Shown piece by piece: positions 1-64,000 of a stretch of 64,000 nt of DNA. This DNA is from Bacteroidia bacterium (GTDB lineage Bacteria; Bacteroidota; Bacteroidia; J057). The stretch is taken from NCBI GenBank assembly GCA_030430575.1, contig JAUIKF010000013.1, positions 62,001 to 126,000 of the forward strand, in the 5' to 3' direction. A program made the translations under genes and the position numbers. Below the pieces are notes generated by a model. The model was not told the DNA's origin. It searched no databases and saw nothing but the letters and a program-made list of their open reading frames with translations. How positions within the stretch are numbered: the first letter of the stretch is position 1; every line of letters starts with the position of its first letter.

Positions 1-585
1 CAGATGCAGGTGACAGATGAGCATCCTGTCATCGACCGAGGCATTGCCTTGCACAAGATGCTGCGCTTGATTTCAGCGAGCATGGGCGGCGAAGCCTACC
101 TCAACTTCATGGGCAACGAATTTGGGCATCCCGAGTGGATCGACTTCCCCCGCGAAGGCAACAACTGGAGCTATAAATACGCAAGGCGCCAATGGTCCCT
201 GGTAGATCGGGAAGATTTGAAGTACCAATTCCTGAATGCGTTTGACGGGGAAATGATCAAGCTGTTGCGGGAAAATAATGTGCTCTCGGCGGGTTTTGCG
301 CGTCAGGTATATGTCGATGAAGAAAATCAGATTTTGATCTATGAGCGTGGTGGTCTGCTGTTTATCTTTAATTTTCACCCTACCAAAGCCCATCCCGACT
401 ACACCTTTGAACCTGGCTTGGAAGGCGAATACAAGATTGTCCTCAATAGCGATGCCGCAGCCTTTGGCGGTCATGACCGGGTCGACACTGAGATCGTCTA
501 TCCAGTGACGGAGGAGGGGAAGATGCGGATTTATGTGCCGAATCGCGTAGCGATGGGGTTGAAGAAGGTTCTAAGTTCTAGGTAG
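1..585 (+). CDS. glgB: 1,4-alpha-glucan branching enzyme, C-terminal part (partial)
   Basis: The frame is open from base 1, so the gene begins outside the window; about 194 C-terminal residues are present. The run around MGGEAYLNFMGNEFGHPEW, followed by a YARRQWSLVD stretch, is typical of the eukaryote-type GH13 branching enzymes common in Bacteroidota. The enzyme makes alpha-1,6 branches in glycogen in the cytoplasm. What remains is the end of the catalytic barrel and the C-terminal all-beta domain. The last codons (VLSSR and the stop) lie inside a GTTCTA heptamer repeat, so the native 3' end may have been replaced by repeat sequence. Family assignment is secure from the conserved motifs; enzyme activity cannot be judged from this fragment. 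Confidence 0.9.
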   Translation, partial: QMQVTDEHPVIDRGIALHKMLRLISASMGGEAYLNFMGNEFGHPEWIDFPREGNNWSYKYARRQWSLVDREDLKYQFLNAFDGEMIKLLRENNVLSAGFARQVYVDEENQILIYERGGLLFIFNFHPTKAHPDYTFEPGLEGEYKIVLNSDAAAFGGHDRVDTEIVYPVTEEGKMRIYVPNRVAMGLKKVLSSR

Positions 586-601
586 TAGGTTCTATGTTGG
601 G
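561..601 (+). repeat. Heptamer-type repeat arm (GTTCTA/GTTCTAG units), left arm
   Basis: Degenerate GTTCTA-type units lie at the end of glgB and just after it. They are the inverse of the CCTAGAA array at 1083-1175; over about 29 nt the two arms pair with only about four mismatches, enclosing the four-helix-bundle gene. Confidence 0.65.
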
Positions 602-672
602 GGAAGTGTAATTTTTTGCAAAAGTTGTTCATTTAATTTGCCTGATTTCGTCTCATTAAGGCAAAAAGTAAA

Positions 673-1080
673 ATGACGCTAACTAATTTTGAAGAACTCA
701 AGATGTGGCAAGTCGCAAGAGAAGTGACTAAAGAATTGTATCAAATTGTGAAAAATAGCCCATCATTTGCTCGAGACTTTGACCTAAGAAGGCAAATATT
801 TAGAAGTGCGGGGTCCGTGATGGACAATATCGCGGAGGGATTTGAGCGAAATGGAAATCGAGAGTTTATCCAATTCCTCTCTATTGCGAAAGGTTCCGCT
901 GGTGAGTTGCGTTCTCAACTATTCCGAATGTACGATGCTGGATATGTAGATGAAAAAACATTTCAAGCCCTTAATGAAAAAACCAAATCGGTTATTTCAA
1001 TGATTGTCAAAATGATACAATATCTTAAGAAATCGTCATATAAAGGAGTGAAATTTCCCAATAAAGATCAGAAGCCGTAA
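673..1080 (+). CDS. Four-helix-bundle protein of the 23S rRNA intervening-sequence family
   Basis: A 135-residue, entirely helical protein. It carries the family signature: an arginine-rich helix (RRQIFRSAGSV), then DNIAEGFERNGNREF, then FLSIAKGSAGELRSQL. Members (S23/IVP family, TIGR02436) were first found in insertions within 23S rRNA genes and are also widespread as stand-alone genes; Avd of diversity-generating retroelements shares the fold. No biochemical role is established for stand-alone members. The gene is more AT-rich than glgB, is not in an rRNA operon here, and sits alone between inverted heptamer arrays (561-601 and 1083-1175), an arrangement reminiscent of the stem-loops that hold rRNA intervening sequences. 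No adjacent reverse transcriptase exists, so a DGR role is unlikely. Confidence 0.88.
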   Translation: MTLTNFEELKMWQVAREVTKELYQIVKNSPSFARDFDLRRQIFRSAGSVMDNIAEGFERNGNREFIQFLSIAKGSAGELRSQLFRMYDAGYVDEKTFQALNEKTKSVISMIVKMIQYLKKSSYKGVKFPNKDQKP

Positions 1081-1082
1081 CC

Positions 1083-1175
1083 ACCTAGAACCTAGAACCT
1101 AGAACCTAGAACCTAGAACCTAGAACCTAGAACCTAGAACCTAGAACCTAGAACCTAGAACCTAGAACCTAGAAC
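1083..1175. repeat. Tandem heptamer array (CCTAGAA)n, about 13 units
   Basis: About thirteen near-perfect head-to-tail copies of CCTAGAA lie directly behind the four-helix-bundle gene and end five bases before the convergent transglycosylase stop. The array is the inverse complement of the degenerate GTTCTAG units at 561-601. Confidence 0.95.
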
Positions 1176-1180
1176 GTTCT

Positions 1181-2149
1181 TCAATTACAACAATCACACT
1201 TCATCTCATACGAATCCGTGATGAGTTGATCCAGCCGGATCATCGAAGCGAGGACGAGCTGGCTGTAGTTTTGAGAGGAATTGCCAAAATTGCGGTATTC
1301 GGTCTGCCAGATCTTTTGGATGAGGGCCATATTGCCCTTTTGGGGGCGGATTTTGTTGACGACGCCACGGACATTGCGATAGCCCGCGTGATAGACGTGG
1401 AGGACGAGTAGGCGAAACCAGATCGCCTCTTCGTCATAGCGCAAGCCCCAGTTGCGGAGGATCATTTTGGTACGAGGGATACAGACATTCTTGAGCAAAC
1501 GCGCTGCACCGCCTGCCGATTTTTCCAAATCATTGCGTTCATCTACGATGCTATTCACCTTGAGCCCTTGCTCAATCGCGACACGCTTCATCAGTTGAAA
1601 GTGCCCATGAGCACCTGCGCCAGAAGTACGGACGATGCCTGGGCTTTCGATCAGCAGAATGGCTTGCGCATACCAAGGGTCAACGCCTTCATTGATAAAT
1701 ACTTCAACGGATTTGCTGATACTGGGCAGGACTTCTTTAAACGTATAATAATCGCTTTTGCCCGAAGTCACATAGACTTTTTCTTCCTCATCAAGCCCAT
1801 GGACTTTGCGCACACTGTCCTTATAAGCTTCCAGCTCTTCCTCCTCCATCGAGTCGATAAGGGCTGTGATCGCACCTCCCAGAATCTGACGTGTAGCAGC
1901 GATATTGACGATGCTACTGTCCTTTTCCATGCACATCACAGTACACCAAAAATTGGGTTGGGCAAGGGTGTCCCACCGCTCCGTATAGAGACGGCAGTCC
2001 TGCACGATCTGATAAAGGATCGTATCACCAGGTAATGCAACAGTAGTGAGTGAAGGATGAGAGGGGGTTTTCCCTGGATGTTGTGCGGGAAGGACACAAG
2101 GCAACAATGTCAATAACATTGCTGCCCATAAGCGGGCAATTGTAGTCAT
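1181..2149 (-). CDS. Lytic transglycosylase-like protein (SLT domain), exported
   Basis: A 322-residue protein with an N-terminal signal peptide (hydrophobic stretch at residues 6-20 ending PAQ). The C-terminal half resembles soluble lytic transglycosylase domains: WYAQAILLIESPG has the likely catalytic Glu168, followed by SGAGAHGHFQLM, the counterpart of the GxxGLMQ segment. Such enzymes cleave the MurNAc-GlcNAc bond of peptidoglycan in the periplasm. The N-terminal 130 residues are not a known domain. A paralogue of similar length and the same order of motifs lies next to it at 2447-3487, so the pair arose by duplication. The start is the Met directly preceding the signal peptide. Activity is inferred; the surrounding motifs are divergent. 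Confidence 0.82.
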   Translation of the reverse strand: MTTIARLWAAMLLTLLPCVLPAQHPGKTPSHPSLTTVALPGDTILYQIVQDCRLYTERWDTLAQPNFWCTVMCMEKDSSIVNIAATRQILGGAITALIDSMEEEELEAYKDSVRKVHGLDEEEKVYVTSGKSDYYTFKEVLPSISKSVEVFINEGVDPWYAQAILLIESPGIVRTSGAGAHGHFQLMKRVAIEQGLKVNSIVDERNDLEKSAGGAARLLKNVCIPRTKMILRNWGLRYDEEAIWFRLLVLHVYHAGYRNVRGVVNKIRPQKGNMALIQKIWQTEYRNFGNSSQNYSQLVLASMIRLDQLITDSYEMKCDCCN

Positions 2150-2199
2150 GTTTGGCGGCGTATTGTAGAGCGAATATAGCTGGATAAGAGGAGAGGAAG

Positions 2200-2446
2200 A
2201 AATTATTGATTGATTAATTGATAGATTATTGATTGGGGAGTGTTTATCCTAGTAAGATGGCCTCAAAAGATATTAGAAATGTCATTTATGAAAATAATAA
2301 ATGGCTAATAATCAAATGATTATCAGCCACTTACATCAAACTATTAACCTCAAACCTATTTTAGAATTTTTGATTGATTAATTGATACATTATTGATTGA
2401 GGGTGCTAGAATTAATCAATCAATAATCAATTAATCAATAATCTTG
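2200..2446. repeat. ATTGATTG/ATTAATTGAT repeat tracts between the two transglycosylase genes
   Basis: AT-rich tracts built from ATTGATT and TTAATTGAT units occur around 2204-2240 and 2368-2443. The second tract contains both orientations (…ATTGATTG then CAATCAAT…) and can fold on itself. Similar tracts recur near 9214, 20100, 20885, 26205, 52316 and 62256. Confidence 0.75.
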
Positions 2447-3487
2447 TTAATGGTGTGCGAAGAGTTCTTCTCTTTCCACCGAGTACCTGCGCACATAAAA
2501 ATCGCCCAACAACACCTCATCGCCATACGCACAGACAAGCTCGTGCTGCTTATTGATGAGGTCATCCAATTCGAGCATCGCCGCCATAGCGACTTGAGAG
2601 TAATTTTGAGAGGCATTTTGGAATCCACCCGAAGTGGTCACCCAGAGTTTTTGGATGAGTTGCATGCCGCCTTCCTTGGGATTGATCACGCGCAAGGCAG
2701 ATCCTACATTGCCGGCCCCTGCGTGGTAGCAATGCAGCACCATCAGACGGAACCATAGCTCATTTTCATGATAGCTGATGCGGTGGCGCTTGAGCAGCCT
2801 GCGCGTCTCTGGGATGCACATATCGCGAATCAACTTCGCCGCAGCGCGTGCTGACTTGCCAAAGTTGGCGCGGTCATCTCGCATAGAGCTGACGGTGAGT
2901 CCATAATGACGAGCCACGCTAGCCATCAACTGAAAGGGGCCGTAGGCGCCTACGTGAGACTGCTGCAGCTGTCCGGGACTCTCAATGCATAAGATCGCCT
3001 GTGCATACCATGGATTGATGCCTTCCATCGCAAAATAGTCGATGGAGCGGTCTATGGAAGACAGGACTTTGTCTATCTGATAAAAATGCTTGCGACCATG
3101 GGTCACATATATATCTTCTCCTTCTGGGATGTCAAATTTTTGATGAAGCGCGTAGCGAAAGCGACGCTTCTGTGTTTCTGTAAGGCGCAGCCATGTGCGG
3201 GTCTTGATCTTACCAAGGATCTTGCGCGATTGGGAGAGATTGACGATGGCTGAGTCTTTGGGCATGACCATGATCTGACGCCAAAACTTGAGCTGCGAAA
3301 GTTCGTCCCAATCTCTGCCATGCATGAAAGGATCTTCGATGAAACGGCGCATTTCTGTAGAAATGGGTTCAACCGGTATCTCTTCCACTGTCACCATGGG
3401 CGTAGGTGTGTGATAATTGCAGCTTCCCAAGCCAAATAACAGGCCTGAGAGGATAAAGGGAAAGATGGAATGGAGTAAAGCTTTCAT
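2447..3487 (-). CDS. Lytic transglycosylase-like lipoprotein (SLT domain), paralogue of the gene at 1181-2149
   Basis: A 346-residue protein with a lipoprotein signal: hydrophobic residues 6-20 followed by LFGLGSC, giving Cys23 as the probable lipidated residue. The SLT-like domain spans roughly residues 140-290, with WYAQAILCIESPG (likely catalytic Glu169) and VGAYGPFQLM. It matches its neighbour along its whole length (…WDELSQLKFW…/…WDTLAQPNFW…, ITPESRR-like end of the domain, NASQNYSQ/NSSQNYSQ), so the two form a tandem pair that differ in anchoring: this one a lipoprotein, the other apparently soluble. The extra 30 C-terminal residues are unique. The probable role is peptidoglycan remodelling at the membrane; no partner genes are linked. 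Confidence 0.83.
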   Translation of the reverse strand: MKALLHSIFPFILSGLLFGLGSCNYHTPTPMVTVEEIPVEPISTEMRRFIEDPFMHGRDWDELSQLKFWRQIMVMPKDSAIVNLSQSRKILGKIKTRTWLRLTETQKRRFRYALHQKFDIPEGEDIYVTHGRKHFYQIDKVLSSIDRSIDYFAMEGINPWYAQAILCIESPGQLQQSHVGAYGPFQLMASVARHYGLTVSSMRDDRANFGKSARAAAKLIRDMCIPETRRLLKRHRISYHENELWFRLMVLHCYHAGAGNVGSALRVINPKEGGMQLIQKLWVTTSGGFQNASQNYSQVAMAAMLELDDLINKQHELVCAYGDEVLLGDFYVRRYSVEREELFAHH

Positions 3488-3939
3488 TGGAATTTAAGAA
3501 AATTAGGATAATACGTTTTCTGGCAACTACATAGCTGCTGCTTACCAATTTAATGGTCCTACTACTCTTCCAGGTGAACAAGGAATATGAGGATAATTCC
3601 TCACGCTGAAGAAAATACAAACTCTATGCCAGTTGAATCTAAAACGATAAAACAGCTTAGAAAAAGGGAAAAACGGGTGTTTTTGCGGAAAGAAAATCCT
3701 AATTTGATGATTGGATAAGTAGAAGTGTATAGGTGGAATATTTTACGAATGTGTATACTAATGGGGAAGGGGAAAATTACTTTTTTGGGTAATAAAAATA
3801 TGAAGTGTCATTTCGACCCCGATGAATAGCGAAGGCTTTGCGAAGGACTAAGGAGAAATCTACCTATCAATCCTGAGATGGGCCTTTTTCGAATTTTTTC
3901 CTAAATTACCTTTCTCCTCTCACATACAATCCCATCCTT
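3488..3939. other. Intergenic region with a GTCATTTCGACC-type repeat
   Basis: No credible gene. Bases 3808-3872 contain a dispersed motif starting GTCATTTCGACC and followed by GGAGAAATCT, related to the hairpin element at 34477-34616. The rest is AT-rich and probably holds the divergent promoters of the flanking genes, but I cannot place them. Confidence 0.6.
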
Positions 3940-4314
3940 ATGAACCTCAAAACCTTCCTCACCATCACCGCCTTCATTTACATTCCCTTTGGACTGGGGA
4001 TGGTCCTGATCCCGTATGAGCTATTTGGCTTTTATGGGTTTGAACTCAACGCTTCTTCTGCTATGCTGGGAAGAGTGGTAGGCGCAGCCATTATTGGTAT
4101 GGGCCTGATGAATTACCTCAGCCGAAATGCAGGGCTAGAATCTTCCGCCCTGCGGGCCATCCTGATCGGAAATCTCGTGTATCACGCCTTGGATACGGTG
4201 ATAGATTTCTTTCCTACCTATCAAGGCGTCGTCAATGCCTGGACATGGAGTTTTGTAGGCTTGCATATTGTACTCGCTTTAGGGTTTGCTTATTTTCTAT
4301 TTGTTAAAAAATAA
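3940..4314 (+). CDS. Small four-helix integral membrane protein, function unknown
   Basis: A 124-residue protein that is almost entirely hydrophobic, with about four predicted membrane segments (residues 5-25, 42-60, 70-90 and 102-121). A short polar loop, SRNAGLESSALR, lies between the second and third helices. It has no catalytic motif. It resembles in size and layout the small membrane proteins grouped as DUF4345-like or DoxX-like, but I could not recognise a specific family. The next gene downstream has its own promoter-like sequence, so this gene is probably transcribed alone. Confidence 0.7.
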   Translation: MNLKTFLTITAFIYIPFGLGMVLIPYELFGFYGFELNASSAMLGRVVGAAIIGMGLMNYLSRNAGLESSALRAILIGNLVYHALDTVIDFFPTYQGVVNAWTWSFVGLHIVLALGFAYFLFVKK

Positions 4315-4361
4315 GGGGAAATTACTTTTTGCTAAATAAAGTAGATTCTATGCTAATTTTA

Positions 4362-4392
4362 TTGCATTTATTGACCTAATTTGCTAAATTTG
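4362..4392 (+). promoter_or_regulatory. Putative Bacteroidota promoter of the VOC gene
   Basis: TTG at 4362-4364 and TAAATTTG at 4385-4392 are separated by 20 bases and match the TTTG / TAnnTTTG layout of the Bacteroidota primary sigma factor. The predicted transcript start is about 25 bases before the ATG at 4421. Confidence 0.5.
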
Positions 4393-4420
4393 GCTAATAA
4401 AACAAGTAATCAATACCCTT

Positions 4421-4840
4421 ATGAAAACCCTTACCCCCTACCTCGCTTTTGGCGGGACATGTGAAGAAGCGCTCAATTTCTACAAAGACTGCTTTGGCTG
4501 TGATTCACTGGAAGTCCGGACCTTTAGAGATTCTCCTTCACAAGTACCAGACAATTATAAGGACAAAGTCATGCATGCAGAATTTCGGTCAGGCGACCTT
4601 TTCTTTATGGCTTCTGATACGCCTCCTAGCAATCAAGTAAAGCCAGGGAATACCATCACACTGAGCATCAACCTCGACGACGAAAATGAGCAGACGGGGA
4701 TTTGGGATAAACTGTCACAAGGCGCTCAAGTATTGATGCCCTTAAATAACACCTTCTGGGGTGCACGATTTGGCATGCTGATCGATCAGTATGGAATCAA
4801 TTGGATGCTCAACTGCCAACCAGAAAAAGCCCATGGCTAA
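4421..4840 (+). CDS. VOC superfamily protein, PhnB-like
   Basis: A 139-residue single-domain member of the vicinal oxygen chelate (glyoxalase/bleomycin-resistance) fold, of the PhnB-like type. Supporting motifs are TPYLAFGGTCEEALNFYKDCFG at the N-terminus (written here in part: the FGG…ALNFYK core), VMHAEFRSGDLFFMASD in the middle, and WGARFGMLIDQYGINWMLN at the C-terminus. Members are dimeric and many have lost the metal site; their substrates are usually unknown, so no reaction is assigned. It stands alone between a membrane protein and a repeat block. Length is normal for the family and the start is fixed by the conserved N-terminus. Confidence 0.88.
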   Translation: MKTLTPYLAFGGTCEEALNFYKDCFGCDSLEVRTFRDSPSQVPDNYKDKVMHAEFRSGDLFFMASDTPPSNQVKPGNTITLSINLDDENEQTGIWDKLSQGAQVLMPLNNTFWGARFGMLIDQYGINWMLNCQPEKAHG

Positions 4841-5071
4841 GGCCATCCAACTCCTCAAAAAAATGAAGCGTAAATGTGTCGAGATAAAAATGAAAGTGCA
4901 GATTTATCTTTTGTCTTCCACGCACTTGCGCTTTATCCTCCAAATATTGATGTTTTAAACCTTCCCCTTTGTCTTTCGACTTTCCCTTATGAACCCCCTT
5001 TTCGCCAAACGGTCCCCCTCGCCTTCGACAAGCTCAGGCTACGGTGGACCTGGCGATTTGGCCATTAAAAA
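4841..5071. other. Intergenic stretch leading into the tandem repeats
   Basis: No gene seen. It includes a short dispersed-type motif, TCGACAAGCTCAGGCTAC, near 5027, and short AT-rich segments. It leads directly into the 168-bp repeat array. Confidence 0.5.
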
Positions 5072-5498
5072 ATCACGATTTCTCATAAAGCCCCTCTCTT
5101 CGCGTGGGGCCCAGCGTCGGCCAAGAGAGGGGCAGCGAAGGCCTTCGGCCTGAGCGGAGTGAGTTTTTTCTGGCCATCAACCCACCCTTTCGTTTTATCG
5201 CCCTCCCTTAAGAAAGGAGGGCTAACGAGCCTAAGAGAAATCACGATTTCTCATAAAGCCCCTCTCTTCGCGTGGGGCCCAGCGTCGGCCAAGAGAGGGG
5301 CAGCGAAGGCCGAAGGCTGAGCGGGGTGAGTTTTTTCTGGCCATCAACCCACCCTTTCGTTTTATCGCCCTCCCTTAAGAAAGGAGGGCTAACGAGCCTA
5401 AGAGAAATCACGATTTCTCATAAAGCCCCTCTCTTCGCGTCGGCCCCAGCGCAGGCCAAGAGAGGGGCAGTGAAGGCCGAAGGCTGAGCGGGGTGAGT
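5072..5498. repeat. Three tandem copies of a ~168-bp GC-rich repeat
   Basis: Copies start at 5072, 5240 and 5407 (periods 168 and 167); the third is truncated. Each begins ATCACGATTTCTCATAAAGC and contains two hairpins: CCCCTCTCTT…AAGAGAGGGG and CCTCCCTTAAGAAAGGAGG. The block ends at the stop codon of the convergent VWA-like gene. The half around CAACCCACCCTTTCGTTTT recurs inverted at about 22147-22196. Confidence 0.92.
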
Positions 5499-6725
5499 TC
5501 ACTTCCTCACATACTTAAACACCCCATTCTCTTGCTTTACATAAGAAAACATGTCATACGTGAATACTTCGCCCGGTTTCATCTTCGAAAGATTAGAGAT
5601 GTCGTGCGTCTCTGTATGTAAAGTCCCACCCGTCATACTGGCGAGGGTAAGGTAATTGGGGTGAATCCAATGGCTTCTAACCCATTTGCCGCTGGTACCA
5701 AGGCCTGTGGTGCGGGTCTTTTTGTTGTGGAAAAGCAGGATGTGAACAGGCTGCTTGAGGTAGCGGATCAGCTTGAGGTCTCTAATAGAACTATTGCGAT
5801 CGGGGATCAGCAATACCTCTTTATAGCCTTTCAGGCTATGTGTTGCGCGAAGCAAGGCTTCTATGTCATTTTCGGCAGCGTCTCCACCCAGCCCTTCGCT
5901 TTTGACACGAGCCATTGTGGTGATGACGCTGTCGATATTGGTGGGTTTACAATAATAAATGCCCCCAGTACGCCCTATCCTTTTGGCAAAATGCGGTTTG
6001 CCGCCCCCATCATTAAAAATGACCAAATCCTTAAGTGGACTTTGGTGAATGCGTTCGCGATGCCACCGCATCAAAGAGGCCCCATTGCGATACATACTCG
6101 CCGTCCAATCCATGACTACCAAAACATCCTTCCACTCAGGGTGCCTCAGGAGAATCTTCACTATCGAAGAGTCCGGTATTTTGGTCTTTTTGCCATAAAT
6201 CACCTCAATCAACATCGTAATGTCAGGATGGTCCTTCTCCATCTCTGTCAGCCCCTCACCAGGGGTATCCTGAAAGGGAATGGGGGACCAGTGGATGACA
6301 AATCCATGAAAGAATGTTTTCGCGGCAGGCTCGTCGTGTGGATCAGTTTGCAGGATAAAATGCCATTGAATACTTCTCTGGTCAAAGATCATTGAATCCA
6401 ATGCATACAGGTTTTTGAGTCGATTTTCCAATAACCAGTCATAATCGGTCCGCCAATCCTCAAACTCCCAGGGATAGCGAGTGAAGACTAACTCTATTCT
6501 AAAAATTTGATTGGCCTTAATCCCAGCCATCTTCTCCACATCGAGAATTTCGGGCTTAGCATAGGGGACATTGAGTACGATATGTTGACTGTCTGTTGGA
6601 AAAGTGTATACGGGTACTTCTTGATACTTCACAGCTTTGGGGAGCTCAAATTTTGCCCAAACCATCGATGGCAAGAGGCAAATCAATAATCCGCAAAGGG
6701 TAGCATATGACGAGAGTGACTTCAT
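5499..6725 (-). CDS. Exported protein with a von Willebrand A-like domain
   Basis: A 408-residue protein with a clear signal peptide (residues 1-24, ending MVWA). Residues about 195-370 look like a VWA fold: a hydrophobic strand VLVVMDWTASM carries a DxTxS MIDAS-like motif (Asp206, Thr208, Ser210), and later strands end in LVIFNDGGG, EVLLIPD and VHILLFH. A GGDAAENDIEALL helix in the middle is also typical of VWA proteins. The N-terminal 190 residues match nothing I know. The domain suggests metal-dependent binding of a ligand in the periplasm or on the surface. There is no T9SS tail. It faces away from the response regulator at 6853; regulation is unknown. Confidence 0.75.
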   Translation of the reverse strand: MKSLSSYATLCGLLICLLPSMVWAKFELPKAVKYQEVPVYTFPTDSQHIVLNVPYAKPEILDVEKMAGIKANQIFRIELVFTRYPWEFEDWRTDYDWLLENRLKNLYALDSMIFDQRSIQWHFILQTDPHDEPAAKTFFHGFVIHWSPIPFQDTPGEGLTEMEKDHPDITMLIEVIYGKKTKIPDSSIVKILLRHPEWKDVLVVMDWTASMYRNGASLMRWHRERIHQSPLKDLVIFNDGGGKPHFAKRIGRTGGIYYCKPTNIDSVITTMARVKSEGLGGDAAENDIEALLRATHSLKGYKEVLLIPDRNSSIRDLKLIRYLKQPVHILLFHNKKTRTTGLGTSGKWVRSHWIHPNYLTLASMTGGTLHTETHDISNLSKMKPGEVFTYDMFSYVKQENGVFKYVRK

Positions 6726-6839
6726 GCTAAAGGGTTGGTTATGAGTGAAATATGGCTGTGGGTAGAACGGTTTTAGAAGTTCGTTATTTTGGTGATAGGA
6801 TCAAAACACCTTCGTGAAACTATTGTGATACTTAATATT

Positions 6840-6847
6840 TACCTTTG
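6840..6847 (+). promoter_or_regulatory. Putative -7 box (TACCTTTG) of the response regulator, very close to its ATG
   Basis: TACCTTTG matches the Bacteroidota TAnnTTTG -7 element and ends five bases before the ATG at 6853. If used, transcription would begin at or next to the start codon, giving a leaderless or nearly leaderless mRNA. No good -33 element is evident, so this is tentative. Confidence 0.4.
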
Positions 6848-6852
6848 CGATT

Positions 6853-7551
6853 ATGAAAAAGGTACTGATTATTGAAGATGATCAAAGCATCTCAGAGCTA
6901 TTGGAAATTCATTTGAAAGACCTTGGCTATCAGGTAGATATGGTAGCAAATGGGAACGACGGATTGGAAAAGGGATTAAGCCTTGACCACCAGTTGATTA
7001 TTCTAGACTTAATGTTACCAGGAATGGATGGACTGGAAATTTGTCGTCGCCTCCGTGCCAAGGAAGTGCATACGCCCATCCTGATGCTGACAGCGAAGTC
7101 AGAAGAAATAGACAAAGTCTTGGGGTTAGAATCTGGTGCTGATGATTACCTCACCAAGCCGTTTAGCGTCAGAGAATTTATCGCACGGGTCAAGGCAATT
7201 TTCCGACGGATACAACTGATGGAGGAAGCCTATACCGCTACCCAGTCGCCTAAATTAGATTTTGGAACGCTAAAAATAGATATCGAAAAACGCAAAGTGC
7301 TGGTAGATAATGTACGGGTAGAATTGACCCCCAAAGAATTTGACCTTTTGGTGCTGCTGGCCTCCAACCCTGGCCGTAGCTACTCCCGGTCTCAATTGCT
7401 GAGCCTCGTATGGGGCTATGAGTTCTCAGGTTACGAACACACGGTCAATTCCCATATCAACCGCTTACGCATGAAAATTGAACCTGATGTTTCCCAACCT
7501 ACCTATATCCTCACGACCTGGGGAGTAGGGTATCGGTTTAGGGAGGAATGA
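6853..7551 (+). CDS. OmpR/PhoB-family response regulator
   Basis: A 232-residue two-domain regulator. The receiver domain (residues 1-120) has the acidic pair Asp9/Asp10, phosphoacceptor Asp52 (LDLMLPGMDG), Thr80 and Lys102 (TKPF). The C-terminal winged helix (residues about 135-230) shows the OmpR pattern: VELTPKEFDLLVLLASNPG, RSQLLSLVWG, and HINRLRMKIE…YILTTWGVGYRF. It is followed after 165 bases by its probable partner kinase at 7717, on the same strand, making a standard pair. The signal sensed is not deducible. All catalytic residues are intact. Confidence 0.96.
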   Translation: MKKVLIIEDDQSISELLEIHLKDLGYQVDMVANGNDGLEKGLSLDHQLIILDLMLPGMDGLEICRRLRAKEVHTPILMLTAKSEEIDKVLGLESGADDYLTKPFSVREFIARVKAIFRRIQLMEEAYTATQSPKLDFGTLKIDIEKRKVLVDNVRVELTPKEFDLLVLLASNPGRSYSRSQLLSLVWGYEFSGYEHTVNSHINRLRMKIEPDVSQPTYILTTWGVGYRFREE

Positions 7552-7671
7552 TTGCAGAATAATGATTGACGAACAAGGATTGTTGAAGGGAGGAGGCGTT
7601 TTTATTTCACATATCATTAATCCCTTCGACGTTGCTCAGGACATACCTTGTTCGATATTCTGCAATCATAG
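7549..7671. repeat. Long inverted repeat of the GAACAAGG family
   Basis: GATTGCAGAATA…GAACAAGG at 7549-7577 is mirrored by CCTTGTTC…TATTCTGCAATC at 7646-7669, forming a hairpin between the response regulator and kinase genes. The same arms recur at 20190-20220, 23608-23697, 49600-49690 and 54775-54805. Confidence 0.75.
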
Positions 7672-7716
7672 TCTTTTCTCCCATTCCCTCATCCTATCAT
7701 TCAATCATTCTCTCTA

Positions 7717-9177
7717 ATGAAATCTCTATTCTGGCGAATATCTGCTACCTTCATGGTGCTCCTGCTGGTGCTGGGAGTGGCCTATATTTGGATTACCAAA
7801 GACTCAGCAGATCGCTATTTCCAAGAGGCGACGCAGCGCCTCAATTCCTCCATCGCACAACACATGGTGGACCATATCCAGCCCATTCGCAACGGCGAAG
7901 TGGATACCACAGGGCTGAGTGACCTCATGCACTCTATGATGATCATCAACCCCGATGTAGAGGTCTACCTCCTAGATACAGAGGGGAAAATCCTTTCACA
8001 CGTAGCTCCCTATAAGAAAGTAAAGCTCACCGAGGTTCGACTAGGGCCTATCAACCAATTCTTGGAGACAAAAGAACTGAAAGCTTGCATCTTGGGTGAT
8101 GATCCGCGGAAACCTGGCCGTACGAAGGTTTTTTCAGCTGCTGAAATCCGGGAAAACAACCAACTGGTAGGATACGCCTATGTGATCTTGGTGAGTGAAG
8201 ATTATGATTCCGCGATGAGTTTTGTTTGGGGAAATTATATCCTCCGAGTCGGAATTATTTCCTTCTTGGTCACCCTATTGGCAGCATTGGTGATCGGGCT
8301 GGCGTTAATTTATTTTATTACCAAAAACCTCAACCGCATTGTAGCAACCGTAAAGCGCTTCAAGGAAGGCGATATGCACGCACGGATGCCTGCTGATTCA
8401 GGGGCCGAATTGCAAGAATTGGCTACCACTTTTAATGAGATGGCCGACACCCTGGTCAAGAATATTGACGAGCTGAAAGCGGTAGAGAATCTACGCCGGG
8501 AGCTGATTGCCAATGTCTCCCATGACTTAAGGACGCCCCTGGCGATCATGCGCGGATACGTCGAGACGCTTATCATGAAGGATGATTCACTAGGCTCTGA
8601 AGAGCGCCAACGCTACCTCAACACCGTGATGGCCAGCAATCACAAGCTCGAAAAAATGGTGGGAGACTTATTTGAGTTATCGAAATTAGAAGCAAAGCAG
8701 GTAACTCCTGTGATAGAGCCCTTTTTCATCGTAGAACTGGTTCAGGACATCACCCAAAAATATAAAATGCTGGCCGGCGAGAAAGGCATTGAAATCTCTC
8801 TCTCTCAGAGCGCTGAACTTCCCATGGTCCTGGCGGACATTGCCCTGGTAGAACGTGTTTTACAAAATCTATTGGACAATGCGATCAAATTTACACCATC
8901 TGGCGGAAAAGTGACCATCTCGCTAGCAGCAGGCGAAAGAGGCGTCGAAATCAAGGTTTCGGATACCGGAAAAGGCATTGCCGCAGAGGATTTACCCTAC
9001 GTCTTTGACCGTTATCATCAAGCGAATAAGGCTGGTCGAGAGGCAAAAGTGGGCGCAGGACTCGGCCTTGCCATTGTCAAGAAAATCCTGGAGATCCACA
9101 ATTCTACCATCGAGATTTCAAGCAAACTACAGCAAGGAACTTCCTTCCGCTTTCACCTGCCAGCTTATGAAGCATAA
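7717..9177 (+). CDS. Membrane sensor histidine kinase
   Basis: A 486-residue kinase paired with the response regulator at 6853. Order: transmembrane helix 1 (residues 7-26), periplasmic sensor region of about 140 residues, transmembrane helix 2 (about 177-202), HAMP (about 200-255), HisKA with ELIANVSHDLRTPL (phosphoacceptor His269), and HATPase with N box LLDNAIKF, G1 VSDTGKGI, F box VFDRYH and G2 GAGLGLAIVKKI. The extracytoplasmic part has a short YLLDTEGKILSHV stretch suggestive of a Cache/PAS-like fold, which is inference. The gap to the regulator gene holds a large inverted repeat, so expression of the two genes might be uncoupled. Confidence 0.95.
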   Translation: MKSLFWRISATFMVLLLVLGVAYIWITKDSADRYFQEATQRLNSSIAQHMVDHIQPIRNGEVDTTGLSDLMHSMMIINPDVEVYLLDTEGKILSHVAPYKKVKLTEVRLGPINQFLETKELKACILGDDPRKPGRTKVFSAAEIRENNQLVGYAYVILVSEDYDSAMSFVWGNYILRVGIISFLVTLLAALVIGLALIYFITKNLNRIVATVKRFKEGDMHARMPADSGAELQELATTFNEMADTLVKNIDELKAVENLRRELIANVSHDLRTPLAIMRGYVETLIMKDDSLGSEERQRYLNTVMASNHKLEKMVGDLFELSKLEAKQVTPVIEPFFIVELVQDITQKYKMLAGEKGIEISLSQSAELPMVLADIALVERVLQNLLDNAIKFTPSGGKVTISLAAGERGVEIKVSDTGKGIAAEDLPYVFDRYHQANKAGREAKVGAGLGLAIVKKILEIHNSTIEISSKLQQGTSFRFHLPAYEA

Positions 9178-9178
9178 A

Positions 9179-9206
9179 AAAACACCCTTCAGGGGAAAAG
9201 GGTGCT
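9179..9206. terminator. Hairpin after the histidine kinase gene
   Basis: CACCCTT and AAGGGTG enclose a short loop directly after the kinase stop codon, with an A-run before and only a weak T-run after. A plausible but not strong intrinsic terminator. Confidence 0.5.
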
Positions 9207-9265
9207 TAGGAATTAATCAATAATCTATCAATTAATAATTCTCAAGGTAGTGAGTGAAGTGTGCA

Positions 9266-9532
9266 TTATGATGCGCCGCCGCATTTTTCTATTGATCCGT
9301 GAATCCTCCCTGTGATATAGCCACAAGTGACGAGGAAAGGCTTATCGGTAACTTGAATACTCAACGTATCTGCTCGGGCATTATACTCAAAATCAGCTTT
9401 GATTCCGTGACCAGAGATAGTGCCACTATTTCCATTAGGGACGGCGATTCCGCCTCTCTCAAGTTCAGCTTTCAGACATTCGAATACTTTGGTGTTGACA
9501 CCGTGGAAGGTAACTTTGGAGCAAGAAGACAT
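9266..9532 (-). CDS. Small protein of unknown function
   Basis: An 88-residue protein without signal peptide or membrane segment. It contains four cysteines (in SSCSKV, FECLK, VTCGY and EKCGG) and looks like an alpha/beta fold: a predicted helix VNTKVFECLKAELERGG is followed by beta-like segments ADFEYNARADTLSIQVTDKPF. The ending CGGAS is unusual. I do not recognise the family. Coding is supported by start and stop placement, sensible amino-acid composition, and its isolation on the minus strand between two plus-strand genes. It could be part of a conserved Bacteroidota family of short hypothetical proteins. Confidence 0.6.
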   Translation of the reverse strand: MSSCSKVTFHGVNTKVFECLKAELERGGIAVPNGNSGTISGHGIKADFEYNARADTLSIQVTDKPFLVTCGYITGRIHGSIEKCGGAS

Positions 9533-9633
9533 AGTAGGAACAATTAAGGGTGAATAAAATGAGGTTTTGGCTTAATGGCTTTCATTTACTTCACTATGTC
9601 GGATGCTTCAAGTTAGAGGTAAATTATTCTTTT

Positions 9634-10470
9634 ATGAAAACTCTGCGCAGTATAATAGGAATGCTCTTGCTATATGGCCTGTTAGGGGGCTCTTCTGGAG
9701 ATATAGGGCAAAACTTTCATGCTAAAAAAGCAGCTGAGATAGTTGTCGAAGACTCTACTTTTTTTGCTTATTCTTTGGAAGAGGCTATGGAAAGTCCTGA
9801 CAAGGTTGTAGGGCTGATGCTAGAAGGGTATGATTATTTTCCTGAGGAAATATTCAAGCTTCATAGGCTTGGAACACTCTTTTTAGGAAATTGTACTTTC
9901 CCTGAATTTCCTCCTTCCATTTCACAACTCAAGCAATTATGGCGGATTTATTTTTCTGAACCACCTTTTATTCCCAAAGGAATTTCACAAATTCAAAACT
10001 TGACAACTATAGAGCTGGCAGGCTTTGCGTCGGGTGACCCTCCCATTCATACCTTTCAGATTTCAGATGAAGTATCGAGGTGTCCGAACCTTAAAAATAT
10101 ACGGGTTAAAATCTGTGATCCCGTGGGACTAGAAAAATTTGAGAATATTGAAAACGCCTTTTTTTATATGGTTGATAGTACAATGGCATTTTCCGGAATT
10201 TGCAATTGGAAAAAATTAAAGCGGCTTAGTTTGGCAGACATAGGTACTCAAAAACTTCCTTCATGTATCTACGATTTGCCAGAATTGGATGAGTTGAAGA
10301 TTGTATTTACCACCCTAAAAGAAATCTCAGTTCCTCCAAATGTTAAATGGAAAAAGGTAACTCTGATAGCCAATCAATTTTCTGAAACCGAAATAGAACG
10401 CCTTAAAAACAATCCCCCCGCAGATACGGTGATTTTTGAGCAGGAACTCTATAAATGGTCATTCCCTTGA
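9634..10470 (+). CDS. Exported leucine-rich-repeat-like protein
   Basis: From the ATG at 9634 the product is 278 residues with a signal peptide (MKTLRSIIGMLLLYGLL…). A longer frame from a GTG at 9550 would put 28 residues in front of this signal, so the inner start is preferred. The rest resembles degenerate leucine-rich repeats of about 23 residues: LHRLGTLFLGNC, LKQLWRIYFS, IQNLTTIELAG, CPNLKNIRVK, WKKLKRLSLAD and LPELDELKIVF each mark a beta-strand. LRR proteins usually bind proteins; the ligand is unknown. The gene is AT-rich relative to its neighbours and ends seven bases from the convergent TRAP permease gene. Confidence 0.78.
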   Translation: MKTLRSIIGMLLLYGLLGGSSGDIGQNFHAKKAAEIVVEDSTFFAYSLEEAMESPDKVVGLMLEGYDYFPEEIFKLHRLGTLFLGNCTFPEFPPSISQLKQLWRIYFSEPPFIPKGISQIQNLTTIELAGFASGDPPIHTFQISDEVSRCPNLKNIRVKICDPVGLEKFENIENAFFYMVDSTMAFSGICNWKKLKRLSLADIGTQKLPSCIYDLPELDELKIVFTTLKEISVPPNVKWKKVTLIANQFSETEIERLKNNPPADTVIFEQELYKWSFP

Positions 10471-10477
10471 CCTTTTT

Positions 10478-11794
10478 TCATCGCCCCATCAACCCCGGAA
10501 AGAAAATCATCAACCCCAGCACCACCAACTGAATCACCACAAAGGGGATAATCCCGCGATAGATCTGCTGAGTAGAGACATTCGGAGGCGCGACGCCTTT
10601 GAGGTAGAAGAGCGAGAAGCCAAAAGGAGGGGAAAGGAAGGAGGTCTGTAGATTGAGTGCAAATAGCACCCCGACCCATACGAGGTCCATTTCAAGCGCG
10701 ATAAAGATAGGCGTGACGACGGGGACGATGATGAAGATGATTTCGATAAAATCTATGAAAAAGCCTGCGATAAAAACGAGCGTCATCACGAGCAAAAGAA
10801 AGGCATAAGGCGAAAGATTGGCCGATTGGATGAGGTGTACCAAATAGCTGTCACCCTCCAACTCTCTGAATACCAGCGAGAATGCAGTTGCACCCACCAA
10901 AATCATAAACACCATAGCTGTCAGATGAGTAGTTTCTTTCCCCACTTCCTTGACGATTTTCCAATCAAATTTCCCTTCAATAGCTGTCAGGATAATGGCC
11001 CCCAAAGCGCCGATGGCTGCTGCTTCAGTAGGGGTAGCTTTTCCCGAAAATATAGAGCCAAGCACCGCCACGATCAGGCTCATCGGCAATAGAAAAGCTT
11101 TGACAATCCGGCCCACCATGCCTTCTTCCCTAAAAGCCTTCAAGGCTTCAGGCGGCATCGCTGGCGCAGCCTGTGGACGAAATATCGCCATTCCGACGAT
11201 GTACATCAGCATAAGCCCTACCAAGATGGCACTGGGGATGATGGCTGCTTTGAACAATTCACCTACCGTCGCCAGGCTATTCCCAGCGGTCGAACTGAGC
11301 TGACTGCTCAGCAAAATAAGGACGATGGAGGGGGGAATAATCTGCCCAAGGGTTCCAGAAGCGGCAATGGTTCCTGTGGCGAGTTCAGGACTATACCCAC
11401 GCTTGAGCATGGTAGGCAGACTGATTAACCCCATGGTGACCACGGTCGCTCCTACGATGCCCGTGGATGCAGCTAAGAGTGCTCCCACAATCACCACTGA
11501 GATCGCAAGCCCCCCACGAAATTTTCCGAATAGCAAGGCCATTGTCTCTAGCAGCCGTTCGGCAAGGCCGGACTTCTCCAACATGATGCCCATATACACA
11601 AATAGCGGCACGGCCATCAATATCTTATTGTCCATGATCCCAAACACACGGAAAGGCAAGGCACTGAACGCTTCTGGCCCCAGAAAGGCATATCCACAGA
11701 CGATCGCCGTTCCGCCCAAGGTAAATGCAACGGGAAATCCTGCCAAAATGAGGATAAAGATCAGACCAAATAATATGAGGGGGAGGGATTCCAA
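10478..11794 (-). CDS. TRAP transporter large permease subunit (DctM family)
   Basis: A 438-residue polytopic protein with about 12 membrane segments. DctM-family features are the N-terminal LILAGFPVAFTLGG, the AVPLFVYMGIMLEKSGLAERLL segment, GIVGATVVTMGLISLPTML, and the C-terminal FIDFIEIIFIIVPVVTPIF and LQTSFLSPPFGFSLFYLKGV motifs. It forms the ion-coupled translocation channel of a TRAP transporter, usually for C4-dicarboxylates, keto acids or sugar acids. The small subunit DctQ follows upstream at 11883-12392, separated by a heptamer repeat. No DctP substrate-binding protein gene is present nearby, so substrate cannot be inferred; DctP must be elsewhere or missing. Confidence 0.93.
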   Translation of the reverse strand: MESLPLILFGLIFILILAGFPVAFTLGGTAIVCGYAFLGPEAFSALPFRVFGIMDNKILMAVPLFVYMGIMLEKSGLAERLLETMALLFGKFRGGLAISVVIVGALLAASTGIVGATVVTMGLISLPTMLKRGYSPELATGTIAASGTLGQIIPPSIVLILLSSQLSSTAGNSLATVGELFKAAIIPSAILVGLMLMYIVGMAIFRPQAAPAMPPEALKAFREEGMVGRIVKAFLLPMSLIVAVLGSIFSGKATPTEAAAIGALGAIILTAIEGKFDWKIVKEVGKETTHLTAMVFMILVGATAFSLVFRELEGDSYLVHLIQSANLSPYAFLLLVMTLVFIAGFFIDFIEIIFIIVPVVTPIFIALEMDLVWVGVLFALNLQTSFLSPPFGFSLFYLKGVAPPNVSTQQIYRGIIPFVVIQLVVLGLMIFFPGLMGR

Positions 11795-11805
11795 AAGAAG
11801 GTTTT

Positions 11806-11840
11806 ATGTTTTAGGTTCAGGGTTCAGGGTTCAGGGTAGC
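11806..11840. repeat. Heptamer-type repeat (GGTTCAG units) between the TRAP permease genes
   Basis: Four to five copies of a GGTTCAG-type heptamer lie between the dctM-like and dctQ-like genes, preceded by a TTTTATGTTTTAGG variant and followed by CATTCA tracts. It belongs to the same period-7 repeat class as 1083-1175. Confidence 0.8.
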
Positions 11841-11882
11841 TTAAAAAGATTTTCATTCAACATTCAATCATTCAAAATTTCT

Positions 11883-12392
11883 TCATTCACCATTCAAAAT
11901 TGTTTGCAAAGACTTGATGGCCAAAGAGATGGCCTGTATGAGTATAAAGATAAATCCTAAGACAAGCACAAATTTGATCACATAAAACATGGGCAATCCT
12001 CCTGGCTCGGGTGACCGTTCGCCGATCATGAAGGATCGCCAAGCGATAGGCCAAGTCGTCTGAATCATGACCAGACAGAATGGCAATAAGAATACCACGG
12101 CTCCTATCAGATTGACGATTGCCTGTGTTTTCTCTGAAAATTTTTGAAAAAAGACATCCACCCGCACATGGCGCTCATGGAGGAGGGCATATCCTGCACC
12201 CAAAAGAAATAGGGTCGCAAAAAGTTGAACAGACAATTCCTCCATCCAAATCTGGTTCTTTTCCAAGCCATGGCGCATGCCGACATTGACGCAGACGACC
12301 AGGACCATCAGCGATGCCAGCCAGGAGATGGATTCTCCGACCCAGTTATTCAAACGATCTGCGAATTTGGTGAATGTGGTAAGCATAAGCAT
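11883..12392 (-). CDS. TRAP transporter small permease subunit (DctQ family)
   Basis: A 169-residue protein with four membrane segments (about residues 22-42, 55-75, 93-115 and 138-160). DctQ motifs are NWVGESISWLASLMVLVVCVN, WMEELSVQLFATLFLLGAGYALLHERHVRVD, and MIQTTWPIAWRSFMIGERSPEPGGLP; the last is highly characteristic. It pairs with the large subunit at 10478-11794 in the cytoplasmic membrane. Gene order Q then M is normal for TRAP operons, but the expected DctP gene before Q is absent: the next upstream gene is a MarR-type regulator on the same strand, which may control this pair. Confidence 0.92.
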   Translation of the reverse strand: MLMLTTFTKFADRLNNWVGESISWLASLMVLVVCVNVGMRHGLEKNQIWMEELSVQLFATLFLLGAGYALLHERHVRVDVFFQKFSEKTQAIVNLIGAVVFLLPFCLVMIQTTWPIAWRSFMIGERSPEPGGLPMFYVIKFVLVLGFIFILIQAISLAIKSLQTILNGE

Positions 12393-12397
12393 GAAGA

Positions 12398-12470
12398 ACG
12401 TTCTATGTTCTAAGTTTTAGGTGCTAGGTTGTGTCTGCGTAGAACATAGAACCTAAAACCTAGAACTTCT
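12398..12470. repeat. Inverted heptamer-type repeat between the MarR and TRAP genes
   Basis: GTTCTATGTTCTAAG… at 12398 is mirrored by TAGAACATAGAACCTAAAAC… ending at about 12466, an imperfect hairpin built from 7-bp units. Confidence 0.75.
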
Positions 12471-12472
12471 TT

Positions 12473-12928
12473 TTACCCCTCTTCTCTAATTTTATCTAGC
12501 AAATGATTCAATGTCTGTGCCTCGCTTTCATCCAAGGTTTGGAGCAACGTTTTGAGCTGATGATTTTGCTTATCGACAGTTGCCAATAGTTTTAAGCCCT
12601 GGTCTGAGATCTGGACGTCTACTAGGCGTTTATCCGTCGGGCAAGTTTTACGGATGACAAGCTCTTTCTTCAACAGGCGATCTACGATGCGTGAGCAGTC
12701 GGACATCTTGTCGAGCATGCGCTCTCGGATAGAAGCTGTCGAGATTGGCTTGGGATGCTGTCCGCGCAGGATGCGCAGGACGTTGTACTGCTGGACCGTG
12801 ATGCCGTGGTCCTTCAATGATGCCTTGATCCGTGAAAGCACCCAGTTATGGGTAAAGATCAAATTAACTGTCGCCTTGTGCCATTCATCCTGAAAACGAG
12901 CTTGTTGTATCGCCTCCTCTATCTTCAT
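12473..12928 (-). CDS. MarR-family transcriptional regulator
   Basis: A 151-residue winged-helix regulator from the ATG at 12928. Features: helix 1-2 dimer region, TVQQYNVLRILRGQHPKPISTASIRERMLDKMSDCSRIVDRLLKKELVIRK (the reading-head helices and start of the wing), TDKRLVDVQISDQGLKLL (wing and last core strand), and a C-terminal dimerisation helix. The longer open frame to 13057 adds residues that derive from the 108-bp dispersed block at 12987-13094 and are rejected. It lies immediately upstream of the TRAP permease pair on the same strand and is the best local candidate to regulate it. The ligand is unknown. Confidence 0.93.
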   Translation of the reverse strand: MKIEEAIQQARFQDEWHKATVNLIFTHNWVLSRIKASLKDHGITVQQYNVLRILRGQHPKPISTASIRERMLDKMSDCSRIVDRLLKKELVIRKTCPTDKRLVDVQISDQGLKLLATVDKQNHQLKTLLQTLDESEAQTLNHLLDKIREEG

Positions 12929-12986
12929 AGTAGTCCAATTTTCCGTAAAGGTAAGGCTTTTTTTATAGTTGTTTTTATTATTTGAT

Positions 12987-13094
12987 GTGTTACTTTTTTT
13001 AGAAAAAAGTAACCAAAAAATCGAAACGGGCCAACCAAGACCAACGCTTCTATCCATCCGCCCACGCCCGTTTCATCCCAGCCGCACTTTTTTT
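12987..13094. repeat. 108-bp dispersed block upstream of the MarR gene (copy 1)
   Basis: Contains the hairpin GTTACTTTTTT…AAAAAAGTAAC, then AACCAAAAAATCGAAACGGG, a variable centre, and CGCCCGTTTCATCCCAGCCG. It is nearly identical to 50952-51060. Read on the minus strand it gives a phantom peptide GWPVSIFWLLFSKKSNT in both places. Confidence 0.9.
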
Positions 13095-13152
13095 AATTAG
13101 GAATTTGCCTTATTCAGAATAGATTTTCACCTTTTACCCAAAGACGTGTAAT

Positions 13153-14169
13153 ATGAAAATCAACCAACATTTCTTCTTCATCCTTCTACTCATTCTTTCA
13201 GTTTTCGTAAGCTGCCAGTCAAATGATAAGCAGGGAGGACTCAGTTTTGATCATGAAAGGCAATCGCCTCCTTTGACACTTGAAATTGATTACTTGAAGA
13301 TGGGAAGCCATTATTTAGCACCAAAGGCTTTTTTCTTTCGAACGACATTTAAGAATCTTTCACCAGATACAGTCTGTTTTACAGTTATGTCATGTTCTTA
13401 TGGAAGCCATTTTAAAGTAGCTCCTTCGGATACATTTAAGGTTGTGGCAGATGTTTGTTTCAGTAATATAGCCCTTAAAATCAAGTTAGGGCCTAACGAA
13501 ACTTATGAAAATGCGCTCCCTATTTGCCTGAAAGAGGGGATGAAGGGATTAAATGATCAAAAGGTCAAAATTGCCTATCAATATACTGAAGGAGATTGCT
13601 ATGGTGATCTTAGTTTTCCCGATTCTAATGCGGTCAAGATATGGTCTAATGAGGTTATATTTAATCCCAACAACGATTTCAATTGGGACACCCTCAAATC
13701 TCATTTCCCTCAAAAAAACATCACTACATTTGACTTCAAACCTGATCGCACGCCTATTAATCAAGTCGAGGGCTTGCCACACTTAGATTCTGCTTTTTCG
13801 AAACATCTGATGAGCCAAGTAGAATATTATCAAAACTGGAAACCCTATGTGGAACTATATTACTTTTCCCTGAATGAATTTGCTGATGCCGAAAATGAAG
13901 TAGGAATCTTTCTAGCAACGATTGACTTTGACGGCCTGAGATATAACTTCGATTTAATCCAGTTTGATGCAAATGGGGCTGTCATCACCTATAAAACACT
14001 AGCCACTTCCTGGACTGCAGCCGAGTGCTTTGGATATACCCGAGCTTTTATTGATTCGGGTACTCTTATGCTCACACAACAGAAGGTGCAAAAATGTTTT
14101 GACGAATCTGTGGATGGATTTGAAGTCCAGGATAGCAGTGTGACAAAGACGAAGTTGGCTCTTCCATAG
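13153..14169 (+). CDS. Putative lipoprotein of unknown function
   Basis: A 338-residue protein with a lipoprotein signal: hydrophobic FFFILLLILSVFVSC gives a probable lipidated Cys22. The remainder is beta-rich; residues about 38-170 (LEIDYLKMGSHYLAPKAFFFRTTFKNLSPDTVCF…) look like an immunoglobulin-type domain. Several cysteines (SC, VC, IC, EGDC) could form disulfides after export. The C-terminal half contains no known motif. AT-rich compared with the neighbouring housekeeping genes. A hairpin with a T-run follows at 14183-14243. Family not recognised. Confidence 0.75.
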   Translation: MKINQHFFFILLLILSVFVSCQSNDKQGGLSFDHERQSPPLTLEIDYLKMGSHYLAPKAFFFRTTFKNLSPDTVCFTVMSCSYGSHFKVAPSDTFKVVADVCFSNIALKIKLGPNETYENALPICLKEGMKGLNDQKVKIAYQYTEGDCYGDLSFPDSNAVKIWSNEVIFNPNNDFNWDTLKSHFPQKNITTFDFKPDRTPINQVEGLPHLDSAFSKHLMSQVEYYQNWKPYVELYYFSLNEFADAENEVGIFLATIDFDGLRYNFDLIQFDANGAVITYKTLATSWTAAECFGYTRAFIDSGTLMLTQQKVQKCFDESVDGFEVQDSSVTKTKLALP

Positions 14170-14182
14170 CCTGGAGCGTTTA

Positions 14183-14243
14183 CCACGGATTCTCACGAGT
14201 TTTTCCCTAATCCGTGCAAATCCGTGTAATCCGTGGCTTTTTT
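14183..14243 (+). terminator. Intrinsic terminator-like hairpin with ATCCGTG repeats
   Basis: CCACGGATT at 14183-14191 pairs with AATCCGTGG at 14228-14236, followed by a T-run. The loop itself carries further ATCCGTG copies, a motif that looks like another dispersed repeat. It follows the lipoprotein stop codon. Confidence 0.65.
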
Positions 14244-14294
14244 CTTCTACATCAACCGTTTCAAGTGTAACTTGCAACAGGCAAAAAACACAAC

Positions 14295-15080
14295 ATGGAC
14301 TCCCTGCAAATACTCCAAACGGAACTCTTATCTGCTTTCCTACAAGCAGTCGATTTTGACCCTTTGGAACGATTAGAAGAGTTGATTCAAGAACAATTAC
14401 CCGTTGATTCCTTCCAATTTTACAACGCCGTATCCTCTGTGTATTCCTCTAAGATAGAAGGCGAAGAAATCGAATTCGATAGTTTTTATAAACACAAATT
14501 TCTAAACGTCCCTTATCAACCTGACTATACCAAAAGGTCAGACGATCTATTCAAAGCTTACGAATTCATCTATGAACATCCCCTCACAGCAGATAATGTC
14601 TTAAAGGCTCATCGTTTCATTAGCGAAAATTTATTACCAGCATCTCAGCGTGGGGTAATTAGGAACAATCCTATGTTTGTGATCAATGAGGAGGATCGAA
14701 TTGAATACGTTGCTTGTGACCCTTTTAAAGTGAGGGAAGAATGGGATCGGTTATTTTTAGATATTGCCAATTTGAAGGATAAAGCATTGAAGCCCGTGGA
14801 AGTATTTTTCTATGCATCGATGATTCATCTGATATTTCTCAAAATTCATCCCCTTCAAGATGGAAATGGCCGCACAGCACGTCTTATGGAGAAGTGGTTT
14901 TTGATGGTGAAATTAGGAGAGAAAGCTGCCTCTATTGACTTAGAGAAAAATTACTTCCTCCATAAACCTGCTTATTACCAAAACATCAGGGTATTGGGAT
15001 TAGAATATGAGGGGCTTGATTACAGCAAGGCATTGCCTTTTTTACAGATGACAATTAACAGGCTAAAAGGGGAAAAGTGA
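14295..15080 (+). CDS. Fic-domain protein (class II, self-inhibited type)
   Basis: A 261-residue protein with the complete Fic active site HPLQDGNGRTAR at residues 185-196; catalytic His185, Asp189, Asn191 and Arg193 positions are conserved. Fic enzymes usually transfer AMP from ATP to a hydroxyl side chain of a target protein. An inhibitory motif of the form (S/T)xxxE(G/N) is visible as SSKIEG (residues 51-56) in the N-terminal helical part, so this is a class II, auto-inhibited protein rather than one held by a separate antitoxin. No antitoxin gene is adjacent. The target flap precedes the Fic core around NPMFVINEED. The gene is AT-rich and convergent with the AraC-type gene. Confidence 0.92.
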   Translation: MDSLQILQTELLSAFLQAVDFDPLERLEELIQEQLPVDSFQFYNAVSSVYSSKIEGEEIEFDSFYKHKFLNVPYQPDYTKRSDDLFKAYEFIYEHPLTADNVLKAHRFISENLLPASQRGVIRNNPMFVINEEDRIEYVACDPFKVREEWDRLFLDIANLKDKALKPVEVFFYASMIHLIFLKIHPLQDGNGRTARLMEKWFLMVKLGEKAASIDLEKNYFLHKPAYYQNIRVLGLEYEGLDYSKALPFLQMTINRLKGEK

Positions 15081-15101
15081 TCTCTTTCCTTCCTCAAATG
15101 T

Positions 15102-16236
15102 CTACCCTTCCTTCCGATAGGCCGCTGGCGTCTTTCCCGTATACTTTTTGAAGGTGCGGTAAAAAGCTGTCTGAGAATTGAACCCTGTTTCGTATCCGAT
15201 GGCAATGATTTTCAGGTGCTTCTTTTCAGGATTTAGGAGCATCTTTTTGGCAGCCGCGACGCGATAGCCATTGGTGAAATGCGAAAAATTGCTGTGCATA
15301 TAGCGGTTCAGCAAATAGGAAAGCTGATGAGGAGAAAGGTCTATCATTTCCGCTAATTCAGGCAATTTCAATTGATCATTTAGGTAAGGCCGCTTCTCTT
15401 CCATCAGTTGGACCAGCCGTTTTTGATAGGCTAATGCCGCTTCCGGTGAAAAGAGCTCTTTGGGCTTCTTCTGTTGGATGAGTTCTAATTGTGCCCTTTC
15501 TTTGAACAGGGCCGGCTGCAAAAAGGCTTTTATCCCAATCACATAAATACAGCCTGCCATGGCCAGCGATAGGAGGTAATCCCAAGTCACGGGAAGGCCC
15601 AGCCAGTCAATCAGTACATAATAACTCGTGTAGAGAAGGGCATATAGGGCAAAAATGCGGGTCAGTTTTTTCATCCACGCCAATACTTCCTCGTCAGGGG
15701 AAAATGGGGTTTTACTGCGCGAAAAAGCCTTCATCAAGCGAAAGTTCAAAAAGGCATATGCGCCTATTTGCCCAATACTTCCCAGCATCATAGAAAGGAC
15801 CAGCAGTCGATGTTGGGGCAATAAATGGAACCCTTCCTGATAGAATGCCACCTTTGCTTCGCCCTTCATCCCATAAAACGGCAGCCACACCAGCAAGACT
15901 AAGAGCGGTAGGATAAAGTGACGGAAAGCCCTTTTGGAGAAGGGGGCTATTTGAGCCTGTAGGTAGACATACATCAAGGGGCCTATCAGGAAGATAAAGG
16001 GCCAGTAGATCTGGTGTAGGTGAATAAAGGTTTGTGAAAAATGGAGCTCATTCCAAAAGGCGACATTGATGCCTAGTAAACTGGTGAAAGTCAAAATAAC
16101 ACTTGCAATCAGTCGATTGGGGAGGTAATGGCGCTTGGCGCTTGGCGCTATCGCTGAGCAGCAAGGCGCTCAGGAGTAAGCCTTGGAAGGCGGTAAAGAG
16201 AAATAAAATACTCCAAATATTGAGGGTGATGTCCAC
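15102..16236 (-). pseudogene. AraC-family regulator with N-terminal membrane region, frameshifted by a 7-bp duplication
   Basis: The C-terminal AraC DNA-binding domain is intact (LAEMIDLSPHQLSYLLNRY and IAIGYETGFNSQTAFYRTFKKYTGKTPAAYRK), as are about six membrane helices before it. The frame from 16094 lacks the first helix; that helix is encoded from a GTG at 16236 in another frame. The two frames meet at 16129-16150, where a heptamer is tandemly duplicated (GCGCCAA on the coding strand). Deleting one copy joins the frames exactly, giving SDSAKRHYLPNRLIASV and a full-length product of about 375 residues. This type of transcription factor senses a membrane signal and regulates nearby genes. 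As sequenced, it would be truncated or start internally. Confidence 0.85.
16129..16150 (-). repeat. 7-bp tandem duplication causing the AraC-gene frameshift
   Basis: On the plus strand GGCGCTT occurs twice in succession followed by a partial third copy. Removal of seven bases restores one continuous reading frame across this point. Confidence 0.85.
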
Positions 16237-16240
16237 CCAA

Positions 16241-16248
16241 CAAAAGTA
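16241..16248 (-). promoter_or_regulatory. Putative -7 box (TACTTTTG) of the AraC-type gene
   Basis: On the minus strand TACTTTTG ends four bases before the GTG at 16236 and follows a TTTG about 25 bases upstream. It fits the Bacteroidota consensus and, like 6840-6847, implies a leaderless transcript. Confidence 0.4.
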
Positions 16249-16361
16249 AAAAATCAGCCCTAAGTAGCAGTTCCAAATTATAATATGGGAGGAAAAAAAT
16301 GGAAGAAATCGGGTGTTTGCAGGACAAAATCGCTTTCAAAACAATATTTATCCTATTCAAC

Positions 16362-17672
16362 ATGAAGATGAAACAATGCCTCCCGTTCTTCCTCCTATTC
16401 AGCTTGCTCATTTGGGGTTCTTGTAGGAATGATGAGTCGCCGCCGATCGAGCGGGTTCCTTTCAGCATAGCACAGCCATCTGCTACAGACATAGGCAATG
16501 CCAATAATGCCTCCGATATCTTTGTCTCTTTTGCCAAAGTCTCGGATGAGACTGAACTACGGGCATACAGGATATTTTTGACAGATTCTGACCTGACGGT
16601 GGGATTTGACCTGGAGATGGCCCTCCAACTTCCTCCTGCTAGGTATACCGATTTGCAACCATTGGGCCATGACATCAATGTCCAACTCCCCGCCGAGGCG
16701 ACAGATATTGCGGGCAATCTGATCGAAGAGGGAAGGCCCTACGCCATTTATGTCATGGCGGTAGCGATTGACAATAGCATCTCCTTTAGCCATGCCTTAT
16801 CCGATGCTGTGCTCATTACCCTTGCTAGTACCAAAGTGCATCCAGTCAGTACCCTTAATCAACATTTTGATGCGAGTGGGGGGATAGTGATAGGCCCTGA
16901 TGGGGCTATCTATGTGGCTGATTTTGGAACGGGGGCACAGGATGGAACCAAGATTCTGAAATTCACCCCGGATGGAGCATCATTTACCACCTTTGCCGAT
17001 GGACTATTGGGACCTACAGGTGGCGCCTTTGATTCAAAGGGGAATCTCTTCTGGTCGAGCTACTCTAGTAGCACGGTGCACAAAATAACCCCCAATGGGG
17101 TCGTGAGTCATTTTGCGACCGTGCCAGGGCCTGTGGCCATTGTCATCGATGCCGACGATAATCTGTATGTCGCTAGCTGTGATGGCAATGACATCAAAAA
17201 GATCACCCCAGATGGAACCCTTTCGACCTTTGCTACGGATCCTGTATTTAATTGCCCTAACGGGATGGTCGTAGACCTCAATGGAAACCTATATACCTGC
17301 AATTTTGAGGATGGGCAGGTCTTTCAAGTGGATATGAATGGGAAGGTGACAAAATGGGCAACCATTGCTTCTGGAAGTAGTGTCAATATGACTTTTTATG
17401 ACGGATATTTGTACGTCACAGGGAGAAATGCCCACCAGGTATACAAAATCTTTCTGGAGGACGGCACCGTGGAAGTATTTGCGGGTACGGGTGACCGTGG
17501 CGACCAGGACGATGCGGCACTTCTGGCGACATTTTCCTATCCCAATGGCATAGCCCTGGGGGCAGACAGTACCGCCTTGTATGTAAATGATGTCCTGCCT
17601 ACTTCAGGTGCCAATCCCAATGGCGTCAATTTTAACCCTAATTCCTTGCGGAAAATTGATTTGAGAGAATAA
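16362..17672 (+). CDS. Lipoprotein with NHL/SMP-30-type beta-propeller
   Basis: A 436-residue protein from the ATG at 16362; the lipobox LLIWGSC makes it a probable lipoprotein. An Ig-like region (about residues 35-160) is followed by a propeller whose blades repeat the pattern FDSKGNLFWSSYSSSTVHKITPNG, DADDNLYVASCDGNDIKKITPDG and DLNGNLYTCNFEDGQVFQVDMNG (each quoted in part: the xxGNLYxxxxxxxxIxKITPDG theme). NHL and SMP-30-like propellers bind ligands or hydrolyse lactones; no catalytic set was identified. It is divergent from the AraC-type gene, which could be its regulator. The longer frame to 16299 adds 21 residues ahead of the signal and is rejected. Confidence 0.85.
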   Translation: MKMKQCLPFFLLFSLLIWGSCRNDESPPIERVPFSIAQPSATDIGNANNASDIFVSFAKVSDETELRAYRIFLTDSDLTVGFDLEMALQLPPARYTDLQPLGHDINVQLPAEATDIAGNLIEEGRPYAIYVMAVAIDNSISFSHALSDAVLITLASTKVHPVSTLNQHFDASGGIVIGPDGAIYVADFGTGAQDGTKILKFTPDGASFTTFADGLLGPTGGAFDSKGNLFWSSYSSSTVHKITPNGVVSHFATVPGPVAIVIDADDNLYVASCDGNDIKKITPDGTLSTFATDPVFNCPNGMVVDLNGNLYTCNFEDGQVFQVDMNGKVTKWATIASGSSVNMTFYDGYLYVTGRNAHQVYKIFLEDGTVEVFAGTGDRGDQDDAALLATFSYPNGIALGADSTALYVNDVLPTSGANPNGVNFNPNSLRKIDLRE

Positions 17673-17677
17673 AACCA

Positions 17678-18073
17678 TTACAAGGAACCCATATACAGCA
17701 GGACTGTCACCAATATGAGGATGAGCACCTGGCTCAGTTTTGTAAGCTGTTTCGGGTTTAGGGCAGCGACGATCCCTATGGTAATCACAGAAAAGCCCAG
17801 CATCAAACTCGCCAAGAGCTTCCCTACAAATGCCTCTTCGGGAACCACGCTGTCCGTCAGGCCCATGACCAAGGCGACCCCGCCCACCCAAAAGGACACA
17901 TAGCTGCCCAAGTACCAGAACCAACGAATCAGGTTAAATGCCTGATCTGGCGGGAAGCCCGTCTCTGGTTTGTTTTTTGCCAAATAGGAGATGACGTTTT
18001 TTTCCCCAATAACGGTGTGCATCAGCCCCCCAACGATCATGAGAACACCTGAAATGATCCAATAAGTATTCAT
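17678..18073 (-). CDS. Four-helix membrane protein of unknown function
   Basis: A 131-residue hydrophobic protein with four predicted membrane segments (about residues 3-22, 48-70, 82-105 and 112-130). A conserved-looking histidine in LMHTVIGEKNVI follows the first helix, and FNLIRWFWYLGSYVSFWVGG marks the second. It has no recognised catalytic motif. It is convergent with the propeller lipoprotein, only five bases apart, with no terminator between them. Similar small membrane proteins are common in Bacteroidota; I cannot name a family. Confidence 0.75.
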   Translation of the reverse strand: MNTYWIISGVLMIVGGLMHTVIGEKNVISYLAKNKPETGFPPDQAFNLIRWFWYLGSYVSFWVGGVALVMGLTDSVVPEEAFVGKLLASLMLGFSVITIGIVAALNPKQLTKLSQVLILILVTVLLYMGSL

Positions 18074-18339
18074 AAGCTATTTGTTTATCCTTTAGACAAT
18101 TGGGCCAGAAAAAAGGATAGGGAGGACGGAGAAAAATGAAAAATAAAAAAATTTAATTGTAGAGACAGGACATGTCCTGTCTCTACAATTAAATTTTCCG
18201 CGAAGACGATTGGGGGGAAGTGAAATTTGTTCATTTTTGCCTTGAAATATTTATTTCGTTTTTTGAGTGAACACCCCTAATCACCTATTTAAAATGAATG
18301 AATCAATAATTTCCAACGTCCCCAACGAACCATTTTTCT
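18074..18339. other. Intergenic region with palindrome
   Basis: Holds the perfect palindrome at 18148-18197 and the start region of the TIGR02757-family gene; no other feature seen. Confidence 0.6.
18148..18197. repeat. 50-bp perfect palindrome of the GTAGAGAC family
   Basis: The centre is between 18172 and 18173 (GGACATGTCC), and both 25-base arms match without mismatch. The arms include ATTGTAGAGACAGGACA. The GTAGAGAC core also makes up the palindrome at 48309-48339. Confidence 0.95.
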
Positions 18340-19119
18340 ATGTCTGCCAAGCATACTGACCTCAAGGCCCTCCTGGACCTGGCCCATGACCGTTACAATC
18401 AACCTACCTTTATTTCAGAAGACCCTATCCAAATCCCGCATAGCTTTGAGAAAAAAGAAGACATAGAGATTTCAGGGTTTCTGGCAGCCCTGATTGCCTG
18501 GGGGCGTCGCCCCATGATCATTCGCAATGCACATCGGCTGATGGAGCTCATGGAACATGCCCCGCATGACTTTGTCATGCATGCCAGTGAAGACGAGCTG
18601 GCTAGGCTCGAGCCATTTGTCCATCGGACATTTAATGGGGAAGATGCCATGGCCATGGTTCGCTCGCTGCGGATGGTGTATCGGGAAAGAGGGGGGCTGG
18701 AAGGGGTGTTTTCTTCTGCCATTAAACCCGAACACCCAGATGTCTATCAGGGAATTGTAAGCCTTCATCAGTTGATGACCCAGCCCGACTGGTTTACCCA
18801 ACGAACCTATAAGCACCTCGCCAATCCCGCCAAAGGCAGTGCGGCCAAGCGCCTCAACATGTATCTGCGGTGGATGGTACGTCAGGACAAGCGCGGGGTA
18901 GACTTTGGCTTATGGAAGGGCATCCGCCCTTCCCAGCTCCTATGCCCGCTCGATGTGCATACTGGCAATGTCGCCCGTCAGCTAGGCTTACTTCATCGCA
19001 AGCAAAATGACTGGAAAGCGGTAATCGAACTCACCGAATCGCTCCGTACCTTCTGCCCAGAAGATCCCGTGAAATACGATTTTAGCCTCTTCAGCATAGG
19101 CATTCACAAAGATATTTGA
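18340..19119 (+). CDS. TIGR02757-family (DUF2400) protein
   Basis: A 259-residue cytoplasmic protein. Recognisable family segments are DIEISGFLAALIAWGRRPMIIRNAHRLM near residue 45, PAKGSAAKRLNMYLRWMVRQD, and GVDFGLWKGIRPSQLLCPLDVHTGNVARQLGLLHRKQNDWKAV (cores cited from these). The C-terminal PVKYDFSLFSIGIH ending is also diagnostic. The family is widespread in Bacteroidota, Spirochaetes and Deltaproteobacteria; its fold resembles HhH-type DNA glycosylases (the helix-hairpin-helix PLDVHTGNVAR) but function is not established. Full length. No linked partner genes. Confidence 0.9.
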   Translation: MSAKHTDLKALLDLAHDRYNQPTFISEDPIQIPHSFEKKEDIEISGFLAALIAWGRRPMIIRNAHRLMELMEHAPHDFVMHASEDELARLEPFVHRTFNGEDAMAMVRSLRMVYRERGGLEGVFSSAIKPEHPDVYQGIVSLHQLMTQPDWFTQRTYKHLANPAKGSAAKRLNMYLRWMVRQDKRGVDFGLWKGIRPSQLLCPLDVHTGNVARQLGLLHRKQNDWKAVIELTESLRTFCPEDPVKYDFSLFSIGIHKDI

Positions 19120-19246
19120 TTTCGCGGTACATAATTCTCAAAAGTACGTTCTATGTTTAGCCATTAATTAATAATTCCATTGTTATACCGTTCCTTTTAC
19201 TCAATACCATTTTAACAATCACTCTTTAACCTTTTTTTCACGCATT

Positions 19247-20098
19247 ATGAAAAAGACTTACTTTATTTCTTTCCTATTCATTAGCTTTTTAATGACGTTG
19301 GGCCTACAATTGATCTCCAATGGAGGAGGTGCGCCATCAGGCAGAGCGGGTTCTCCTATTGATGTAGGGACCTGCAAAGTTTCAGGTTGTCACAATAGTT
19401 TTGAGCTGAATACTGGTGGTGCTGATGTATCCATCACGACCAATGCTCCGGCAGCAGGTTATATGCCAGGCGAGACTTTCACAATCACTGTTAAGGCCAA
19501 AGAGACGGGCAAAAGGCGTTTTGGATTTGAAGCAATTGCCGTAGCTGCTGATCCCAGTAGCACTACAAGTGCTGGCAATGTGACGATCACTGACGCCAAC
19601 CGTACCAAGCTTAACCCAGGGGCAAACCAGTATGTCACGCAAACCCTCTCTGGCAATTCGGGAACTGACTCTATTTCCTGGTCTTTTGACTGGACAGCAC
19701 CTGCAACTGCAGTAGGACCTGTGGTCTTCTATTCTGCCATCAATGTCACTAATGCAAATGGCAATACGGCTGGTGACCATATTTATACCCGTAGAGATAC
19801 CATTCTGCAAGTGCCAGGTACGGGTATCGAGACTGTGAAGGAAATTCTTGCTGCTAAGCTTTTTCCTTCTCCTGCAAGCGACTTGGTGCGTTTGGAACTA
19901 GATGTACAGGATTACACTGCTTTTGAAGTGAAGGTCAGTGACCTGAGCGGCCGTCAGGTCTTCAGTTTGGAAGACGATGCCTATCCAGGCCCTTATGCCA
20001 CTACATTTGATGTAAGTGATTGGAAAACAGGTATTTACCTAGTTTCATTGCATACGGGACGTGAAGTGAGCCATCAGAAATTGACAGTGGTGCATTAG
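19247..20098 (+). CDS. T9SS-secreted protein with choice-of-anchor V (reeler-like) domain
   Basis: A 283-residue exported protein: signal peptide (residues 1-24), a short CKVSGCHN segment, a beta-sandwich of the choice-of-anchor V type (about residues 60-190), and a C-terminal type IX secretion sorting domain (AKLFPSPASDLVRLELD… to GIYLVSLHTGREVSHQKLTVVH, cited in part). Most relatives carry a CxxCH haem-like motif in the first segment; here the spacing is C-x4-CH, so haem attachment is uncertain. The protein is likely released or anchored at the surface through T9SS. A strong terminator follows. Confidence 0.87.
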   Translation: MKKTYFISFLFISFLMTLGLQLISNGGGAPSGRAGSPIDVGTCKVSGCHNSFELNTGGADVSITTNAPAAGYMPGETFTITVKAKETGKRRFGFEAIAVAADPSSTTSAGNVTITDANRTKLNPGANQYVTQTLSGNSGTDSISWSFDWTAPATAVGPVVFYSAINVTNANGNTAGDHIYTRRDTILQVPGTGIETVKEILAAKLFPSPASDLVRLELDVQDYTAFEVKVSDLSGRQVFSLEDDAYPGPYATTFDVSDWKTGIYLVSLHTGREVSHQKLTVVH

Positions 20099-20126
20099 GA
20101 GATTATTGATGAATAATTGACTGATT

Positions 20127-20178
20127 AGACCTCTGAGGATTTATCCAGTACTGCTGGTAATTCTCCGAGGTCTTTTTA
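20127..20178 (+). terminator. Intrinsic terminator after the T9SS protein
   Basis: AGACCTC-t-GAGGA pairs with TCTCC-GAGGTCT, followed directly by a T-run at 20173-20177. Lies 28 bases after the stop codon. Confidence 0.85.
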
Positions 20179-20219
20179 TTCACTGCTAAAATCATCATTC
20201 CTTGTTCAATATTCTCCAA

Positions 20220-20879
20220 TCAACCCTTCCTCCCCCGCAACATCTCCCTTTTCCCTGGAGGCCCAGGCAATTTCTCCACTTCAAATCCGGCCGCTATCAT
20301 TGCTCTCCTCACATCTCCTTTGGAAGAATAAGTGACAAGTACCCCGCCAGGATTTAGGAGATGGTACACTTTGGTGAAAATGGCTTCCGTCCATAGTTCT
20401 GGCTGAGTAGTCGGGGCAAAAGCATCAAAATAGACGAGGTCATAGGTGTCATCCGTTTCGAATTCTTCCAATTTTCCCTCCACCTTCAACAGGTGAAATT
20501 GTGGTGTGAGGTCATACCAGATGCCCCAGGGCGATTCGTGGATCGCGTTGAAAAGCGCTGAAGCTTCAAAGTGAGGGAGCTGATCAGAAAAATTGAGCTC
20601 TTGGGCCAGTGTTTCAGTGATGGGAAAAGCTTCGATTCCTGTGTAATGGATTTCCTTCTCTTCTGTCTCAAGGACAGTTAGGAGGGCATTGAGGCCTGTT
20701 CCGAGGCCCATTTCGAGGATGCGGGTTTCCCCTTTTCCAGCTGGGAGGGCATGCAAGCCCATTTGTAGGAAAACGTGTTGTGATTCTTGTATCGCCCCAT
20801 GGCGTGAATGGTAAGTTTCCCCAAAGCGGTCGGTGAAGAGGGTGGAGGAACCATCGGCTGTAAGAAAGTGTTCTGGCAT
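20220..20879 (-). CDS. mnmD: tRNA U34 methyltransferase MnmD
   Basis: A 219-residue SAM-dependent methyltransferase. Family features: SRHGAIQESQHVFLQMGL near the start, the SAM-binding loop LEMGLGTGLNALLT, VYFDAFAPTTQPELWTEAIF (the DAFAP motif), NPGGVLVTYSSKGDVRRAM, and PGPPGKREMLRG at the end. MnmD performs the final methylation in forming 5-methylaminomethyl-2-thiouridine at the tRNA wobble position; it is the methyltransferase half of MnmC, and Bacteroidota typically have it without the FAD-dependent half. Start chosen at MPEHF, preceded by a short AT-rich leader. No operon partner. Confidence 0.93.
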   Translation of the reverse strand: MPEHFLTADGSSTLFTDRFGETYHSRHGAIQESQHVFLQMGLHALPAGKGETRILEMGLGTGLNALLTVLETEEKEIHYTGIEAFPITETLAQELNFSDQLPHFEASALFNAIHESPWGIWYDLTPQFHLLKVEGKLEEFETDDTYDLVYFDAFAPTTQPELWTEAIFTKVYHLLNPGGVLVTYSSKGDVRRAMIAAGFEVEKLPGPPGKREMLRGRKG

Positions 20880-21020
20880 TGGGAAATTATTGATTATTGA
20901 TTGAATGATTATTGATTGGGAAATGTCTGATTTTTATTTTTTGAAAAAGGCCAAATCCGCCTTATATTGAGGCATAATTGAGAAAAAACAACCTAACCCA
21001 ATCCCAACTTACTTTATATT
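20880..21020. other. Divergent intergenic region with an ATTGATTG tract
   Basis: An ATTGATTGAATG-type tract at 20885-20920 directly precedes mnmD. The plus-strand leader of the YgiB-like gene follows; no clear promoter boxes were placed. Confidence 0.5.
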
Positions 21021-21704
21021 ATGGCAGAAAAAAAGAAAAGTGCAATTGTAAAAAAAGCAAAAGATATTGCTGTCAGTGGCAGCCTGGGGGTAGCTCTTGT
21101 GGGAGCTGCCGCCTTGCAGAGCTGCGGCGAGACAGAATATGAGCAGGCTTATACGGCAGGGGTTCATACGTTTGTCCAGGAAGTAGATCAAAATGTCTTC
21201 AAAGTCACTGACGAACGGACAGTTCCAGAAGGGGAATCAAAAGCCACCATCACTTATCTCGATGGCCGAGAGCAGACCCTTAGCCTCGATCAGGCACGCC
21301 AGATCGTGGAGCAAGAAATTGCTGCAGGGAAGCTTGATACCGTCAATTTTGAAAAGAACCTCATGCCGGTTCAGGACAGCACCTACCTCGTTCAACAAGA
21401 GCCTGCTGCCCTTGACGCAACGGCAGATGCCACGACTACAGATGGCGGTACAAGTACACATACAGAGTCTCATCACCACCATTATCATGGTACAGGCTTA
21501 GGAGGCATCTTCTTCTGGAGCCACATGGGATATATGATGGGCCGTAGCAGTGCCTATCCTACCAATGCAGGGGTTTATGCCAGCCGTGGTGCCTACACCC
21601 GTGCCCAGACGACCCGCACAAATCTCAGAAACTCTCGGGTGACACGCCCCAAAAGCTCAAGCCGTGGCTTCTTCAAAGGCAGTGGCAAGAGCGGACGGAG
21701 CTAG
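21021..21704 (+). CDS. YgiB-like protein, partner of a YgiC-like ligase
   Basis: A 227-residue protein. Near the N-terminus a hydrophobic stretch (SGSLGVALVGAAALQSCGE) resembles a lipoprotein or membrane-insertion signal, preceded by many lysines. The middle includes HHHHYHG, and the C-terminus is Gly/Ser/Arg-rich (SSRGFFKGSGKSGRS). This layout (short N-terminal hydrophobic segment, low-complexity middle, Gly/Ser-Arg tail) and its position upstream of a glutathionylspermidine-synthase-family gene match the E. coli ygiB (DUF1190)–ygiC pair; identification rests on context and composition, not strong sequence identity. The biological role of that pair is unsettled. The 720 bases to the next gene consist of repeats. 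Confidence 0.65.
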   Translation: MAEKKKSAIVKKAKDIAVSGSLGVALVGAAALQSCGETEYEQAYTAGVHTFVQEVDQNVFKVTDERTVPEGESKATITYLDGREQTLSLDQARQIVEQEIAAGKLDTVNFEKNLMPVQDSTYLVQQEPAALDATADATTTDGGTSTHTESHHHHYHGTGLGGIFFWSHMGYMMGRSSAYPTNAGVYASRGAYTRAQTTRTNLRNSRVTRPKSSSRGFFKGSGKSGRS

Positions 21705-21795
21705 GAGAATTAAAATGAAAATCGAAATTAAAATAAAAATAAGAAGCTGATAGTCAGTATATTATCTTTATTTTGGTTTTATATGAAATCCGATT

Positions 21796-21829
21796 GGTGA
21801 TAAAAGACGGCTAGGCCGCTTTTGTCACC
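21796..21829. terminator. Hairpin after the YgiB-like gene
   Basis: GGTGATAAAAGACGGC and GCCGCTTTTGTCACC form a long stem with a very short loop. It is not followed by a clear T-run, so it may be a terminator of another kind or a repeat. Confidence 0.5.
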
Positions 21830-21988
21830 ATTGCTTTTAAAGGCAAAGTTCAAATCGGTTAATGGTTCAAGGCGTTTAAAAGAAAAACGGAGTTTACTCC
21901 AGAAAGTCACATTTGACTTTTTCCCTCATTGCGACGGACTAAAGTCGCGTCGCAATAGTTCTTTGGCTGTCATTTTTTACGATTGCGA

Positions 21989-22282
21989 CTGGGTTTCAAC
22001 CCTATTGATTACCCATAAGTATTGGGTTAGGGCTTTCTAGGATCGCTTTGTGATCCTTCGTTAGAGACTCCCCTTCCGTTTGCCGCCCCTCTCGGAGAAA
22101 GAGGCTAACGGTATGAGGTAAAAAACTGGAGGTTTTTTCTGCCAATCGTTAGCCATCCCTCTTGAGGGAGGGCGCCATAACGAAAGGGTGGGTTCAAGCC
22201 GAAAAAGATGCCTTTTATCGAACCAAAAGAAGGTGATAGCCTGCTAAAAAGATGTGGGTAATCAATAGGGGTTTCAACCCGT
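21989..22282. repeat. Composite inverted-repeat element with GGGTTTCAACCC ends
   Basis: GGGTTTCAACCCTATTGATT at the left end is mirrored by AATCAATAGGGGTTTCAACC at the right end. Inside lies an inverted copy of part of the 5072-5498 repeat (TCGTTAGCC…AACGAAAGGGTGGG, 22147-22196). Confidence 0.7.
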
Positions 22283-22374
22283 CGTGATAGGTCAAATCCT
22301 TTAAAAGGAATTTTCAGAGCAGTCTCAAAACTTAAACCATTGAACCCATCTTGAACGACTTGAACCTATCTTGA

Positions 22375-22413
22375 CCGCCTTGAACCTAAAACTTAGAACC
22401 TAAAACCTAAAAC
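22375..22413. repeat. Heptamer-type repeat (CCTAAAA units)
   Basis: Four to five CCTAAAA/CTTAGAA heptamers lie directly in front of the YgiC-like coding sequence. Confidence 0.8.
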
Positions 22414-22424
22414 TTTCTTCCCCC

Positions 22425-23594
22425 ATGCTCCGCCATCACGAACTCCCCATCCCCCCAGACGAACGCCTAGAAAGACTGGGCTGGGACTGGATGAATACCG
22501 ACCATGTTTCTGCTTACTTTCCTGATGAGGTCCTTGTCCTCTCTCAGGCTGAGGTAGATGCCTACCAAGAAGCTGGCGACACACTCTACGATATGCTGAT
22601 TGAAGCAGGACAATATGTCTTGGACAATGGGCTTTTAGAAGAATTAGGGATACCCCGAAGTATGCATCGCATGATCCGTCAGACGTGGGATGATGACCGG
22701 AATTTGCACCTCTTTGGCCGATTTGACCTGGCAGGTGGGATTGGGGGAAAGCCCATCAAGATGCTGGAGTTTAACGCAGATACGCCTACAGGCTTGCCTG
22801 AGACGGCTATCGTGCAGTGGGCCCACCTGCTCGCCAATGGCGAGAGCGAAGCCAAGCAGTACAATAATGTCTATGAAGCCATTCGCAAGAATTTTATGAC
22901 CTGGCGTACGCTCAACAATGACCTGGAACCGACACTTCTGCTGTCGACTTTGGGCGGATTTGAAGAAGACGATACCAATATCGAGGTCCTCGGCGAGGCG
23001 GCCAAGGAAGCTGGGTTCATGGTCGCTTACAGCAATATCGAACACGTAGATTTTTCTCGTGAAGATGGCGTACACGTCCGCGACCGCGACGGCAATTTTC
23101 ACCGCTACAATTTCTGGTTCAAGCTTGTTCCTTGGGAGTTTATGGCCTTTGACGAGCCAGAGTTGCTGGGGATTGTAGATGAGATCATCGCCCGCCGCAA
23201 GGCCGTCATAGCCAATCCGCCTTATACCTTGATGTTCCAATCCAAGGCTATACTCAAGATTCTGTGGGAATTGTACCCAGATCATCCTCTTTTGTTGCCC
23301 ACACAATATGAGCCCTTCACAGACCGCATTAATGTCGAAAAGGTGCTTTTCGGCCGTGAAGGCCAAAATGTGCGCATATTCAATACCGATGGGGAAGTCC
23401 TGGACGAGCTTCCAGGAGAGTATGGCGAATTTGATCGTGTCTATCAGGAATTTATGGAATTGCCCCAGGACGAAGAGGGAAATGTCTATCAGGCAGGCTT
23501 ATTTTTTGCCTATGAGAGCTGCGGGGTAGGTTTCCGTTATGGCGATTTGATCATAGAAGATACGGCCATGTTTAGTGGCCATATGGTGGAGTAG
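22425..23594 (+). CDS. Glutathionylspermidine synthase-family ATP-grasp protein (YgiC-like)
   Basis: A 389-residue protein of the glutathionylspermidine synthase C-terminal-like family, an ATP-grasp peptide ligase fold. Typical segments are GRFDLAGGIGGKPIKMLEFNADTPTGLPETA (including the EFNADTPT core), KAVIANPPYTLMFQSKAILKILWE, HPLLLPT, and the end of the active site around AGLFFAYESCGVGFRYGD. Related E. coli proteins YgiC and YjfC have the ligase fold but unknown substrates; genuine glutathionylspermidine synthesis is unlikely to be inferred here. It follows a YgiB-like gene, the same order as in enterobacteria, though 720 bases of repeats separate them. A strong terminator lies behind it. 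Confidence 0.88.
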   Translation: MLRHHELPIPPDERLERLGWDWMNTDHVSAYFPDEVLVLSQAEVDAYQEAGDTLYDMLIEAGQYVLDNGLLEELGIPRSMHRMIRQTWDDDRNLHLFGRFDLAGGIGGKPIKMLEFNADTPTGLPETAIVQWAHLLANGESEAKQYNNVYEAIRKNFMTWRTLNNDLEPTLLLSTLGGFEEDDTNIEVLGEAAKEAGFMVAYSNIEHVDFSREDGVHVRDRDGNFHRYNFWFKLVPWEFMAFDEPELLGIVDEIIARRKAVIANPPYTLMFQSKAILKILWELYPDHPLLLPTQYEPFTDRINVEKVLFGREGQNVRIFNTDGEVLDELPGEYGEFDRVYQEFMELPQDEEGNVYQAGLFFAYESCGVGFRYGDLIIEDTAMFSGHMVE

Positions 23595-23607
23595 AGGGAA
23601 GCGATTT

Positions 23608-23697
23608 CAGAATGATGATTGATGAACAAGGATTTTTGAAGTTAAAGAGTTCTTCACTTCTTCAATCTTAATTCCTTGTTCGATAATCGTAAATCTA
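23608..23697. repeat. GAACAAGG-family inverted repeat
   Basis: GATTGATGAACAAGG and CCTTGTTCGATAATC, about 50 bases apart, are the same arms as at 7549-7671. Confidence 0.7.
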
Positions 23698-23707
23698 ATT
23701 AGCAAAG

Positions 23708-23753
23708 CAACCAAAAGGGAGAATCCTTCCTCTTCCTTTTGGTTGTTTTTTTT
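23708..23753 (+). terminator. Strong intrinsic terminator after the YgiC-like gene
   Basis: CAACCAAAAGG at 23708-23718 pairs perfectly with CCTTTTGGTTG at 23735-23745, followed by a run of nine T. This structure overlaps the first possible start of the next gene, arguing that its true start is further downstream. Confidence 0.92.
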
Positions 23754-23771
23754 ATGCTAATCCCCTCCACT

Positions 23772-26198
23772 ATGTTTCGTCATCATCTCAAAATTGCCGT
23801 TCGGAATATCCTCAAACAACGTGCTTACAGCTTGCTGAATCTGCTCGGATTAGCAGCAGGTATGATCTGTGCGCTGATGATCCTGCTCTATGTGCAGGAC
23901 GAGCTCAGCTATGACCGCTTTCACACAAAGATCGACCGTTTATACCGCCTAGATTTTGCGGGGATGATGGGGGAAACCGACCTTACGACCTCTGAGAGTG
24001 GTCCTGGGACGGCGCGGATCGTAGCCAAAGACTTTCCCGAGGTTGAGGCGGCTGTGCGCTTGAGGCGAAGTGGAGGCGCCTTTGTGGCTTATAAAGACCA
24101 AGAATTTAAAGAAGAAAGATGGGCATTCGCCGATTCTCAGTTTTTTGACCTGTTTACCTTTCCGCTGATTCAAGGCAATCCCCAAACCGCGCTGGTTGCT
24201 CCTAATTCTGTGGTGATCTCAGCCTCCATGGCCAAGAAATACTTCAACGGAGAAGACCCCCTTGACAAAATGTTGTCAATCGACGGCGGTGATGCCACTT
24301 ATCAAGTTACAGGCGTCATGGAAGATATGCCTAGCACCAGTCATTTTCATTTTGACTTTGTGGCCTCTATGACCTCTATTTCCTCAAGCAATGATACCGA
24401 GTGGTTGTCCTTTTATTTGACCACCTATCTCCTGCTTAAAGAAGGCACCAGTGCTGAGAACTTGGAAGCAAAGTTTCCTAATATGGTGGCCAAATATGTG
24501 GGGCCTGAGGTGGAGATGTACACCAAGATGAGCCTAGAAGAACTCAAAAAGGGCGGAAACTATTTTTCCTACCACCTCTTTCCTGTCAAAGATATTCACT
24601 TGCATTCAAATAAATCTGGAGATCTTGAGCCCAGTGGAAACATGAGTTATGTGTTATTATTCTCGATCATCGGCCTGTTTATTTTGCTGATTGCCTGCAT
24701 CAATTTCATGAACCTAGCGACGGCTCGGTCGCTGGGGAGGGCGAGAGAAGTAGGCGTCAAAAAGGTGGTCGGTGCCCAGCGTGGTCAATTGATCACGCAG
24801 TTTTTGGTGGAGGCGATCACGCTGAGCTTGGCAGCGATGGGGGTGGCGGTTTTAGGGGCGTATTTTGCCCTTCCTTTTTTTAATGAATTAACTGGCAAGG
24901 AGATCGTCGCGTCAGGAGAATTATTGGGAAAATGGCTGCCGGTGATTTTGGGTTTTGGGGTGCTGACAGGCTTATTGGCGGGGAGTTATCCCGCTTTTTT
25001 CCTCAGTGCATTTCGGCCTGTGAGTGTATTGAGGGGGAAATTGGGAAAAATGAGTGGGGGAAAAAGGTTCCGTTCGGCGCTGGTAGTGTTCCAATTTGTC
25101 ACGACAGTCACCCTGCTGATCGGCACATTTGTGGTCTACAGCCAATTGCAATATATCCAACAAAAAAAGTTGGGATTCAATAAGGACCATGTCCTGATCA
25201 TCAATGACGCCTATTTACTCGAAAACCAAATCCACGCCTTTAATCAACAACTCAAACAACATCCACAGGTCATAAATACGACCATTTCCTCCTACCTCCC
25301 GGTCACTTCTTCCCGAACGGGAAATGCCATGTTCCCCGGCCGCCAGCCCGAACAGGACAAAATGCAAGTCATGCAGTTCTGGTCAGTAGATTATGACTAC
25401 ATCGAGACGATGGGGATTAGCATGAAGGAAGGCCGAAACTTCTCAAAAGCCTTTGGGACTGATTCTCTGGCCGTTATCATCAATGAAACGGCTGCCCGCC
25501 AACTCGGCTGGCCCAATGCGATAGGGGAGGAGGTGAGCACATTTAATGGCGAAACAGAAGGAGAATACGCCACTTATAAAGTGGTGGGTGTCATAGAAGA
25601 CTTTCATTTTGCCTCTTTCCGCACCCATATCGAACCCATGATCCTTTTTCTAGATCATAGCCCTGGAAAAATCTCTGTCCGATTCCAAGCAGCAGACCTC
25701 GAGGCTTTTCTCGCTGGGATGCAACTGGAATGGGACAGCTTTGACACCGGCCACGCCCTCAACTATAGCTTCCTCGACGAGAAGTTCGCTTCGATGTACC
25801 AAGCCGAGCAACGGACGGGGCAGATCATCAGCTTTTTTGCGGGCCTGGCGATCTTGATCGCTTGCCTGGGCTTATTTGGCCTCGCAGCCTTCACCGCAGA
25901 GCAACGCACCAAGGAGATCGGTATCCGCAAGGTATTGGGCGCTTCCTTCAGTCATATCTTATGGCTGCTCAGTCGGGACTTTGCCCTCTTGATCCTGATT
26001 GCCTTTGCCCTCGCGATTCCCTTGGCCTATTATGTGATGTACCAATGGTTAGGTGGATTTGAATACCATACCTCGCTCGGCGTGGCGCCATTTGTCTTTA
26101 CCGGGTTCTTGATATTTGGGATCGCGGCGCTTTCGGTGAGTCTTCAGTCGATCAAGGCAGCGCTGACGCTGCCGGTGAAGGCGTTGAAGCAGGAGTAG
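23772..26198 (+). CDS. MacB/FtsX-type ABC transporter permease
   Basis: An 808-residue permease from the ATG at 23772 (MFRHHLKIAVRNILKQRAYSLLN, the usual beginning of this family). Upstream Met codons fall in the terminator stem and T-run. Layout: TM1 (about 20-42), MacB periplasmic core domain, three helices with an FtsX domain (about 300-430, LLIACINFMNLATARSLGRAREVGVKK in part), a second periplasmic domain, and a second FtsX domain at the C-terminus (FGLAAFTAEQRTKEIGIRKVLGA in part). Two FtsX units in one chain are typical for Bacteroidota. No ATPase gene is adjacent, so the partner is encoded elsewhere. Probable role is export of a peptide or lipoprotein-related substrate; not specified by sequence. 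Confidence 0.92.
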   Translation: MFRHHLKIAVRNILKQRAYSLLNLLGLAAGMICALMILLYVQDELSYDRFHTKIDRLYRLDFAGMMGETDLTTSESGPGTARIVAKDFPEVEAAVRLRRSGGAFVAYKDQEFKEERWAFADSQFFDLFTFPLIQGNPQTALVAPNSVVISASMAKKYFNGEDPLDKMLSIDGGDATYQVTGVMEDMPSTSHFHFDFVASMTSISSSNDTEWLSFYLTTYLLLKEGTSAENLEAKFPNMVAKYVGPEVEMYTKMSLEELKKGGNYFSYHLFPVKDIHLHSNKSGDLEPSGNMSYVLLFSIIGLFILLIACINFMNLATARSLGRAREVGVKKVVGAQRGQLITQFLVEAITLSLAAMGVAVLGAYFALPFFNELTGKEIVASGELLGKWLPVILGFGVLTGLLAGSYPAFFLSAFRPVSVLRGKLGKMSGGKRFRSALVVFQFVTTVTLLIGTFVVYSQLQYIQQKKLGFNKDHVLIINDAYLLENQIHAFNQQLKQHPQVINTTISSYLPVTSSRTGNAMFPGRQPEQDKMQVMQFWSVDYDYIETMGISMKEGRNFSKAFGTDSLAVIINETAARQLGWPNAIGEEVSTFNGETEGEYATYKVVGVIEDFHFASFRTHIEPMILFLDHSPGKISVRFQAADLEAFLAGMQLEWDSFDTGHALNYSFLDEKFASMYQAEQRTGQIISFFAGLAILIACLGLFGLAAFTAEQRTKEIGIRKVLGASFSHILWLLSRDFALLILIAFALAIPLAYYVMYQWLGGFEYHTSLGVAPFVFTGFLIFGIAALSVSLQSIKAALTLPVKALKQE

Positions 26199-26238
26199 GG
26201 GGGAGATTATTGATTGATTAATACATCATTGATTGGAA

Positions 26239-26266
26239 AGGCGCTCTTTTGAGCGTCTTTTGTTTT
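26239..26266 (+). terminator. Intrinsic terminator after the permease gene
   Basis: GGCGCTC and GAGCGTC form a stem around TTTT, followed by TTTTGTTTT. Confidence 0.8.
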
Positions 26267-26291
26267 ATATTCTCCTATTAACGCAACTTTG
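26258..26291 (+). promoter_or_regulatory. Tentative promoter of the gene at 26338
   Basis: TTTTG at 26258-26262 and CAACTTTG at 26284-26291 are 21 bases apart; the second box deviates by one base from TAnnTTTG. It overlaps the tail of the terminator. Confidence 0.35.
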
Positions 26292-26337
26292 TACACAAGC
26301 TCAAGCTGAGATCGCAACCCTTTTGTAAAGAATAATT

Positions 26338-26769
26338 ATGAAACTCAACGACCACTTCGACTTATCAGATGAGGAATTCGAACGAGCATTTAAGAATTGC
26401 ACCTTGTCGCCAGACTTATTTACCCATGAGGCCCATCTGCGATTGGCCTGGATTCACCTTCAGAAAGTGGGACCCGAAAAGGCGCCAACCATCGTTTGTG
26501 ATCAGATCACGGCTTTTGTCGAGTATCTAGGCGCTCAAGACAAATATCATCAAACGGTCACTGTCGCGGCCGTCATGATTGTGCACCATTTCATGCAACA
26601 GACGGATGTCGACAATTTCAGTGATTTTATCTTGCAGTTTCCCCAACTCAAGACAAATCTGAAAGGCTTGATAGCCGCCCACTATAGCTTTGACATTTTT
26701 CAGTCTGAGGAGGCAAAAGTCCATTATGTGGAACCGGATGTCATTCCGTTTGATGCCATTATCTTCTAG
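26338..26769 (+). CDS. Conserved protein of unknown function
   Basis: A 143-residue cytoplasmic, mostly helical protein. The segment FTHEAHLRLAWIHLQKVGPEKA is typical of a conserved bacterial family of short proteins that share this FTHxAHLRLAW motif; no activity is known to me. The start ATG follows a good purine-rich leader (GTAAAGAATAATT). It ends only 18 bases inside a remnant of a Fur-family gene on the other strand, which suggests that the 3' end of this locus was rearranged. Its relation to the metal genes downstream is unclear; it may simply be the boundary gene. Confidence 0.75.
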   Translation: MKLNDHFDLSDEEFERAFKNCTLSPDLFTHEAHLRLAWIHLQKVGPEKAPTIVCDQITAFVEYLGAQDKYHQTVTVAAVMIVHHFMQQTDVDNFSDFILQFPQLKTNLKGLIAAHYSFDIFQSEEAKVHYVEPDVIPFDAIIF

Positions 26770-26814
26770 CCTTTTTAGGATTCGATAGACTGTCGTTTTG
26801 TTCATTTCTGATGA
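26752..26814 (-). pseudogene. Remnant of a Fur-family (probably Zur) regulator
   Basis: On the minus strand the frame reads SSEMNKTTVYRILKRLEDNGI. TTVYRxLxxLExxG is the recognition helix and following turn of Fur-family regulators. Only about 21 residues survive: the frame is closed just upstream by a TGA, and downstream similarity stops inside the 3' end of the gene at 26338-26769. It lies directly behind two copies of a palindromic operator and next to zinc-type genes, so the ancestral gene was most likely zur, autoregulated from here. The assignment to Zur rather than another Fur paralogue is contextual. Confidence 0.7.
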
Positions 26815-26834
26815 TTTTCATTGGATAAATTTCA

Positions 26835-26849
26835 TGCAACAATGTTGCA
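26835..26849. promoter_or_regulatory. Palindromic operator 1 (TGCAACAATGTTGCA)
   Basis: A perfect 7-1-7 palindrome. The same half-site recurs 38 bp away (centre to centre) and again at 31300-31314. It lies between the Fur-family remnant and the COG0523 fragment. Confidence 0.75.
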
Positions 26850-26872
26850 AAAGCAAGATAGTTGCTTATTTT

Positions 26873-26887
26873 TGCAACATTGTTGCA
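26873..26887. promoter_or_regulatory. Palindromic operator 2 (TGCAACATTGTTGCA)
   Basis: A perfect 7-1-7 palindrome ending 19 bases before the TTG at 26907. Between operators 1 and 2 is a smaller inverted repeat, AAGCAA…TTGCTT, with related half-sites. Confidence 0.8.
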
Positions 26888-26906
26888 TTTTTAACTTCAT
26901 GATTTT

Positions 26907-27092
26907 TTGAAAAAACCTGTAACCATACTCACAGGCTTCCTGGGGGCAGGCAAAACCACCTTTCTTAATCATTTCCTTCAACAAAACGATGGTATCCGTT
27001 ATGCCATTATTGAGAACGAGTTTGGTGAGCAAGGCATCGACGGCGAATTGGTGATTCACCCTGAAGAAACCATCATGCCAATGCGAAGATGA
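26907..27092 (+). pseudogene. N-terminal fragment of a COG0523 (CobW-like) GTPase
   Basis: Only about 60 residues of a COG0523 metallochaperone GTPase: [22 protein letters not shown] contains Walker A (GFLGAGKT), followed by [15 protein letters not shown]. Homology ends abruptly after HPEETI, before the expected CxCC metal-binding motif, and a stop follows. No ATG is in frame; a TTG at 26907 is the only nearby start, and an ATG nine bases earlier is out of frame by one base in a T-run. It is either a decayed copy or a truncated relict of duplication with the intact gene at 27781. It sits right behind operator 2. Confidence 0.82.
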
Positions 27093-27144
27093 GCATTGTA
27101 ATACGATACCTCAAGAGAAACTAGTCTGACTTTAAAAAATAGCT

Positions 27145-27780
27145 ATGATACAGTCAACATACGATATCGCAAATGCAGCGATAAAAAATGACCCCAACGT
27201 CCTGAAAGACATTCATTTAGCCTCTAAGAACATTGCGATTTATCAACGTGATATTGAACCCTTAAGCGCGGATCTTGAGCAGATCGCAGATTATGAAATT
27301 AAATATCATGCAAGTGGATCAGTGGCAGAAATCTTATCCCAATTAGATGATTTTTTTACCAATCACCTTGAAAAATGCCCCTCCCTTTTTGACGATATCT
27401 CTGAAATCTTGGGATTATTTGAACAAACTACTCAGAAATCTTCCTTTCGCTTATTGCTGGAGACAGTAAGCACAAATATGTGCCGAAAATTCCATACGGA
27501 TGTGAATGATCTGCGACTCCTATGTACCTACATAGGACCCGGAACCCTTTGGATGCCAGACGGAGCGATCGATCAGAAAGCTTCGAAGGCTAGTAAGGAG
27601 ATGGTCATGGATTTTGCGCAAAAACAACAAGTGGCTGCAGGAGATGTCGTCATGTTAAAAGGCGCCCTGTATCCGGATGCTAACCCTATTCTTCATCGAA
27701 GCCCAACCATCGAGGAGAAGGGGGAAAAGCGACTATTATTAAGAATTGATACGAACGAGACCCTAACCTATTTTTCATAA
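27145..27780 (+). CDS. DUF1826-family protein
   Basis: A 211-residue cytoplasmic protein. The stretch LRLLCTYIGPGTLWMPDGAID and the following GDVVMLKGALYP…LHRSPTI match DUF1826, a family repeatedly found beside COG0523 GTPases in zinc-responsive clusters. The His/Asp-containing pattern hints at a cupin-like metal site but this is unproven. The stop codon is immediately followed by the ATG of the intact COG0523 gene, so the two are almost certainly cotranscribed, probably from a promoter controlled by the palindromes at 26835-26887. Function: likely adaptation to zinc limitation (inference from context). Confidence 0.85.
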   Translation: MIQSTYDIANAAIKNDPNVLKDIHLASKNIAIYQRDIEPLSADLEQIADYEIKYHASGSVAEILSQLDDFFTNHLEKCPSLFDDISEILGLFEQTTQKSSFRLLLETVSTNMCRKFHTDVNDLRLLCTYIGPGTLWMPDGAIDQKASKASKEMVMDFAQKQQVAAGDVVMLKGALYPDANPILHRSPTIEEKGEKRLLLRIDTNETLTYFS

Positions 27781-29001
27781 ATGACTTTACAAAAAAAACT
27801 ACCCGTAACCGTCTTAAGCGGTTTTTTAGGAGCAGGAAAAACCACGCTCCTCAATCATGTTTTGCACAATAAAGAGGGTCTGAAGGTAGCCGTTATTGTC
27901 AATGATATGAGTGAAGTGAATGTAGATGCAGAACTGGTAAAAAGTGAAAATACCCTTTCTCGCACCGAAGAAAAGCTGGTGGAAATGAGCAACGGGTGCA
28001 TCTGCTGCACCCTCCGTGAGGATTTGATGATAGAAGTAGAACGTCTGGCCAAAGAGAACAGATTTGACTATCTGCTGATCGAAAGTACAGGTATCAGCGA
28101 ACCCATTCCGGTAGCACAAACCTTCTCCTTTGTGGATGAAGAAAATGGGATTGACCTTTCCCGCTTTAGCTATGTAGATACGATGGTTACGGTCGTGGAC
28201 GCCTTCAACTTCTTCAAAGACTTTGGAAGTCCTGAGACCCTTATGGATCGTGACCTCACGGATATGGAGGGAGACTTCCGAACCATCGTCAATCTCTTGA
28301 CAGACCAGGTAGAGTTTGCCAATGTGATCATCCTGAACAAAACGGACCTGGTATCAGCAGACCAACTCAGTGTACTAAAAGCGGTCATTCAGAAGCTGAA
28401 CCCATCTGCACGCATCATTGAATCCAGCTTTAGCAAAGTCAGCCCAAATGAAATCCTCAATACCGGCTTATTCAATTTTGAAGAAGCGGAGCAAAGCGCA
28501 GGTTGGATAGAAGAACTCAACAAAGATGGACACACGCCTGAGACCGAAGAATATGGAATAGGGTCATTTGTCTACCGATCTAAAAAGCCTTTTGATCCAG
28601 GGCGTTTTTGGGCATTTGTGGATAGGAATTTCCCAAATACCATTATCCGGAGCAAAGGGCTCTTTTGGCTTGCTTCGCGTCCTGAGCAGGCCTTGATCTG
28701 GAGCCAGGCAGGCGGATCATTGCGGGCTGATAGCGCAGGCGTCTGGTGGAGCAGCATGCCCTTTGCCAAGCGAATTCAGTATGCGTCATTTGTGCATAAT
28801 CAAAAGGAAATTGAAAAGGATTGGAGCAAAACCTTTGGCGACCGAAAAAATGAAATTGTCTTTATCGGGCAGGACATGAATGAAACACTGATTAAAGCAG
28901 AACTTGATGCTTGCCTCGCTACCGATGCGGAACTGGCTACAAAAAGATGGGAAAAAGGCTATGACGATGCCTGGCCGGTTCAACGGGCTTATGCTTATTG
29001 A
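27781..29001 (+). CDS. COG0523 (CobW-like) GTPase, putative zinc metallochaperone
   Basis: A full-length 406-residue G3E-family GTPase. Walker A GFLGAGKT is at residues 14-21, the CxCC metal-binding motif at 73-76 ([11 protein letters not shown]), [11 protein letters not shown] in switch II, and LNKTDLV as the guanine-specificity motif near residue 183; the CobW C-terminal domain follows from about 265. Such proteins use GTP to deliver zinc (or cobalt in CobW) to client enzymes. It starts at the base after the DUF1826 stop. With the nearby operator palindromes, Fur remnant and ZIP gene, a zinc role is more likely than cobalamin synthesis. The next gene is convergent. Confidence 0.93.
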
Positions 29002-29008
29002 CCCTTAG

Positions 29009-31246
29009 CTAGAATTGCTGAATTAAGGTAATTTTTGAAATAAACTGCTGCTCCTGAAATGGCATCATACTGTCGTTCAATCGGGTTTCATTAAATACGA
29101 CATAGACAAAGGACAAAGGCCTGTATTCCCAGCTTGCTCTGATATTCCATCTGCCTTGTTTATCAAAACTATTGTATTGATAGAACGCTGAGAGTTGGAG
29201 CCTGGGGTTTAGGGCAAATCGGGAGCCGATTGTGAAGAGGTTAGTCGTTAAATCCCTTTCGTCTACCCCAACACCTTGGATGTCATTTCGCTCATAATCT
29301 ACCGTGACAGCTATGTGTGGAATAGGCGCCAATCGGCCTGAAAGCTTGATGGTATTTCGCATCCCATTATAGAACTTCCCAAAATTATAATTTATTCCTG
29401 CTGACCACTTTTTGGAGCGATCGGTATTGTATCGAAATGTATAACGCGTGTAGAAATACCGATCTTTTGCGATTTCGAGTCCAAGCGGAGCAAAGTCAAA
29501 ATTGATATTTTGCCAGGTGGGGGTGAAAGAAAGTTCCAGAAAGCTGTTGTCTTTGAAATATAGCCAAACAGGGAATATAACTAGGCTCGCTTGCTGAAAG
29601 CTTGAAGGATTGGAAGCATCGTGGTTGTAGTTCACAAAAGCACCAGGGTCCCAACGCCGAATCCAGTTGATGTGTTTGGGGCGCCAAATATAGTATCCTC
29701 CTGGATTATGCCTGATCACATTGTTTTGCCTAACAAAGCCCATCCCAGGATTGTAATTAGCATCGGTGTATTCAGTTACCCAGCCCAAATAGGATTTATT
29801 CGTCGTATTTCCAACAAATACCCTCCCTGCAAAACCCGTTTCCCCCGTCCCTTTATCTAAGGAAGAAGTGAATAAATACTGAATGTCCCATTCACTGGCG
29901 GGACGTATCTGGCCGTCTAGGGTAAGGGTCGTATTGTTATTGCTTTCAGTACCCAGTTTTACAGACTTTTCATCCAGGCGATGGGTAACCATCACCCCGA
30001 TATTATTTTCTCTGCCAAAATTTCGCAGGTATCTGGCGACACCAAAATTGGAGATAGGTGAGCCATCGGTTGCGTCTTGTCGCACCAAGAGTCCAGCGAT
30101 GGATTGCTTTTCGGTACGTTGCGTAAATCTGGCCCCTGCCTGAATCGGGGCAGGTTCGGCATTAAAGCTGCCTTGTAATCCAATTCTCCTGCTGAAGAAT
30201 GGGCGGATGGATTGCTGTAAGCCTCCTGCCCATATTCCTGAATTTTCAAGGAAAAACTGCCTTCGTTCGGGAAAGAAGATGTTGAACCTTTCGAGGTTGT
30301 TGACAGCGCGATCCAGGTCTGCTTGCGCAAAGTCCGTATTAAAGGTAAAGTCAACAACCGACTGCGGACTAATCGCCCATTTCACATCACCTCCCAATTT
30401 AACATCTCCGTCATCAGAGGTATTTCCTCCGGCAGTTACCTTATCATACTGATAAAGCGTATAGGGTTCGATACGGACATTGGCGGAGGGAGGCGGCACT
30501 TCGATCCCAACAAGTTTGGCAGCATAAGTCATCCGATAAGGGGTAAAGGACTGTGGAATAGCCGGAAAGGTAGATACTTCTACATCGCGCCGAGCGTACC
30601 GCACCAGGGTCACGCCCCATTCTATAGGTTCATCATTGGTTGGATAATCATATCGGAGGGTAGCAAAAGGAATGGCAAATTCTACTGTATAGCCTTCTTT
30701 TGTCCGCTTTGTCCTAACGGTCCACAAGGTATTCCAACCGGTATCAAAGCTATTCCCATTAAAATTCTGAAAATCTCGCTGATTGCCATAAGGTGTAGTC
30801 TGAAAGGCCTGGGCGTACTGTTTCAGGTTCTGAGGGTCGAGTGCGACCCCAAAAATATCATTTTCTCCCCAACTGAAATCCCGCCGCAGGTCTTGCACAC
30901 GGATTCCTTTGAAGCCAGTAGAATCTTTGCATATTGCCCCCACATACAAGAATTTATCATCATACAGAAATTTCACTTCTGTTTCATAGCGAATGGTCCC
31001 TCCCTGTCGTGGCTCTCTTCTGAAAAAATCAGATACCGGAATGGCCCGATCCCAGTCTGCCTCTGATAGCCTGCCATCCACATTAATGGGATTAGCGGCC
31101 CTCTTAACGATAATGGTTTGAGGATTATCGGGTGGGGGGAAATTTTGCTTCCCGATTTTATCCGTTTGGGAGTAGGAGAACCTAAAGAAAAGGCTCAAAA
31201 GCATAAAAAAACCCAGGTATTTGCTCACATTTCTCTTCTGAACCAT
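29009..31246 (-). CDS. DUF5916 outer-membrane protein with CBM9-like domain
   Basis: A 745-residue protein from the ATG at 31246, which gives a proper signal peptide (KYLGFFMLLSLFFRFSYSQ). Upstream Met codons would add 101 residues running through an operator palindrome and are rejected. N-terminal residues about 40-230 are the carbohydrate-binding-like domain of this family (NPINVDGRLSEADWDRAIP and VEFAIPFATLRYD segments). The remainder is a large beta-barrel of aromatic-ending strands, finishing in F (LIQQF), as expected of an outer-membrane protein. DUF5916 proteins have no settled function. A palindrome identical to those before the COG0523/DUF1826 genes lies 52-70 bases upstream, implying that it responds to the same metal signal. 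Confidence 0.86.
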   Translation of the reverse strand: MVQKRNVSKYLGFFMLLSLFFRFSYSQTDKIGKQNFPPPDNPQTIIVKRAANPINVDGRLSEADWDRAIPVSDFFRREPRQGGTIRYETEVKFLYDDKFLYVGAICKDSTGFKGIRVQDLRRDFSWGENDIFGVALDPQNLKQYAQAFQTTPYGNQRDFQNFNGNSFDTGWNTLWTVRTKRTKEGYTVEFAIPFATLRYDYPTNDEPIEWGVTLVRYARRDVEVSTFPAIPQSFTPYRMTYAAKLVGIEVPPPSANVRIEPYTLYQYDKVTAGGNTSDDGDVKLGGDVKWAISPQSVVDFTFNTDFAQADLDRAVNNLERFNIFFPERRQFFLENSGIWAGGLQQSIRPFFSRRIGLQGSFNAEPAPIQAGARFTQRTEKQSIAGLLVRQDATDGSPISNFGVARYLRNFGRENNIGVMVTHRLDEKSVKLGTESNNNTTLTLDGQIRPASEWDIQYLFTSSLDKGTGETGFAGRVFVGNTTNKSYLGWVTEYTDANYNPGMGFVRQNNVIRHNPGGYYIWRPKHINWIRRWDPGAFVNYNHDASNPSSFQQASLVIFPVWLYFKDNSFLELSFTPTWQNINFDFAPLGLEIAKDRYFYTRYTFRYNTDRSKKWSAGINYNFGKFYNGMRNTIKLSGRLAPIPHIAVTVDYERNDIQGVGVDERDLTTNLFTIGSRFALNPRLQLSAFYQYNSFDKQGRWNIRASWEYRPLSFVYVVFNETRLNDSMMPFQEQQFISKITLIQQF

Positions 31247-31297
31247 GATTAACTTTTTGAGCTGGCGAAAGTGCAATGTGAAGCAAAATAACAAACT

Positions 31298-31316
31298 TAT
31301 GCAACATTGTTGCATA
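31298..31316. promoter_or_regulatory. Palindromic operator 3, upstream of the DUF5916 gene
   Basis: TATGCAACATTGTTGCATA is a perfect 19-base palindrome containing the 15-base core of operators 1 and 2. It precedes the DUF5916 start codon by about 52 bases on the minus strand. Confidence 0.82.
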
Positions 31317-31415
31317 TTTATTTCCTTTGTTTTTACAGCTATCGTAAATGACCAGTATCCATTTTCTTTGACCTGTATGGATACCTTCATTTGTTCCCCC
31401 TTGAATCCCACCTCC

Positions 31416-31640
31416 CTAGCCGTACATAGGAGAAATATAGGAAAAGGTATAATAGCCATATGGCGGGTCTTCCGTTTTGGGATATACATTGATAAAATTC
31501 CCAATGCCGAAGGGGCCATCCTCGTTATTGGCATCCCAGACTTGCCCATCAGTTCTTATCGCACTGAATAATATAGTGCAGGCAGACAATGAGCATGAAA
31601 TTAAAAGTAGACATGATGTGATAAAAGTTTGTATCCTCAT
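31416..31640 (-). pseudogene. N-terminal fragment of an Ntn-hydrolase-like exported protein
   Basis: A 74-residue frame: signal peptide ending LSAC, then CTILFSAIRTDGQVWDANNEDGPF and NFINVYPKTEDPPYGYYTFSY (both quoted in part). This resembles the start of secreted penicillin-acylase or acyltransferase-type Ntn hydrolases, where the Cys after the signal is the nucleophile. A stop follows where a protein of several hundred residues would be expected, so the rest of the gene is lost. It lies between operator 3 and the ZIP gene. Confidence 0.5.
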
Positions 31641-31732
31641 GTTGAATAGCGTTAGGGGTGATATGGCGGGGCACTAGCCGTTTTTCGTAAACCTCATAGC
31701 TCCGTTTTGAGGGTATAGTCGTTTTTTGGGGG

Positions 31733-31873
31733 AGGCATCATCTGGTTATTGCCGTATTGACGATTCTCACAAAGCTGGAATCCACGGTGCCTTTCCAAGA
31801 ACAACCCAAGGAGGCGTATGCTTATGTGTTGAGCCAGATTTCCGACTGCGAAGTCTGGACCGAACGTAGCTGA
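31733..31873 (+). other. Short open frame resembling a gene remnant
   Basis: The plus-strand frame reading HHLVIAVLTILTKLES…, then PFQEQPKEAYAYVLSQIS and a stop looks like the C-terminal part of a real protein but has no start. I do not recognise it. The surrounding 31641-32016 contains nothing else I can identify apart from the ZIP promoter. Confidence 0.3.
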
Positions 31874-31976
31874 AGGGGAGTGTTTTGCATTATCCAACCT
31901 TGAGTCATAATTCACTAAAGATTGCGTGCTACAAGCCCTCCTTCACAAAACTGGTAATTCACAAAATAAATTCTGC

Positions 31977-31984
31977 TACTTTTG
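31977..31984 (+). promoter_or_regulatory. Putative -7 box (TACTTTTG) of the ZIP gene
   Basis: Matches TAnnTTTG. The expected transcript start is about 25 bases before the ATG at 32017. No TGCAACA palindrome is present here; a direct repeat TTCACAAAA lies at about 31942 and 31958. Confidence 0.5.
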
Positions 31985-32016
31985 CACGGTAATTAGAAAG
32001 ATAAAAAATCAGGTAC

Positions 32017-32769
32017 ATGTCAGTAGCAGAATATATTATATTGTTTCTCGCCGTGCTGGTCGGAGGCGGGGTAGCTTTGTATTTTCAAAAAATTAAGGCT
32101 CGATATCTGGGCTTTCTGCTTTCATTTAGCGGAGCATACATTTTGGGTATTGCGATGTTGCACATGATGCCCATTGCTTTCCAGCATGCAGATGCCAATC
32201 CAGGTCTTTGGATTTTAATAGGCTTTTTTGTGCAGTTATTGCTGGAGCAATTGAGTGGAGGGGTGGAACACGGCCATATTCACCCGCATCAGCATAAAGG
32301 GACAGCCTATATGTTTCAGTTGATGGCAGGTCTTTGCTTACATGCCTTCTTTGAGGGACTTCCCCTTGGGAATTACGAAGCTTTTCAAGATGCCCATGCC
32401 CATCATGGACATGTACACAGTGATAACCACCTGCTGCTAGGGATTATCTTGCATAAAGCGCCTGCGGCTTTTGCTTTGACAGCCTTATTATTGGCTTCTG
32501 GGTATCGGAGGGCCTTGGTGATTGCTTGTTTGGCGCTATTTGCGATGATGTCGCCTTTAGGGGCAGGATTAGCGGCGTGGTTGGGACAAGCGGGCTGGCT
32601 GGACCATGGGGTTCAGGAAAAAATCATCGCCTTTGTCATCGGCTCATTTCTCCATATTGCGACTACTATTCTTTTCGAAGCAGAAGGCGCTACACACCAC
32701 CATCTGCCGTGGCGGAAAATACCGTTGATCGGGCTTGGGTTGGCTTTGGCGATTTTGAGTAGTCATTAA
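32017..32769 (+). CDS. ZIP-family metal transporter
   Basis: A 250-residue membrane protein with about eight helices. ZIP signatures: LHMMPIAFQHA in helix 2, a histidine-rich loop (EHGHIHPHQHK and HAHHGHVHSDNH), LHAFFEGLPLG in helix 4 (metal ligands His109 and Glu113) and ILHKAPAAFALTALLL in helix 5 (His146). ZIP proteins import zinc or other divalent metals. Its location three kilobases from the COG0523/DUF1826 pair fits a zinc-uptake role. It has its own promoter but lacks the palindromic operator found for the other genes. Confidence 0.93.
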   Translation: MSVAEYIILFLAVLVGGGVALYFQKIKARYLGFLLSFSGAYILGIAMLHMMPIAFQHADANPGLWILIGFFVQLLLEQLSGGVEHGHIHPHQHKGTAYMFQLMAGLCLHAFFEGLPLGNYEAFQDAHAHHGHVHSDNHLLLGIILHKAPAAFALTALLLASGYRRALVIACLALFAMMSPLGAGLAAWLGQAGWLDHGVQEKIIAFVIGSFLHIATTILFEAEGATHHHLPWRKIPLIGLGLALAILSSH

Positions 32770-32900
32770 ACAACATCAGGTCAATTGAGAATTTTAGTGG
32801 ATGAAAGAAGAATAAACCACAGAATACTCGGATTCTCACAAATTTTCTTCTTTCGCGCAGGTTTCTCTTCAAAAAAAACACTTACTAATCAAATAACCGA

Positions 32901-34436
32901 ATGAAATTTCTCTTTTATCTCCTAGGCACTTTCGCCTGTCTCATTCTCCATTCGCATACTGCTCATTCCCAGGCTTTTGATGGATTTACCCTGTATAATA
33001 ACAGCAATAATTCTACGACTTACCTGATTGACAAAAACGGCGACATCGCCCATACCTGGTCACTGCCAACCAACTGTAACTATACCGTTCTCCTCAAAGA
33101 CAATGGGAACATCGTCAGAGGAGCTGTCAATAATAATAACCAGATCAATGGCGCAGCTGTAGGAGGATTGGTACAGGAATTTGACCCACAAGGGAATCTG
33201 GTCTGGGGATTTACCTATTCCAGTGCCAATTATGTGAGCCATCATGATATCTGTATTATAGGGGATAACGTGCTATTGACCGCCTGGGAGGTGAAATCGA
33301 ATGCCGAATTACAAGCGCTAGGCTATACTGGCAATTCGTCAAAATATCCTACCCATTTTGTAGAAGTACAGCAAGATGGTACGGGAGGCAAAATCGTCTG
33401 GGAATGGCATATGATCGACCACGTAATTCAAGATGTGGATGCGAGCAAACCCAATTATGGCGTGGTGGCTGATCATCCAGAATTGATGGATATCAATGTG
33501 CCTACAAGCCGAGGAGGAGGACCAGGCGGCGGCGGTGGCGACTGGTTCCACGTCAATGGCGTAGACTACAATCCTGTATTGGATCAGATCACTTTTTCCT
33601 CTCGCTTTTTGAGCGAAGTATTCATCATTGACCATAGTACCACCACGGCCGAGGCTGCGGGGCACACGGGCGGGAATTCAGGGAAAGGCGGCGATATCCT
33701 CTATCGTTGGGGTAAACCTTCCAACTATGACACACCAGGTGCTCAAACGATTTCAGGCCCATGTCACGATTCGCGATGGATCCCCAATGACGGAAGACCC
33801 CGAGGCGGCTATTTGCATTTTTTCAATAATGAAGGAAATGGAAGTGTTTCCACAGTCGATGCGTTAGAACTGCCCTTTGCACCAGATGGATATAATTATG
33901 AGCGGACGGCAGGTACTGCCTACGGCCCTTCGGTAGCCTCCTGGCGACATACTTGCCTGAGCAATGCGAGCGGCCAATCCGCGGCCAACAGCATGACGAA
34001 TGGCAATACCTTTGTCAACCTATCTCGTGGCTACCAGTACGAAGTGGACTTGAATGACAATGTGGTTTGGCAGTACAATGCCAACCCTGCCAAAGGATTT
34101 CGCTATGAATGCAGCCATCCTGGCGTTCAGGCCTTAATCGCAGCAGGCGTGGTCGCAGATACCCTTTGTCCCACGGCAAATTCCATAGATGAGATCGCAA
34201 CCGAGCAAGTCGTGATTTCTCCCAACCCTTCCAATGGGCTATTTGAAATCACAGGCCTTTCAGGCAATTATCAGATTGAAGCGATTCAGGTGTTTGATAT
34301 GTTTGGAAAAAGAGTCGTGAGCCTGGGCCATACGCCGGTTATAGACCTGACAGATCAGCTTTCAGGGACGTATATCGTGTCCATTCGGTTGAGGAGCAAT
34401 CAGCTGATTTCGAAGAAGGTAGCTATTATGAGGTAG
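32901..34436 (+). CDS. Arylsulfotransferase-like (ASST family) T9SS-secreted protein
   Basis: A 511-residue secreted protein: signal peptide (…LHSHTAHSQ), a domain related to bacterial aryl-sulfate sulfotransferases (NNSTTYLIDKNGDIAHTW, NYVSHHDICIIGDNVLLTAWE, GGGGGDWFHVNGVDYNP in part), and a C-terminal type IX sorting domain (VISPNPSNGLFEITGL to a basic end). The ASST propeller transfers sulfate between phenols in characterised members; here catalytic histidines (HHD, WFHVN, HD, RH) are plausible but not mapped. The product would be exported through the T9SS. Neighbour downstream is another T9SS protein; a repeat separates them. Confidence 0.87.
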   Translation: MKFLFYLLGTFACLILHSHTAHSQAFDGFTLYNNSNNSTTYLIDKNGDIAHTWSLPTNCNYTVLLKDNGNIVRGAVNNNNQINGAAVGGLVQEFDPQGNLVWGFTYSSANYVSHHDICIIGDNVLLTAWEVKSNAELQALGYTGNSSKYPTHFVEVQQDGTGGKIVWEWHMIDHVIQDVDASKPNYGVVADHPELMDINVPTSRGGGPGGGGGDWFHVNGVDYNPVLDQITFSSRFLSEVFIIDHSTTTAEAAGHTGGNSGKGGDILYRWGKPSNYDTPGAQTISGPCHDSRWIPNDGRPRGGYLHFFNNEGNGSVSTVDALELPFAPDGYNYERTAGTAYGPSVASWRHTCLSNASGQSAANSMTNGNTFVNLSRGYQYEVDLNDNVVWQYNANPAKGFRYECSHPGVQALIAAGVVADTLCPTANSIDEIATEQVVISPNPSNGLFEITGLSGNYQIEAIQVFDMFGKRVVSLGHTPVIDLTDQLSGTYIVSIRLRSNQLISKKVAIMR

Positions 34437-34677
34437 ATGTAGAGCAAAGTAACTGTTATGACATAACAGCATCGCTGTCATTTCGACCGAAGGGAGAAAT
34501 CTAACAAAATGGTCTAGTAGCCTATTCGAAGCACATTGTCCTTCCGGGTAAAGCCAAAACAAAAGAGCGTATTGGATTTCTCCTCCCTTCCCAAAGCGTC
34601 AGGTCGTCGAAATGACCTTTTTGGTTAAGCTTGGAAAACCAAGCCTTGGAATAATCTCGACCCCCAAAATCAACCCA
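34437..34677. repeat. GTCATTTCGACC hairpin element
   Basis: GTCATTTCGACCGAAGGGAG at 34477-34496 with GAAATC just after is mirrored by GATTTCTCC…GGTCGTCGAAATGAC ending at 34616. The 140-bp structure lacks any open frame. Related to 3808-3872. Confidence 0.8.
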
Positions 34678-36957
34678 ATGAAGTATCTATTACCCTTTGT
34701 CATTTTTTTTTTATCTGCCTTTCCAAACAAAAAAATAAGCGCACAAAGCACCTTTTACCATCCCGATACCATCCAGGAAATCCGGATCACCTTTTCTCAA
34801 ACCAATTGGGACCACCTCCTCGATAGCCTCTATATAGAAGGGAAGAAAAATCGAATGTTATGCGCTATTGAGATCAATGGGGAAAGCTTCGATAGTGTGG
34901 GGATTCGGTATAAAGGATTCAGCTCCGTCAGTGTGACACGCACCAAAAACCCCTTCAATATCAAGCTGGATTATATCAAAGGAAATCAAAACTATGAGGG
35001 CTTTGATAAACTCAAATTGAGCAATGTCATTCAAGACCCTTCCTTTCTGCGGGAGGTCATGGCCTATGAAATCGGGCGAAAATATATGCCCGCCTCCCGC
35101 GCTAATTTTGCCAAAGTATACATCAATAACGTCTACTGGGGATTGTATTCCAATGTGGAAGCAGTGAATAAAGACTTTGTTTCCGATCGTTTTGGATCGA
35201 GGGGCAATGCTTTTTTTAAATGCAATCCAGCAGTACTGGATTTTGATGGGGAGAACTCCAACCTGGGGAATTCTCCAGGGACGGATACGACGGATTATTA
35301 TCCTTTTTATGACATAGAGTCTGACCACGGATGGACCGATCTATATGAACTCATTGACATCCTCAATGAGCATCCAGAGAATATTGAGACCATTCTCAAT
35401 GTAGACAGAGCGCTGTGGATGCATGCCTTCAATTATGCCATTATCAATTTTGATAGCTATGTGGGCTACGCACAGAACTATTATCTCTACCAAGATGACA
35501 ATGGACGATTTAATCCCATTCTGTGGGATTTGAATCAGTCTTTTGCTAGTTATCGCTTGACGGATGCCTCGGAGCATTTTGCGGGATTTACGATTGCAGA
35601 GGCCAAGAATATGGACCCGCTATTACACTATTCGAGCGTGTCCATTTATCCAAGGCCGCTGATGGAAAATCTATTTGAAAATGAGACCTACCGTCACATG
35701 TACATCGCGCATTTGCGGACGATCATGGAGGAGAATTTTGCGACACAAGACTTTGCCGTACGCGGGCAGTTTTTGCAGAATTTGATTGAAAATGAGGTCT
35801 TAGCCGATACCAATAAATTCTACACGGATAGTGATTTTTATAAAAACCTGGACACCACGGTTTCGGACTTGGTGGACTATCCAGGGCTAATTGACCTGAT
35901 GGACGACCGTACGACTTATCTCCAAGGCTATGATGGCTATCAAGGTGCGCCGACCATCGCCCTTCCTACCCATACGCCTCAAAACATCTCAATAGGTGAC
36001 GATATCTGGATCAATGCGGAGATCAAAGATGCCGATATAGTGATTCTGGCTTATCGTTTTGGGGGCAATGGCTTATTCCAAAAAATAGAGATGGTTGACG
36101 ATGGGACCCAAAATGATGGAGCCGCGAATGATGATGTGTATGGGATACAATTAACCAATGTGGGGAACGCCATCCAGTACTATCTGTATGCACAAAATGA
36201 CTCTGCTGGGCAGTTTTCTCCCCAGCGTGCTGCGTACGAATATTACCTCATCCAATCAGATATTGATCAGGGAAATATTGTCATCAATGAACTCATGGCC
36301 TCCAATAGCACGACGGTTAAGGACAACGCTGGCGAGTATGATGACTGGATTGAATTGCACAATAATACAGGCTTTGAGATTTCTATGGCAGGACTTTATC
36401 TGTCTGATAATCCCACTAATGTAAAAAAATGGGCTTTGCCAGATGTCAGCATTGCCCCGAATGGCTATTTGATCGTCTGGGCAGATGAGGATTCTCCACA
36501 AGGAAGTTTGCACGCCAATTTTAAACTTTCCGCTGCCAATGGCGAGACCTTGACTTTAGTGGATGAAAATGAAACCATGATTGATTCCATTTCTTTTGGT
36601 CCTCAGATGGAAGACATTTCCTATGGGAGGATTCCGAATGGGACAGGCCCTTTTCAGGTAATGCCGACTACCTTTGGCCAAAAGAATTCCCTGACGGCGT
36701 CACTCGATCCGCTGTATAGTACATTTGACCTATTCCCCAATCCTGTGTCTGAGGTGCTGACCTTGACATTTGACAGCGAGGTCCCGAATCGCATTCGATT
36801 ATATGCCATTAATGGCAAATTGCTCCAAACCCATATCGTCTCTCCTGGAAGCACTAGCACGCAATTGAAGGTTGCGGATCTATCGGCTGGATTGTACTTA
36901 GTGAATGTGGTGTATGATGATTTTGTGGTAATAGAAAAAGTGGTAGTTCAGGATTAG
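34678..36957 (+). CDS. CotH-kinase-like T9SS protein with lamin-tail domain
   Basis: A 759-residue protein from the ATG at 34678, which begins a signal peptide (MKYLLPFVIFFLSAF…ISAQ). The earlier Met at 34612 lies in the hairpin repeat. Domains: CotH (about residues 30-430), with GLYSNVEAVNKDF and NPILWDLNQSFASY, homologous to atypical spore-coat kinases; an Ig-like stretch; a lamin-tail domain (about 545-660, VINELMASNSTTVKDN…DDWIELHN in part); and a type IX sorting tail (LFPNPVSEVLTLTFD to EKVVVQD). CotH proteins phosphorylate surface proteins in Bacillus; whether this one is an active kinase is not shown. Such combinations are common in Bacteroidota surface proteins. Confidence 0.88.
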   Translation: MKYLLPFVIFFLSAFPNKKISAQSTFYHPDTIQEIRITFSQTNWDHLLDSLYIEGKKNRMLCAIEINGESFDSVGIRYKGFSSVSVTRTKNPFNIKLDYIKGNQNYEGFDKLKLSNVIQDPSFLREVMAYEIGRKYMPASRANFAKVYINNVYWGLYSNVEAVNKDFVSDRFGSRGNAFFKCNPAVLDFDGENSNLGNSPGTDTTDYYPFYDIESDHGWTDLYELIDILNEHPENIETILNVDRALWMHAFNYAIINFDSYVGYAQNYYLYQDDNGRFNPILWDLNQSFASYRLTDASEHFAGFTIAEAKNMDPLLHYSSVSIYPRPLMENLFENETYRHMYIAHLRTIMEENFATQDFAVRGQFLQNLIENEVLADTNKFYTDSDFYKNLDTTVSDLVDYPGLIDLMDDRTTYLQGYDGYQGAPTIALPTHTPQNISIGDDIWINAEIKDADIVILAYRFGGNGLFQKIEMVDDGTQNDGAANDDVYGIQLTNVGNAIQYYLYAQNDSAGQFSPQRAAYEYYLIQSDIDQGNIVINELMASNSTTVKDNAGEYDDWIELHNNTGFEISMAGLYLSDNPTNVKKWALPDVSIAPNGYLIVWADEDSPQGSLHANFKLSAANGETLTLVDENETMIDSISFGPQMEDISYGRIPNGTGPFQVMPTTFGQKNSLTASLDPLYSTFDLFPNPVSEVLTLTFDSEVPNRIRLYAINGKLLQTHIVSPGSTSTQLKVADLSAGLYLVNVVYDDFVVIEKVVVQD

Positions 36958-37000
36958 GAAATAATGTTGGATGAATATTAAACACTATACTTGAGCTGAA

Positions 37001-37080
37001 GACGCAACAGATTGAGGAAAATCTGTTGCGTCTTTGAGGCCACCGACATCTAACAGATTTTCTTCAATCTGTTAGATGTC
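37001..37080. terminator. Two nested hairpins after the CotH gene
   Basis: GACGCAACAGATT/AATCTGTTGCGTC at 37001-37032 is followed by TTTG and could end transcription. A second stem, GACATCTAACAGATT/AATCTGTTAGATGTC at 37045-37080, shares the AACAGATT core, so alternative pairing between the two is possible. Confidence 0.7.
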
Positions 37081-37151
37081 CAGGCTACGCGTTCTGCTTC
37101 ACAGCTACCTCAAAAAAGAAATTAAACTATCCCTCATTCCCCTCAGAAAGA

Positions 37152-37159
37152 TACCTTTG
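37152..37159 (+). promoter_or_regulatory. Putative -7 box (TACCTTTG) of the propeller gene
   Basis: Matches TAnnTTTG; predicted start of transcription is about 18 bases before the ATG at 37184. No clear -33 box. Confidence 0.4.
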
Positions 37160-37183
37160 ACACGAAATTCAAAAATCCCCCAA

Positions 37184-38407
37184 ATGAAAAAAATAATTAC
37201 CCTCCTCCTCGCTTGTATGAGCCTACAATTGCCCGCCCAAATATTCACCAACTACACGGAAACAGATGGCCTTATCAGCAATTTTGTGAACTGCGTGGCA
37301 TTGGACACCAGCGAGCATGTATGGTTTGGAACAAAAGACGGCCTATCACACTTTGATGGGACCACCTGGACCAATTATGACCAAACCTCCCACCCTGACT
37401 TGGTGGATAATAATGTGCTTGCCCTTGACGTCGACAGGGACAATAACCTATGGATTGGGACAGATTTCGGCGTGAGCAAATTTGATGGGACGAATTGGAC
37501 GACCTATACGGTGGCAGATGGCCTGGCAGACGATCGCATCAAATACATCAACCAAAGCGCCGATGGGCGCATGTGGTTCGCCAATAACGATGGCGTTTCT
37601 ATCCTAGACGGGACGACCTGGACGAGCTATGTCATGGCAGATGGAATCCCCTTTGGCGGGACCAATTTTGTGGCGTTTGATTCCCTTGGGAACACTTGGC
37701 TGGGAACGCCCTTGTCGGGCATCTTGATTTTTGACGGGACCCATTTTTCTGAGATAACAGAAAACGATGGTTTGCTGAATAATAAGATTCGGTCCATTGC
37801 TGTCTCCGCCAGGAATTATAAATGGATTGCAACGGCTGACGGCATGTCCCTGTTTGGCCCTAATAATAATTTTGTGGCACACCATGAACACATTTTTACC
37901 TTGCCCCCACCTCACCTCTTGAATCCTACAGAAGACGTACAAATTGACCCTGCAGGCAGAATCTGGGTAGGGGTCTATATAGATTATCTGGTTACAGAAG
38001 GCGGCATCTCCATGTACAACCATACCATTTGGGAAGACTATGATGTGAGTGACGGATTGGTAGGGCCTGTTGTGAGAAGATTGGCGATCGATTCTAAAAA
38101 CACTGTTTGGGTGGTGACCAGTTCGGGTGTCAGTAAAATTGGGGGACTGATGACCTCCATTTTTGAGGAGGAGGTTCAAGCTGACATCCAGCTATTTCCT
38201 AATCCTACCAGCGCGAATATTTCCTTAAAAATCCCACACCAATTAATCGGAAGTGAATTCCAGATATTCGACCCTGTTGGAAAATTGGTCCAGCGAGGCA
38301 ATGTGATGCGTGAAGAACAAGTGATTGATTTGGAGCAAGTAGCAAACGGCATTTATTTCCTTTCGATAGATCATGTGTATTCGAAGAAGATTGTTGTGAG
38401 GCGGTAG
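37184..38407 (+). CDS. Two-component-regulator-type propeller protein, T9SS secreted
   Basis: A 407-residue protein from the ATG at 37184 (signal peptide MKKIITLLLACMSLQLPAQ). Propeller blades repeat the two-component-regulator propeller theme: DTSEHVWFGTKDGLSHFDGTTWTNY, DRDNNLWIGTDFGVSKFDGTNWTTY, DGRMWFANNDGVSILDGTTWTSY (cited as examples of the NxWxGTxxGvxxFDGTxWTxY pattern). A C-terminal type IX sorting domain follows (LFPNPTSANISLKI to KKIVVRR). In hybrid sensors this fold binds carbohydrate; free secreted versions have unknown ligands. Upstream Met codons from 37076 lie within a hairpin region and are rejected. Confidence 0.88.
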   Translation: MKKIITLLLACMSLQLPAQIFTNYTETDGLISNFVNCVALDTSEHVWFGTKDGLSHFDGTTWTNYDQTSHPDLVDNNVLALDVDRDNNLWIGTDFGVSKFDGTNWTTYTVADGLADDRIKYINQSADGRMWFANNDGVSILDGTTWTSYVMADGIPFGGTNFVAFDSLGNTWLGTPLSGILIFDGTHFSEITENDGLLNNKIRSIAVSARNYKWIATADGMSLFGPNNNFVAHHEHIFTLPPPHLLNPTEDVQIDPAGRIWVGVYIDYLVTEGGISMYNHTIWEDYDVSDGLVGPVVRRLAIDSKNTVWVVTSSGVSKIGGLMTSIFEEEVQADIQLFPNPTSANISLKIPHQLIGSEFQIFDPVGKLVQRGNVMREEQVIDLEQVANGIYFLSIDHVYSKKIVVRR

Positions 38408-38450
38408 TTCACCTAAGCTGGCAGGCAATTAGATGAAATCGAGCCATATT

Positions 38451-38569
38451 GCCTTTATTTTGCGACAAAATTTGAATATGTACCCCTTACTTTGTGATAC
38501 AATATTATAACATACCCCTTATTTTGTGACAAATATTGCGTAAATTGACCCTTATTCTGTGACATAAAG
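38451..38569 (+). repeat. Four direct repeats (CCTTATTTTGTGACA) before the AAA/DUF4143 gene
   Basis: Copies start at about 38451 (divergent), 38484, 38516 and 38549, so spacing is about 32-33 bp, three helical turns. Consensus approximately CCCTTAyTTTGTGACA. The last ends 12 bases before the start codon. They look like binding sites of a dimer array or an iteron-like operator. Confidence 0.8.
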
Positions 38570-38580
38570 GAAGGGAGTAC

Positions 38581-39942
38581 ATGAATTTTATCCGACATAT
38601 CGAACACCATTTAGCAAAATGGAAGGGCCGTAAAGATCGCAAACCCCTTATTTTAAGAGGAGCAAGGCAAGTTGGAAAAACAACGTTGGCGAAACACTTT
38701 GCAAGGAACTTCCCTCGGAGAATCTTTTTAAACCTCGAAAAACCAGAAGGTCGCCAATATTTTGAATCCTATAGTCAAGTAAAAACGATTGCAGAAGCAC
38801 TTTTTTTAGCCCATAATATTTCTTTTGCTGAACGGAAAAATACGCTACTTTTTATAGATGAGATCCAGGAATCTCCTAAAGCCATCCATTTACTCCGTTA
38901 TTTCTATGAAGAAATTCCAGAATTACCTGTAATTGCTGCTGGCTCACTGTTAGAATTTGCCATGAGTAATGTGCCTAGTTTCCCTGTGGGGAGAGTGGAA
39001 TATTTATATCTACACCCCTTGAATTTTCCTGAATATTTAGCGGGAATAGGACATAATAATGCGATTGTAGCATTTGATCAAGTTCCAATCATGCCTTTTG
39101 CTCATCAGGTGCTCCTTGATTTGTTTAATCAATATGCAATCATTGGGGGAATGCCTGAAGTAGTAAAGGCTTATAAGGAGGACAATAGCATTACTGATTT
39201 GCCTAGGATTTATGAAAGTATTTGGGCGACATATCAAAATGATGTAGAGAAATACACCACTACAGAAAACGAGCGTCAAGTAATCAAGCACATTATTTCT
39301 ACTGCTCACTTGTATATAGATAAGCGAATAAAGTTCCAAAATTTTGGTAATTCCAATTACAGGTCAAGGGAAGTGGGAGAAGCAATGAGGAACTTGGATG
39401 ATGCTAAAATCATTCGAATCATATACCCTACCACAGATACTGAAGTCCCTGTTAAACCCAATCTCAAAAAATCTCCTCGTCTTCAATTCTTAGATACAGG
39501 TTTGGTCAATCATGCTTTGGGGATTCAGGGACAGATGTTGGGGATGAAAGCATTAAGTAATGCTTTTAGAGGTGCAATCATTCCCCATTTAATCACACAA
39601 GAATTGATCTCGCTCAATTCCATCCATAATAAAAGTCCCCATTTTTGGGTCCGTGACAAAAATCAAGCATCATCTGAAGTTGATTTGGTATTTACCTATA
39701 ATGATAAAGTTGTTCCAATAGAGATTAAATCTGGAAGTACAGGCACTTTAAAATCACTCCACCAATTTATGGAGCGAACCAATCATCCCTATGCCGTTCG
39801 AATATATGCTGGAGAATTCAAGGTAGAACAGATACAAACGGTAAGTGGAGTGCCATTTCTTCTCATGAACCTTCCTTATTATCTAGGGACAAAACTCCCA
39901 GAATACATCGCATATTTTATTGAAAATCACACCCTGCGGTGA
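38581..39942 (+). CDS. AAA-family ATPase with DUF4143 C-terminal domain
   Basis: A 453-residue protein. Walker A GARQVGKT is at residues 27-34, Walker B LLFIDE at 89-94. The C-terminal half contains the DUF4143 signature around KSPRLQFLDTGLVNHALG and the nuclease-like ending SEVDLVFTYNDKVVPIEIKSG, whose ExK recalls PD-(D/E)xK nucleases. This family (AAA_14 plus DUF4143) is common across bacteria and archaea, often in variable regions; its function is not established. The gene is AT-rich and preceded by four direct repeats, which may serve autoregulation. Start fixed by proximity to the fourth repeat and by the conserved N-terminus. Confidence 0.9.
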   Translation: MNFIRHIEHHLAKWKGRKDRKPLILRGARQVGKTTLAKHFARNFPRRIFLNLEKPEGRQYFESYSQVKTIAEALFLAHNISFAERKNTLLFIDEIQESPKAIHLLRYFYEEIPELPVIAAGSLLEFAMSNVPSFPVGRVEYLYLHPLNFPEYLAGIGHNNAIVAFDQVPIMPFAHQVLLDLFNQYAIIGGMPEVVKAYKEDNSITDLPRIYESIWATYQNDVEKYTTTENERQVIKHIISTAHLYIDKRIKFQNFGNSNYRSREVGEAMRNLDDAKIIRIIYPTTDTEVPVKPNLKKSPRLQFLDTGLVNHALGIQGQMLGMKALSNAFRGAIIPHLITQELISLNSIHNKSPHFWVRDKNQASSEVDLVFTYNDKVVPIEIKSGSTGTLKSLHQFMERTNHPYAVRIYAGEFKVEQIQTVSGVPFLLMNLPYYLGTKLPEYIAYFIENHTLR

Positions 39943-39989
39943 TATTTTCTCCCTCCCTTCCGACAAAGGAGAAAAAAACAATTACCGCT

Positions 39990-40538
39990 ATGAAAAACAC
40001 ATTGTTTCTCCTCCTACTCACCACCCTTCTTACCCTCAATGCAAGCGCACAAACAGGCGTATACGTCAACGGGCGCCAGCTCACCTATCAGCAGGTAAAT
40101 GCCCTTTCACAGTATTATCAGGTCAAAATCGCCCAAGGGCGTTATTGGTATGACCAGACCTGCGGTCTTTGGGGATATGAAGGCGCCGCCGCATCGGGCG
40201 TGATGCACGCCAATCTAGACTTTGGCGCACCTATGCGTTCTAATGCTTCCGCGGGACGCACAGGCGTCTTCCTCAATGGCCGCCAACTCAACCACCAAGA
40301 GCTTCGCTATTGGCAACAATTTACTGGCTATATCCAACCGGGCCGTTACTGGCTAGACGCCAATGGCTATGCCGGCCCCGAAGGCGGCTACGCCACCATC
40401 AACCTCGCCCAAGCCGCCGCCCAGCAACAGCGCGCCTCCGGCGGCTCCAATAACTTCTGGCGAAGCAATACTACAGGCGTCGGTACGGGCGGGAATGGAA
40501 AGGACTTTTATGTCATTGGAAAAGGATGGTCGTGGTAA
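39990..40538 (+). CDS. Exported protein with two copies of a novel GRQL/GRYW module
   Basis: A 182-residue protein from the ATG at 39990: signal peptide (MKNTLFLLLLTTLLTLNASAQ) then two tandem modules. Module 1 (about residues 22-65): TGVYVNGRQLTYQQVNALSQ, later QGRYWYDQTCGLWGYEG. Module 2 (about residues 88-130): TGVFLNGRQLNHQELRYWQQ, later PGRYWLDANGYAGPEGG. The core is TGVxxNGRQLxxQ…xGRYWxDxxGxxGxEG. The tail is Gln/Gly/Ser-rich and ends in KDFYVIGKGWSW. I do not know the family; a surface or periplasmic structural role is possible. The earlier Met at 39939 lies inside the previous gene's stop region and is rejected. Confidence 0.78.
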   Translation: MKNTLFLLLLTTLLTLNASAQTGVYVNGRQLTYQQVNALSQYYQVKIAQGRYWYDQTCGLWGYEGAAASGVMHANLDFGAPMRSNASAGRTGVFLNGRQLNHQELRYWQQFTGYIQPGRYWLDANGYAGPEGGYATINLAQAAAQQQRASGGSNNFWRSNTTGVGTGGNGKDFYVIGKGWSW

Positions 40539-40540
40539 GG

Positions 40541-40645
40541 AAGGTTTTATGTTTGGGGTTTAGAGTTTAGAGTTTAGAGTTTAGGGTTCAGGGTTCAGGA
40601 TAATTACACGCCATAGAACACAAAACACAAAACACAAAACGCAAA
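40541..40645. repeat. Heptamer-type repeats (GTTTAGA / GGTTCAG and inverse CACAAAA units)
   Basis: GTTTAGA-type units, then GGTTCAG units, are followed by AACACAAA/ACACAAA units of the opposite sense, giving an inverted pair behind the module protein gene. Confidence 0.8.
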
Positions 40646-40653
40646 ACCTCCCC

Positions 40654-40992
40654 CTACTCCACCTCTACAATAATCCCTTCCATAAAATCGAGAATTTTGA
40701 GGATTTGGCTGTCGCTCATGCCATTGACAAAGCCCTTCAATAGGGGCTGAAGGCCCTTTTTGAAGGTGGCAAGGCCTACTTCTGCTGCTTTGATTTTGAT
40801 AAAATTGACCCCTGCATGCCGCAAGGATTGCAGGAAAAAGTGATCGATGCCTTCGTCAGCAAGTTCGTTGATAATATTCAACAGTGCCCTGCGATTGGGT
40901 TTGGCGGCAGTGTCTAGACGCAGGTTGGCGATGACTTGGGAAGTTTTTTCATGAAGTGGAGGGGCAATAGGGAAGGCGATGTAAGCTGACAT
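40654..40992 (-). CDS. Small conserved-looking protein of unknown function
   Basis: A 112-residue cytoplasmic, mainly helical protein with no membrane segment, signal or cysteine. It has two parts: residues 1-60 with LDTAAKPNRRALLNIINELADEGIDHFFLQSLRHAG, and residues 65-112 with FKKGLQPLLKGFVNGMSDSQILKILDFMEG. I do not recognise it. Coding is supported by a sensible composition and codon usage, an ATG following a purine-rich leader, and the heptamer repeats that occupy the 3' side as they do for other genes here. Confidence 0.65.
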   Translation of the reverse strand: MSAYIAFPIAPPLHEKTSQVIANLRLDTAAKPNRRALLNIINELADEGIDHFFLQSLRHAGVNFIKIKAAEVGLATFKKGLQPLLKGFVNGMSDSQILKILDFMEGIIVEVE

Positions 40993-41058
40993 AAGAAATG
41001 AAAAATGAAGAATTAAAAATTAATAGATAGAGATTCATTCTACGGTAGATTTTTGTTT

Positions 41059-41110
41059 TTTCCACTATTGAGGCTGGTAAACCCAACTCAATAGTGGAAA
41101 TTTCATTTTT
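41059..41110. terminator. Strong hairpin between divergent genes
   Basis: TTTCCACTATTGAG at 41059-41072 pairs with CTCAATAGTGGAAA at 41087-41100, with T-rich flanks on both sides. It lies in a divergent promoter region, so it may regulate rather than terminate. Confidence 0.55.
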
Positions 41111-41183
41111 AAGTAGTGACTTATGTCATAGCCCTTCATTGATAAAATCCTGCTTTCATTTACCAATAAAGCAACAACTTGTA

Positions 41184-41191
41184 TACCTTTG
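41184..41191 (+). promoter_or_regulatory. Putative -7 box (TACCTTTG) of the homogentisate dioxygenase gene
   Basis: Matches TAnnTTTG, giving a leader of about 75 bases before the ATG at 41271. Confidence 0.45.
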
Positions 41192-41270
41192 TACTCGCAT
41201 CTAATTAGGTGTTTTTTCCTTGAAAAAATAGTAAGATTTTCATTTTCACTTTGATTTTAATTCCTTCCAT

Positions 41271-42431
41271 ATGCCTATTTACCATAAACTCGGTTCTTTG
41301 CCCCCAAAACGGCATACCACCTTCAGGAAGCCAGACGGCAATCTGTACTATGAACAATTGTTTGGTACCATCGGATTTGATGGGATGTCTTCCCTTCTAT
41401 ACCATGTCCATCGGCCCACGATGGTGAAGGAAATTCTCAGTTCGACAGATGTTTCACCGAAAATTGCTGTGGAAAAAAACATGGCATCCAGGCTGTTAAA
41501 GGGCTTTCAAGTGCCCCCTCAGGATGACTTTTTGGATAGCAGAGAGGTACTGTTGGTGAATAATGATATCCACATTGGGCTGGCTGCTCCGCGCAAGTCC
41601 ATGACGGACTATTTCTACAAAAACGCCGATGCCGATGAAATGATTTTTGTCCATAAAGGCACAGGCACCCTTCGTACCCTCGTAGGAAATATTCGCTTCG
41701 AATATGGCGATTATCTCATTATCCCTCGCGGCATGATCTATCAAATTGAATTCGACACCGAAGACAATCGCCTGCTTTATGCAGAGTCTTTTCACCCCAT
41801 ATATACGCCCAAGCGCTACCGCAACTGGTTTGGGCAGATGCTGGAGCATTCTCCTTTTTGTGAGCGGGACTATAAACTACCAGAGAACCTGGAGACACAC
41901 GATGAGCAGGGCGAATTTTTGATGAAAATCAAGAAGCAAGGCCAACTGCATGAACTCACGTATGTATCGCATCCGTTTGATGTGGTAGGCTGGGACGGGT
42001 ATAATTTCCCCTATGGCTTTTCCATCCATAACTTCGAACCGATCACGGGCCGTGTGCATCAGCCGCCGCCTGTTCATCAGACGTTTGAGACGTCGACGTT
42101 TGTGGTGTGCTCATTCTGCCCTCGTCTCTACGACTACCACCCACAAGCCATCCCAGCCCCCTACAACCACTCCAACATCGATTCCGATGAAATGCTCTAC
42201 TATGTCGACGGCGACTTCATGAGCCGCAACAACATCGACCAAGGCTACATTACCCTACATCCAGGAGGCATCCCACATGGTCCGCACCCTGGCGCTTACG
42301 AGCGCAGCATCGGCCAGACCGAGACAGCAGAGCTCGCTGTTATGATCGATACCTTTAAGCCGCTGATGATCACGGAGAATGCCCTCAAAATCGATGATGG
42401 GGTGTATTTCCAGAGTTGGCTGGAGCATTAG
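41271..42431 (+). CDS. hmgA: Homogentisate 1,2-dioxygenase
   Basis: A 386-residue cupin-type dioxygenase that opens the ring of homogentisate to maleylacetoacetate, the central step of tyrosine catabolism. The iron ligands of the family can be located: His300 and Glu307 in YNHSNIDSDEMLYYVDG, and His336 in PGGIPHGPHPG. Other family segments are GTIGFDGMSSLLYHVHRPT and YGDYLIIPRGMIYQIEF. It is somewhat shorter than the 430-residue mammalian type, as usual for Bacteroidota. It lies on the same strand as fumarylacetoacetase (44840) with an R-M system between. A promoter-like box is at 41184. Confidence 0.95.
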   Translation: MPIYHKLGSLPPKRHTTFRKPDGNLYYEQLFGTIGFDGMSSLLYHVHRPTMVKEILSSTDVSPKIAVEKNMASRLLKGFQVPPQDDFLDSREVLLVNNDIHIGLAAPRKSMTDYFYKNADADEMIFVHKGTGTLRTLVGNIRFEYGDYLIIPRGMIYQIEFDTEDNRLLYAESFHPIYTPKRYRNWFGQMLEHSPFCERDYKLPENLETHDEQGEFLMKIKKQGQLHELTYVSHPFDVVGWDGYNFPYGFSIHNFEPITGRVHQPPPVHQTFETSTFVVCSFCPRLYDYHPQAIPAPYNHSNIDSDEMLYYVDGDFMSRNNIDQGYITLHPGGIPHGPHPGAYERSIGQTETAELAVMIDTFKPLMITENALKIDDGVYFQSWLEH

Positions 42432-42494
42432 GGGAGGTTGTAAATGGACCATCCTTTGCCTAATTTTAATTGCAAATTAATTGACAATAATTGA

Positions 42495-43208
42495 ATGGAA
42501 TTATCCTCTTATAAAAGTGAAATTGAAGATGCTGTAAAACTATTTTGGATTACCAGAAAAGAGCAAAAAAAATCGGGCAAACAAGAAGATAGAAGTAACC
42601 GAAAAGCTGTTATTGGTGGAAAACAGTTGGACGGATTTATTCAATTGATGTACAAAGTTGCAATTGATAATGGCATACCAGAAGCTTGTATTTATACAAA
42701 AAGCACCAACCTTCCTGGATTTTTTCGACCTACTAAAAATTGGGATTTTGTTGTTATCTCTCCTCAAAACACCTTGATTGCTGCCTTGGAGTTCAAATCA
42801 CAAGTGGGGTCTTTTGGCAATAATTTTAATAACAGGACGGAAGAAGCATTAGGGAGTGCAGTAGACATTTGGACAGCTTACAGAGAAAATGCATTTAGTA
42901 CACAAATAGCGCCCTGGCTTGGATATTTAATGGTATTAGAGAAGGCTGAAAAGTCTACAAAGTCCATTGGCATATCTTCGCCGAATTTTGATGTATTCGA
43001 AGAATTTATTGGGAGTTCATATTTAGATAGGTATGATTTATTATGCAAGAGATTAATGACAGAACGACATTATAATGCAGCATCTGTGATATGGACCAAA
43101 GAAGATTACAGTTTTGGAGATACTAGTTCCATTACTTCCATTCATACTTTTTTGAATAGTTTTATCGGCCATATTTTGGGCCAATCAATGGCTTTTAATA
43201 ATGATTGA
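42495..43208 (+). CDS. PaeR7I/XhoI-type restriction endonuclease
   Basis: A 237-residue protein of the PaeR7I family, type II enzymes recognising CTCGAG in characterised members. The nuclease core is NWDFVVI (Asp84) and LIAALEFKSQVGSFGNNFNNR (Glu99, Lys101), giving the PD-(D/E)xK pattern; family motifs include SNRKAVIGGKQLDGF near the N-terminus and EEALGSAVDIWTAYREN. Its last 8 bases overlap the start of the methyltransferase gene (ATGATTGA), a tight operon. Both genes are strikingly AT-rich compared with the metabolic genes around them, which suggests recent transfer. Sequence specificity is inferred from the family. Confidence 0.9.
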   Translation: MELSSYKSEIEDAVKLFWITRKEQKKSGKQEDRSNRKAVIGGKQLDGFIQLMYKVAIDNGIPEACIYTKSTNLPGFFRPTKNWDFVVISPQNTLIAALEFKSQVGSFGNNFNNRTEEALGSAVDIWTAYRENAFSTQIAPWLGYLMVLEKAEKSTKSIGISSPNFDVFEEFIGSSYLDRYDLLCKRLMTERHYNAASVIWTKEDYSFGDTSSITSIHTFLNSFIGHILGQSMAFNND

Positions 43209-44832
43209 CAAATTAGGACGAGGGAGTATTTACACCAAAAGAGAAGTTGTTGAGTTTATGCTTGACAAGGTAGGCTATATTGAAACTAAAGATCTCTCAA
43301 AAATAAAAATTCTTGAACCCTCATCTGGAAATGGTGCTTTTGTAATAGAAATAACTAGAAGACTATTTGAGTCATCAAAGCTCTTTGGATTTGATTTATT
43401 AAAAGCGTTGGAGAACCTATTTTTTGTAGAGATTGATCATTTAAAAATAAAGGAAATAAAGTCCCATATTTCCTCCCTTTTTGGCTTCTCTGCAAAAGAG
43501 ATAGAATATATTCATTTTTTCAATGAAGACTTCCTAATATTAGAGGATTTACCCGAGTTTGATTTAGTAATTGGAAATCCTCCTTATGTTCGTTGGGATA
43601 ACATTATACCAGAAAACAGACAAGTTTATAAAAAACGATTTAGTTCATTTAGTGGCCGGTCAGATATTTATATTCCCTTTTTTGAAAAAAGCCTATTACA
43701 GTTAGCACCCGAAGGCATTCTTAGTTTTATATGCTCAAATAGATGGTATAAATCATCCTATGGTAAAAAATTAAGAAAAATAATATCTCAGAATTTCCAA
43801 GTAAATAGTGTCATTGATATGGAAAAGGCACAGCCATTTCAAGAAAATGTTACTGCCTATCCGTCCATTATCAATATACAGAATAAATTACCCAATTCTT
43901 CCTTAACAAATTATGGTTGCATTGATCGTATTGCAGAATTGGGTAAAGAGGAAGTGAAATTTTCACATAAGTATCAAATAACATACAATAGTGATTCACG
44001 GTGGTTTGTTGATTATGATATTGCGATTGAAAACAGGAAATATTATGCTAAAATAACTGCCCTTGGATTTGAAATTGGGATTGGGATTGCAACAGGTAAA
44101 GATTCCGTATTTATCAGTGATGATTTTCATGGTAAAATAGAAGAAGAACTTCTCGTACCATTGCTTAAAAACACACACCTAAAAGGAGATGTTTTTATGG
44201 ACTCTTCTTTGATGGTGATTGATTGTATGGATGAAAAAGGAAAATTAATAGACTTAAATAATTACCCTCTTGCAAAAAAGTATTTTAGTGACCATAAAGA
44301 AACCCTCCAGAAAAGGCATATTGCAAAAAAACATCCTTCTAATTGGTATCGAACCATCGATAAGATCAAGAAAGACTTGATAGCTAAACCTAAGATTTTG
44401 CTGCCTGATATTAGTGGGAATAAACAGATATTCATTGACTTTGGAAATTATTATCCCCATCACAATCTTTACTATATCACTGCTAAAAATGATCTTTCGT
44501 TAGAGGCATTGGCAGGAATATTAATGTCTGATTTTGTCCGCTCTCAACTTCTATTACTAAGCAGTCAAATGAATGGCGGCTATCCTAGATGGCAAAGTCA
44601 AAATCTAAAAAGTTTGCTTATTCCCAATGTAACCAAACTAAAAAAAGACTGGATTTCCAATATGGTTACAGCATATAACTCCAATGATTTAGTAGAAATC
44701 AATAGATTAATGCAGTTTGAAATAATCCAAAACGAGTTCCAAGATTCAGGGCAACTTGTATTATTTGATCCTGAATCTACCTATAAAGTAAGTGACCCCC
44801 TATTTATCAATCAATCAACCCATAATCACTAA
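43201..44832 (+). CDS. N6-adenine DNA methyltransferase of the PaeR7I/XhoI-type system
   Basis: A 543-residue class I methyltransferase. Motif I (SAM binding) is ILEPSSGNGAFV at about residues 38-49; the catalytic motif IV is NPPYVRW at 126-132. C-terminal residues about 280-520 form the target recognition region (GIGIATGKDSVFI, ILLPDISGNKQIFIDFG). It protects the host DNA from its cognate endonuclease, encoded 8 bp overlapping upstream. No controller (C) protein gene is present, so expression order must be set by the overlap or translational coupling. AT-rich like its partner. The stop is seven bases before fumarylacetoacetase. Confidence 0.9.
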   Translation: MIDKLGRGSIYTKREVVEFMLDKVGYIETKDLSKIKILEPSSGNGAFVIEITRRLFESSKLFGFDLLKALENLFFVEIDHLKIKEIKSHISSLFGFSAKEIEYIHFFNEDFLILEDLPEFDLVIGNPPYVRWDNIIPENRQVYKKRFSSFSGRSDIYIPFFEKSLLQLAPEGILSFICSNRWYKSSYGKKLRKIISQNFQVNSVIDMEKAQPFQENVTAYPSIINIQNKLPNSSLTNYGCIDRIAELGKEEVKFSHKYQITYNSDSRWFVDYDIAIENRKYYAKITALGFEIGIGIATGKDSVFISDDFHGKIEEELLVPLLKNTHLKGDVFMDSSLMVIDCMDEKGKLIDLNNYPLAKKYFSDHKETLQKRHIAKKHPSNWYRTIDKIKKDLIAKPKILLPDISGNKQIFIDFGNYYPHHNLYYITAKNDLSLEALAGILMSDFVRSQLLLLSSQMNGGYPRWQSQNLKSLLIPNVTKLKKDWISNMVTAYNSNDLVEINRLMQFEIIQNEFQDSGQLVLFDPESTYKVSDPLFINQSTHNH

Positions 44833-44839
44833 TCTCCCC

Positions 44840-46084
44840 ATGTCAAATCTTACCTCCTGGGTCCCAGTGGCCTCAGATTCAGACTTTAGCATATACAACC
44901 TGCCTTATGGCATTTTCTCTGCCCATGGCAACGGCCCGCGCGTAGGCGTGGCCATCGGCGATCAGATCGTAGACCTCGCAGCATTGGCTGATACAGGCTT
45001 TTTTGATCTATGGACGACTCAGCGCGATGTCTTCCATCAGTCGACCCTGAATGCGTTTATTGGGCTTGGGAAAGCCATTACATCCGCCATACGACTGGCG
45101 CTTCAAGAAATGCTTTGCGATGCAGACACAACTCTCAAAGATCACGCTGGATTGCTGGTGGCTCAGGCAGATGCGAACATGCATATGCCAGTGAGTGTAG
45201 GTGACTACACCGACTTTTACTCTAGCATCGAGCACGCTACGAATGTCGGCATGATGTTCCGTGACCCTGCGAATGCGCTCTTGCCCAACTGGCGACATAT
45301 CCCAGTGGGTTACCATGGGCGGGCTTCATCCATCGCCGTCAGTGGTACGCCCTTTCACCGTCCCAAAGGGCAGGTGATGCCCAAAGACGCCACAGCACCG
45401 GTCTTCCAACCTTCTGGAAGATTGGATTTTGAATTGGAAATGGCATTTGTTGTGGGGAAAGACACCCAGATTGGAGATACCCTAACGACTGCAAACGCCG
45501 AAGACTATATTTTTGGCTTGGCCTTGTTTAATGACTGGTCAGCGCGTGACATCCAAAAGTGGGAATATGTGCCGTTAGGGCCGTTTTTGGGGAAAAACTT
45601 CTTCTCTTCTGTCTCCCCATGGATCGTGCCGCTGGAAGCATTTGATGACTTCCGCGTCCCAGGCCCAGCCCAAGAACCTGCTGTCCTTCCCTACCTTCAA
45701 TACGAAGGCGACCGCAACATCGACATCAAGCTTGACGTCATTATCACCCCTGAAGGCGGTGAAGAGAACGTCGTCAGCCGCTCCAATTTCCAATACATGT
45801 ATTGGAACATGGCACAGCAACTCACCCATCATACCATCAATGGCTGTAACATCCAGATAGGTGATATGATGGCCTCTGGTACGATCAGTGGGAAAGATGA
45901 ATCATCTTACGGCTCCATGCTTGAAATCGCATGGGCAGGAAGCAAACCAGTTACCCTTTCAGACGGTTCCACCCGTGTCTTCATCAAGGACCATGACACA
46001 GTCACCATGCGTGGCTACGCCGAGAAAGACGGCAAGCGCGTAGGATTTGGAGAAGTGAGCAATAAGGTGTTACCAGCACGGTAG
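44840..46084 (+). CDS. fahA: Fumarylacetoacetase
   Basis: A 414-residue enzyme that splits fumarylacetoacetate to fumarate and acetoacetate, the last step of tyrosine degradation. The start at 44840 (MSNLTSWVPVASDSDF) matches the family; an upstream Met at 44792 lies inside the methyltransferase gene. Conserved stretches: YTDFYSSIEHATNVGMMFR, GYHGRASSIAVSGTP (catalytic His region), GRLDFELEMAFVVGK, DWSARDIQKWEYVPLGPFLGKNF (metal Asp), and the C-terminal DMMASGTISGKDESSYGSMLE. It would be expected to be next to hmgA; the R-M genes separate the two. The downstream block is a GC-rich repeat. Confidence 0.96.
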   Translation: MSNLTSWVPVASDSDFSIYNLPYGIFSAHGNGPRVGVAIGDQIVDLAALADTGFFDLWTTQRDVFHQSTLNAFIGLGKAITSAIRLALQEMLCDADTTLKDHAGLLVAQADANMHMPVSVGDYTDFYSSIEHATNVGMMFRDPANALLPNWRHIPVGYHGRASSIAVSGTPFHRPKGQVMPKDATAPVFQPSGRLDFELEMAFVVGKDTQIGDTLTTANAEDYIFGLALFNDWSARDIQKWEYVPLGPFLGKNFFSSVSPWIVPLEAFDDFRVPGPAQEPAVLPYLQYEGDRNIDIKLDVIITPEGGEENVVSRSNFQYMYWNMAQQLTHHTINGCNIQIGDMMASGTISGKDESSYGSMLEIAWAGSKPVTLSDGSTRVFIKDHDTVTMRGYAEKDGKRVGFGEVSNKVLPAR

Positions 46085-46327
46085 GAGACCGCTCGGGCTT
46101 CGAAGACTCGCCCTCGCTGCGAGAGGCGAGACCGTTCAGGGCTAAAGCCCTTCACTGCGAGACTTGTGCTGAGCTTGCCGAAGTACCGCTCGAAGACTCG
46201 CTGCGGGACAAGAAAAAAACTGCCTTTAGTCTCAAAGCGAGGCGAGTCTTCGAGCCGAGCGGTCTCGCCTCCCGCAGTGAGCCCTTTAGGGCGAACGGTC
46301 TCGCAACGAAGTGATCTATTTCTAATT
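46085..46327. repeat. GC-rich dispersed block with CTCGCTGCGAG and GAGTCTTCGAGCCGAGCG motifs (copy 1)
   Basis: Contains several inverted repeats, among them GACCGCTCGGGCTTCGAAGA near the left end against GTCTTCGAGCCGAGCGGTCT near the right, and AGGGCTAAAGCCCT. Homologous to 54050-54285. An open frame through it merges with the next gene but is not coding. Confidence 0.85.
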
Positions 46328-48313
46328 ATGAACAAACAACTCTGGCAACCCACCCAAGCATTTATTGATCAATCCAACCTCAAGCACTATGAGCAGTGGT
46401 TGTTAAAGGAAAAAGGATTATCCTTTGCTTCTTATGCTGAGCTATGGAAATGGTCAACGACTGAGATAGCAGATTTCTGGGAGAGCATTTGGCAGTATTT
46501 TCAGGTGAAATCTTATACCCCCTATACAGAAGTGCTGTCTGGTGGGGAAATGCCTGATACCGAATGGTTTAAAGGGGCTACGCTTAATTACGCTGAGCAT
46601 ATTTTCAGGAAGGCCAGTGATACTAGGCCTGCCTTGATCTTTCAGAATGAAACGGGCGTGGCCCAAGAGATCTCTTGGGCAGAACTGACAAAGAAAGTGG
46701 TCGCGATGCGCCACTATTTGCAGACCCTTGGCATAGACCAAGGCGATAGGGTAGTGGCCTACCTCCCCAATATCCCAGAAGCGAATATCGCTTTCCTCGC
46801 GGTGAATTCGCTGGGTGCGATCTGGTCCTGCTGCTCGCCAGACTTTGGTGTGAACACGGTTATCGACCGCTTTTCTCAAATTGAACCCAAGGTCTTTATC
46901 GCTGCTGACGGCTATACCTACAACCAGAAGCCCTTTAGCCGTCTTAGTGAAATTGGACAAATTCGCTCCCAAATTCCCTCAATTACACAGACCATTTTTA
47001 TCCCTTACCTCGATCAAAGCCTTGGCAATCAAGGAGAAAATACCATTCTATGGGATGAGGTGATGAAAGGGTTTGGTGATGGGCAAACACTCAGTTTTAC
47101 CCCTGTACCCTTTGATCATCCTATTTGGGTGCTTTATTCATCTGGAACGACCGGTAAACCCAAGGCTATCACACATTCTCACGGTGGGATGTTATTGGAA
47201 CATTTCAAATACATGGCCTTTCATAACGATGCCCACGAAGGAGAGAACTTCTTCTGGTTTTCAACCACGGGGTGGATGATGTGGAACTTTTTGCAAGCGA
47301 GTATGCTCGTAGGCGCTACGCCCGTCATTTTTGATGGAAGCCCTGGCTATCCTAGCATTAATGTCCTATGGGAAATGGCAGAGAAGTTGCCGATTCACCA
47401 TTTTGGGACCAGTGCGCCGTACTTGGTCGCTTGTATGAAAAAGGAACTTTCGCCTGGAAAGACCTATGACCTATCCAACCTCAGGTCTATCGGCTCTACA
47501 GGAGCGCCATTGCCGCCTGAGGCATTTGATTGGGTCTATGAGCATGTCTCTTCAGACGTTTGGCTGTGTTCCATGAGTGGCGGCACAGACGTGTGTACCG
47601 CTTTTGTAGGGGGATGTCCTTACGAACCCGTCTACCGAGGTTCCATTCAGTGCAGAGGCCTTGGCTGTGCGCTAGAGGCGTATGGAGACGATGGTCAGCC
47701 GGTAATAAATAGCTTAGGGGAAATGGTCATCGAACAGCCTATGCCTTCCATGCCCATTTACTTTTGGAACGATGACAATAAGGTGCGATATCGGAGTAGT
47801 TATTTTGAGGAATATCCAGGCAAATGGCGTCATGGAGATTGGATTCACTTATATGAAAATGGCTCTCTGATCATCCAAGGCCGCTCGGACGCGACGCTTA
47901 ACCGCAAAGGCATCCGTATAGGTACAGCAGAAATTTATGCTGTACTTGATGGCATTACAGGTCTGGCTGACAGCATGGTGCTCAACCTTGAGAAGGAAGG
48001 TGGAGATGACGTGATGCCCTTATTTGTAGTGTTGGAAGAGGGGAAAACCCTTTCGGAGGAAATGAAAAAAGCCATCAATTCAGCGCTACGAAAACATTGC
48101 TCCCCACGCCACGTCCCTGACTTTATCGAAGCTGTATCGGGCATTCCTTATACCCTGAGTGGTAAAAAGATGGAGGTTCCCGTGAAAAAGATTTTGATGG
48201 GAATGGATGCAGGCAAAAATATGAACAAGGACGCCGTCCGCAACCCAGAGGCAATTGCCTTTTTTATGGAATATGCGAAATCGTTTCGCAAACGATATTT
48301 GGGCGCGTCGTAG
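46328..48313 (+). CDS. Acetoacetate-CoA ligase
   Basis: A 661-residue adenylate-forming enzyme that activates acetoacetate to acetoacetyl-CoA, allowing the tyrosine product to enter central metabolism. From the ATG at 46328 (MNKQLWQPTQAFIDQ), the family N-terminus is normal. Motifs: LYSSGTTGKPKAITHSHGG (A3/P-loop), TTGWMMWNFLQASMLVGATPV, GSTGAPLPPEAFDWVYE, WLCSMSGGTDVCTAFVGG, and the A10 lysine in YTLSGKKMEVPVKK. It follows fumarylacetoacetase, which makes its substrate, across a repeat block of about 240 bp. The stop codon TAG is part of a GTAGAGACG palindrome. Confidence 0.94.
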   Translation: MNKQLWQPTQAFIDQSNLKHYEQWLLKEKGLSFASYAELWKWSTTEIADFWESIWQYFQVKSYTPYTEVLSGGEMPDTEWFKGATLNYAEHIFRKASDTRPALIFQNETGVAQEISWAELTKKVVAMRHYLQTLGIDQGDRVVAYLPNIPEANIAFLAVNSLGAIWSCCSPDFGVNTVIDRFSQIEPKVFIAADGYTYNQKPFSRLSEIGQIRSQIPSITQTIFIPYLDQSLGNQGENTILWDEVMKGFGDGQTLSFTPVPFDHPIWVLYSSGTTGKPKAITHSHGGMLLEHFKYMAFHNDAHEGENFFWFSTTGWMMWNFLQASMLVGATPVIFDGSPGYPSINVLWEMAEKLPIHHFGTSAPYLVACMKKELSPGKTYDLSNLRSIGSTGAPLPPEAFDWVYEHVSSDVWLCSMSGGTDVCTAFVGGCPYEPVYRGSIQCRGLGCALEAYGDDGQPVINSLGEMVIEQPMPSMPIYFWNDDNKVRYRSSYFEEYPGKWRHGDWIHLYENGSLIIQGRSDATLNRKGIRIGTAEIYAVLDGITGLADSMVLNLEKEGGDDVMPLFVVLEEGKTLSEEMKKAINSALRKHCSPRHVPDFIEAVSGIPYTLSGKKMEVPVKKILMGMDAGKNMNKDAVRNPEAIAFFMEYAKSFRKRYLGAS

Positions 48314-48357
48314 AGACGTTGGATTCCAACGTCTCTACGCGCGCATCCGTCTCTACG
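48309..48357. repeat. GTAGAGACG palindrome spanning two convergent stop codons
   Basis: CGTAGAGACGTTGGA (48309-48323) pairs with TCCAACGTCTCTACG (48325-48339); a third half-site CGTCTCTACG lies at 48348-48357. The TAG stop of the ligase and the TAG stop of the convergent MFS gene both fall in CGTAGAGACG sequences. It may double as a bidirectional terminator. Confidence 0.9.
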
Positions 48358-49582
48358 ACGGAATCATCCTAGCCAATACATTGCAAAGCACGGTAGACAC
48401 CAGCATCATTGCCACCACAGGCACCAATGTTTCATCAAACATTAACCCCGAAATAGCCCCCAAAATTCCCCCCATCGTCAAAAGCAAAGACGATGTCAGT
48501 GAGGAAGCGCTTCCGCTTCTTTTGTCAAAATAGCTGATATAAACAGCTGTGGAAGAGGGATTGATCAGGCCCACTGTACCTACAGACAGGGCGATCAGCA
48601 AAGCTACGACATACAAATGCGGTTCCGCAGGTAACCAAACTGCCAGTAATAACAGGGTGGTCATCGCCAATTGAATCAGGGCACCTGTGCGGAAAATGCG
48701 CTGCGCGCCCAAGCGCATCATATTGCGCATGGTAAAGAGGGTGGCACCCATCATGAAGAGGACACTCGCCCCAAAAAACAAGGAAAAAACCTTTTCCGAC
48801 ACCCCAAAATACTCCATGTAGACAAAGGAAGAATTGGTGAGGAAAACCATCATCACACCTGCGGAGAAGGAAGTGGCAAAGGCATACATAATGGCGATGG
48901 GTTTGCCCAAATGTTTGAAGGTGATGACTTCGAGGTATTGGGGAAAAATAGCTACAAGCGAAAGCTTGTCTTTGGGGCCTTTTCGCGATTCGGGGATAAG
49001 GAAATAGAACCATGCGGCCATAAAGGCACCATAGGCAATCAAAAATCCAAAGATGGTCTGCCAGCCAAAATCCACCATAAATGCGCCCATCGAGGGTGCT
49101 ATCACTGGGGCGATGAGCATGATCATCATGACCACAGCAAACTTCCGTCCTGCCTCCTTCGGCCCATAAATATCGCGCAAGGATGCGAGGCAGATCACGG
49201 TGGCAAATCCCCCGCCAATAGCTTGCAAAAAGCGCAGGACAAGAATCTCTTCCACAGTCGTCACAAAGACGATGCCCAGGCAACACAATACATAGACAGA
49301 AATCCCTATCAGCCCCACAGGTTTACGTCCTATCTGGTCCGAAATCGGTCCGCCAAGAAATTGCCCGATGGCATATCCTATCAGGAAGGCACTTACGGTA
49401 TTGTTCATCGCGACGATGCCTGCGCCGAAGGCATCAGCCATTTCTGGAATCGCTGGCAAGTACATATCTAGCCCAAATGGCCCCAAGGCAGCTAATGCTC
49501 CGTAGAAGGGCAAAAAGTACTTTTTGGGCGGTGCTGATTCTGAAAGAGGGGCGGTTTCTGTGAGTGAGGAGGTTGCTGGCAT
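48353..49582 (-). CDS. Bcr/CflA-family MFS multidrug efflux transporter
   Basis: A 409-residue major facilitator with 12 membrane segments. Bcr/CflA marks: LGPFGLDMYLPAIPEMADAF at the first helix, GQFLGGPISDQIGRKPVGLIG (motif A), and LRFLQAIGGGFATVICLASLRDIYG. The start at 49582 (MPATSS) gives a normal short N-terminus; a Met ten residues earlier lies in the repeat near 49600. Members export drugs or metabolites by proton antiport. It is convergent with the acetoacetate-CoA ligase gene and shares a repeat with it at the ends. It may export aromatic compounds of the pathway, but nothing shows this. Confidence 0.9.
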   Translation of the reverse strand: MPATSSLTETAPLSESAPPKKYFLPFYGALAALGPFGLDMYLPAIPEMADAFGAGIVAMNNTVSAFLIGYAIGQFLGGPISDQIGRKPVGLIGISVYVLCCLGIVFVTTVEEILVLRFLQAIGGGFATVICLASLRDIYGPKEAGRKFAVVMMIMLIAPVIAPSMGAFMVDFGWQTIFGFLIAYGAFMAAWFYFLIPESRKGPKDKLSLVAIFPQYLEVITFKHLGKPIAIMYAFATSFSAGVMMVFLTNSSFVYMEYFGVSEKVFSLFFGASVLFMMGATLFTMRNMMRLGAQRIFRTGALIQLAMTTLLLLAVWLPAEPHLYVVALLIALSVGTVGLINPSSTAVYISYFDKRSGSASSLTSSLLLTMGGILGAISGLMFDETLVPVVAMMLVSTVLCNVLARMIPS

Positions 49583-49599
49583 GGATGGAATAAAATGAA

Positions 49600-49690
49600 A
49601 AATAATGAACAAGGAATAAAAAAGTGAAAAGTGAAGAATCTGTAGGACTACTTTTTACTTCCTTGTTCGTTATTCCTTGTTTTTACTTTT
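49600..49690. repeat. GAACAAGG-family inverted repeat
   Basis: AATAATGAACAAGGAATAAA at 49599 is mirrored by CCTTGTTCGTTATTCCTTG at 49662-49680. Between the MFS and oxidoreductase genes; same family as 7549-7671. Confidence 0.75.
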
Positions 49691-49699
49691 TCTTAAAAA

Positions 49700-50926
49700 C
49701 TACCCTTGCTTAAGCAATGTTTTCAAATCCACTGCTTCATCTGCCAGTGCGGCGGGATTGACCCGTGGCTGTTTAGGGATAAAGCGCTTGGCAGCCATGA
49801 ATGCCTTGGGGTAATTGATGCAATCAGCAGCGATAACTATGCCCTCACGCAGGTACCAGGCAACCATGCTGTGCTCTTTTTGGCTATTGTGGCGGACGAC
49901 GACCTGGTCGTAGTCTAGGTTGAGACCTGCGATCTGGAGGGTGACGTCGTACTGGTCAGACCAGAACCAAGGCAGGCTGTTGTATTCTTTGTCTATCCCA
50001 CAGATGGACGCTGCCGCGGATTTGGCTTGGTCCATGGCGTTGGGGACGCTTTCTAGGCGGAGGTGCCAGCCATAGAGGGCATTGGGGTGACTGGTGCAGT
50101 CACCTGCGGCGACGATGTCGGGGTCCGCAGTACGCGCATATTTGTCGACGACGATGCCATCATTGACTTCCAAGCCGATGGCTTCTGCGAGTTCTGAATT
50201 GGGCCTTACTCCAATTCCTACCAACACCAAGTCGGCCGGCAAATGCTGCCCGTTTTTCAACTCCACCATTTCCACCCTGTCTTGACCAACGAAGCTATGA
50301 GCAGAGCTGCTGGTGTGGATGGTCACGCCAGCTTCGGTATGGAGTTTTGTGAAAAAATCAGCAACCACTTTGTCCGTGACGCGTTTGAGGACGCGGTCCT
50401 CGCGTTCTAGCACAGTGACTTTCATGCCGAGCTTGGTAAGTGAAGCTGCGGCTTCCAGGCCGATGTAGCCAGCCCCGATGATCACGGCGTTGCCGCCGGG
50501 GACGATATGTGCACGGATGGCTTCGGCATCCTTCATATCTCGAAGGTAACATACGCCATCCAGTTCAGCGCCTGGAATACGCAATGGGAGCACGCGTGCC
50601 CCTGTGCAGAAAGCGAGCTTATCGTACCCGATGGCTTCGCCATTCTTCAACTGCACCGTTTTCTGTGCTCTGTCAATTTTTTCTACCCTTACCCCCAACA
50701 GAAATTCAATCTCCTGCTTCTCGTAAATCCCCGCTGCGCGGATCAGCAAGCTGTCCTTTTCTCGCTCGCCGGAGAGGAAGTCTTTGGAGAGGGGCGGGCG
50801 GTGGTAGGGTAAGTGTGTGTCGTCGCTAATGACGAGGATTTTGCCTTCCCAGCCCTCTTTGCGGAGGGCTATCGCAAGTTCGGAGCCAGCATGGCTGGCT
50901 CCGATGATGATGCAGGTTTTGTTCAT
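49700..50926 (-). CDS. FAD-dependent NAD(P)H oxidoreductase (ferredoxin reductase type)
   Basis: A 408-residue pyridine-nucleotide:disulfide-type flavoprotein. The N-terminal FAD-binding motif is IIIGASHAGSELAIALR and the NAD-binding motif is VIIGAGYIGLEAAASLTKLG near residue 155; LPYHRPPLSKDFL and AAGDCTSHPN are typical of the ferredoxin/rubredoxin/putidaredoxin reductase group that supplies electrons to dioxygenases or P450s. It lies between the MFS and HPPD genes on the same strand. Homogentisate and HPP dioxygenases do not need a reductase, so its partner is elsewhere. The 108-bp block copy 2 lies upstream of its start. Confidence 0.92.
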   Translation of the reverse strand: MNKTCIIIGASHAGSELAIALRKEGWEGKILVISDDTHLPYHRPPLSKDFLSGEREKDSLLIRAAGIYEKQEIEFLLGVRVEKIDRAQKTVQLKNGEAIGYDKLAFCTGARVLPLRIPGAELDGVCYLRDMKDAEAIRAHIVPGGNAVIIGAGYIGLEAAASLTKLGMKVTVLEREDRVLKRVTDKVVADFFTKLHTEAGVTIHTSSSAHSFVGQDRVEMVELKNGQHLPADLVLVGIGVRPNSELAEAIGLEVNDGIVVDKYARTADPDIVAAGDCTSHPNALYGWHLRLESVPNAMDQAKSAAASICGIDKEYNSLPWFWSDQYDVTLQIAGLNLDYDQVVVRHNSQKEHSMVAWYLREGIVIAADCINYPKAFMAAKRFIPKQPRVNPAALADEAVDLKTLLKQG

Positions 50927-50951
50927 TTTCTGTATCCTGAGTTACCTTTGT

Positions 50952-51060
50952 TGTGTTACTTTTTTTAGAAAAAAGTAACCAAAAAATCGAAACGGGCCAA
51001 CCAATTCCTGCGCCACAATCCATCCGCCCGCGCCCGTTTCATCCCAGCCGCACTTCTTTT
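50952..51060. repeat. 108-bp dispersed block upstream of the oxidoreductase gene (copy 2)
   Basis: Same layout as 12987-13094: GTTACTTTTTT hairpin, CGAAACGGG…CGCCCGTTTC stem, and CCAGCCGCAC end. It begins 26 bases upstream of the start codon at 50926. Its minus-strand frame encodes the same phantom GWPVSIFWLLFSKKSNT. Confidence 0.9.
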
Positions 51061-51144
51061 ACAACCATCAAAAATCTAATAATGTATAGTATACATTAGA
51101 ATAAGGTGAGGCCATTGAATTTGAACTTGAATTTGAGCTTGATC

Positions 51145-52278
51145 TTATAGCGTCCCTCTCAGCTCTTGCTCGCGCTCGATGGCTTCGAAGAGGGCCTTGA
51201 AGTTGCCTTTTCCAAATGAGGTGGCGCCTTTGCGCTGGATGATTTCGAAGAACATCGTTGGACGTGGCTCAATGGGCTTAGTGAAGATCTGAAGGAGGTA
51301 TCCTTCATCGTCGCGGTCTACCAAGATGCCCAGCTCTTTGAGGGGTTCGAGGTCTTCATCAATCTCTCCAACTCTTTCGACCAAGGTATCATAATAGGTA
51401 GTGGGCACGCGCAAAAACTCCACCCCGCGATCGCGGAGCTGCGTGACCGTGTCGATGACATTGTCAGTCGCAACGGCGATGTGCTGCACGCCTTCGCCTT
51501 CGTAGAAGTCAAGGTATTCATCCACCTGAGACTTTTTCTTGCCTGGGGCGGGCTCATTGATGGGAAATTTAATGCGGCCATTACCATTACTCATCACTTT
51601 ACTCATCAAGGCAGTATATTCTGTAGAAATATCCTTGTCGTCAAACGACATGATCTGGGTGAAGCCCATGACTTTTTGGTAGAATTCTACCCAATAGTTC
51701 ATCTTGCCTAGCTCTACGTTGCCGACCATGTGGTCGACGTATTTCAGGCCTACTGACGTAGGATTGTAGTGGGTTTCCCATTTTTCATAGCCTGGAAGAA
51801 AAACGCCATTGTAGTTCTTGCGCTCTACAAATATATGCACTGTCTCACCATACGTATAAATCCCTGAACGCACTACTTTTCCATGTTCATCTTCTTCTGT
51901 GACAGGTTCCATATAGGATTTTGCCCCGCGCTTCATGGCTTCATTATAGGCGTAAGTAGCGTCATCTACCCAGAGAGCGGTGACTTTCACGCCATCGCCG
52001 TGCTTATCGATATGACGGCCAATGTCTGTCCCGCTTTTAAGTGGAGAAGTGAGCACTAATCGGATTTTGTCCTGTACAACCACATAAGACTCAAAGTCTT
52101 TATTGCCAGTGGCTAGGCCAGAATAGGCCAAGGACTGAAAGCCAAAGGCAGTCTTGTAGAAGTGAGCTGCCTGCATGGCATTGCTCACATATAACTCTAG
52201 GTAATCGGTCCCGTTGATGGGCATGAAGTCTGCCGCATCGTCGTAGATTTTGGGAATAGAAGCTGTATTTGTTGCCAT
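51145..52278 (-). CDS. hpd: 4-hydroxyphenylpyruvate dioxygenase
   Basis: A 377-residue VOC-fold dioxygenase turning 4-hydroxyphenylpyruvate into homogentisate, the step before HmgA. Two VOC repeats. Iron ligands: His in YVDHMVGNV, His in GVQHIAVATDN, Glu in FFEIIQRKG. The C-terminal segment FGKGNFKALFEAIEREQELRGTL matches the gating helix of the family. Preceded upstream on the minus strand by a MarR-type regulator at 52501 that is a natural candidate for its control. Together with hmgA, fahA and the acetoacetate ligase it completes the catabolic route from 4-hydroxyphenylpyruvate; maleylacetoacetate isomerase is not in this window. Confidence 0.96.
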   Translation of the reverse strand: MATNTASIPKIYDDAADFMPINGTDYLELYVSNAMQAAHFYKTAFGFQSLAYSGLATGNKDFESYVVVQDKIRLVLTSPLKSGTDIGRHIDKHGDGVKVTALWVDDATYAYNEAMKRGAKSYMEPVTEEDEHGKVVRSGIYTYGETVHIFVERKNYNGVFLPGYEKWETHYNPTSVGLKYVDHMVGNVELGKMNYWVEFYQKVMGFTQIMSFDDKDISTEYTALMSKVMSNGNGRIKFPINEPAPGKKKSQVDEYLDFYEGEGVQHIAVATDNVIDTVTQLRDRGVEFLRVPTTYYDTLVERVGEIDEDLEPLKELGILVDRDDEGYLLQIFTKPIEPRPTMFFEIIQRKGATSFGKGNFKALFEAIEREQELRGTL

Positions 52279-52315
52279 AATGTGACTAGATTTTATGAAG
52301 TTAAGATGAATTAGA

Positions 52316-52500
52316 AATTATTAATCAGTCAATGAATCAATTAATAATCCCTTATTGTTGTCATGGCAATATTATGAAAATTTAGGAAAAAAGACAAAGA
52401 GTGGAGGTTCAAGGAAGTTCAATGCGTTCAAGTCGTTCAATGCGTTCAGGTAGCTTCTTTTTTTGAACCCTGAACCCTGAACCCTGAACCCTGAACCTGC
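52316..52500. repeat. ATTAATCA tract and heptamer-type array between HPPD and MarR genes
   Basis: An ATTAATCAGTCAATGAATC tract begins near 52320. From about 52409 GTTCAAT/GTTCAGG units are followed by (CCTGAAC)n of opposite sense up to 52498, forming an inverted heptamer pair. Confidence 0.8.
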
Positions 52501-52950
52501 CTATTGCACCTTTGAACCTTCATAGTTTTCAAATACTTGATTGATAATTCTCAGAAACGTATCATAATCCTCTTCGCTGAGGTGTCGCCATCCTTGCTCG
52601 CGCAGGTTGGCGACGACCTCCAAGGATTTTTCTACCGTTTCTATCCCTTTAGGGGTAAGAAAAATCTTGAAGCGTCGACGATCGTTTTCAAATCGTTGGC
52701 GTTCGATCAGGCCTTTTTTGGCTAAGAGGTCAAGGATACGCGAGATGGTTGGGGTGTTTTTGAAGCTTAGGGCTGCCAGCTCTGTTTGAGAGAGACCATT
52801 GTTTTGGTATAAATTATCGAGTAATACCCATTGTTCCGGTGTGATATCGACGCCCAATTCATTAAAAGCCTGTAAATAGTGCAATTTTACGACGCGTGTC
52901 GCACGTTCAAGGTGGTAGCCAATATTTTTGGTACGTCTTTCCTTTTTCAT
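52501..52950 (-). CDS. MarR-family transcriptional regulator, candidate regulator of tyrosine catabolism
   Basis: A 149-residue winged-helix protein: PEQWVLLDNLYQNNGLSQTELAALSFKNTPTISRILDLLAKKGLIERQ is the DNA-binding core (cited in part), and ENDRRRFKIFLTPKGIETVE the wing. The C-terminal helices support dimerisation. It stands upstream of 4-hydroxyphenylpyruvate dioxygenase on the same strand with a repeat block between. MarR regulators linked to aromatic degradation typically respond to a pathway intermediate; that it does so here is inferred from location only. No operator palindrome was identified. Confidence 0.92.
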   Translation of the reverse strand: MKKERRTKNIGYHLERATRVVKLHYLQAFNELGVDITPEQWVLLDNLYQNNGLSQTELAALSFKNTPTISRILDLLAKKGLIERQRFENDRRRFKIFLTPKGIETVEKSLEVVANLREQGWRHLSEEDYDTFLRIINQVFENYEGSKVQ

Positions 52951-53024
52951 TTAACCAATCATTAATACTTTCAGGGCCACAAGTTTCAAATATTTTCTAT
53001 ATTCAGGAAATATGAATTTTTCTT

Positions 53025-53492
53025 ATGAAACATTGGCTCCTCATTCTCACCTCATTATGTCTGCTCGCTCCTCCTATGGCAAGCGCACAGCGAAAAGCTC
53101 CTTTTAGGGCACCGGAAGTTGTCAAGAAAGGATTTGAAGAAAAATACCCAGACCTTAAGGTTGGCAAATGGGCCCTTACTAGACAGAAAGCCTTTAAGGC
53201 CTACATTAAAACTGAAGAGAAAAAAGGAGTGGCCTATTTTACACGAACAGGGAACTGGATGCGTTCCAAATGGTACCTAAAGGAACTTCCTTTGAATGTA
53301 GAAGATAGCATTTACACGCACTATGACTATCCAGAAATCAAGAAAATAATAAAGAATGAAACGCCGAGAGGCATTACCTTTCTGGTGATTCTGGATACAG
53401 GACCAGAACTACACCAGTTGTATATCAGTGAGGCGGGAAAGATTCTCAAACGAAAAGTTAAAAAGAAAACCATTAAAAAAGAAGATCAATGA
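53025..53492 (+). CDS. Exported PepSY-like (BLIP-like) protein
   Basis: A 155-residue protein with a signal peptide (residues 1-21, PPMASAQ). Residues about 30-140 look like the PepSY-like, beta-lactamase-inhibitor-like domain common in Bacteroidota: KKGFEEKYPDLKVGKWALTRQKAFKAYIKTEEKKGVAYFTRTGNW and RGITFLVILDTGPELHQLYISEAGKILKRK (partial citations). It ends in a lysine-rich tail. The stop overlaps the start of the next gene by four bases (ATGA), so they are translationally coupled. Domain assignment is by general pattern and not certain. Functions in this fold include inhibition or binding of peptidases or other periplasmic partners. Confidence 0.7.
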   Translation: MKHWLLILTSLCLLAPPMASAQRKAPFRAPEVVKKGFEEKYPDLKVGKWALTRQKAFKAYIKTEEKKGVAYFTRTGNWMRSKWYLKELPLNVEDSIYTHYDYPEIKKIIKNETPRGITFLVILDTGPELHQLYISEAGKILKRKVKKKTIKKEDQ

Positions 53493-54049
53493 TTATTGTT
53501 AGATGGGTGCTGATTTTGAGTTGTTGTTGGCTGCTAACTGCCTGTGGCAGTAATGTAGACCTTGACAATGCCGGCACAGAAGCACTCAGGGTCAGCATCG
53601 GTGACCAATTACATTTGGTGGAAGCAGGAAAGCGCGTAGCGCTTTCCCTGAAAAAAGGCGCTCATCATATCCAAGTCAAAAACTTGGGAGGTCAAGTAGT
53701 CAAAGACACCACCATAAACGTGGTGAAAGGAGGCTTGATCAATCTCGCAGGGGGTGAATACCTCGTGTGGAAGGATATTTTTTCCCCTCAATCGACTGTT
53801 GCTTTCAGGAAGCAATTGCTGAATACCCAAGAGCTGAAGATCGACCAAACGGTCTATGATATAGAGTATGCCATGCTTCCCCAAAATCAGTTTTTTGTGG
53901 AGCAATATTGGGACTATCGCTTGGATGAGCCTTTTCCTAAGACCGTTCATGGATGGGAATTGGAAGGGGATAACATGTATATGTTTAAGACAAAACTCGT
54001 CCGCCTGGACGAGTTCAAGGAGGTGTATTTGCAGTCTAGTAGCGAGTAG
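53489..54049 (+). CDS. Putative lipoprotein, coupled to the PepSY-like gene
   Basis: A 186-residue protein with a lipoprotein signal (WVLILSCCWLLTAC, probable lipidated Cys19). The body has beta-rich segments (ALRVSIGDQLHLVEAGKRVALSLKKGAHHIQVKNLGG; cited in part) like a PEGA-type or carboxypeptidase-regulatory-like fold, then a C-terminal region of unknown type. It overlaps the previous gene's stop by four bases, implying that both products work together in the periplasm or on the surface. Family not recognised. A GC-rich repeat block follows directly. Confidence 0.72.
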   Translation: MIIVRWVLILSCCWLLTACGSNVDLDNAGTEALRVSIGDQLHLVEAGKRVALSLKKGAHHIQVKNLGGQVVKDTTINVVKGGLINLAGGEYLVWKDIFSPQSTVAFRKQLLNTQELKIDQTVYDIEYAMLPQNQFFVEQYWDYRLDEPFPKTVHGWELEGDNMYMFKTKLVRLDEFKEVYLQSSSE

Positions 54050-54285
54050 GGACCGCTCCCTGCGGTCGCTGCGAGAGGCGAGATCGTTCGGGGCTAAAGC
54101 CCCTCACTGCGAGACCGCTCGCCTTTCAGGCTCGCTACGAGACAAGAGGCAAGGAAATTTTCCTTTATCTCGCAGCGAGGCGAGTCTTCGAGCCGAGCGA
54201 TCTCGGTTCTCGCAGTGAGGAGCTCCGCGACGAACGATCCCGCAGCGAGGGCTGAGTCTTCGAAGCCCGAACGGTCTATTTCCTT
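54050..54285. repeat. GC-rich dispersed block (copy 2)
   Basis: Shares with 46085-46327 the motifs TCGCTGCGAGAGGCGAGA, GGGCTAAAGCCC, CTCACTGCGAGAC and GAGGCGAGTCTTCGAGCCGA. It also ends just before the start codon of the next gene. Confidence 0.85.
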
Positions 54286-54780
54286 ATGAACACACAATCT
54301 TTTCAAATACAAGGAGGCTATTGCCACTTATTTGCCGATCGCATAGAGATCGAGCCTACTACCCTTGGTGGCAAACTGGCTCGCCAGTTGTCCCAATGGG
54401 GCATAAACCGCTATTCGTGGTTTTATGGATTTTTAGCCTTGCTATTGTTAGGGGCAGCACTTATGGTGCTGTTGATAGAAAATTATCTATTGGCTGTTTT
54501 TCTGGGAATCATGGCGGTCTATCAAGGCTATTTATTGTGGAAAAAACGAGATCATACGATTCAGTTTGTGATGCCGCGGGATCAAGTCCAGCACGTGACC
54601 TATCGACCAGCGGTGGAGGGCCTTGCCAGAGCGAGTTTTATTATGTTAGTAGGATATCCTGGTAAAACAGCCCTCAAACGGATCATTTCGCTTCCCAGTG
54701 CCCGATACGGGGGGGCTTCTATTGCCCAAACTGCGCAACTGCTTTTTCAAGAAGGCGGATGGGGAAGGAATGAAGAATGA
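54286..54780 (+). CDS. Membrane protein of unknown function
   Basis: A 164-residue protein with a central pair of membrane helices (about residues 44-66 and 68-86) between a soluble N-terminal part that begins MNTQSFQIQGGYCHLFADRIEIEPTTLGGKL (PH-domain-like beginning) and a C-terminal soluble part VMPRDQVQHVTYRPAVEGLARASFIML. This layout resembles bacterial PH-domain membrane proteins, but the assignment is weak. The repeat block reaches its start codon. The following nnr gene begins 35 bases on, after a GAACAAGG repeat remnant. Confidence 0.65.
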   Translation: MNTQSFQIQGGYCHLFADRIEIEPTTLGGKLARQLSQWGINRYSWFYGFLALLLLGAALMVLLIENYLLAVFLGIMAVYQGYLLWKKRDHTIQFVMPRDQVQHVTYRPAVEGLARASFIMLVGYPGKTALKRIISLPSARYGGASIAQTAQLLFQEGGWGRNEE

Positions 54781-54815
54781 TGAATGTCGAACAAGGATTT
54801 CTGATTTAAGAAGTA

Positions 54816-56333
54816 ATGAGGTATTTATCCAATACTGCCCAGATACGAGAAGCTGATCGAATCCAGATTGAGGAGATGGGCCTTCTGGGAATTATTTTAA
54901 TGGAGAATGCGGCCAAAAGCGCTGCGGAGCGGCTAGTGGAGTTGTATCCTGACGAGCGGTTTCTGGTGCTGGCAGGGCCTGGGAATAATGGGGGAGATGG
55001 CCTGGCTATGGCTCGCTTCCTTCATGTCTGGGGAAAGCAAGTAGACGTGATTTTATCACACTCGCCCGACCGCTATCAAGGCGATGCCTTGATCAATTAC
55101 CAGATCCTTAGGAAGTTGCCAGTTTCGGTGGAAGTGTACTCGTCCAGCGTATTGGCGGAAAAAGCTGTTGAGTGGCCCATAGTCGTTGACGCTTTACTGG
55201 GAACAGGTATTTCTGATCAACTAAGGGGGACCATCGTATCGATTATAGCAGAAGTGAAAGCCTGTGACTTGACAACGGTAGCGGTAGATCTCCCTAGCGG
55301 ATTGAGTGCGGATACTGGGCAGGTCATAAACGATGTCCTTTGGGCGGACCATACTTTCACATTTCAGCTCCCCAAGGTTTGCCATTATGTGACACCTGCG
55401 TCAAATCTGTGTGGAGAGATCCACTGCCTGGATATTGGTATCTGGCCGGAGGTCATTCAGCGTTTGAAGATCAAACGGAGGGTGCTGGACGACGATTTTG
55501 TCTCGTCTTATTACGAGCCCAGGGCCAAAGAAAGTCATAAGGGGACCTATGGACATGTATTATTGGTGGGAGGAAGTAAGGCGATGAGTGGGGCGATCGC
55601 CTTGGCGGCAAGTGCCGCCATGCGGATGGGGGCTGGACTCTGTACTGTCCTGACGTCTGAGGCTTGTCGTGCAGCTGTAAATGCCTTATGCCCAGAGGCG
55701 ATGTGTGTGACGGTTTCAGAAGATGAATTAGGAAAAAATGCGGTAGGACTTTTTGAACAACACAGTAAAGAGAAAGATGCTGTGTTGATCGGCCCAGGAA
55801 TGGGCCAATCAGCAGATACGGCAGATTTTTTATCCCAAATCCTTTACAACATCACTCAACCCCTCATTCTCGATGCAGATGCCTTGAATCTTCTGGCTTC
55901 GCAGCCGGATTGGTGGCAGCAGGTGCCTCCTGATTCTATTTTGACCCCTCATCCCGGAGAGATGAGTCGATTGTGCAATGGCGTTTCCATCCAGCCCCAA
56001 CGGCTAGAAATCGCCGAATCCTCGGCCAAACAATGGCAACAAATAATTGTGCTAAAAGGTGCAGGAACCCTGGTTGCCTGTCCTGATGGCACCACTTATG
56101 TGAATACAACTGGTAATCCAGGGATGGCATCTGGAGGGATGGGGGACGTGTTGGCAGGGATGATTACTGCCTTGGTAGGACAGGGCTATGCCCGTGGAGT
56201 GGCAGCTGCTATGGCAGTTTACCTTCATGGGGCGACTGCGGATCTAATAGCCTCTCGAATGGCTTCAGAGGCCTTATTAGCGTCGGATCTGCCGGATAGT
56301 ATAGGTGCCATTTTGGGAGATATTCTAAATTGA
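54816..56333 (+). CDS. nnr: Bifunctional NAD(P)HX epimerase/dehydratase
   Basis: A 505-residue protein that repairs hydrated NAD(P)H. The N-terminal YjeF_N domain (residues about 1-215) epimerises NAD(P)HX: VLAGPGNNGGDGLAMARFL and VVDALLGTGISDQLRG, VAVDLPSGLSADTG mark it. The C-terminal ribokinase-like domain (about 230-500) is the ADP-dependent dehydratase: AMSGAIALAASAAMRMGAGL, ILTPHPGEMSRL, VVLKGAGTLVACPDG-like stretch, and NTTGNPGMASGGMGDVLAGMI, the phosphate-binding motif. Full length; housekeeping enzyme. No operon link with its neighbours is evident. Confidence 0.95.
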   Translation: MRYLSNTAQIREADRIQIEEMGLLGIILMENAAKSAAERLVELYPDERFLVLAGPGNNGGDGLAMARFLHVWGKQVDVILSHSPDRYQGDALINYQILRKLPVSVEVYSSSVLAEKAVEWPIVVDALLGTGISDQLRGTIVSIIAEVKACDLTTVAVDLPSGLSADTGQVINDVLWADHTFTFQLPKVCHYVTPASNLCGEIHCLDIGIWPEVIQRLKIKRRVLDDDFVSSYYEPRAKESHKGTYGHVLLVGGSKAMSGAIALAASAAMRMGAGLCTVLTSEACRAAVNALCPEAMCVTVSEDELGKNAVGLFEQHSKEKDAVLIGPGMGQSADTADFLSQILYNITQPLILDADALNLLASQPDWWQQVPPDSILTPHPGEMSRLCNGVSIQPQRLEIAESSAKQWQQIIVLKGAGTLVACPDGTTYVNTTGNPGMASGGMGDVLAGMITALVGQGYARGVAAAMAVYLHGATADLIASRMASEALLASDLPDSIGAILGDILN

Positions 56334-56538
56334 ATTATTATTATGCTAAATAATTAGTACATTTATATCGCATATATTGATTTGCATGAAACGTGCGGTT
56401 CTTCTTTAAAGCCTACCTTACCCAACTAATATTTGTCAAACCAGTAGGTCTTCCCTTTTTTCTAGCCTCAACATACAGGAATCTCACTCAATCCTCTCAA
56501 ACCTCTGCTAATGTATATTCATTTGTAGAAAAAGAACT
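56334..56538. other. Intergenic region before the response regulator
   Basis: AT-rich; TTCATTTG at 56518-56525 resembles a -7 box with one mismatch. Nothing else identified. Confidence 0.4.
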
Positions 56539-56937
56539 ATGAAATCACCTCAATCTTATCAAACCGCGCTAAAGGTGCTCTTGGTAGAAGACAATCCTGT
56601 AAATCAACGATTGACGAAGCGGCTTGTTGAACAATTAGGGCAGCAGGTAGATATTGCTGGAAATGGAGAAGAAGGTGTGAAAGCTAGTCAAAGACAGTTT
56701 TACCACCTGATTTTAATGGATGTAATGATGCCGAAAATGGATGGCATTGAGGCTTCCACCCATATTCTTGCCCAATATAGGGAGGCGCCTGTTCAGCCTG
56801 TTATTGTAGCCGTTACAGCATTTACCACCAAAGAGGTGAGGGAAAGATGCGAGACTGCTGGCATTCACGACTTTTCACCTAAACCCATCTCTAGAAATCA
56901 ATTGGTGAAATTATTTGAAAAATGGTTTCCCGCATAA
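56539..56937 (+). CDS. Single-domain response regulator (CheY-like)
   Basis: A 132-residue stand-alone receiver. VLLVEDNPVNQRLTKRL supplies the acidic pocket, Asp61 (LILMDVMMPKMDG) is the phosphoacceptor, the conserved Thr follows in VIVAVTAFTTKE, and Lys is in FSPKPISRNQL. The sequence type (DNPVNQ, MDVMMPxMDG) resembles the receivers of hybrid histidine kinases, so it probably descends from one. No kinase or output domain is adjacent; its partner is elsewhere. It ends one base before the convergent kelch-like gene. Confidence 0.93.
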   Translation: MKSPQSYQTALKVLLVEDNPVNQRLTKRLVEQLGQQVDIAGNGEEGVKASQRQFYHLILMDVMMPKMDGIEASTHILAQYREAPVQPVIVAVTAFTTKEVRERCETAGIHDFSPKPISRNQLVKLFEKWFPA

Positions 56938-56938
56938 T

Positions 56939-58474
56939 TCAATGAGACCGAATAAATTTCCCTAGCCATTGTCGCTGGTTCCCGTAGATTTTGATGAAAT
57001 AAATGCCATTTGCTAACTGACCTACAGCAAGTGGTTGGGGCGCGGCAAATTCCATCATTTGTTCCATTACCTTTTTCCCATTTAAGTTAAATACTTCTAC
57101 TTTCATTCGCGAAATAGGGCTTTTCCCAATATCAATATACACTTCATCTGTAGCAGGATTGGGAAACAATAACGGCTCCTGAATATACTCCAGCCGCTCA
57201 GAAAGTGCATTTCCACTGACATTGATATATTCCAGCAATAAGGTGTTAGGAGAAACCTGCTGGCCGTCTTCCATTCCCCCTACAAGGTATCTCGTTTCTG
57301 GCCCTACTTCGGCAATGCCGCGTAGGTCCATAGGCAACTGGTTGTTGGAGAGAATATTCCAACCGCCGGAGCGGGTGTCGAGGAAGAGGTTTTGTCGAGC
57401 GGGGGGTACGCCGCCACTGCCATTATAGGCGATGCCATTATAGTTGTAGGTGATATTGGAACCTCCTAGCCAATGGACAAAGTCATAGACGCGCGTGGCC
57501 GCCATGCGGTAACCATTGATCATATTAGAAAAAACTGAAGTGGACCAGGTGATCTGGGTAGGATCTTGTGAGTCAATGACACCTTTCCTCAACGCATTTT
57601 GAATGGGAAATCCCGAAGAGGAAGCAGCGCCGCCAAAATAGTAGATCGTATCCCCGACGATTGTCCCAGATGTGCCAAAAGACATATAAGTGTGGTTGTT
57701 GGGCACTTGAACGCCCATCTGCCAGGTATCAGCGGCAGGATCGTAGATTTGAACATTAGGGACATTGCCGACATCACTCCATCCTGTCACGACAAATATG
57801 AGGCTGTCACGCCAGACGGCTTGTACATGGTCATCAATCGGCACGGGGATGGGTGCACCATCTGACAAGAAAGCATTGGCCCGTACATCGTACCGATGAA
57901 CCCGATTGGAGGAGCGCTCGCTGCCGTTGGCAAAGACATGATATCCTCCTATGATATAGAGGATGTTTCCGACACGGCTGGCGCCTGCGGCGACCTTGCC
58001 GAGGGTATCTGGCAAGTCTGCAATCCGTTCCCAGCGGTCCGCCTCTACCGCATAGCGATAAGACCGAAGGTGAATGCCACTGAACACCTTGGTGCTATCC
58101 AGTCCACCAAAGGTATATACATAAGCGGTGTCACCGATATAGCCTTCCACGACTGCGTTATTGGTGATGGGTTCAGGCAAAGGGGCCACATCGGTCACAT
58201 TCCATACCTGGGCAGAGGCATCCAAAGCAAATGCTTGGAGGATAGCAAAGAGACTAAAGAATTTTGGTTCTCTGACAATTTTAGTGGAGTGTCCACTTTG
58301 GCTTTCACATCTCCTGAACCCCGCAGGCCCCGTCCTCTTCAAAGAGGACTTCCCACAAGCCCTAGTTGGCGCGAAAACCTCTTTGAAGAGGTTGCGGCCT
58401 GTGCGAGCGGAGATGTGTTTGTAAGAAGCGACAAGCTTCCCACGGAATTTGTCAAAGAACCAGAATTTATTCAT
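56939..58474 (-). CDS. Kelch-like propeller T9SS protein with abnormal 5' end
   Basis: Residues from about 75 onward form a normal secreted protein: a signal-like segment (FFSLFAILQAFALDASAQ), a kelch-type propeller (VYTFGGLDSTKVF, ILYIIGGYHVFANGS, IYYFGGAASSSGF) and a type IX sorting tail (LLFPNPATDEVYIDIG to the end). The first roughly 70 residues (MNKFWFFDKF … SGHSTKI) come from an inverted-repeat element at 58256-58470, and no Met lies between that element and the signal. The native start codon thus appears replaced by the element, and export of the fused product is doubtful. It could use a start inside the element or be silent. Confidence 0.7.
   Translation of the reverse strand: MNKFWFFDKFRGKLVASYKHISARTGRNLFKEVFAPTRACGKSSLKRTGPAGFRRCESQSGHSTKIVREPKFFSLFAILQAFALDASAQVWNVTDVAPLPEPITNNAVVEGYIGDTAYVYTFGGLDSTKVFSGIHLRSYRYAVEADRWERIADLPDTLGKVAAGASRVGNILYIIGGYHVFANGSERSSNRVHRYDVRANAFLSDGAPIPVPIDDHVQAVWRDSLIFVVTGWSDVGNVPNVQIYDPAADTWQMGVQVPNNHTYMSFGTSGTIVGDTIYYFGGAASSSGFPIQNALRKGVIDSQDPTQITWSTSVFSNMINGYRMAATRVYDFVHWLGGSNITYNYNGIAYNGSGGVPPARQNLFLDTRSGGWNILSNNQLPMDLRGIAEVGPETRYLVGGMEDGQQVSPNTLLLEYINVSGNALSERLEYIQEPLLFPNPATDEVYIDIGKSPISRMKVEVFNLNGKKVMEQMMEFAAPQPLAVGQLANGIYFIKIYGNQRQWLGKFIRSH
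58256..58470. repeat. ~215-bp inverted-repeat element in the 5' end of the kelch-like gene
   Basis: AATTTTGGTTCTCTGACAAT at the left is mirrored by GGAATTTGTCAAAGAACCAG at the right end. Inside, CCTCTTCAAAGAGG and CCTCTTTGAAGAGG form a second nested pair. It has no transposase gene and resembles a MITE or other small repeat. Confidence 0.75.
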
Positions 58475-58480
58475 AAAAGG

Positions 58481-61400
58481 TCAATCCAAAAATTCAACTT
58501 GATCGGAATCGTCTTCGAGGGATTCTTTCACTTGGGCCTTCAGGTCTGCGGCTGATTCAAATGTTTCAAAATAATAGCGGAAAAAGGATGCATCTAAATT
58601 AATCTGCCCTTCATCGAGAGGCTGGAGTCCGCTCAGGCACAGGCTCCACTCCATGTCATCAGCCCATTTGGCCTGATAGGCATACAAGATGCCTTCTTCA
58701 TCATTAAGACGGACTTTGAAGCTGCCTAGCAGTTTTAATCCATAAAAGACGTCACCATCCCCAGCATTATTCGCCTCCAAAAGCCTACGAGCTACAGCTT
58801 CTTGTTTCCAGTATTTCTTGGAGATCAGCTTTTTTCGGTCTGCTTTCAAGATGGCTTTCATCACACCAATTCGGCCTTCAGGATCTGCCATAAATTCTTT
58901 TAGCATCTTTTTATCTACAGATTCACCTGTCGTAATTAATCCTTTAAAAGCATTGTTCTTGACATAATACCCTTCTGACTTTGTCAGGTGATTTAGGATA
59001 TCGCTACGTGCTTTTGTAGGAGGAAAATAGGGTAAAACCCGTGCCACTTGGCTTAGCAAGGTGGCCGTATCTCCATAAGCTTTTGTCAGCATGTCGGGAT
59101 GCATCAGGGCGTCTTGCCCATAAGCTGTGACCTGTGTGATAAAGTCAGGCGATTGACTGAGGTCTATGACCTTGGCTTCATGGGCTTCGACGGCCAGGTC
59201 TATGATCCTGGAGCGGAGCTTTTGTTCGGGCAACAATTCAAACAATGATGGGAATAGGTGAGTCGCTAGCGCAATCGAGTCTTCGATGGGAGAAAAGATA
59301 TAATACAAATTATAAGACTCAGTGATGGCTTCTGGGTGCTGAAGGAGCATTTTTCTCAGTTCCAATGCTCCATTTTCAGTTTTTGTATTGGCAAATAAGT
59401 GCATCACCTCCCGGGTGACGATAGGGTAGGGGGGAAATTGGTTTTTGTGGGTAAGAAGGAAATCCATGAGGGAGTCTGGTTCCATCACCTCGTCCAATTG
59501 TTCCAATAGTTCCTCGTAGATAGAGGCCACATCCGCAGAGTCGATATCTGCATAACTACGTGTAAGGGCCTGGCAAATGAGGGCTTGATGACTTGAGTCC
59601 ATAAGATAGCTATCCAGTGAGGCAATTGCTCGCCTACGCGTCAGGGAGTCTGAGGCAGCCAGCGCATCAATGATAGGCTTGCTTTTATCTGTCAGAGGGT
59701 CCCCAATTGCAGGTTTCCCAGTGAAGTCAATGGATTCAAAAAAACGATTGACGTCATGGGAGAATAGGTCCTTGGAATATAGGCTACAAAACAAGGTGTA
59801 CACCGAATTGCCTTTAACCATTATTTTGATGCGATCTTTACTCGAACGACCTGCTTGATCTCCGACAAACTCAACGCCTCGGTAGCCGTCCACATCAAAA
59901 AAGCGCTTTTCTAATAGGGTATCATAGGAATAGTAATAATTTTCGATGGTTGCCTCCAATAAGCTGTCCGGATGTTCTATTTCCCAAAACTCGTCATACT
60001 GCTCCTCAGATAGGGAAAATGAGATAGCAGATAGGCTGTCCATGGCAAAATAGGAATGAATATACTTCAAGTTCTCATAGCCATAATAGCTGATATAATT
60101 CGTGTCAATTTCTACATAGGGAGCTTCAGGCAAAAGGACTTGAATGCCGCTATCAGGGGTCGCATAGGACTGCCACGTGATGGGGGGAGCAGGAAGGATG
60201 CGAAAGCTGTCAAAAAAATCCTTGACCTCTACGGGTTCTTCTATCCCCAATCCATAAAATGCCATAAGGATATATGCCCTGCTATTACGCATAAATAACT
60301 GAATGCGAGCCGTGAGACTATTGGATTTCGATTCTAATGTCCGTTCAATCCCCAGATAGCCGTCGACTACTACATTTTTTTTCCCTGTAACCTCCCCTTC
60401 CATAGTCGCCAAAATATTGTCTGTAAACCCATTTTGGTAAGTAGTATCATCTTCTTGAACAGATATGCCCGATGGGAAATCCAGGTAGCTAGCGATAAAT
60501 AATTGGTTTTCCTTGGGCATATTTCCCTGATACACGTATTGAGTGGCTGGACGAGGATCGCTAGGATCTTCTCGATCCATGGTTTCCTGGTTCTTTTGAT
60601 ATTTCTCTGGAAATCTGATGGAGAAACCCGCTTGTTTTACCATAAGATTGGCCCATCCTCGTTCGGGGGCTTTTTGAAATACCAAGGATTCAAAGAACCG
60701 ATCCGCATCTCGGGATGTCGCGAGTTTTTTGGTAGGCCCTGCCATGAAAAAGCGTACAAAGCCTTGGTGAGCAAATATGCGAATCCGAAAGGAGAGGTTA
60801 TTGGCCCCTGCCAGCAATACTTCTTTCCCTACAACTCCTTGATAGGTGACCTTTTTATCCCGCAATTTCTTCTCCATCGCAAACTTTCCCTTGGAGCTGG
60901 TCATGTTCTCAATCATCGCGTCATACACCTCGTCCAACTTGTCTTCTGGAACTTGCAGTTCCGTAGCGAAGGAGGCAGCATAATACGCTATGCCCGATCC
61001 TATGTCCAAGGTCAGGTAAAGCCCTCCATCTTGTTCCAGGCCTTCATAGGGCACAGGCTCATAGGGCATATCAATGCGGAAAGTCCCTTCTTTGGGGGTA
61101 AAAGTGTACCAAGGTATCTGTACTTCAGAAGGTTTGTACTTGGCTGCCATGCCCGTAAAAATGGCTGGGACGGGCGTGACTTCGTAGCCTTCCTCTTGAA
61201 GCAACTGGATCAGGCCGATCTCCCCTGGGAGGTGAGCTACACCAACCGCAATGAAGGTCGATTGTGCCTGGACAGCATCCTGGATTCGGATCGACATGGT
61301 CTTATTGCGCTTGACAATGAGCGCATTGTAGTAGCTCGTATCCCAAAACTGGGTGAGTGTAGTCAGCAATTCAACCTTCTTCAGGTCACCCTTATGGTAC

Positions 61401-62041
61401 ATTTCGAGCATTTGGTTCATGTTGCGCTCTCGAACTTCGGGCTTGAGGAGTTTTGTGAGTTGGGCACGTACGCGGTCTTCCCGCATATTCGTCAACTGAT
61501 CGCCAGCCATATGCTCCTCCATGGTCTCAAGGCCAATGATTTTTTTGCCGAGCTTTCGTGAAAGCTGGTAGAGAAAGGCATCTAGGAATACAGGCTCTGC
61601 ATCTTCTTTTTTTCGCCCCTCTCCCAGCAATTTTTCAATCCGCCACACTTCATCTGCACTCATGCCTTCAAGGCTTTGGCCCGTTTCGGCCTGGAAATAT
61701 TCATTGAGTTCCTTAAAAGTCTCCTCGTCATATAGCTCTTTGATAGACCTAGTTTCCTCTTCTTGACGGATCATGGCCGAGAGCATATTGCGAACGACAG
61801 AATCAGGATGTATTTCTAAAGCAAAAGCGGCACAGCTTTCCAGTTTGAGGAGGACAGAGTCACTGAAGTCAAATGCCTGCTTGTCCCGGACATGCATGGT
61901 CCCGTAGAGATAGGAATCAGCTTGCAAGCCATTGCCGCTGATCCGCCAGAGCAATTGGTGGTCAGGGGCAGATGTTTGGGAAAATAGCGATAGGGAATGA
62001 AGGCATAAATAGAGCAGTATGAGCGGAATATTTCGGGCCAT
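58481..62041 (-). CDS. Large TraB/GumN-family protein
   Basis: A 1186-residue exported protein from the ATG at 62041 (MARNIPLILLYLCLHSLSLFSQ signal, cited in part). The TraB/GumN domain (residues about 25-300) has LLWRISGNGLQADSYLYGTMHV with the conserved GTxH, a long helical middle, and VGVAHLPGEIGLIQLLQEEGYEV at the end. TraB-type proteins are proposed metalloproteases. The remaining 850 residues are unusual for the family: two or three similar domains of about 150 residues (segments like YQGVVGKEVLLAG, YLGIERTLESKS, YRGVEFVGDQAG mark repeated beta-rich units), then a helical region (about 780-1100) resembling HEAT-type repeats. No partner gene; convergent neighbour none. Confidence 0.8.
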   Translation of the reverse strand: MARNIPLILLYLCLHSLSLFSQTSAPDHQLLWRISGNGLQADSYLYGTMHVRDKQAFDFSDSVLLKLESCAAFALEIHPDSVVRNMLSAMIRQEEETRSIKELYDEETFKELNEYFQAETGQSLEGMSADEVWRIEKLLGEGRKKEDAEPVFLDAFLYQLSRKLGKKIIGLETMEEHMAGDQLTNMREDRVRAQLTKLLKPEVRERNMNQMLEMYHKGDLKKVELLTTLTQFWDTSYYNALIVKRNKTMSIRIQDAVQAQSTFIAVGVAHLPGEIGLIQLLQEEGYEVTPVPAIFTGMAAKYKPSEVQIPWYTFTPKEGTFRIDMPYEPVPYEGLEQDGGLYLTLDIGSGIAYYAASFATELQVPEDKLDEVYDAMIENMTSSKGKFAMEKKLRDKKVTYQGVVGKEVLLAGANNLSFRIRIFAHQGFVRFFMAGPTKKLATSRDADRFFESLVFQKAPERGWANLMVKQAGFSIRFPEKYQKNQETMDREDPSDPRPATQYVYQGNMPKENQLFIASYLDFPSGISVQEDDTTYQNGFTDNILATMEGEVTGKKNVVVDGYLGIERTLESKSNSLTARIQLFMRNSRAYILMAFYGLGIEEPVEVKDFFDSFRILPAPPITWQSYATPDSGIQVLLPEAPYVEIDTNYISYYGYENLKYIHSYFAMDSLSAISFSLSEEQYDEFWEIEHPDSLLEATIENYYYSYDTLLEKRFFDVDGYRGVEFVGDQAGRSSKDRIKIMVKGNSVYTLFCSLYSKDLFSHDVNRFFESIDFTGKPAIGDPLTDKSKPIIDALAASDSLTRRRAIASLDSYLMDSSHQALICQALTRSYADIDSADVASIYEELLEQLDEVMEPDSLMDFLLTHKNQFPPYPIVTREVMHLFANTKTENGALELRKMLLQHPEAITESYNLYYIFSPIEDSIALATHLFPSLFELLPEQKLRSRIIDLAVEAHEAKVIDLSQSPDFITQVTAYGQDALMHPDMLTKAYGDTATLLSQVARVLPYFPPTKARSDILNHLTKSEGYYVKNNAFKGLITTGESVDKKMLKEFMADPEGRIGVMKAILKADRKKLISKKYWKQEAVARRLLEANNAGDGDVFYGLKLLGSFKVRLNDEEGILYAYQAKWADDMEWSLCLSGLQPLDEGQINLDASFFRYYFETFESAADLKAQVKESLEDDSDQVEFLD

Positions 62042-62329
62042 GGAATAAAAAATTAGGTGTTTTTGAAAAATGATCAATAGGATTATTTCTGTCTATCGAT
62101 TACTTGTACAACCAAATATAATAGAAACTTATGGTTTCAAGAACTTCCAAACTTAACCCACTAATTTCCAGTGATTAAGGGGCTTTCACTTCAAGCTTTG
62201 ATATGTCTGAAATAATTATCTATCTTTATCCCAGCACAGAAAAGGAATTATAAATTGACTGATTGGATGATTATTAATTGAAAAATAGCCCATTCAATAA
62301 TCTTTCAATTTATTAATGAATGATTCCAT
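62042..62329. other. Divergent intergenic region
   Basis: AT-rich, with ATTGATTG-type tract copies at 62256-62320 next to the coiled-coil gene. No gene or RNA identified. Confidence 0.55.
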
Positions 62330-62638
62330 ATGGACAATGTACGCCGACTTATCCAAAAGCTTACCCAGAAAGTAGAAAAGCTGGATGCGCACGTCAATCA
62401 TTTGACGCAACAGCGGGATGCGCTTTTGGAGACCTTGGCGGTAGAAGAAGCCCAGCGAAAGGCAAAAGAGAAGGAATTGGGGGAGATGGAGCAGAAATAT
62501 GAGGCGGCAAAACTTGTCAAAGACTTGGGTGAAGGACAAAATAACGAAGAAATTAAAGCAAAGATTGATAGCTACCTGAAAGATATTGATATTTGCCTAG
62601 AATATTTTTTAGACCAGTCAATAGCTGGTGAATCGTAA
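62330..62638 (+). CDS. Short coiled-coil protein upstream of zapA
   Basis: A 102-residue protein, nearly all coiled coil in residues 1-70 (heptads in LIQKLTQKVEKLDAHVNHLTQQRDALLETL; cited in part) with an ending KIDSYLKDIDICLEYFLDQ. It precedes zapA on the same strand by eight bases, and in Bacteroidota a protein of this size and type regularly sits in this place, so it is likely to act with ZapA at the division site. I do not know an established name. Translation begins at ATG 62330. Confidence 0.8.
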   Translation: MDNVRRLIQKLTQKVEKLDAHVNHLTQQRDALLETLAVEEAQRKAKEKELGEMEQKYEAAKLVKDLGEGQNNEEIKAKIDSYLKDIDICLEYFLDQSIAGES

Positions 62639-62646
62639 CACAAGGT

Positions 62647-62943
62647 TTGGATCAGCATTCCATAAATATAAATATCTTCGGGCGCATGTTCCCGATGAAA
62701 GTTGATAGCGAAGCAGAGGGTGCTTCTGTACTACGGGCAGCTCGCCTGATCAATGAACAGATAGCCCACTTCAAATCGGTCTATACAACGCAAGACGACC
62801 TGAATATTGCCATTATGTGTTGCCTTAAGATTGCAACGGATTATATCCATCAATCTGATGAGGCGACCCTGCTTGAGCAAGAGGCAGTAGAAGGCCTGAG
62901 CGCCTTAGAAGCGCGTATAGATAATGTGCTTCAGGAAAGCTGA
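62647..62943 (+). CDS. zapA: Cell division protein ZapA
   Basis: A 98-residue ZapA homologue, a small protein that cross-links FtsZ filaments. The family pattern is visible: INIFGRMFPMKVDSEAEGASVLRAARLINEQIAHF (cited in part: the GRxYPLKV-like start), then DLNIAIMCCLKIATDYIHQ. The only suitable start is TTG at 62647 directly after a GG-rich leader (CAAGGT); the next ATG lies in the middle of the conserved fold. Upstream is the coiled-coil gene, downstream the rny gene; this order is conserved in Bacteroidota. Confidence 0.9.
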   Translation: MDQHSININIFGRMFPMKVDSEAEGASVLRAARLINEQIAHFKSVYTTQDDLNIAIMCCLKIATDYIHQSDEATLLEQEAVEGLSALEARIDNVLQES

Positions 62944-63051
62944 TTTTTCCCAATTACTGTATTCAATAGCTATGACAGGTCACTATCCCTGATGAGGAAT
63001 CTATTGCCTCAAAAGCGATAGACATGTTTACCTTTATAAACCCAAACACAA

Positions 63052-64000
63052 ATGGACCTAATGTTAATAGCTGTATTTGGGGCATTAATAGGGGGCATCT
63101 TAATTGGTTTTTTGATCAATAAATACGTGCTCTCCAGTGCCAATACCAAACTCGTCGAAGCAGCCAAATTCAAGGCTGATAGTCTCCTCAAAGAAGCAGA
63201 ACTGCGAGGAGAGAACCTCAAACAAGAGCGCATTGCCCAAGCCAATGAGCAGTACCAAAAGCGCAAAGAGAAGTTTGAGAGAGATGCTCAGAAGCAAAAA
63301 GAACGCTTGGATGCGCTCCAAAATAAGCTCAAGCAGCGTGAGAGCAGCATCACTTCTCGGTCAGATAAACTCAGAAATGAGGAGAAGAAGTTCCAAAAAG
63401 AAAATGAGAAGGTTGACCTGCTTCGTACCAATCTTGAAAAGCAGCTTGCGCTGTTCAATAAGAAAAGTGAGGAACTCGATAGCATGACCCAAAAGCAGGT
63501 CAAGGAACTCGAAAAAATCGCAGGACTCTCCGCTGATGAGGCGCGCTCCAAAATGGAAGAAGCCCTCAAGGAAGAGGCCAAAACCATGGCATCTGCCTAC
63601 ATCAAAGAAATCGTCGAAGACGCGCGTAGCACGGCCGCCAAGGACGCCAAGAAGATCGTCATCGAGACGATCCAGCGTACTGCTGCAGAGCATGCCATTG
63701 AAAATACGGTAACCGTATTCCCCCTTGAAAATGACCAGATCAAAGGCCGGATCATCGGCCGTGAAGGGCGGAATATTCGTGCATTGGAGATGGCGACAGG
63801 CATAGAAATCATTGTAGATGATACCCCGGAGGCGATCATCCTGTCGGGATTTGATCCTGTGCGTCGCGAGATCGCGCGTCTATCGCTGCACAAGCTTGTG
63901 ACTGATGGGCGTATCCACCCTGCTCGTATCGAGGAGGTAGTGAAAAAAACCACCAAGCTGGTAGAACAAGAAATCATGGAAACGGGCGAACGCACCGTAA
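63052..64000 (+). CDS. rny: Ribonuclease Y, N-terminal part (partial at right edge)
   Basis: Runs off the end of the window with 316 codons seen. Start ATG at 63052, followed by a transmembrane anchor ([19 protein letters not shown]), a long coiled coil (about residues 35-190), and the KH RNA-binding domain ([21 protein letters not shown], cited in part). The HD endonuclease domain begins beyond the window. RNase Y is a membrane-bound endoribonuclease that starts mRNA decay. The gene follows zapA by 108 bases with its own possible promoter. Confidence 0.93.

Follow-up and report, generated by a model that had tools for sequence, protein, structure and literature searches.

A deletion-made relict of a Zur-type repressor gene beside retained operators in a Bacteroidia genome

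The minus strand of the window, by which we mean the whole 64,000-nucleotide stretch analyzed, carries a fragment that, on the evidence of sequence, is a pseudogene remnant of a Fur/Zur-family repressor gene, lying next to a pair of operators that intact relatives of the gene also possess. A zur2 relict made by deletion, the fusion of a COG0523 gene to a merC-like gene on the far side, and the retention of the operators between them would together explain the locus, and we regard this explanation as very probable. Zur2 is the name used here for the Fur-family subfamily concerned, whose profile was made from nine intact proteins. The features of the locus are listed below, with the evidence in brackets.

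26338–26769, plus strand: neighboring gene of 143 aa, family unknown (homolog C-termini)
26752–26811, minus strand: zur2 recognition-helix relict, EMNKTTVYRILKRLEDNG(I) (Zur2 profile)
26805–26814, minus strand: internal out-of-frame deletion scar relative to G007 (ATG-to-ATG distances)
26807–26821, minus strand: surviving zur2 start, ATG AAA ATC ATC AGA, read as MKIIR (DNA alignment to G007 and G003)
26835–26849, no strand: operator 1, TGCAACAATGTTGCA, zur2-proximal (perfect palindrome; same position in G007)
26867–26874, plus strand: putative Bacteroidota -7 promoter element, TATTTTTG (TAnnTTTG), overlapping operator 2
26873–26887, no strand: operator 2, TGCAACATTGTTGCA, 38 bp from operator 1 (spacing shared with intact loci)
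26907–27074, plus strand: remnant of COG0523 GTPase 1, about 55 codons retained (Pfam cobW, E 4e-17)
27076–27129, plus strand: remnant of the 3' end of a merC-like gene, in a different frame (resembles MerC C-termini of related loci)
27145–27780, plus strand: DUF1826 gene, intact (Pfam DUF1826, E 3.3e-38)
27781–29001, plus strand: COG0523 GTPase 2, a ZigA-like zinc metallochaperone gene, intact (NCBIfam ZigA)
31300–31314, no strand: further perfect operator, upstream of a minus-strand DUF5916 gene

Identification of the relict and its intact relatives

Read downwards from 26835, the minus strand gives MKFIQ*KSSEMNKTTVYRILKRLEDNGI in a single frame, within which the winged-helix recognition motif T-[TVI]-Y-R-x-L is present as NKTTVYRILKRLEDNG. 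The first-pass annotation had described a near-perfect Fur-family recognition helix here; its coordinates and reading were correct, and the Zur2 profile, run against all frames of the window, scores the relict at 25.5 bits (E 1.3e-6), the second-best frame reaching 5.8 bits. In tblastn, the intact G003 protein matched the relict with 80% identity over 20 residues (E 1.5e-5) and the intact G007 protein with 83% over 18 residues (E 2.2e-4). The Pfam FUR model (PF01475) gave the relict 13.6 bits, below the whole-domain cut-off of 23.1 bits, and gave the intact G007 relative 37.0 bits; as PF01475 is not significant on the fragment, the identification depends on the Zur2 subfamily. The fragment has no C-terminal dimerization domain with CxxC metal sites, and intact Zur2 relatives carry metal sites of the form HFQCxxCG...C..C. 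Linkage to COG0523/ZigA, DUF1826, and TonB-dependent receptor genes suggests a zinc-responsive Zur rather than Fur or PerR.

When 119 genomes were searched with the fragment (a 34-residue query in which the in-frame stop was replaced by S), two members of the same family stood out, namely G003 (62%, E 1.7e-5) and G007 (64%, E 4.9e-5); the frame is open in each, and identity is 62–64% across 25–26 residues. Looking for a complete zur at the same locus in relatives had been proposed as a check on the fragment, and an intact gene was indeed found in both. These zur2 loci (G003:C1:443730 and G007:C66:5492) adjoin operators and a COG0523 gene, here COG0523-1, which diverges from zur2 across the same operators in each, and an independent search also found TGCAACAwTGTTGCA beside zur2 in the two genomes. 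The order in G007 is zur2 (129 aa, minus strand), two operators, COG0523-1 (340 aa), a MerC-family gene (140 aa; Pfam MerC, E 1.5e-19), and COG0523-2 (408 aa), while the G003 locus comprises zur2, operators, COG0523-1, and merC. Further afield, a Croceivirga MAG (L163) carries zur2, merC, DUF1826, and COG0523-2 in the same order, zur2 is divergent from merC in L157 and L170, and the zur2-divergent layout is similar in all three.

It might be argued that a chance reading frame, overlapping the plus-strand gene in antisense over part of its length, merely happens to look like a recognition helix, since generic Pfam matches are weak and scattered over several winged-helix families, with Fur itself at E 0.36 genome-wide. 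The 25.5 bits obtained with the Zur2 profile nevertheless compare with a maximum of 12.2 bits in 20 order-1 shuffled windows, and position, orientation, start codon, and operator spacing all agree with those of intact genes. Coincidence, refuted by the intact genes at the matching position in G003 and G007, has a negligible probability.

The window copy is closest to the intact Zur2 genes of Bacteroidota, which include those of G003, G007, Flavobacteriales UBA6057 (L157), the Croceivirga MAG (L163), and a Formosa sp. (L207). It resembles them in its start sequence, its helix (EMNKTTVYRILxRLED), its divergent position, and its operator pair, but differs in having lost residues ~6–35 and everything past residue ~54, and in being frameshifted.

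Deletion scars on the two sides of the operators

DNA similarity to G007 and G003 spans both operators, the leader, the start codon, and ATCATCAGA; the window alignment then skips to GAAATGAACAAAACGACAGTC... and ends past GAAGATAATGG. The gap between operator and ATG is 13 nt in the window and in G007, and the start reads MKIIR in the window as against MRIVR or MGIIR in the intact relatives. The start ATG at 26821 sits in a different frame from the helix. The ATG of MNKTT follows this start by 16 nt in the window but by 108 nt in G007, a difference that puts the missing sequence at ~92 nt and throws the gene out of frame. A stop immediately upstream of the helix had been reported in the first-pass annotation; the TGA is present (26820–26818), but it is better understood as a by-product of the frame shift that the ~92-nt deletion produced. 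Microhomology in the G003 and G007 flanks suggests that this deletion probably occurred between short CAGAA(A)-like repeats.

At its other end zur2 breaks off at about 26754/26755, where it is joined to the plus-strand gene, and below ~26755 the minus strand is antisense to that gene. Homologs of the plus-strand gene terminate in ...KPDLVPFDV* (G005) and ...EPDLLAFG* (G003), whereas the window copy ends in ...EPDVIPFDAIIF*, indicating that it draws its last ~4 codons and its TAG from zur2 sequence read in antisense. The remnant might still encode a functional small operator-binding protein, since a 92-aa open frame with an ATG exists, starting MNKTTVYRILKRLEDNG. Such a product would lack the rest of the winged helix, the dimerization domain, and all metal-binding Cys/His residues, and its tail would be antisense to another gene; we consider it highly implausible.

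On the far side of the operators, a 61-aa frame (26907–27092) is the beginning of COG0523-1, being 76% identical to COG0523-1 of G007 over 58 residues. Its COG0523-1 part ends at ...PEETI (27074), after which the sequence resembles the MerC C-termini ...NRKYCQCEDDACC (G003), ...NRKYCYCDDEEHC (G007), and ...NRMYCQCENDEC (L161). Judged from these alignments, a deletion has removed most of COG0523-1 and of a merC-like gene, leaving the beginning of the former joined, in a different frame, to the final codons of the latter; the scar agrees with the gene order of G007. The operators and the promoter element now stand directly before DUF1826 and the intact COG0523-2 gene, whose product scores 562.9 bits (E 3e-169) with NCBIfam ZigA, just below the cut-off of 600.

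The scars are known from one assembly of the species, and two of them within 350 bp of an assembly of 127 contigs might suggest a misjoined contig or sequencing error, the gene being intact in the organism. No pieces of zur2 or COG0523-1 lie elsewhere in the genome, however, the flanking genes are open, and frame-breaking deletion at microhomology is something that typically happens in nature. Error of this kind is thus improbable, and genuine deletion is the reading followed here. A congeneric sister genome, G001, has neither DUF1826 nor TGCAACAwTGTTGCA operators nor zur2, and so gives no date for the loss.

Operators and candidate regulators

The operator is the palindrome TGCAACAnTGTTGCA, TGCAACAwTGTTGCA, which occurs in four perfect copies in the 8.16-Mb genome, itself placed in Bacteroidota by its relatives. 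The members of the operator pair are 38 bp apart in G007, L163, and L167 and 40 bp apart in L157, and the proximal box begins 28 nt from the zur2 start at intact loci. Because this pair, with its spacing of 38–40 bp and its box at 28 nt, recurs at intact zur2 genes, autoregulation of zur2 is strongly implied by the sequence comparison. TAnnTTTG, which we take to be the Bacteroidota -7 promoter consensus, stands at an identical offset in all five aligned loci (window, G007, G003, L157, and L163). Zur-type repressors would be expected to bind the operators, which are presumably still functional, and repression may act through occlusion of the promoter element at operator 2.

The same palindrome is found in other settings. 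The operator at 31300–31314 also precedes a like DUF5916/CBM9-like gene in G007 (C15), and a ZIP-family transporter gene (32017–32769) lies ~700 bp from it on the other strand. Another perfect copy (L022:2265–2279; G000:C43:16264) stands before a small lipoprotein-like gene without a Pfam match, and G019 (L087) has a similar gene likewise preceded by the operator. The palindrome is located at a TonB-dependent receptor gene in G003 (L081). At two MAG loci (L158:9083 and L161:4211), it lies ~70 bp before DUF1826, and zur2 was not detected nearby; this arrangement is similar to that of the window but differently built.

If regulation persists, a further copy of the regulator had been expected to act in trans, and a search of the genome for an intact Fur-family gene was proposed. 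Three were found, on C11 (Fur-like, 100.8 bits), C97 (46.6 bits), and C27 (36.7 bits), and the 8.16 Mb in 127 contigs contained no second Zur2; a search of the genome at the DNA level likewise returned no other copy of the relict. Action of another Fur-family protein in trans is plausible, and the C97 paralog is the best candidate for binding the operators because genes related to it follow this operator immediately elsewhere, lying 36 bp behind a perfect copy in G033, G076, and G112. In the tree, C97 orthologs form a supported clade across most of the family, and C97 and the operator-linked proteins do not form one tight clade. Autoregulation of C97 was also examined: an imperfect operator copy, TGCAACAATTTTGAA, lies 133 bp upstream of the gene, and this box is not conserved in the family orthologs, so C97 is kept as a candidate only. 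The C27 gene (L003:1402–2648) overlaps the end of a cation-efflux-like gene, and genes resembling it (C27-type) are also present in G004, G005, and G007.

The operators could instead be orphan sites with no active regulator, leaving DUF1826–zigA constitutive. Zur2 has been lost, operator binding by C97 is putative, and the deletion may be recent, in which case perfect boxes alone are no sign of selection. Against this, two more perfect sites lie near other genes of this genome, one of them also before a like DUF5916 gene in G007, and Zur1-type genes are present in most genomes of the family. We find constitutive expression rather unlikely. A regulator swap, in which the autoregulated Zur paralog was deleted, operators and promoter were kept, and a second Zur paralog of the same specificity controls the shortened zinc-starvation operon, seems to us evenly poised.

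The earlier proposal that an ancestral zur gene was autoregulated from here and then lost by deletion is borne out by the intact divergent zur2 genes with the same operators and by the deletion scars. The fusion beyond the operators, the persistence of the zur2 start codon, and the stop that the plus-strand gene has borrowed from the relict are additions to that proposal. The history may be pictured as beginning with an autoregulated zur2 divergent from a zinc-starvation operon (COG0523-1, a merC-like gene, DUF1826, and COG0523-2/ZigA) across a shared operator pair. Loss of ~92 nt between the zur2 start and the recognition helix would have put the gene out of frame, and a separate rearrangement would have cut it past the helix, joining the remainder to the unrelated plus-strand gene. 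A further deletion beyond the operators would have joined the beginning of COG0523-1 to the 3' end of merC. Operators and plus-strand promoter would have survived these events to stand before DUF1826–zigA, and the C97 paralog may now bind them in trans.

Relation to known Zur systems

The closest solved relatives of intact Zur2, at weak similarity (E 2e-4), are PDB 3mwm and 7vo0, which we take to be Zur of Streptomyces coelicolor. That protein shares the winged-helix recognition helix ...TTVYR.L..L..G, but the window fragment, unlike it, keeps no metal site. Zur-controlled COG0523 genes are well known, and such clusters include DUF1826 (Haas et al., 2009; PMC2770081); the zur gene of Francisella and a COG0523 gene are divergently arranged (PMC5786701). 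The locus described here is like these clusters in grouping COG0523, DUF1826, and a Zur-type gene around Zur sites, and differs in that its operator is TGCAACAnTGTTGCA, its zur has decayed to a relict, and one COG0523 gene has been destroyed as well. Autoregulation of zur and promoters bearing a pair of Zur boxes also have precedents (PMC6103462). The text of that 2018 review does not mention Bacteroidota, a limited literature search found no description of a Bacteroidota Zur operator or Zur2 subfamily, and a full-text search for TGCAACA with zur gave no relevant match.

The gene from which the relict descends is of a known kind, and the relict itself, as a single regulatory pseudogene, is ordinary but well resolved. 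Its wider interest lies in the palindromic operator, which across Bacteroidota is linked both with zinc-starvation genes and with two Fur-family lineages, and in the clear snapshot that the locus offers of a regulator being lost while its sites and targets stay.
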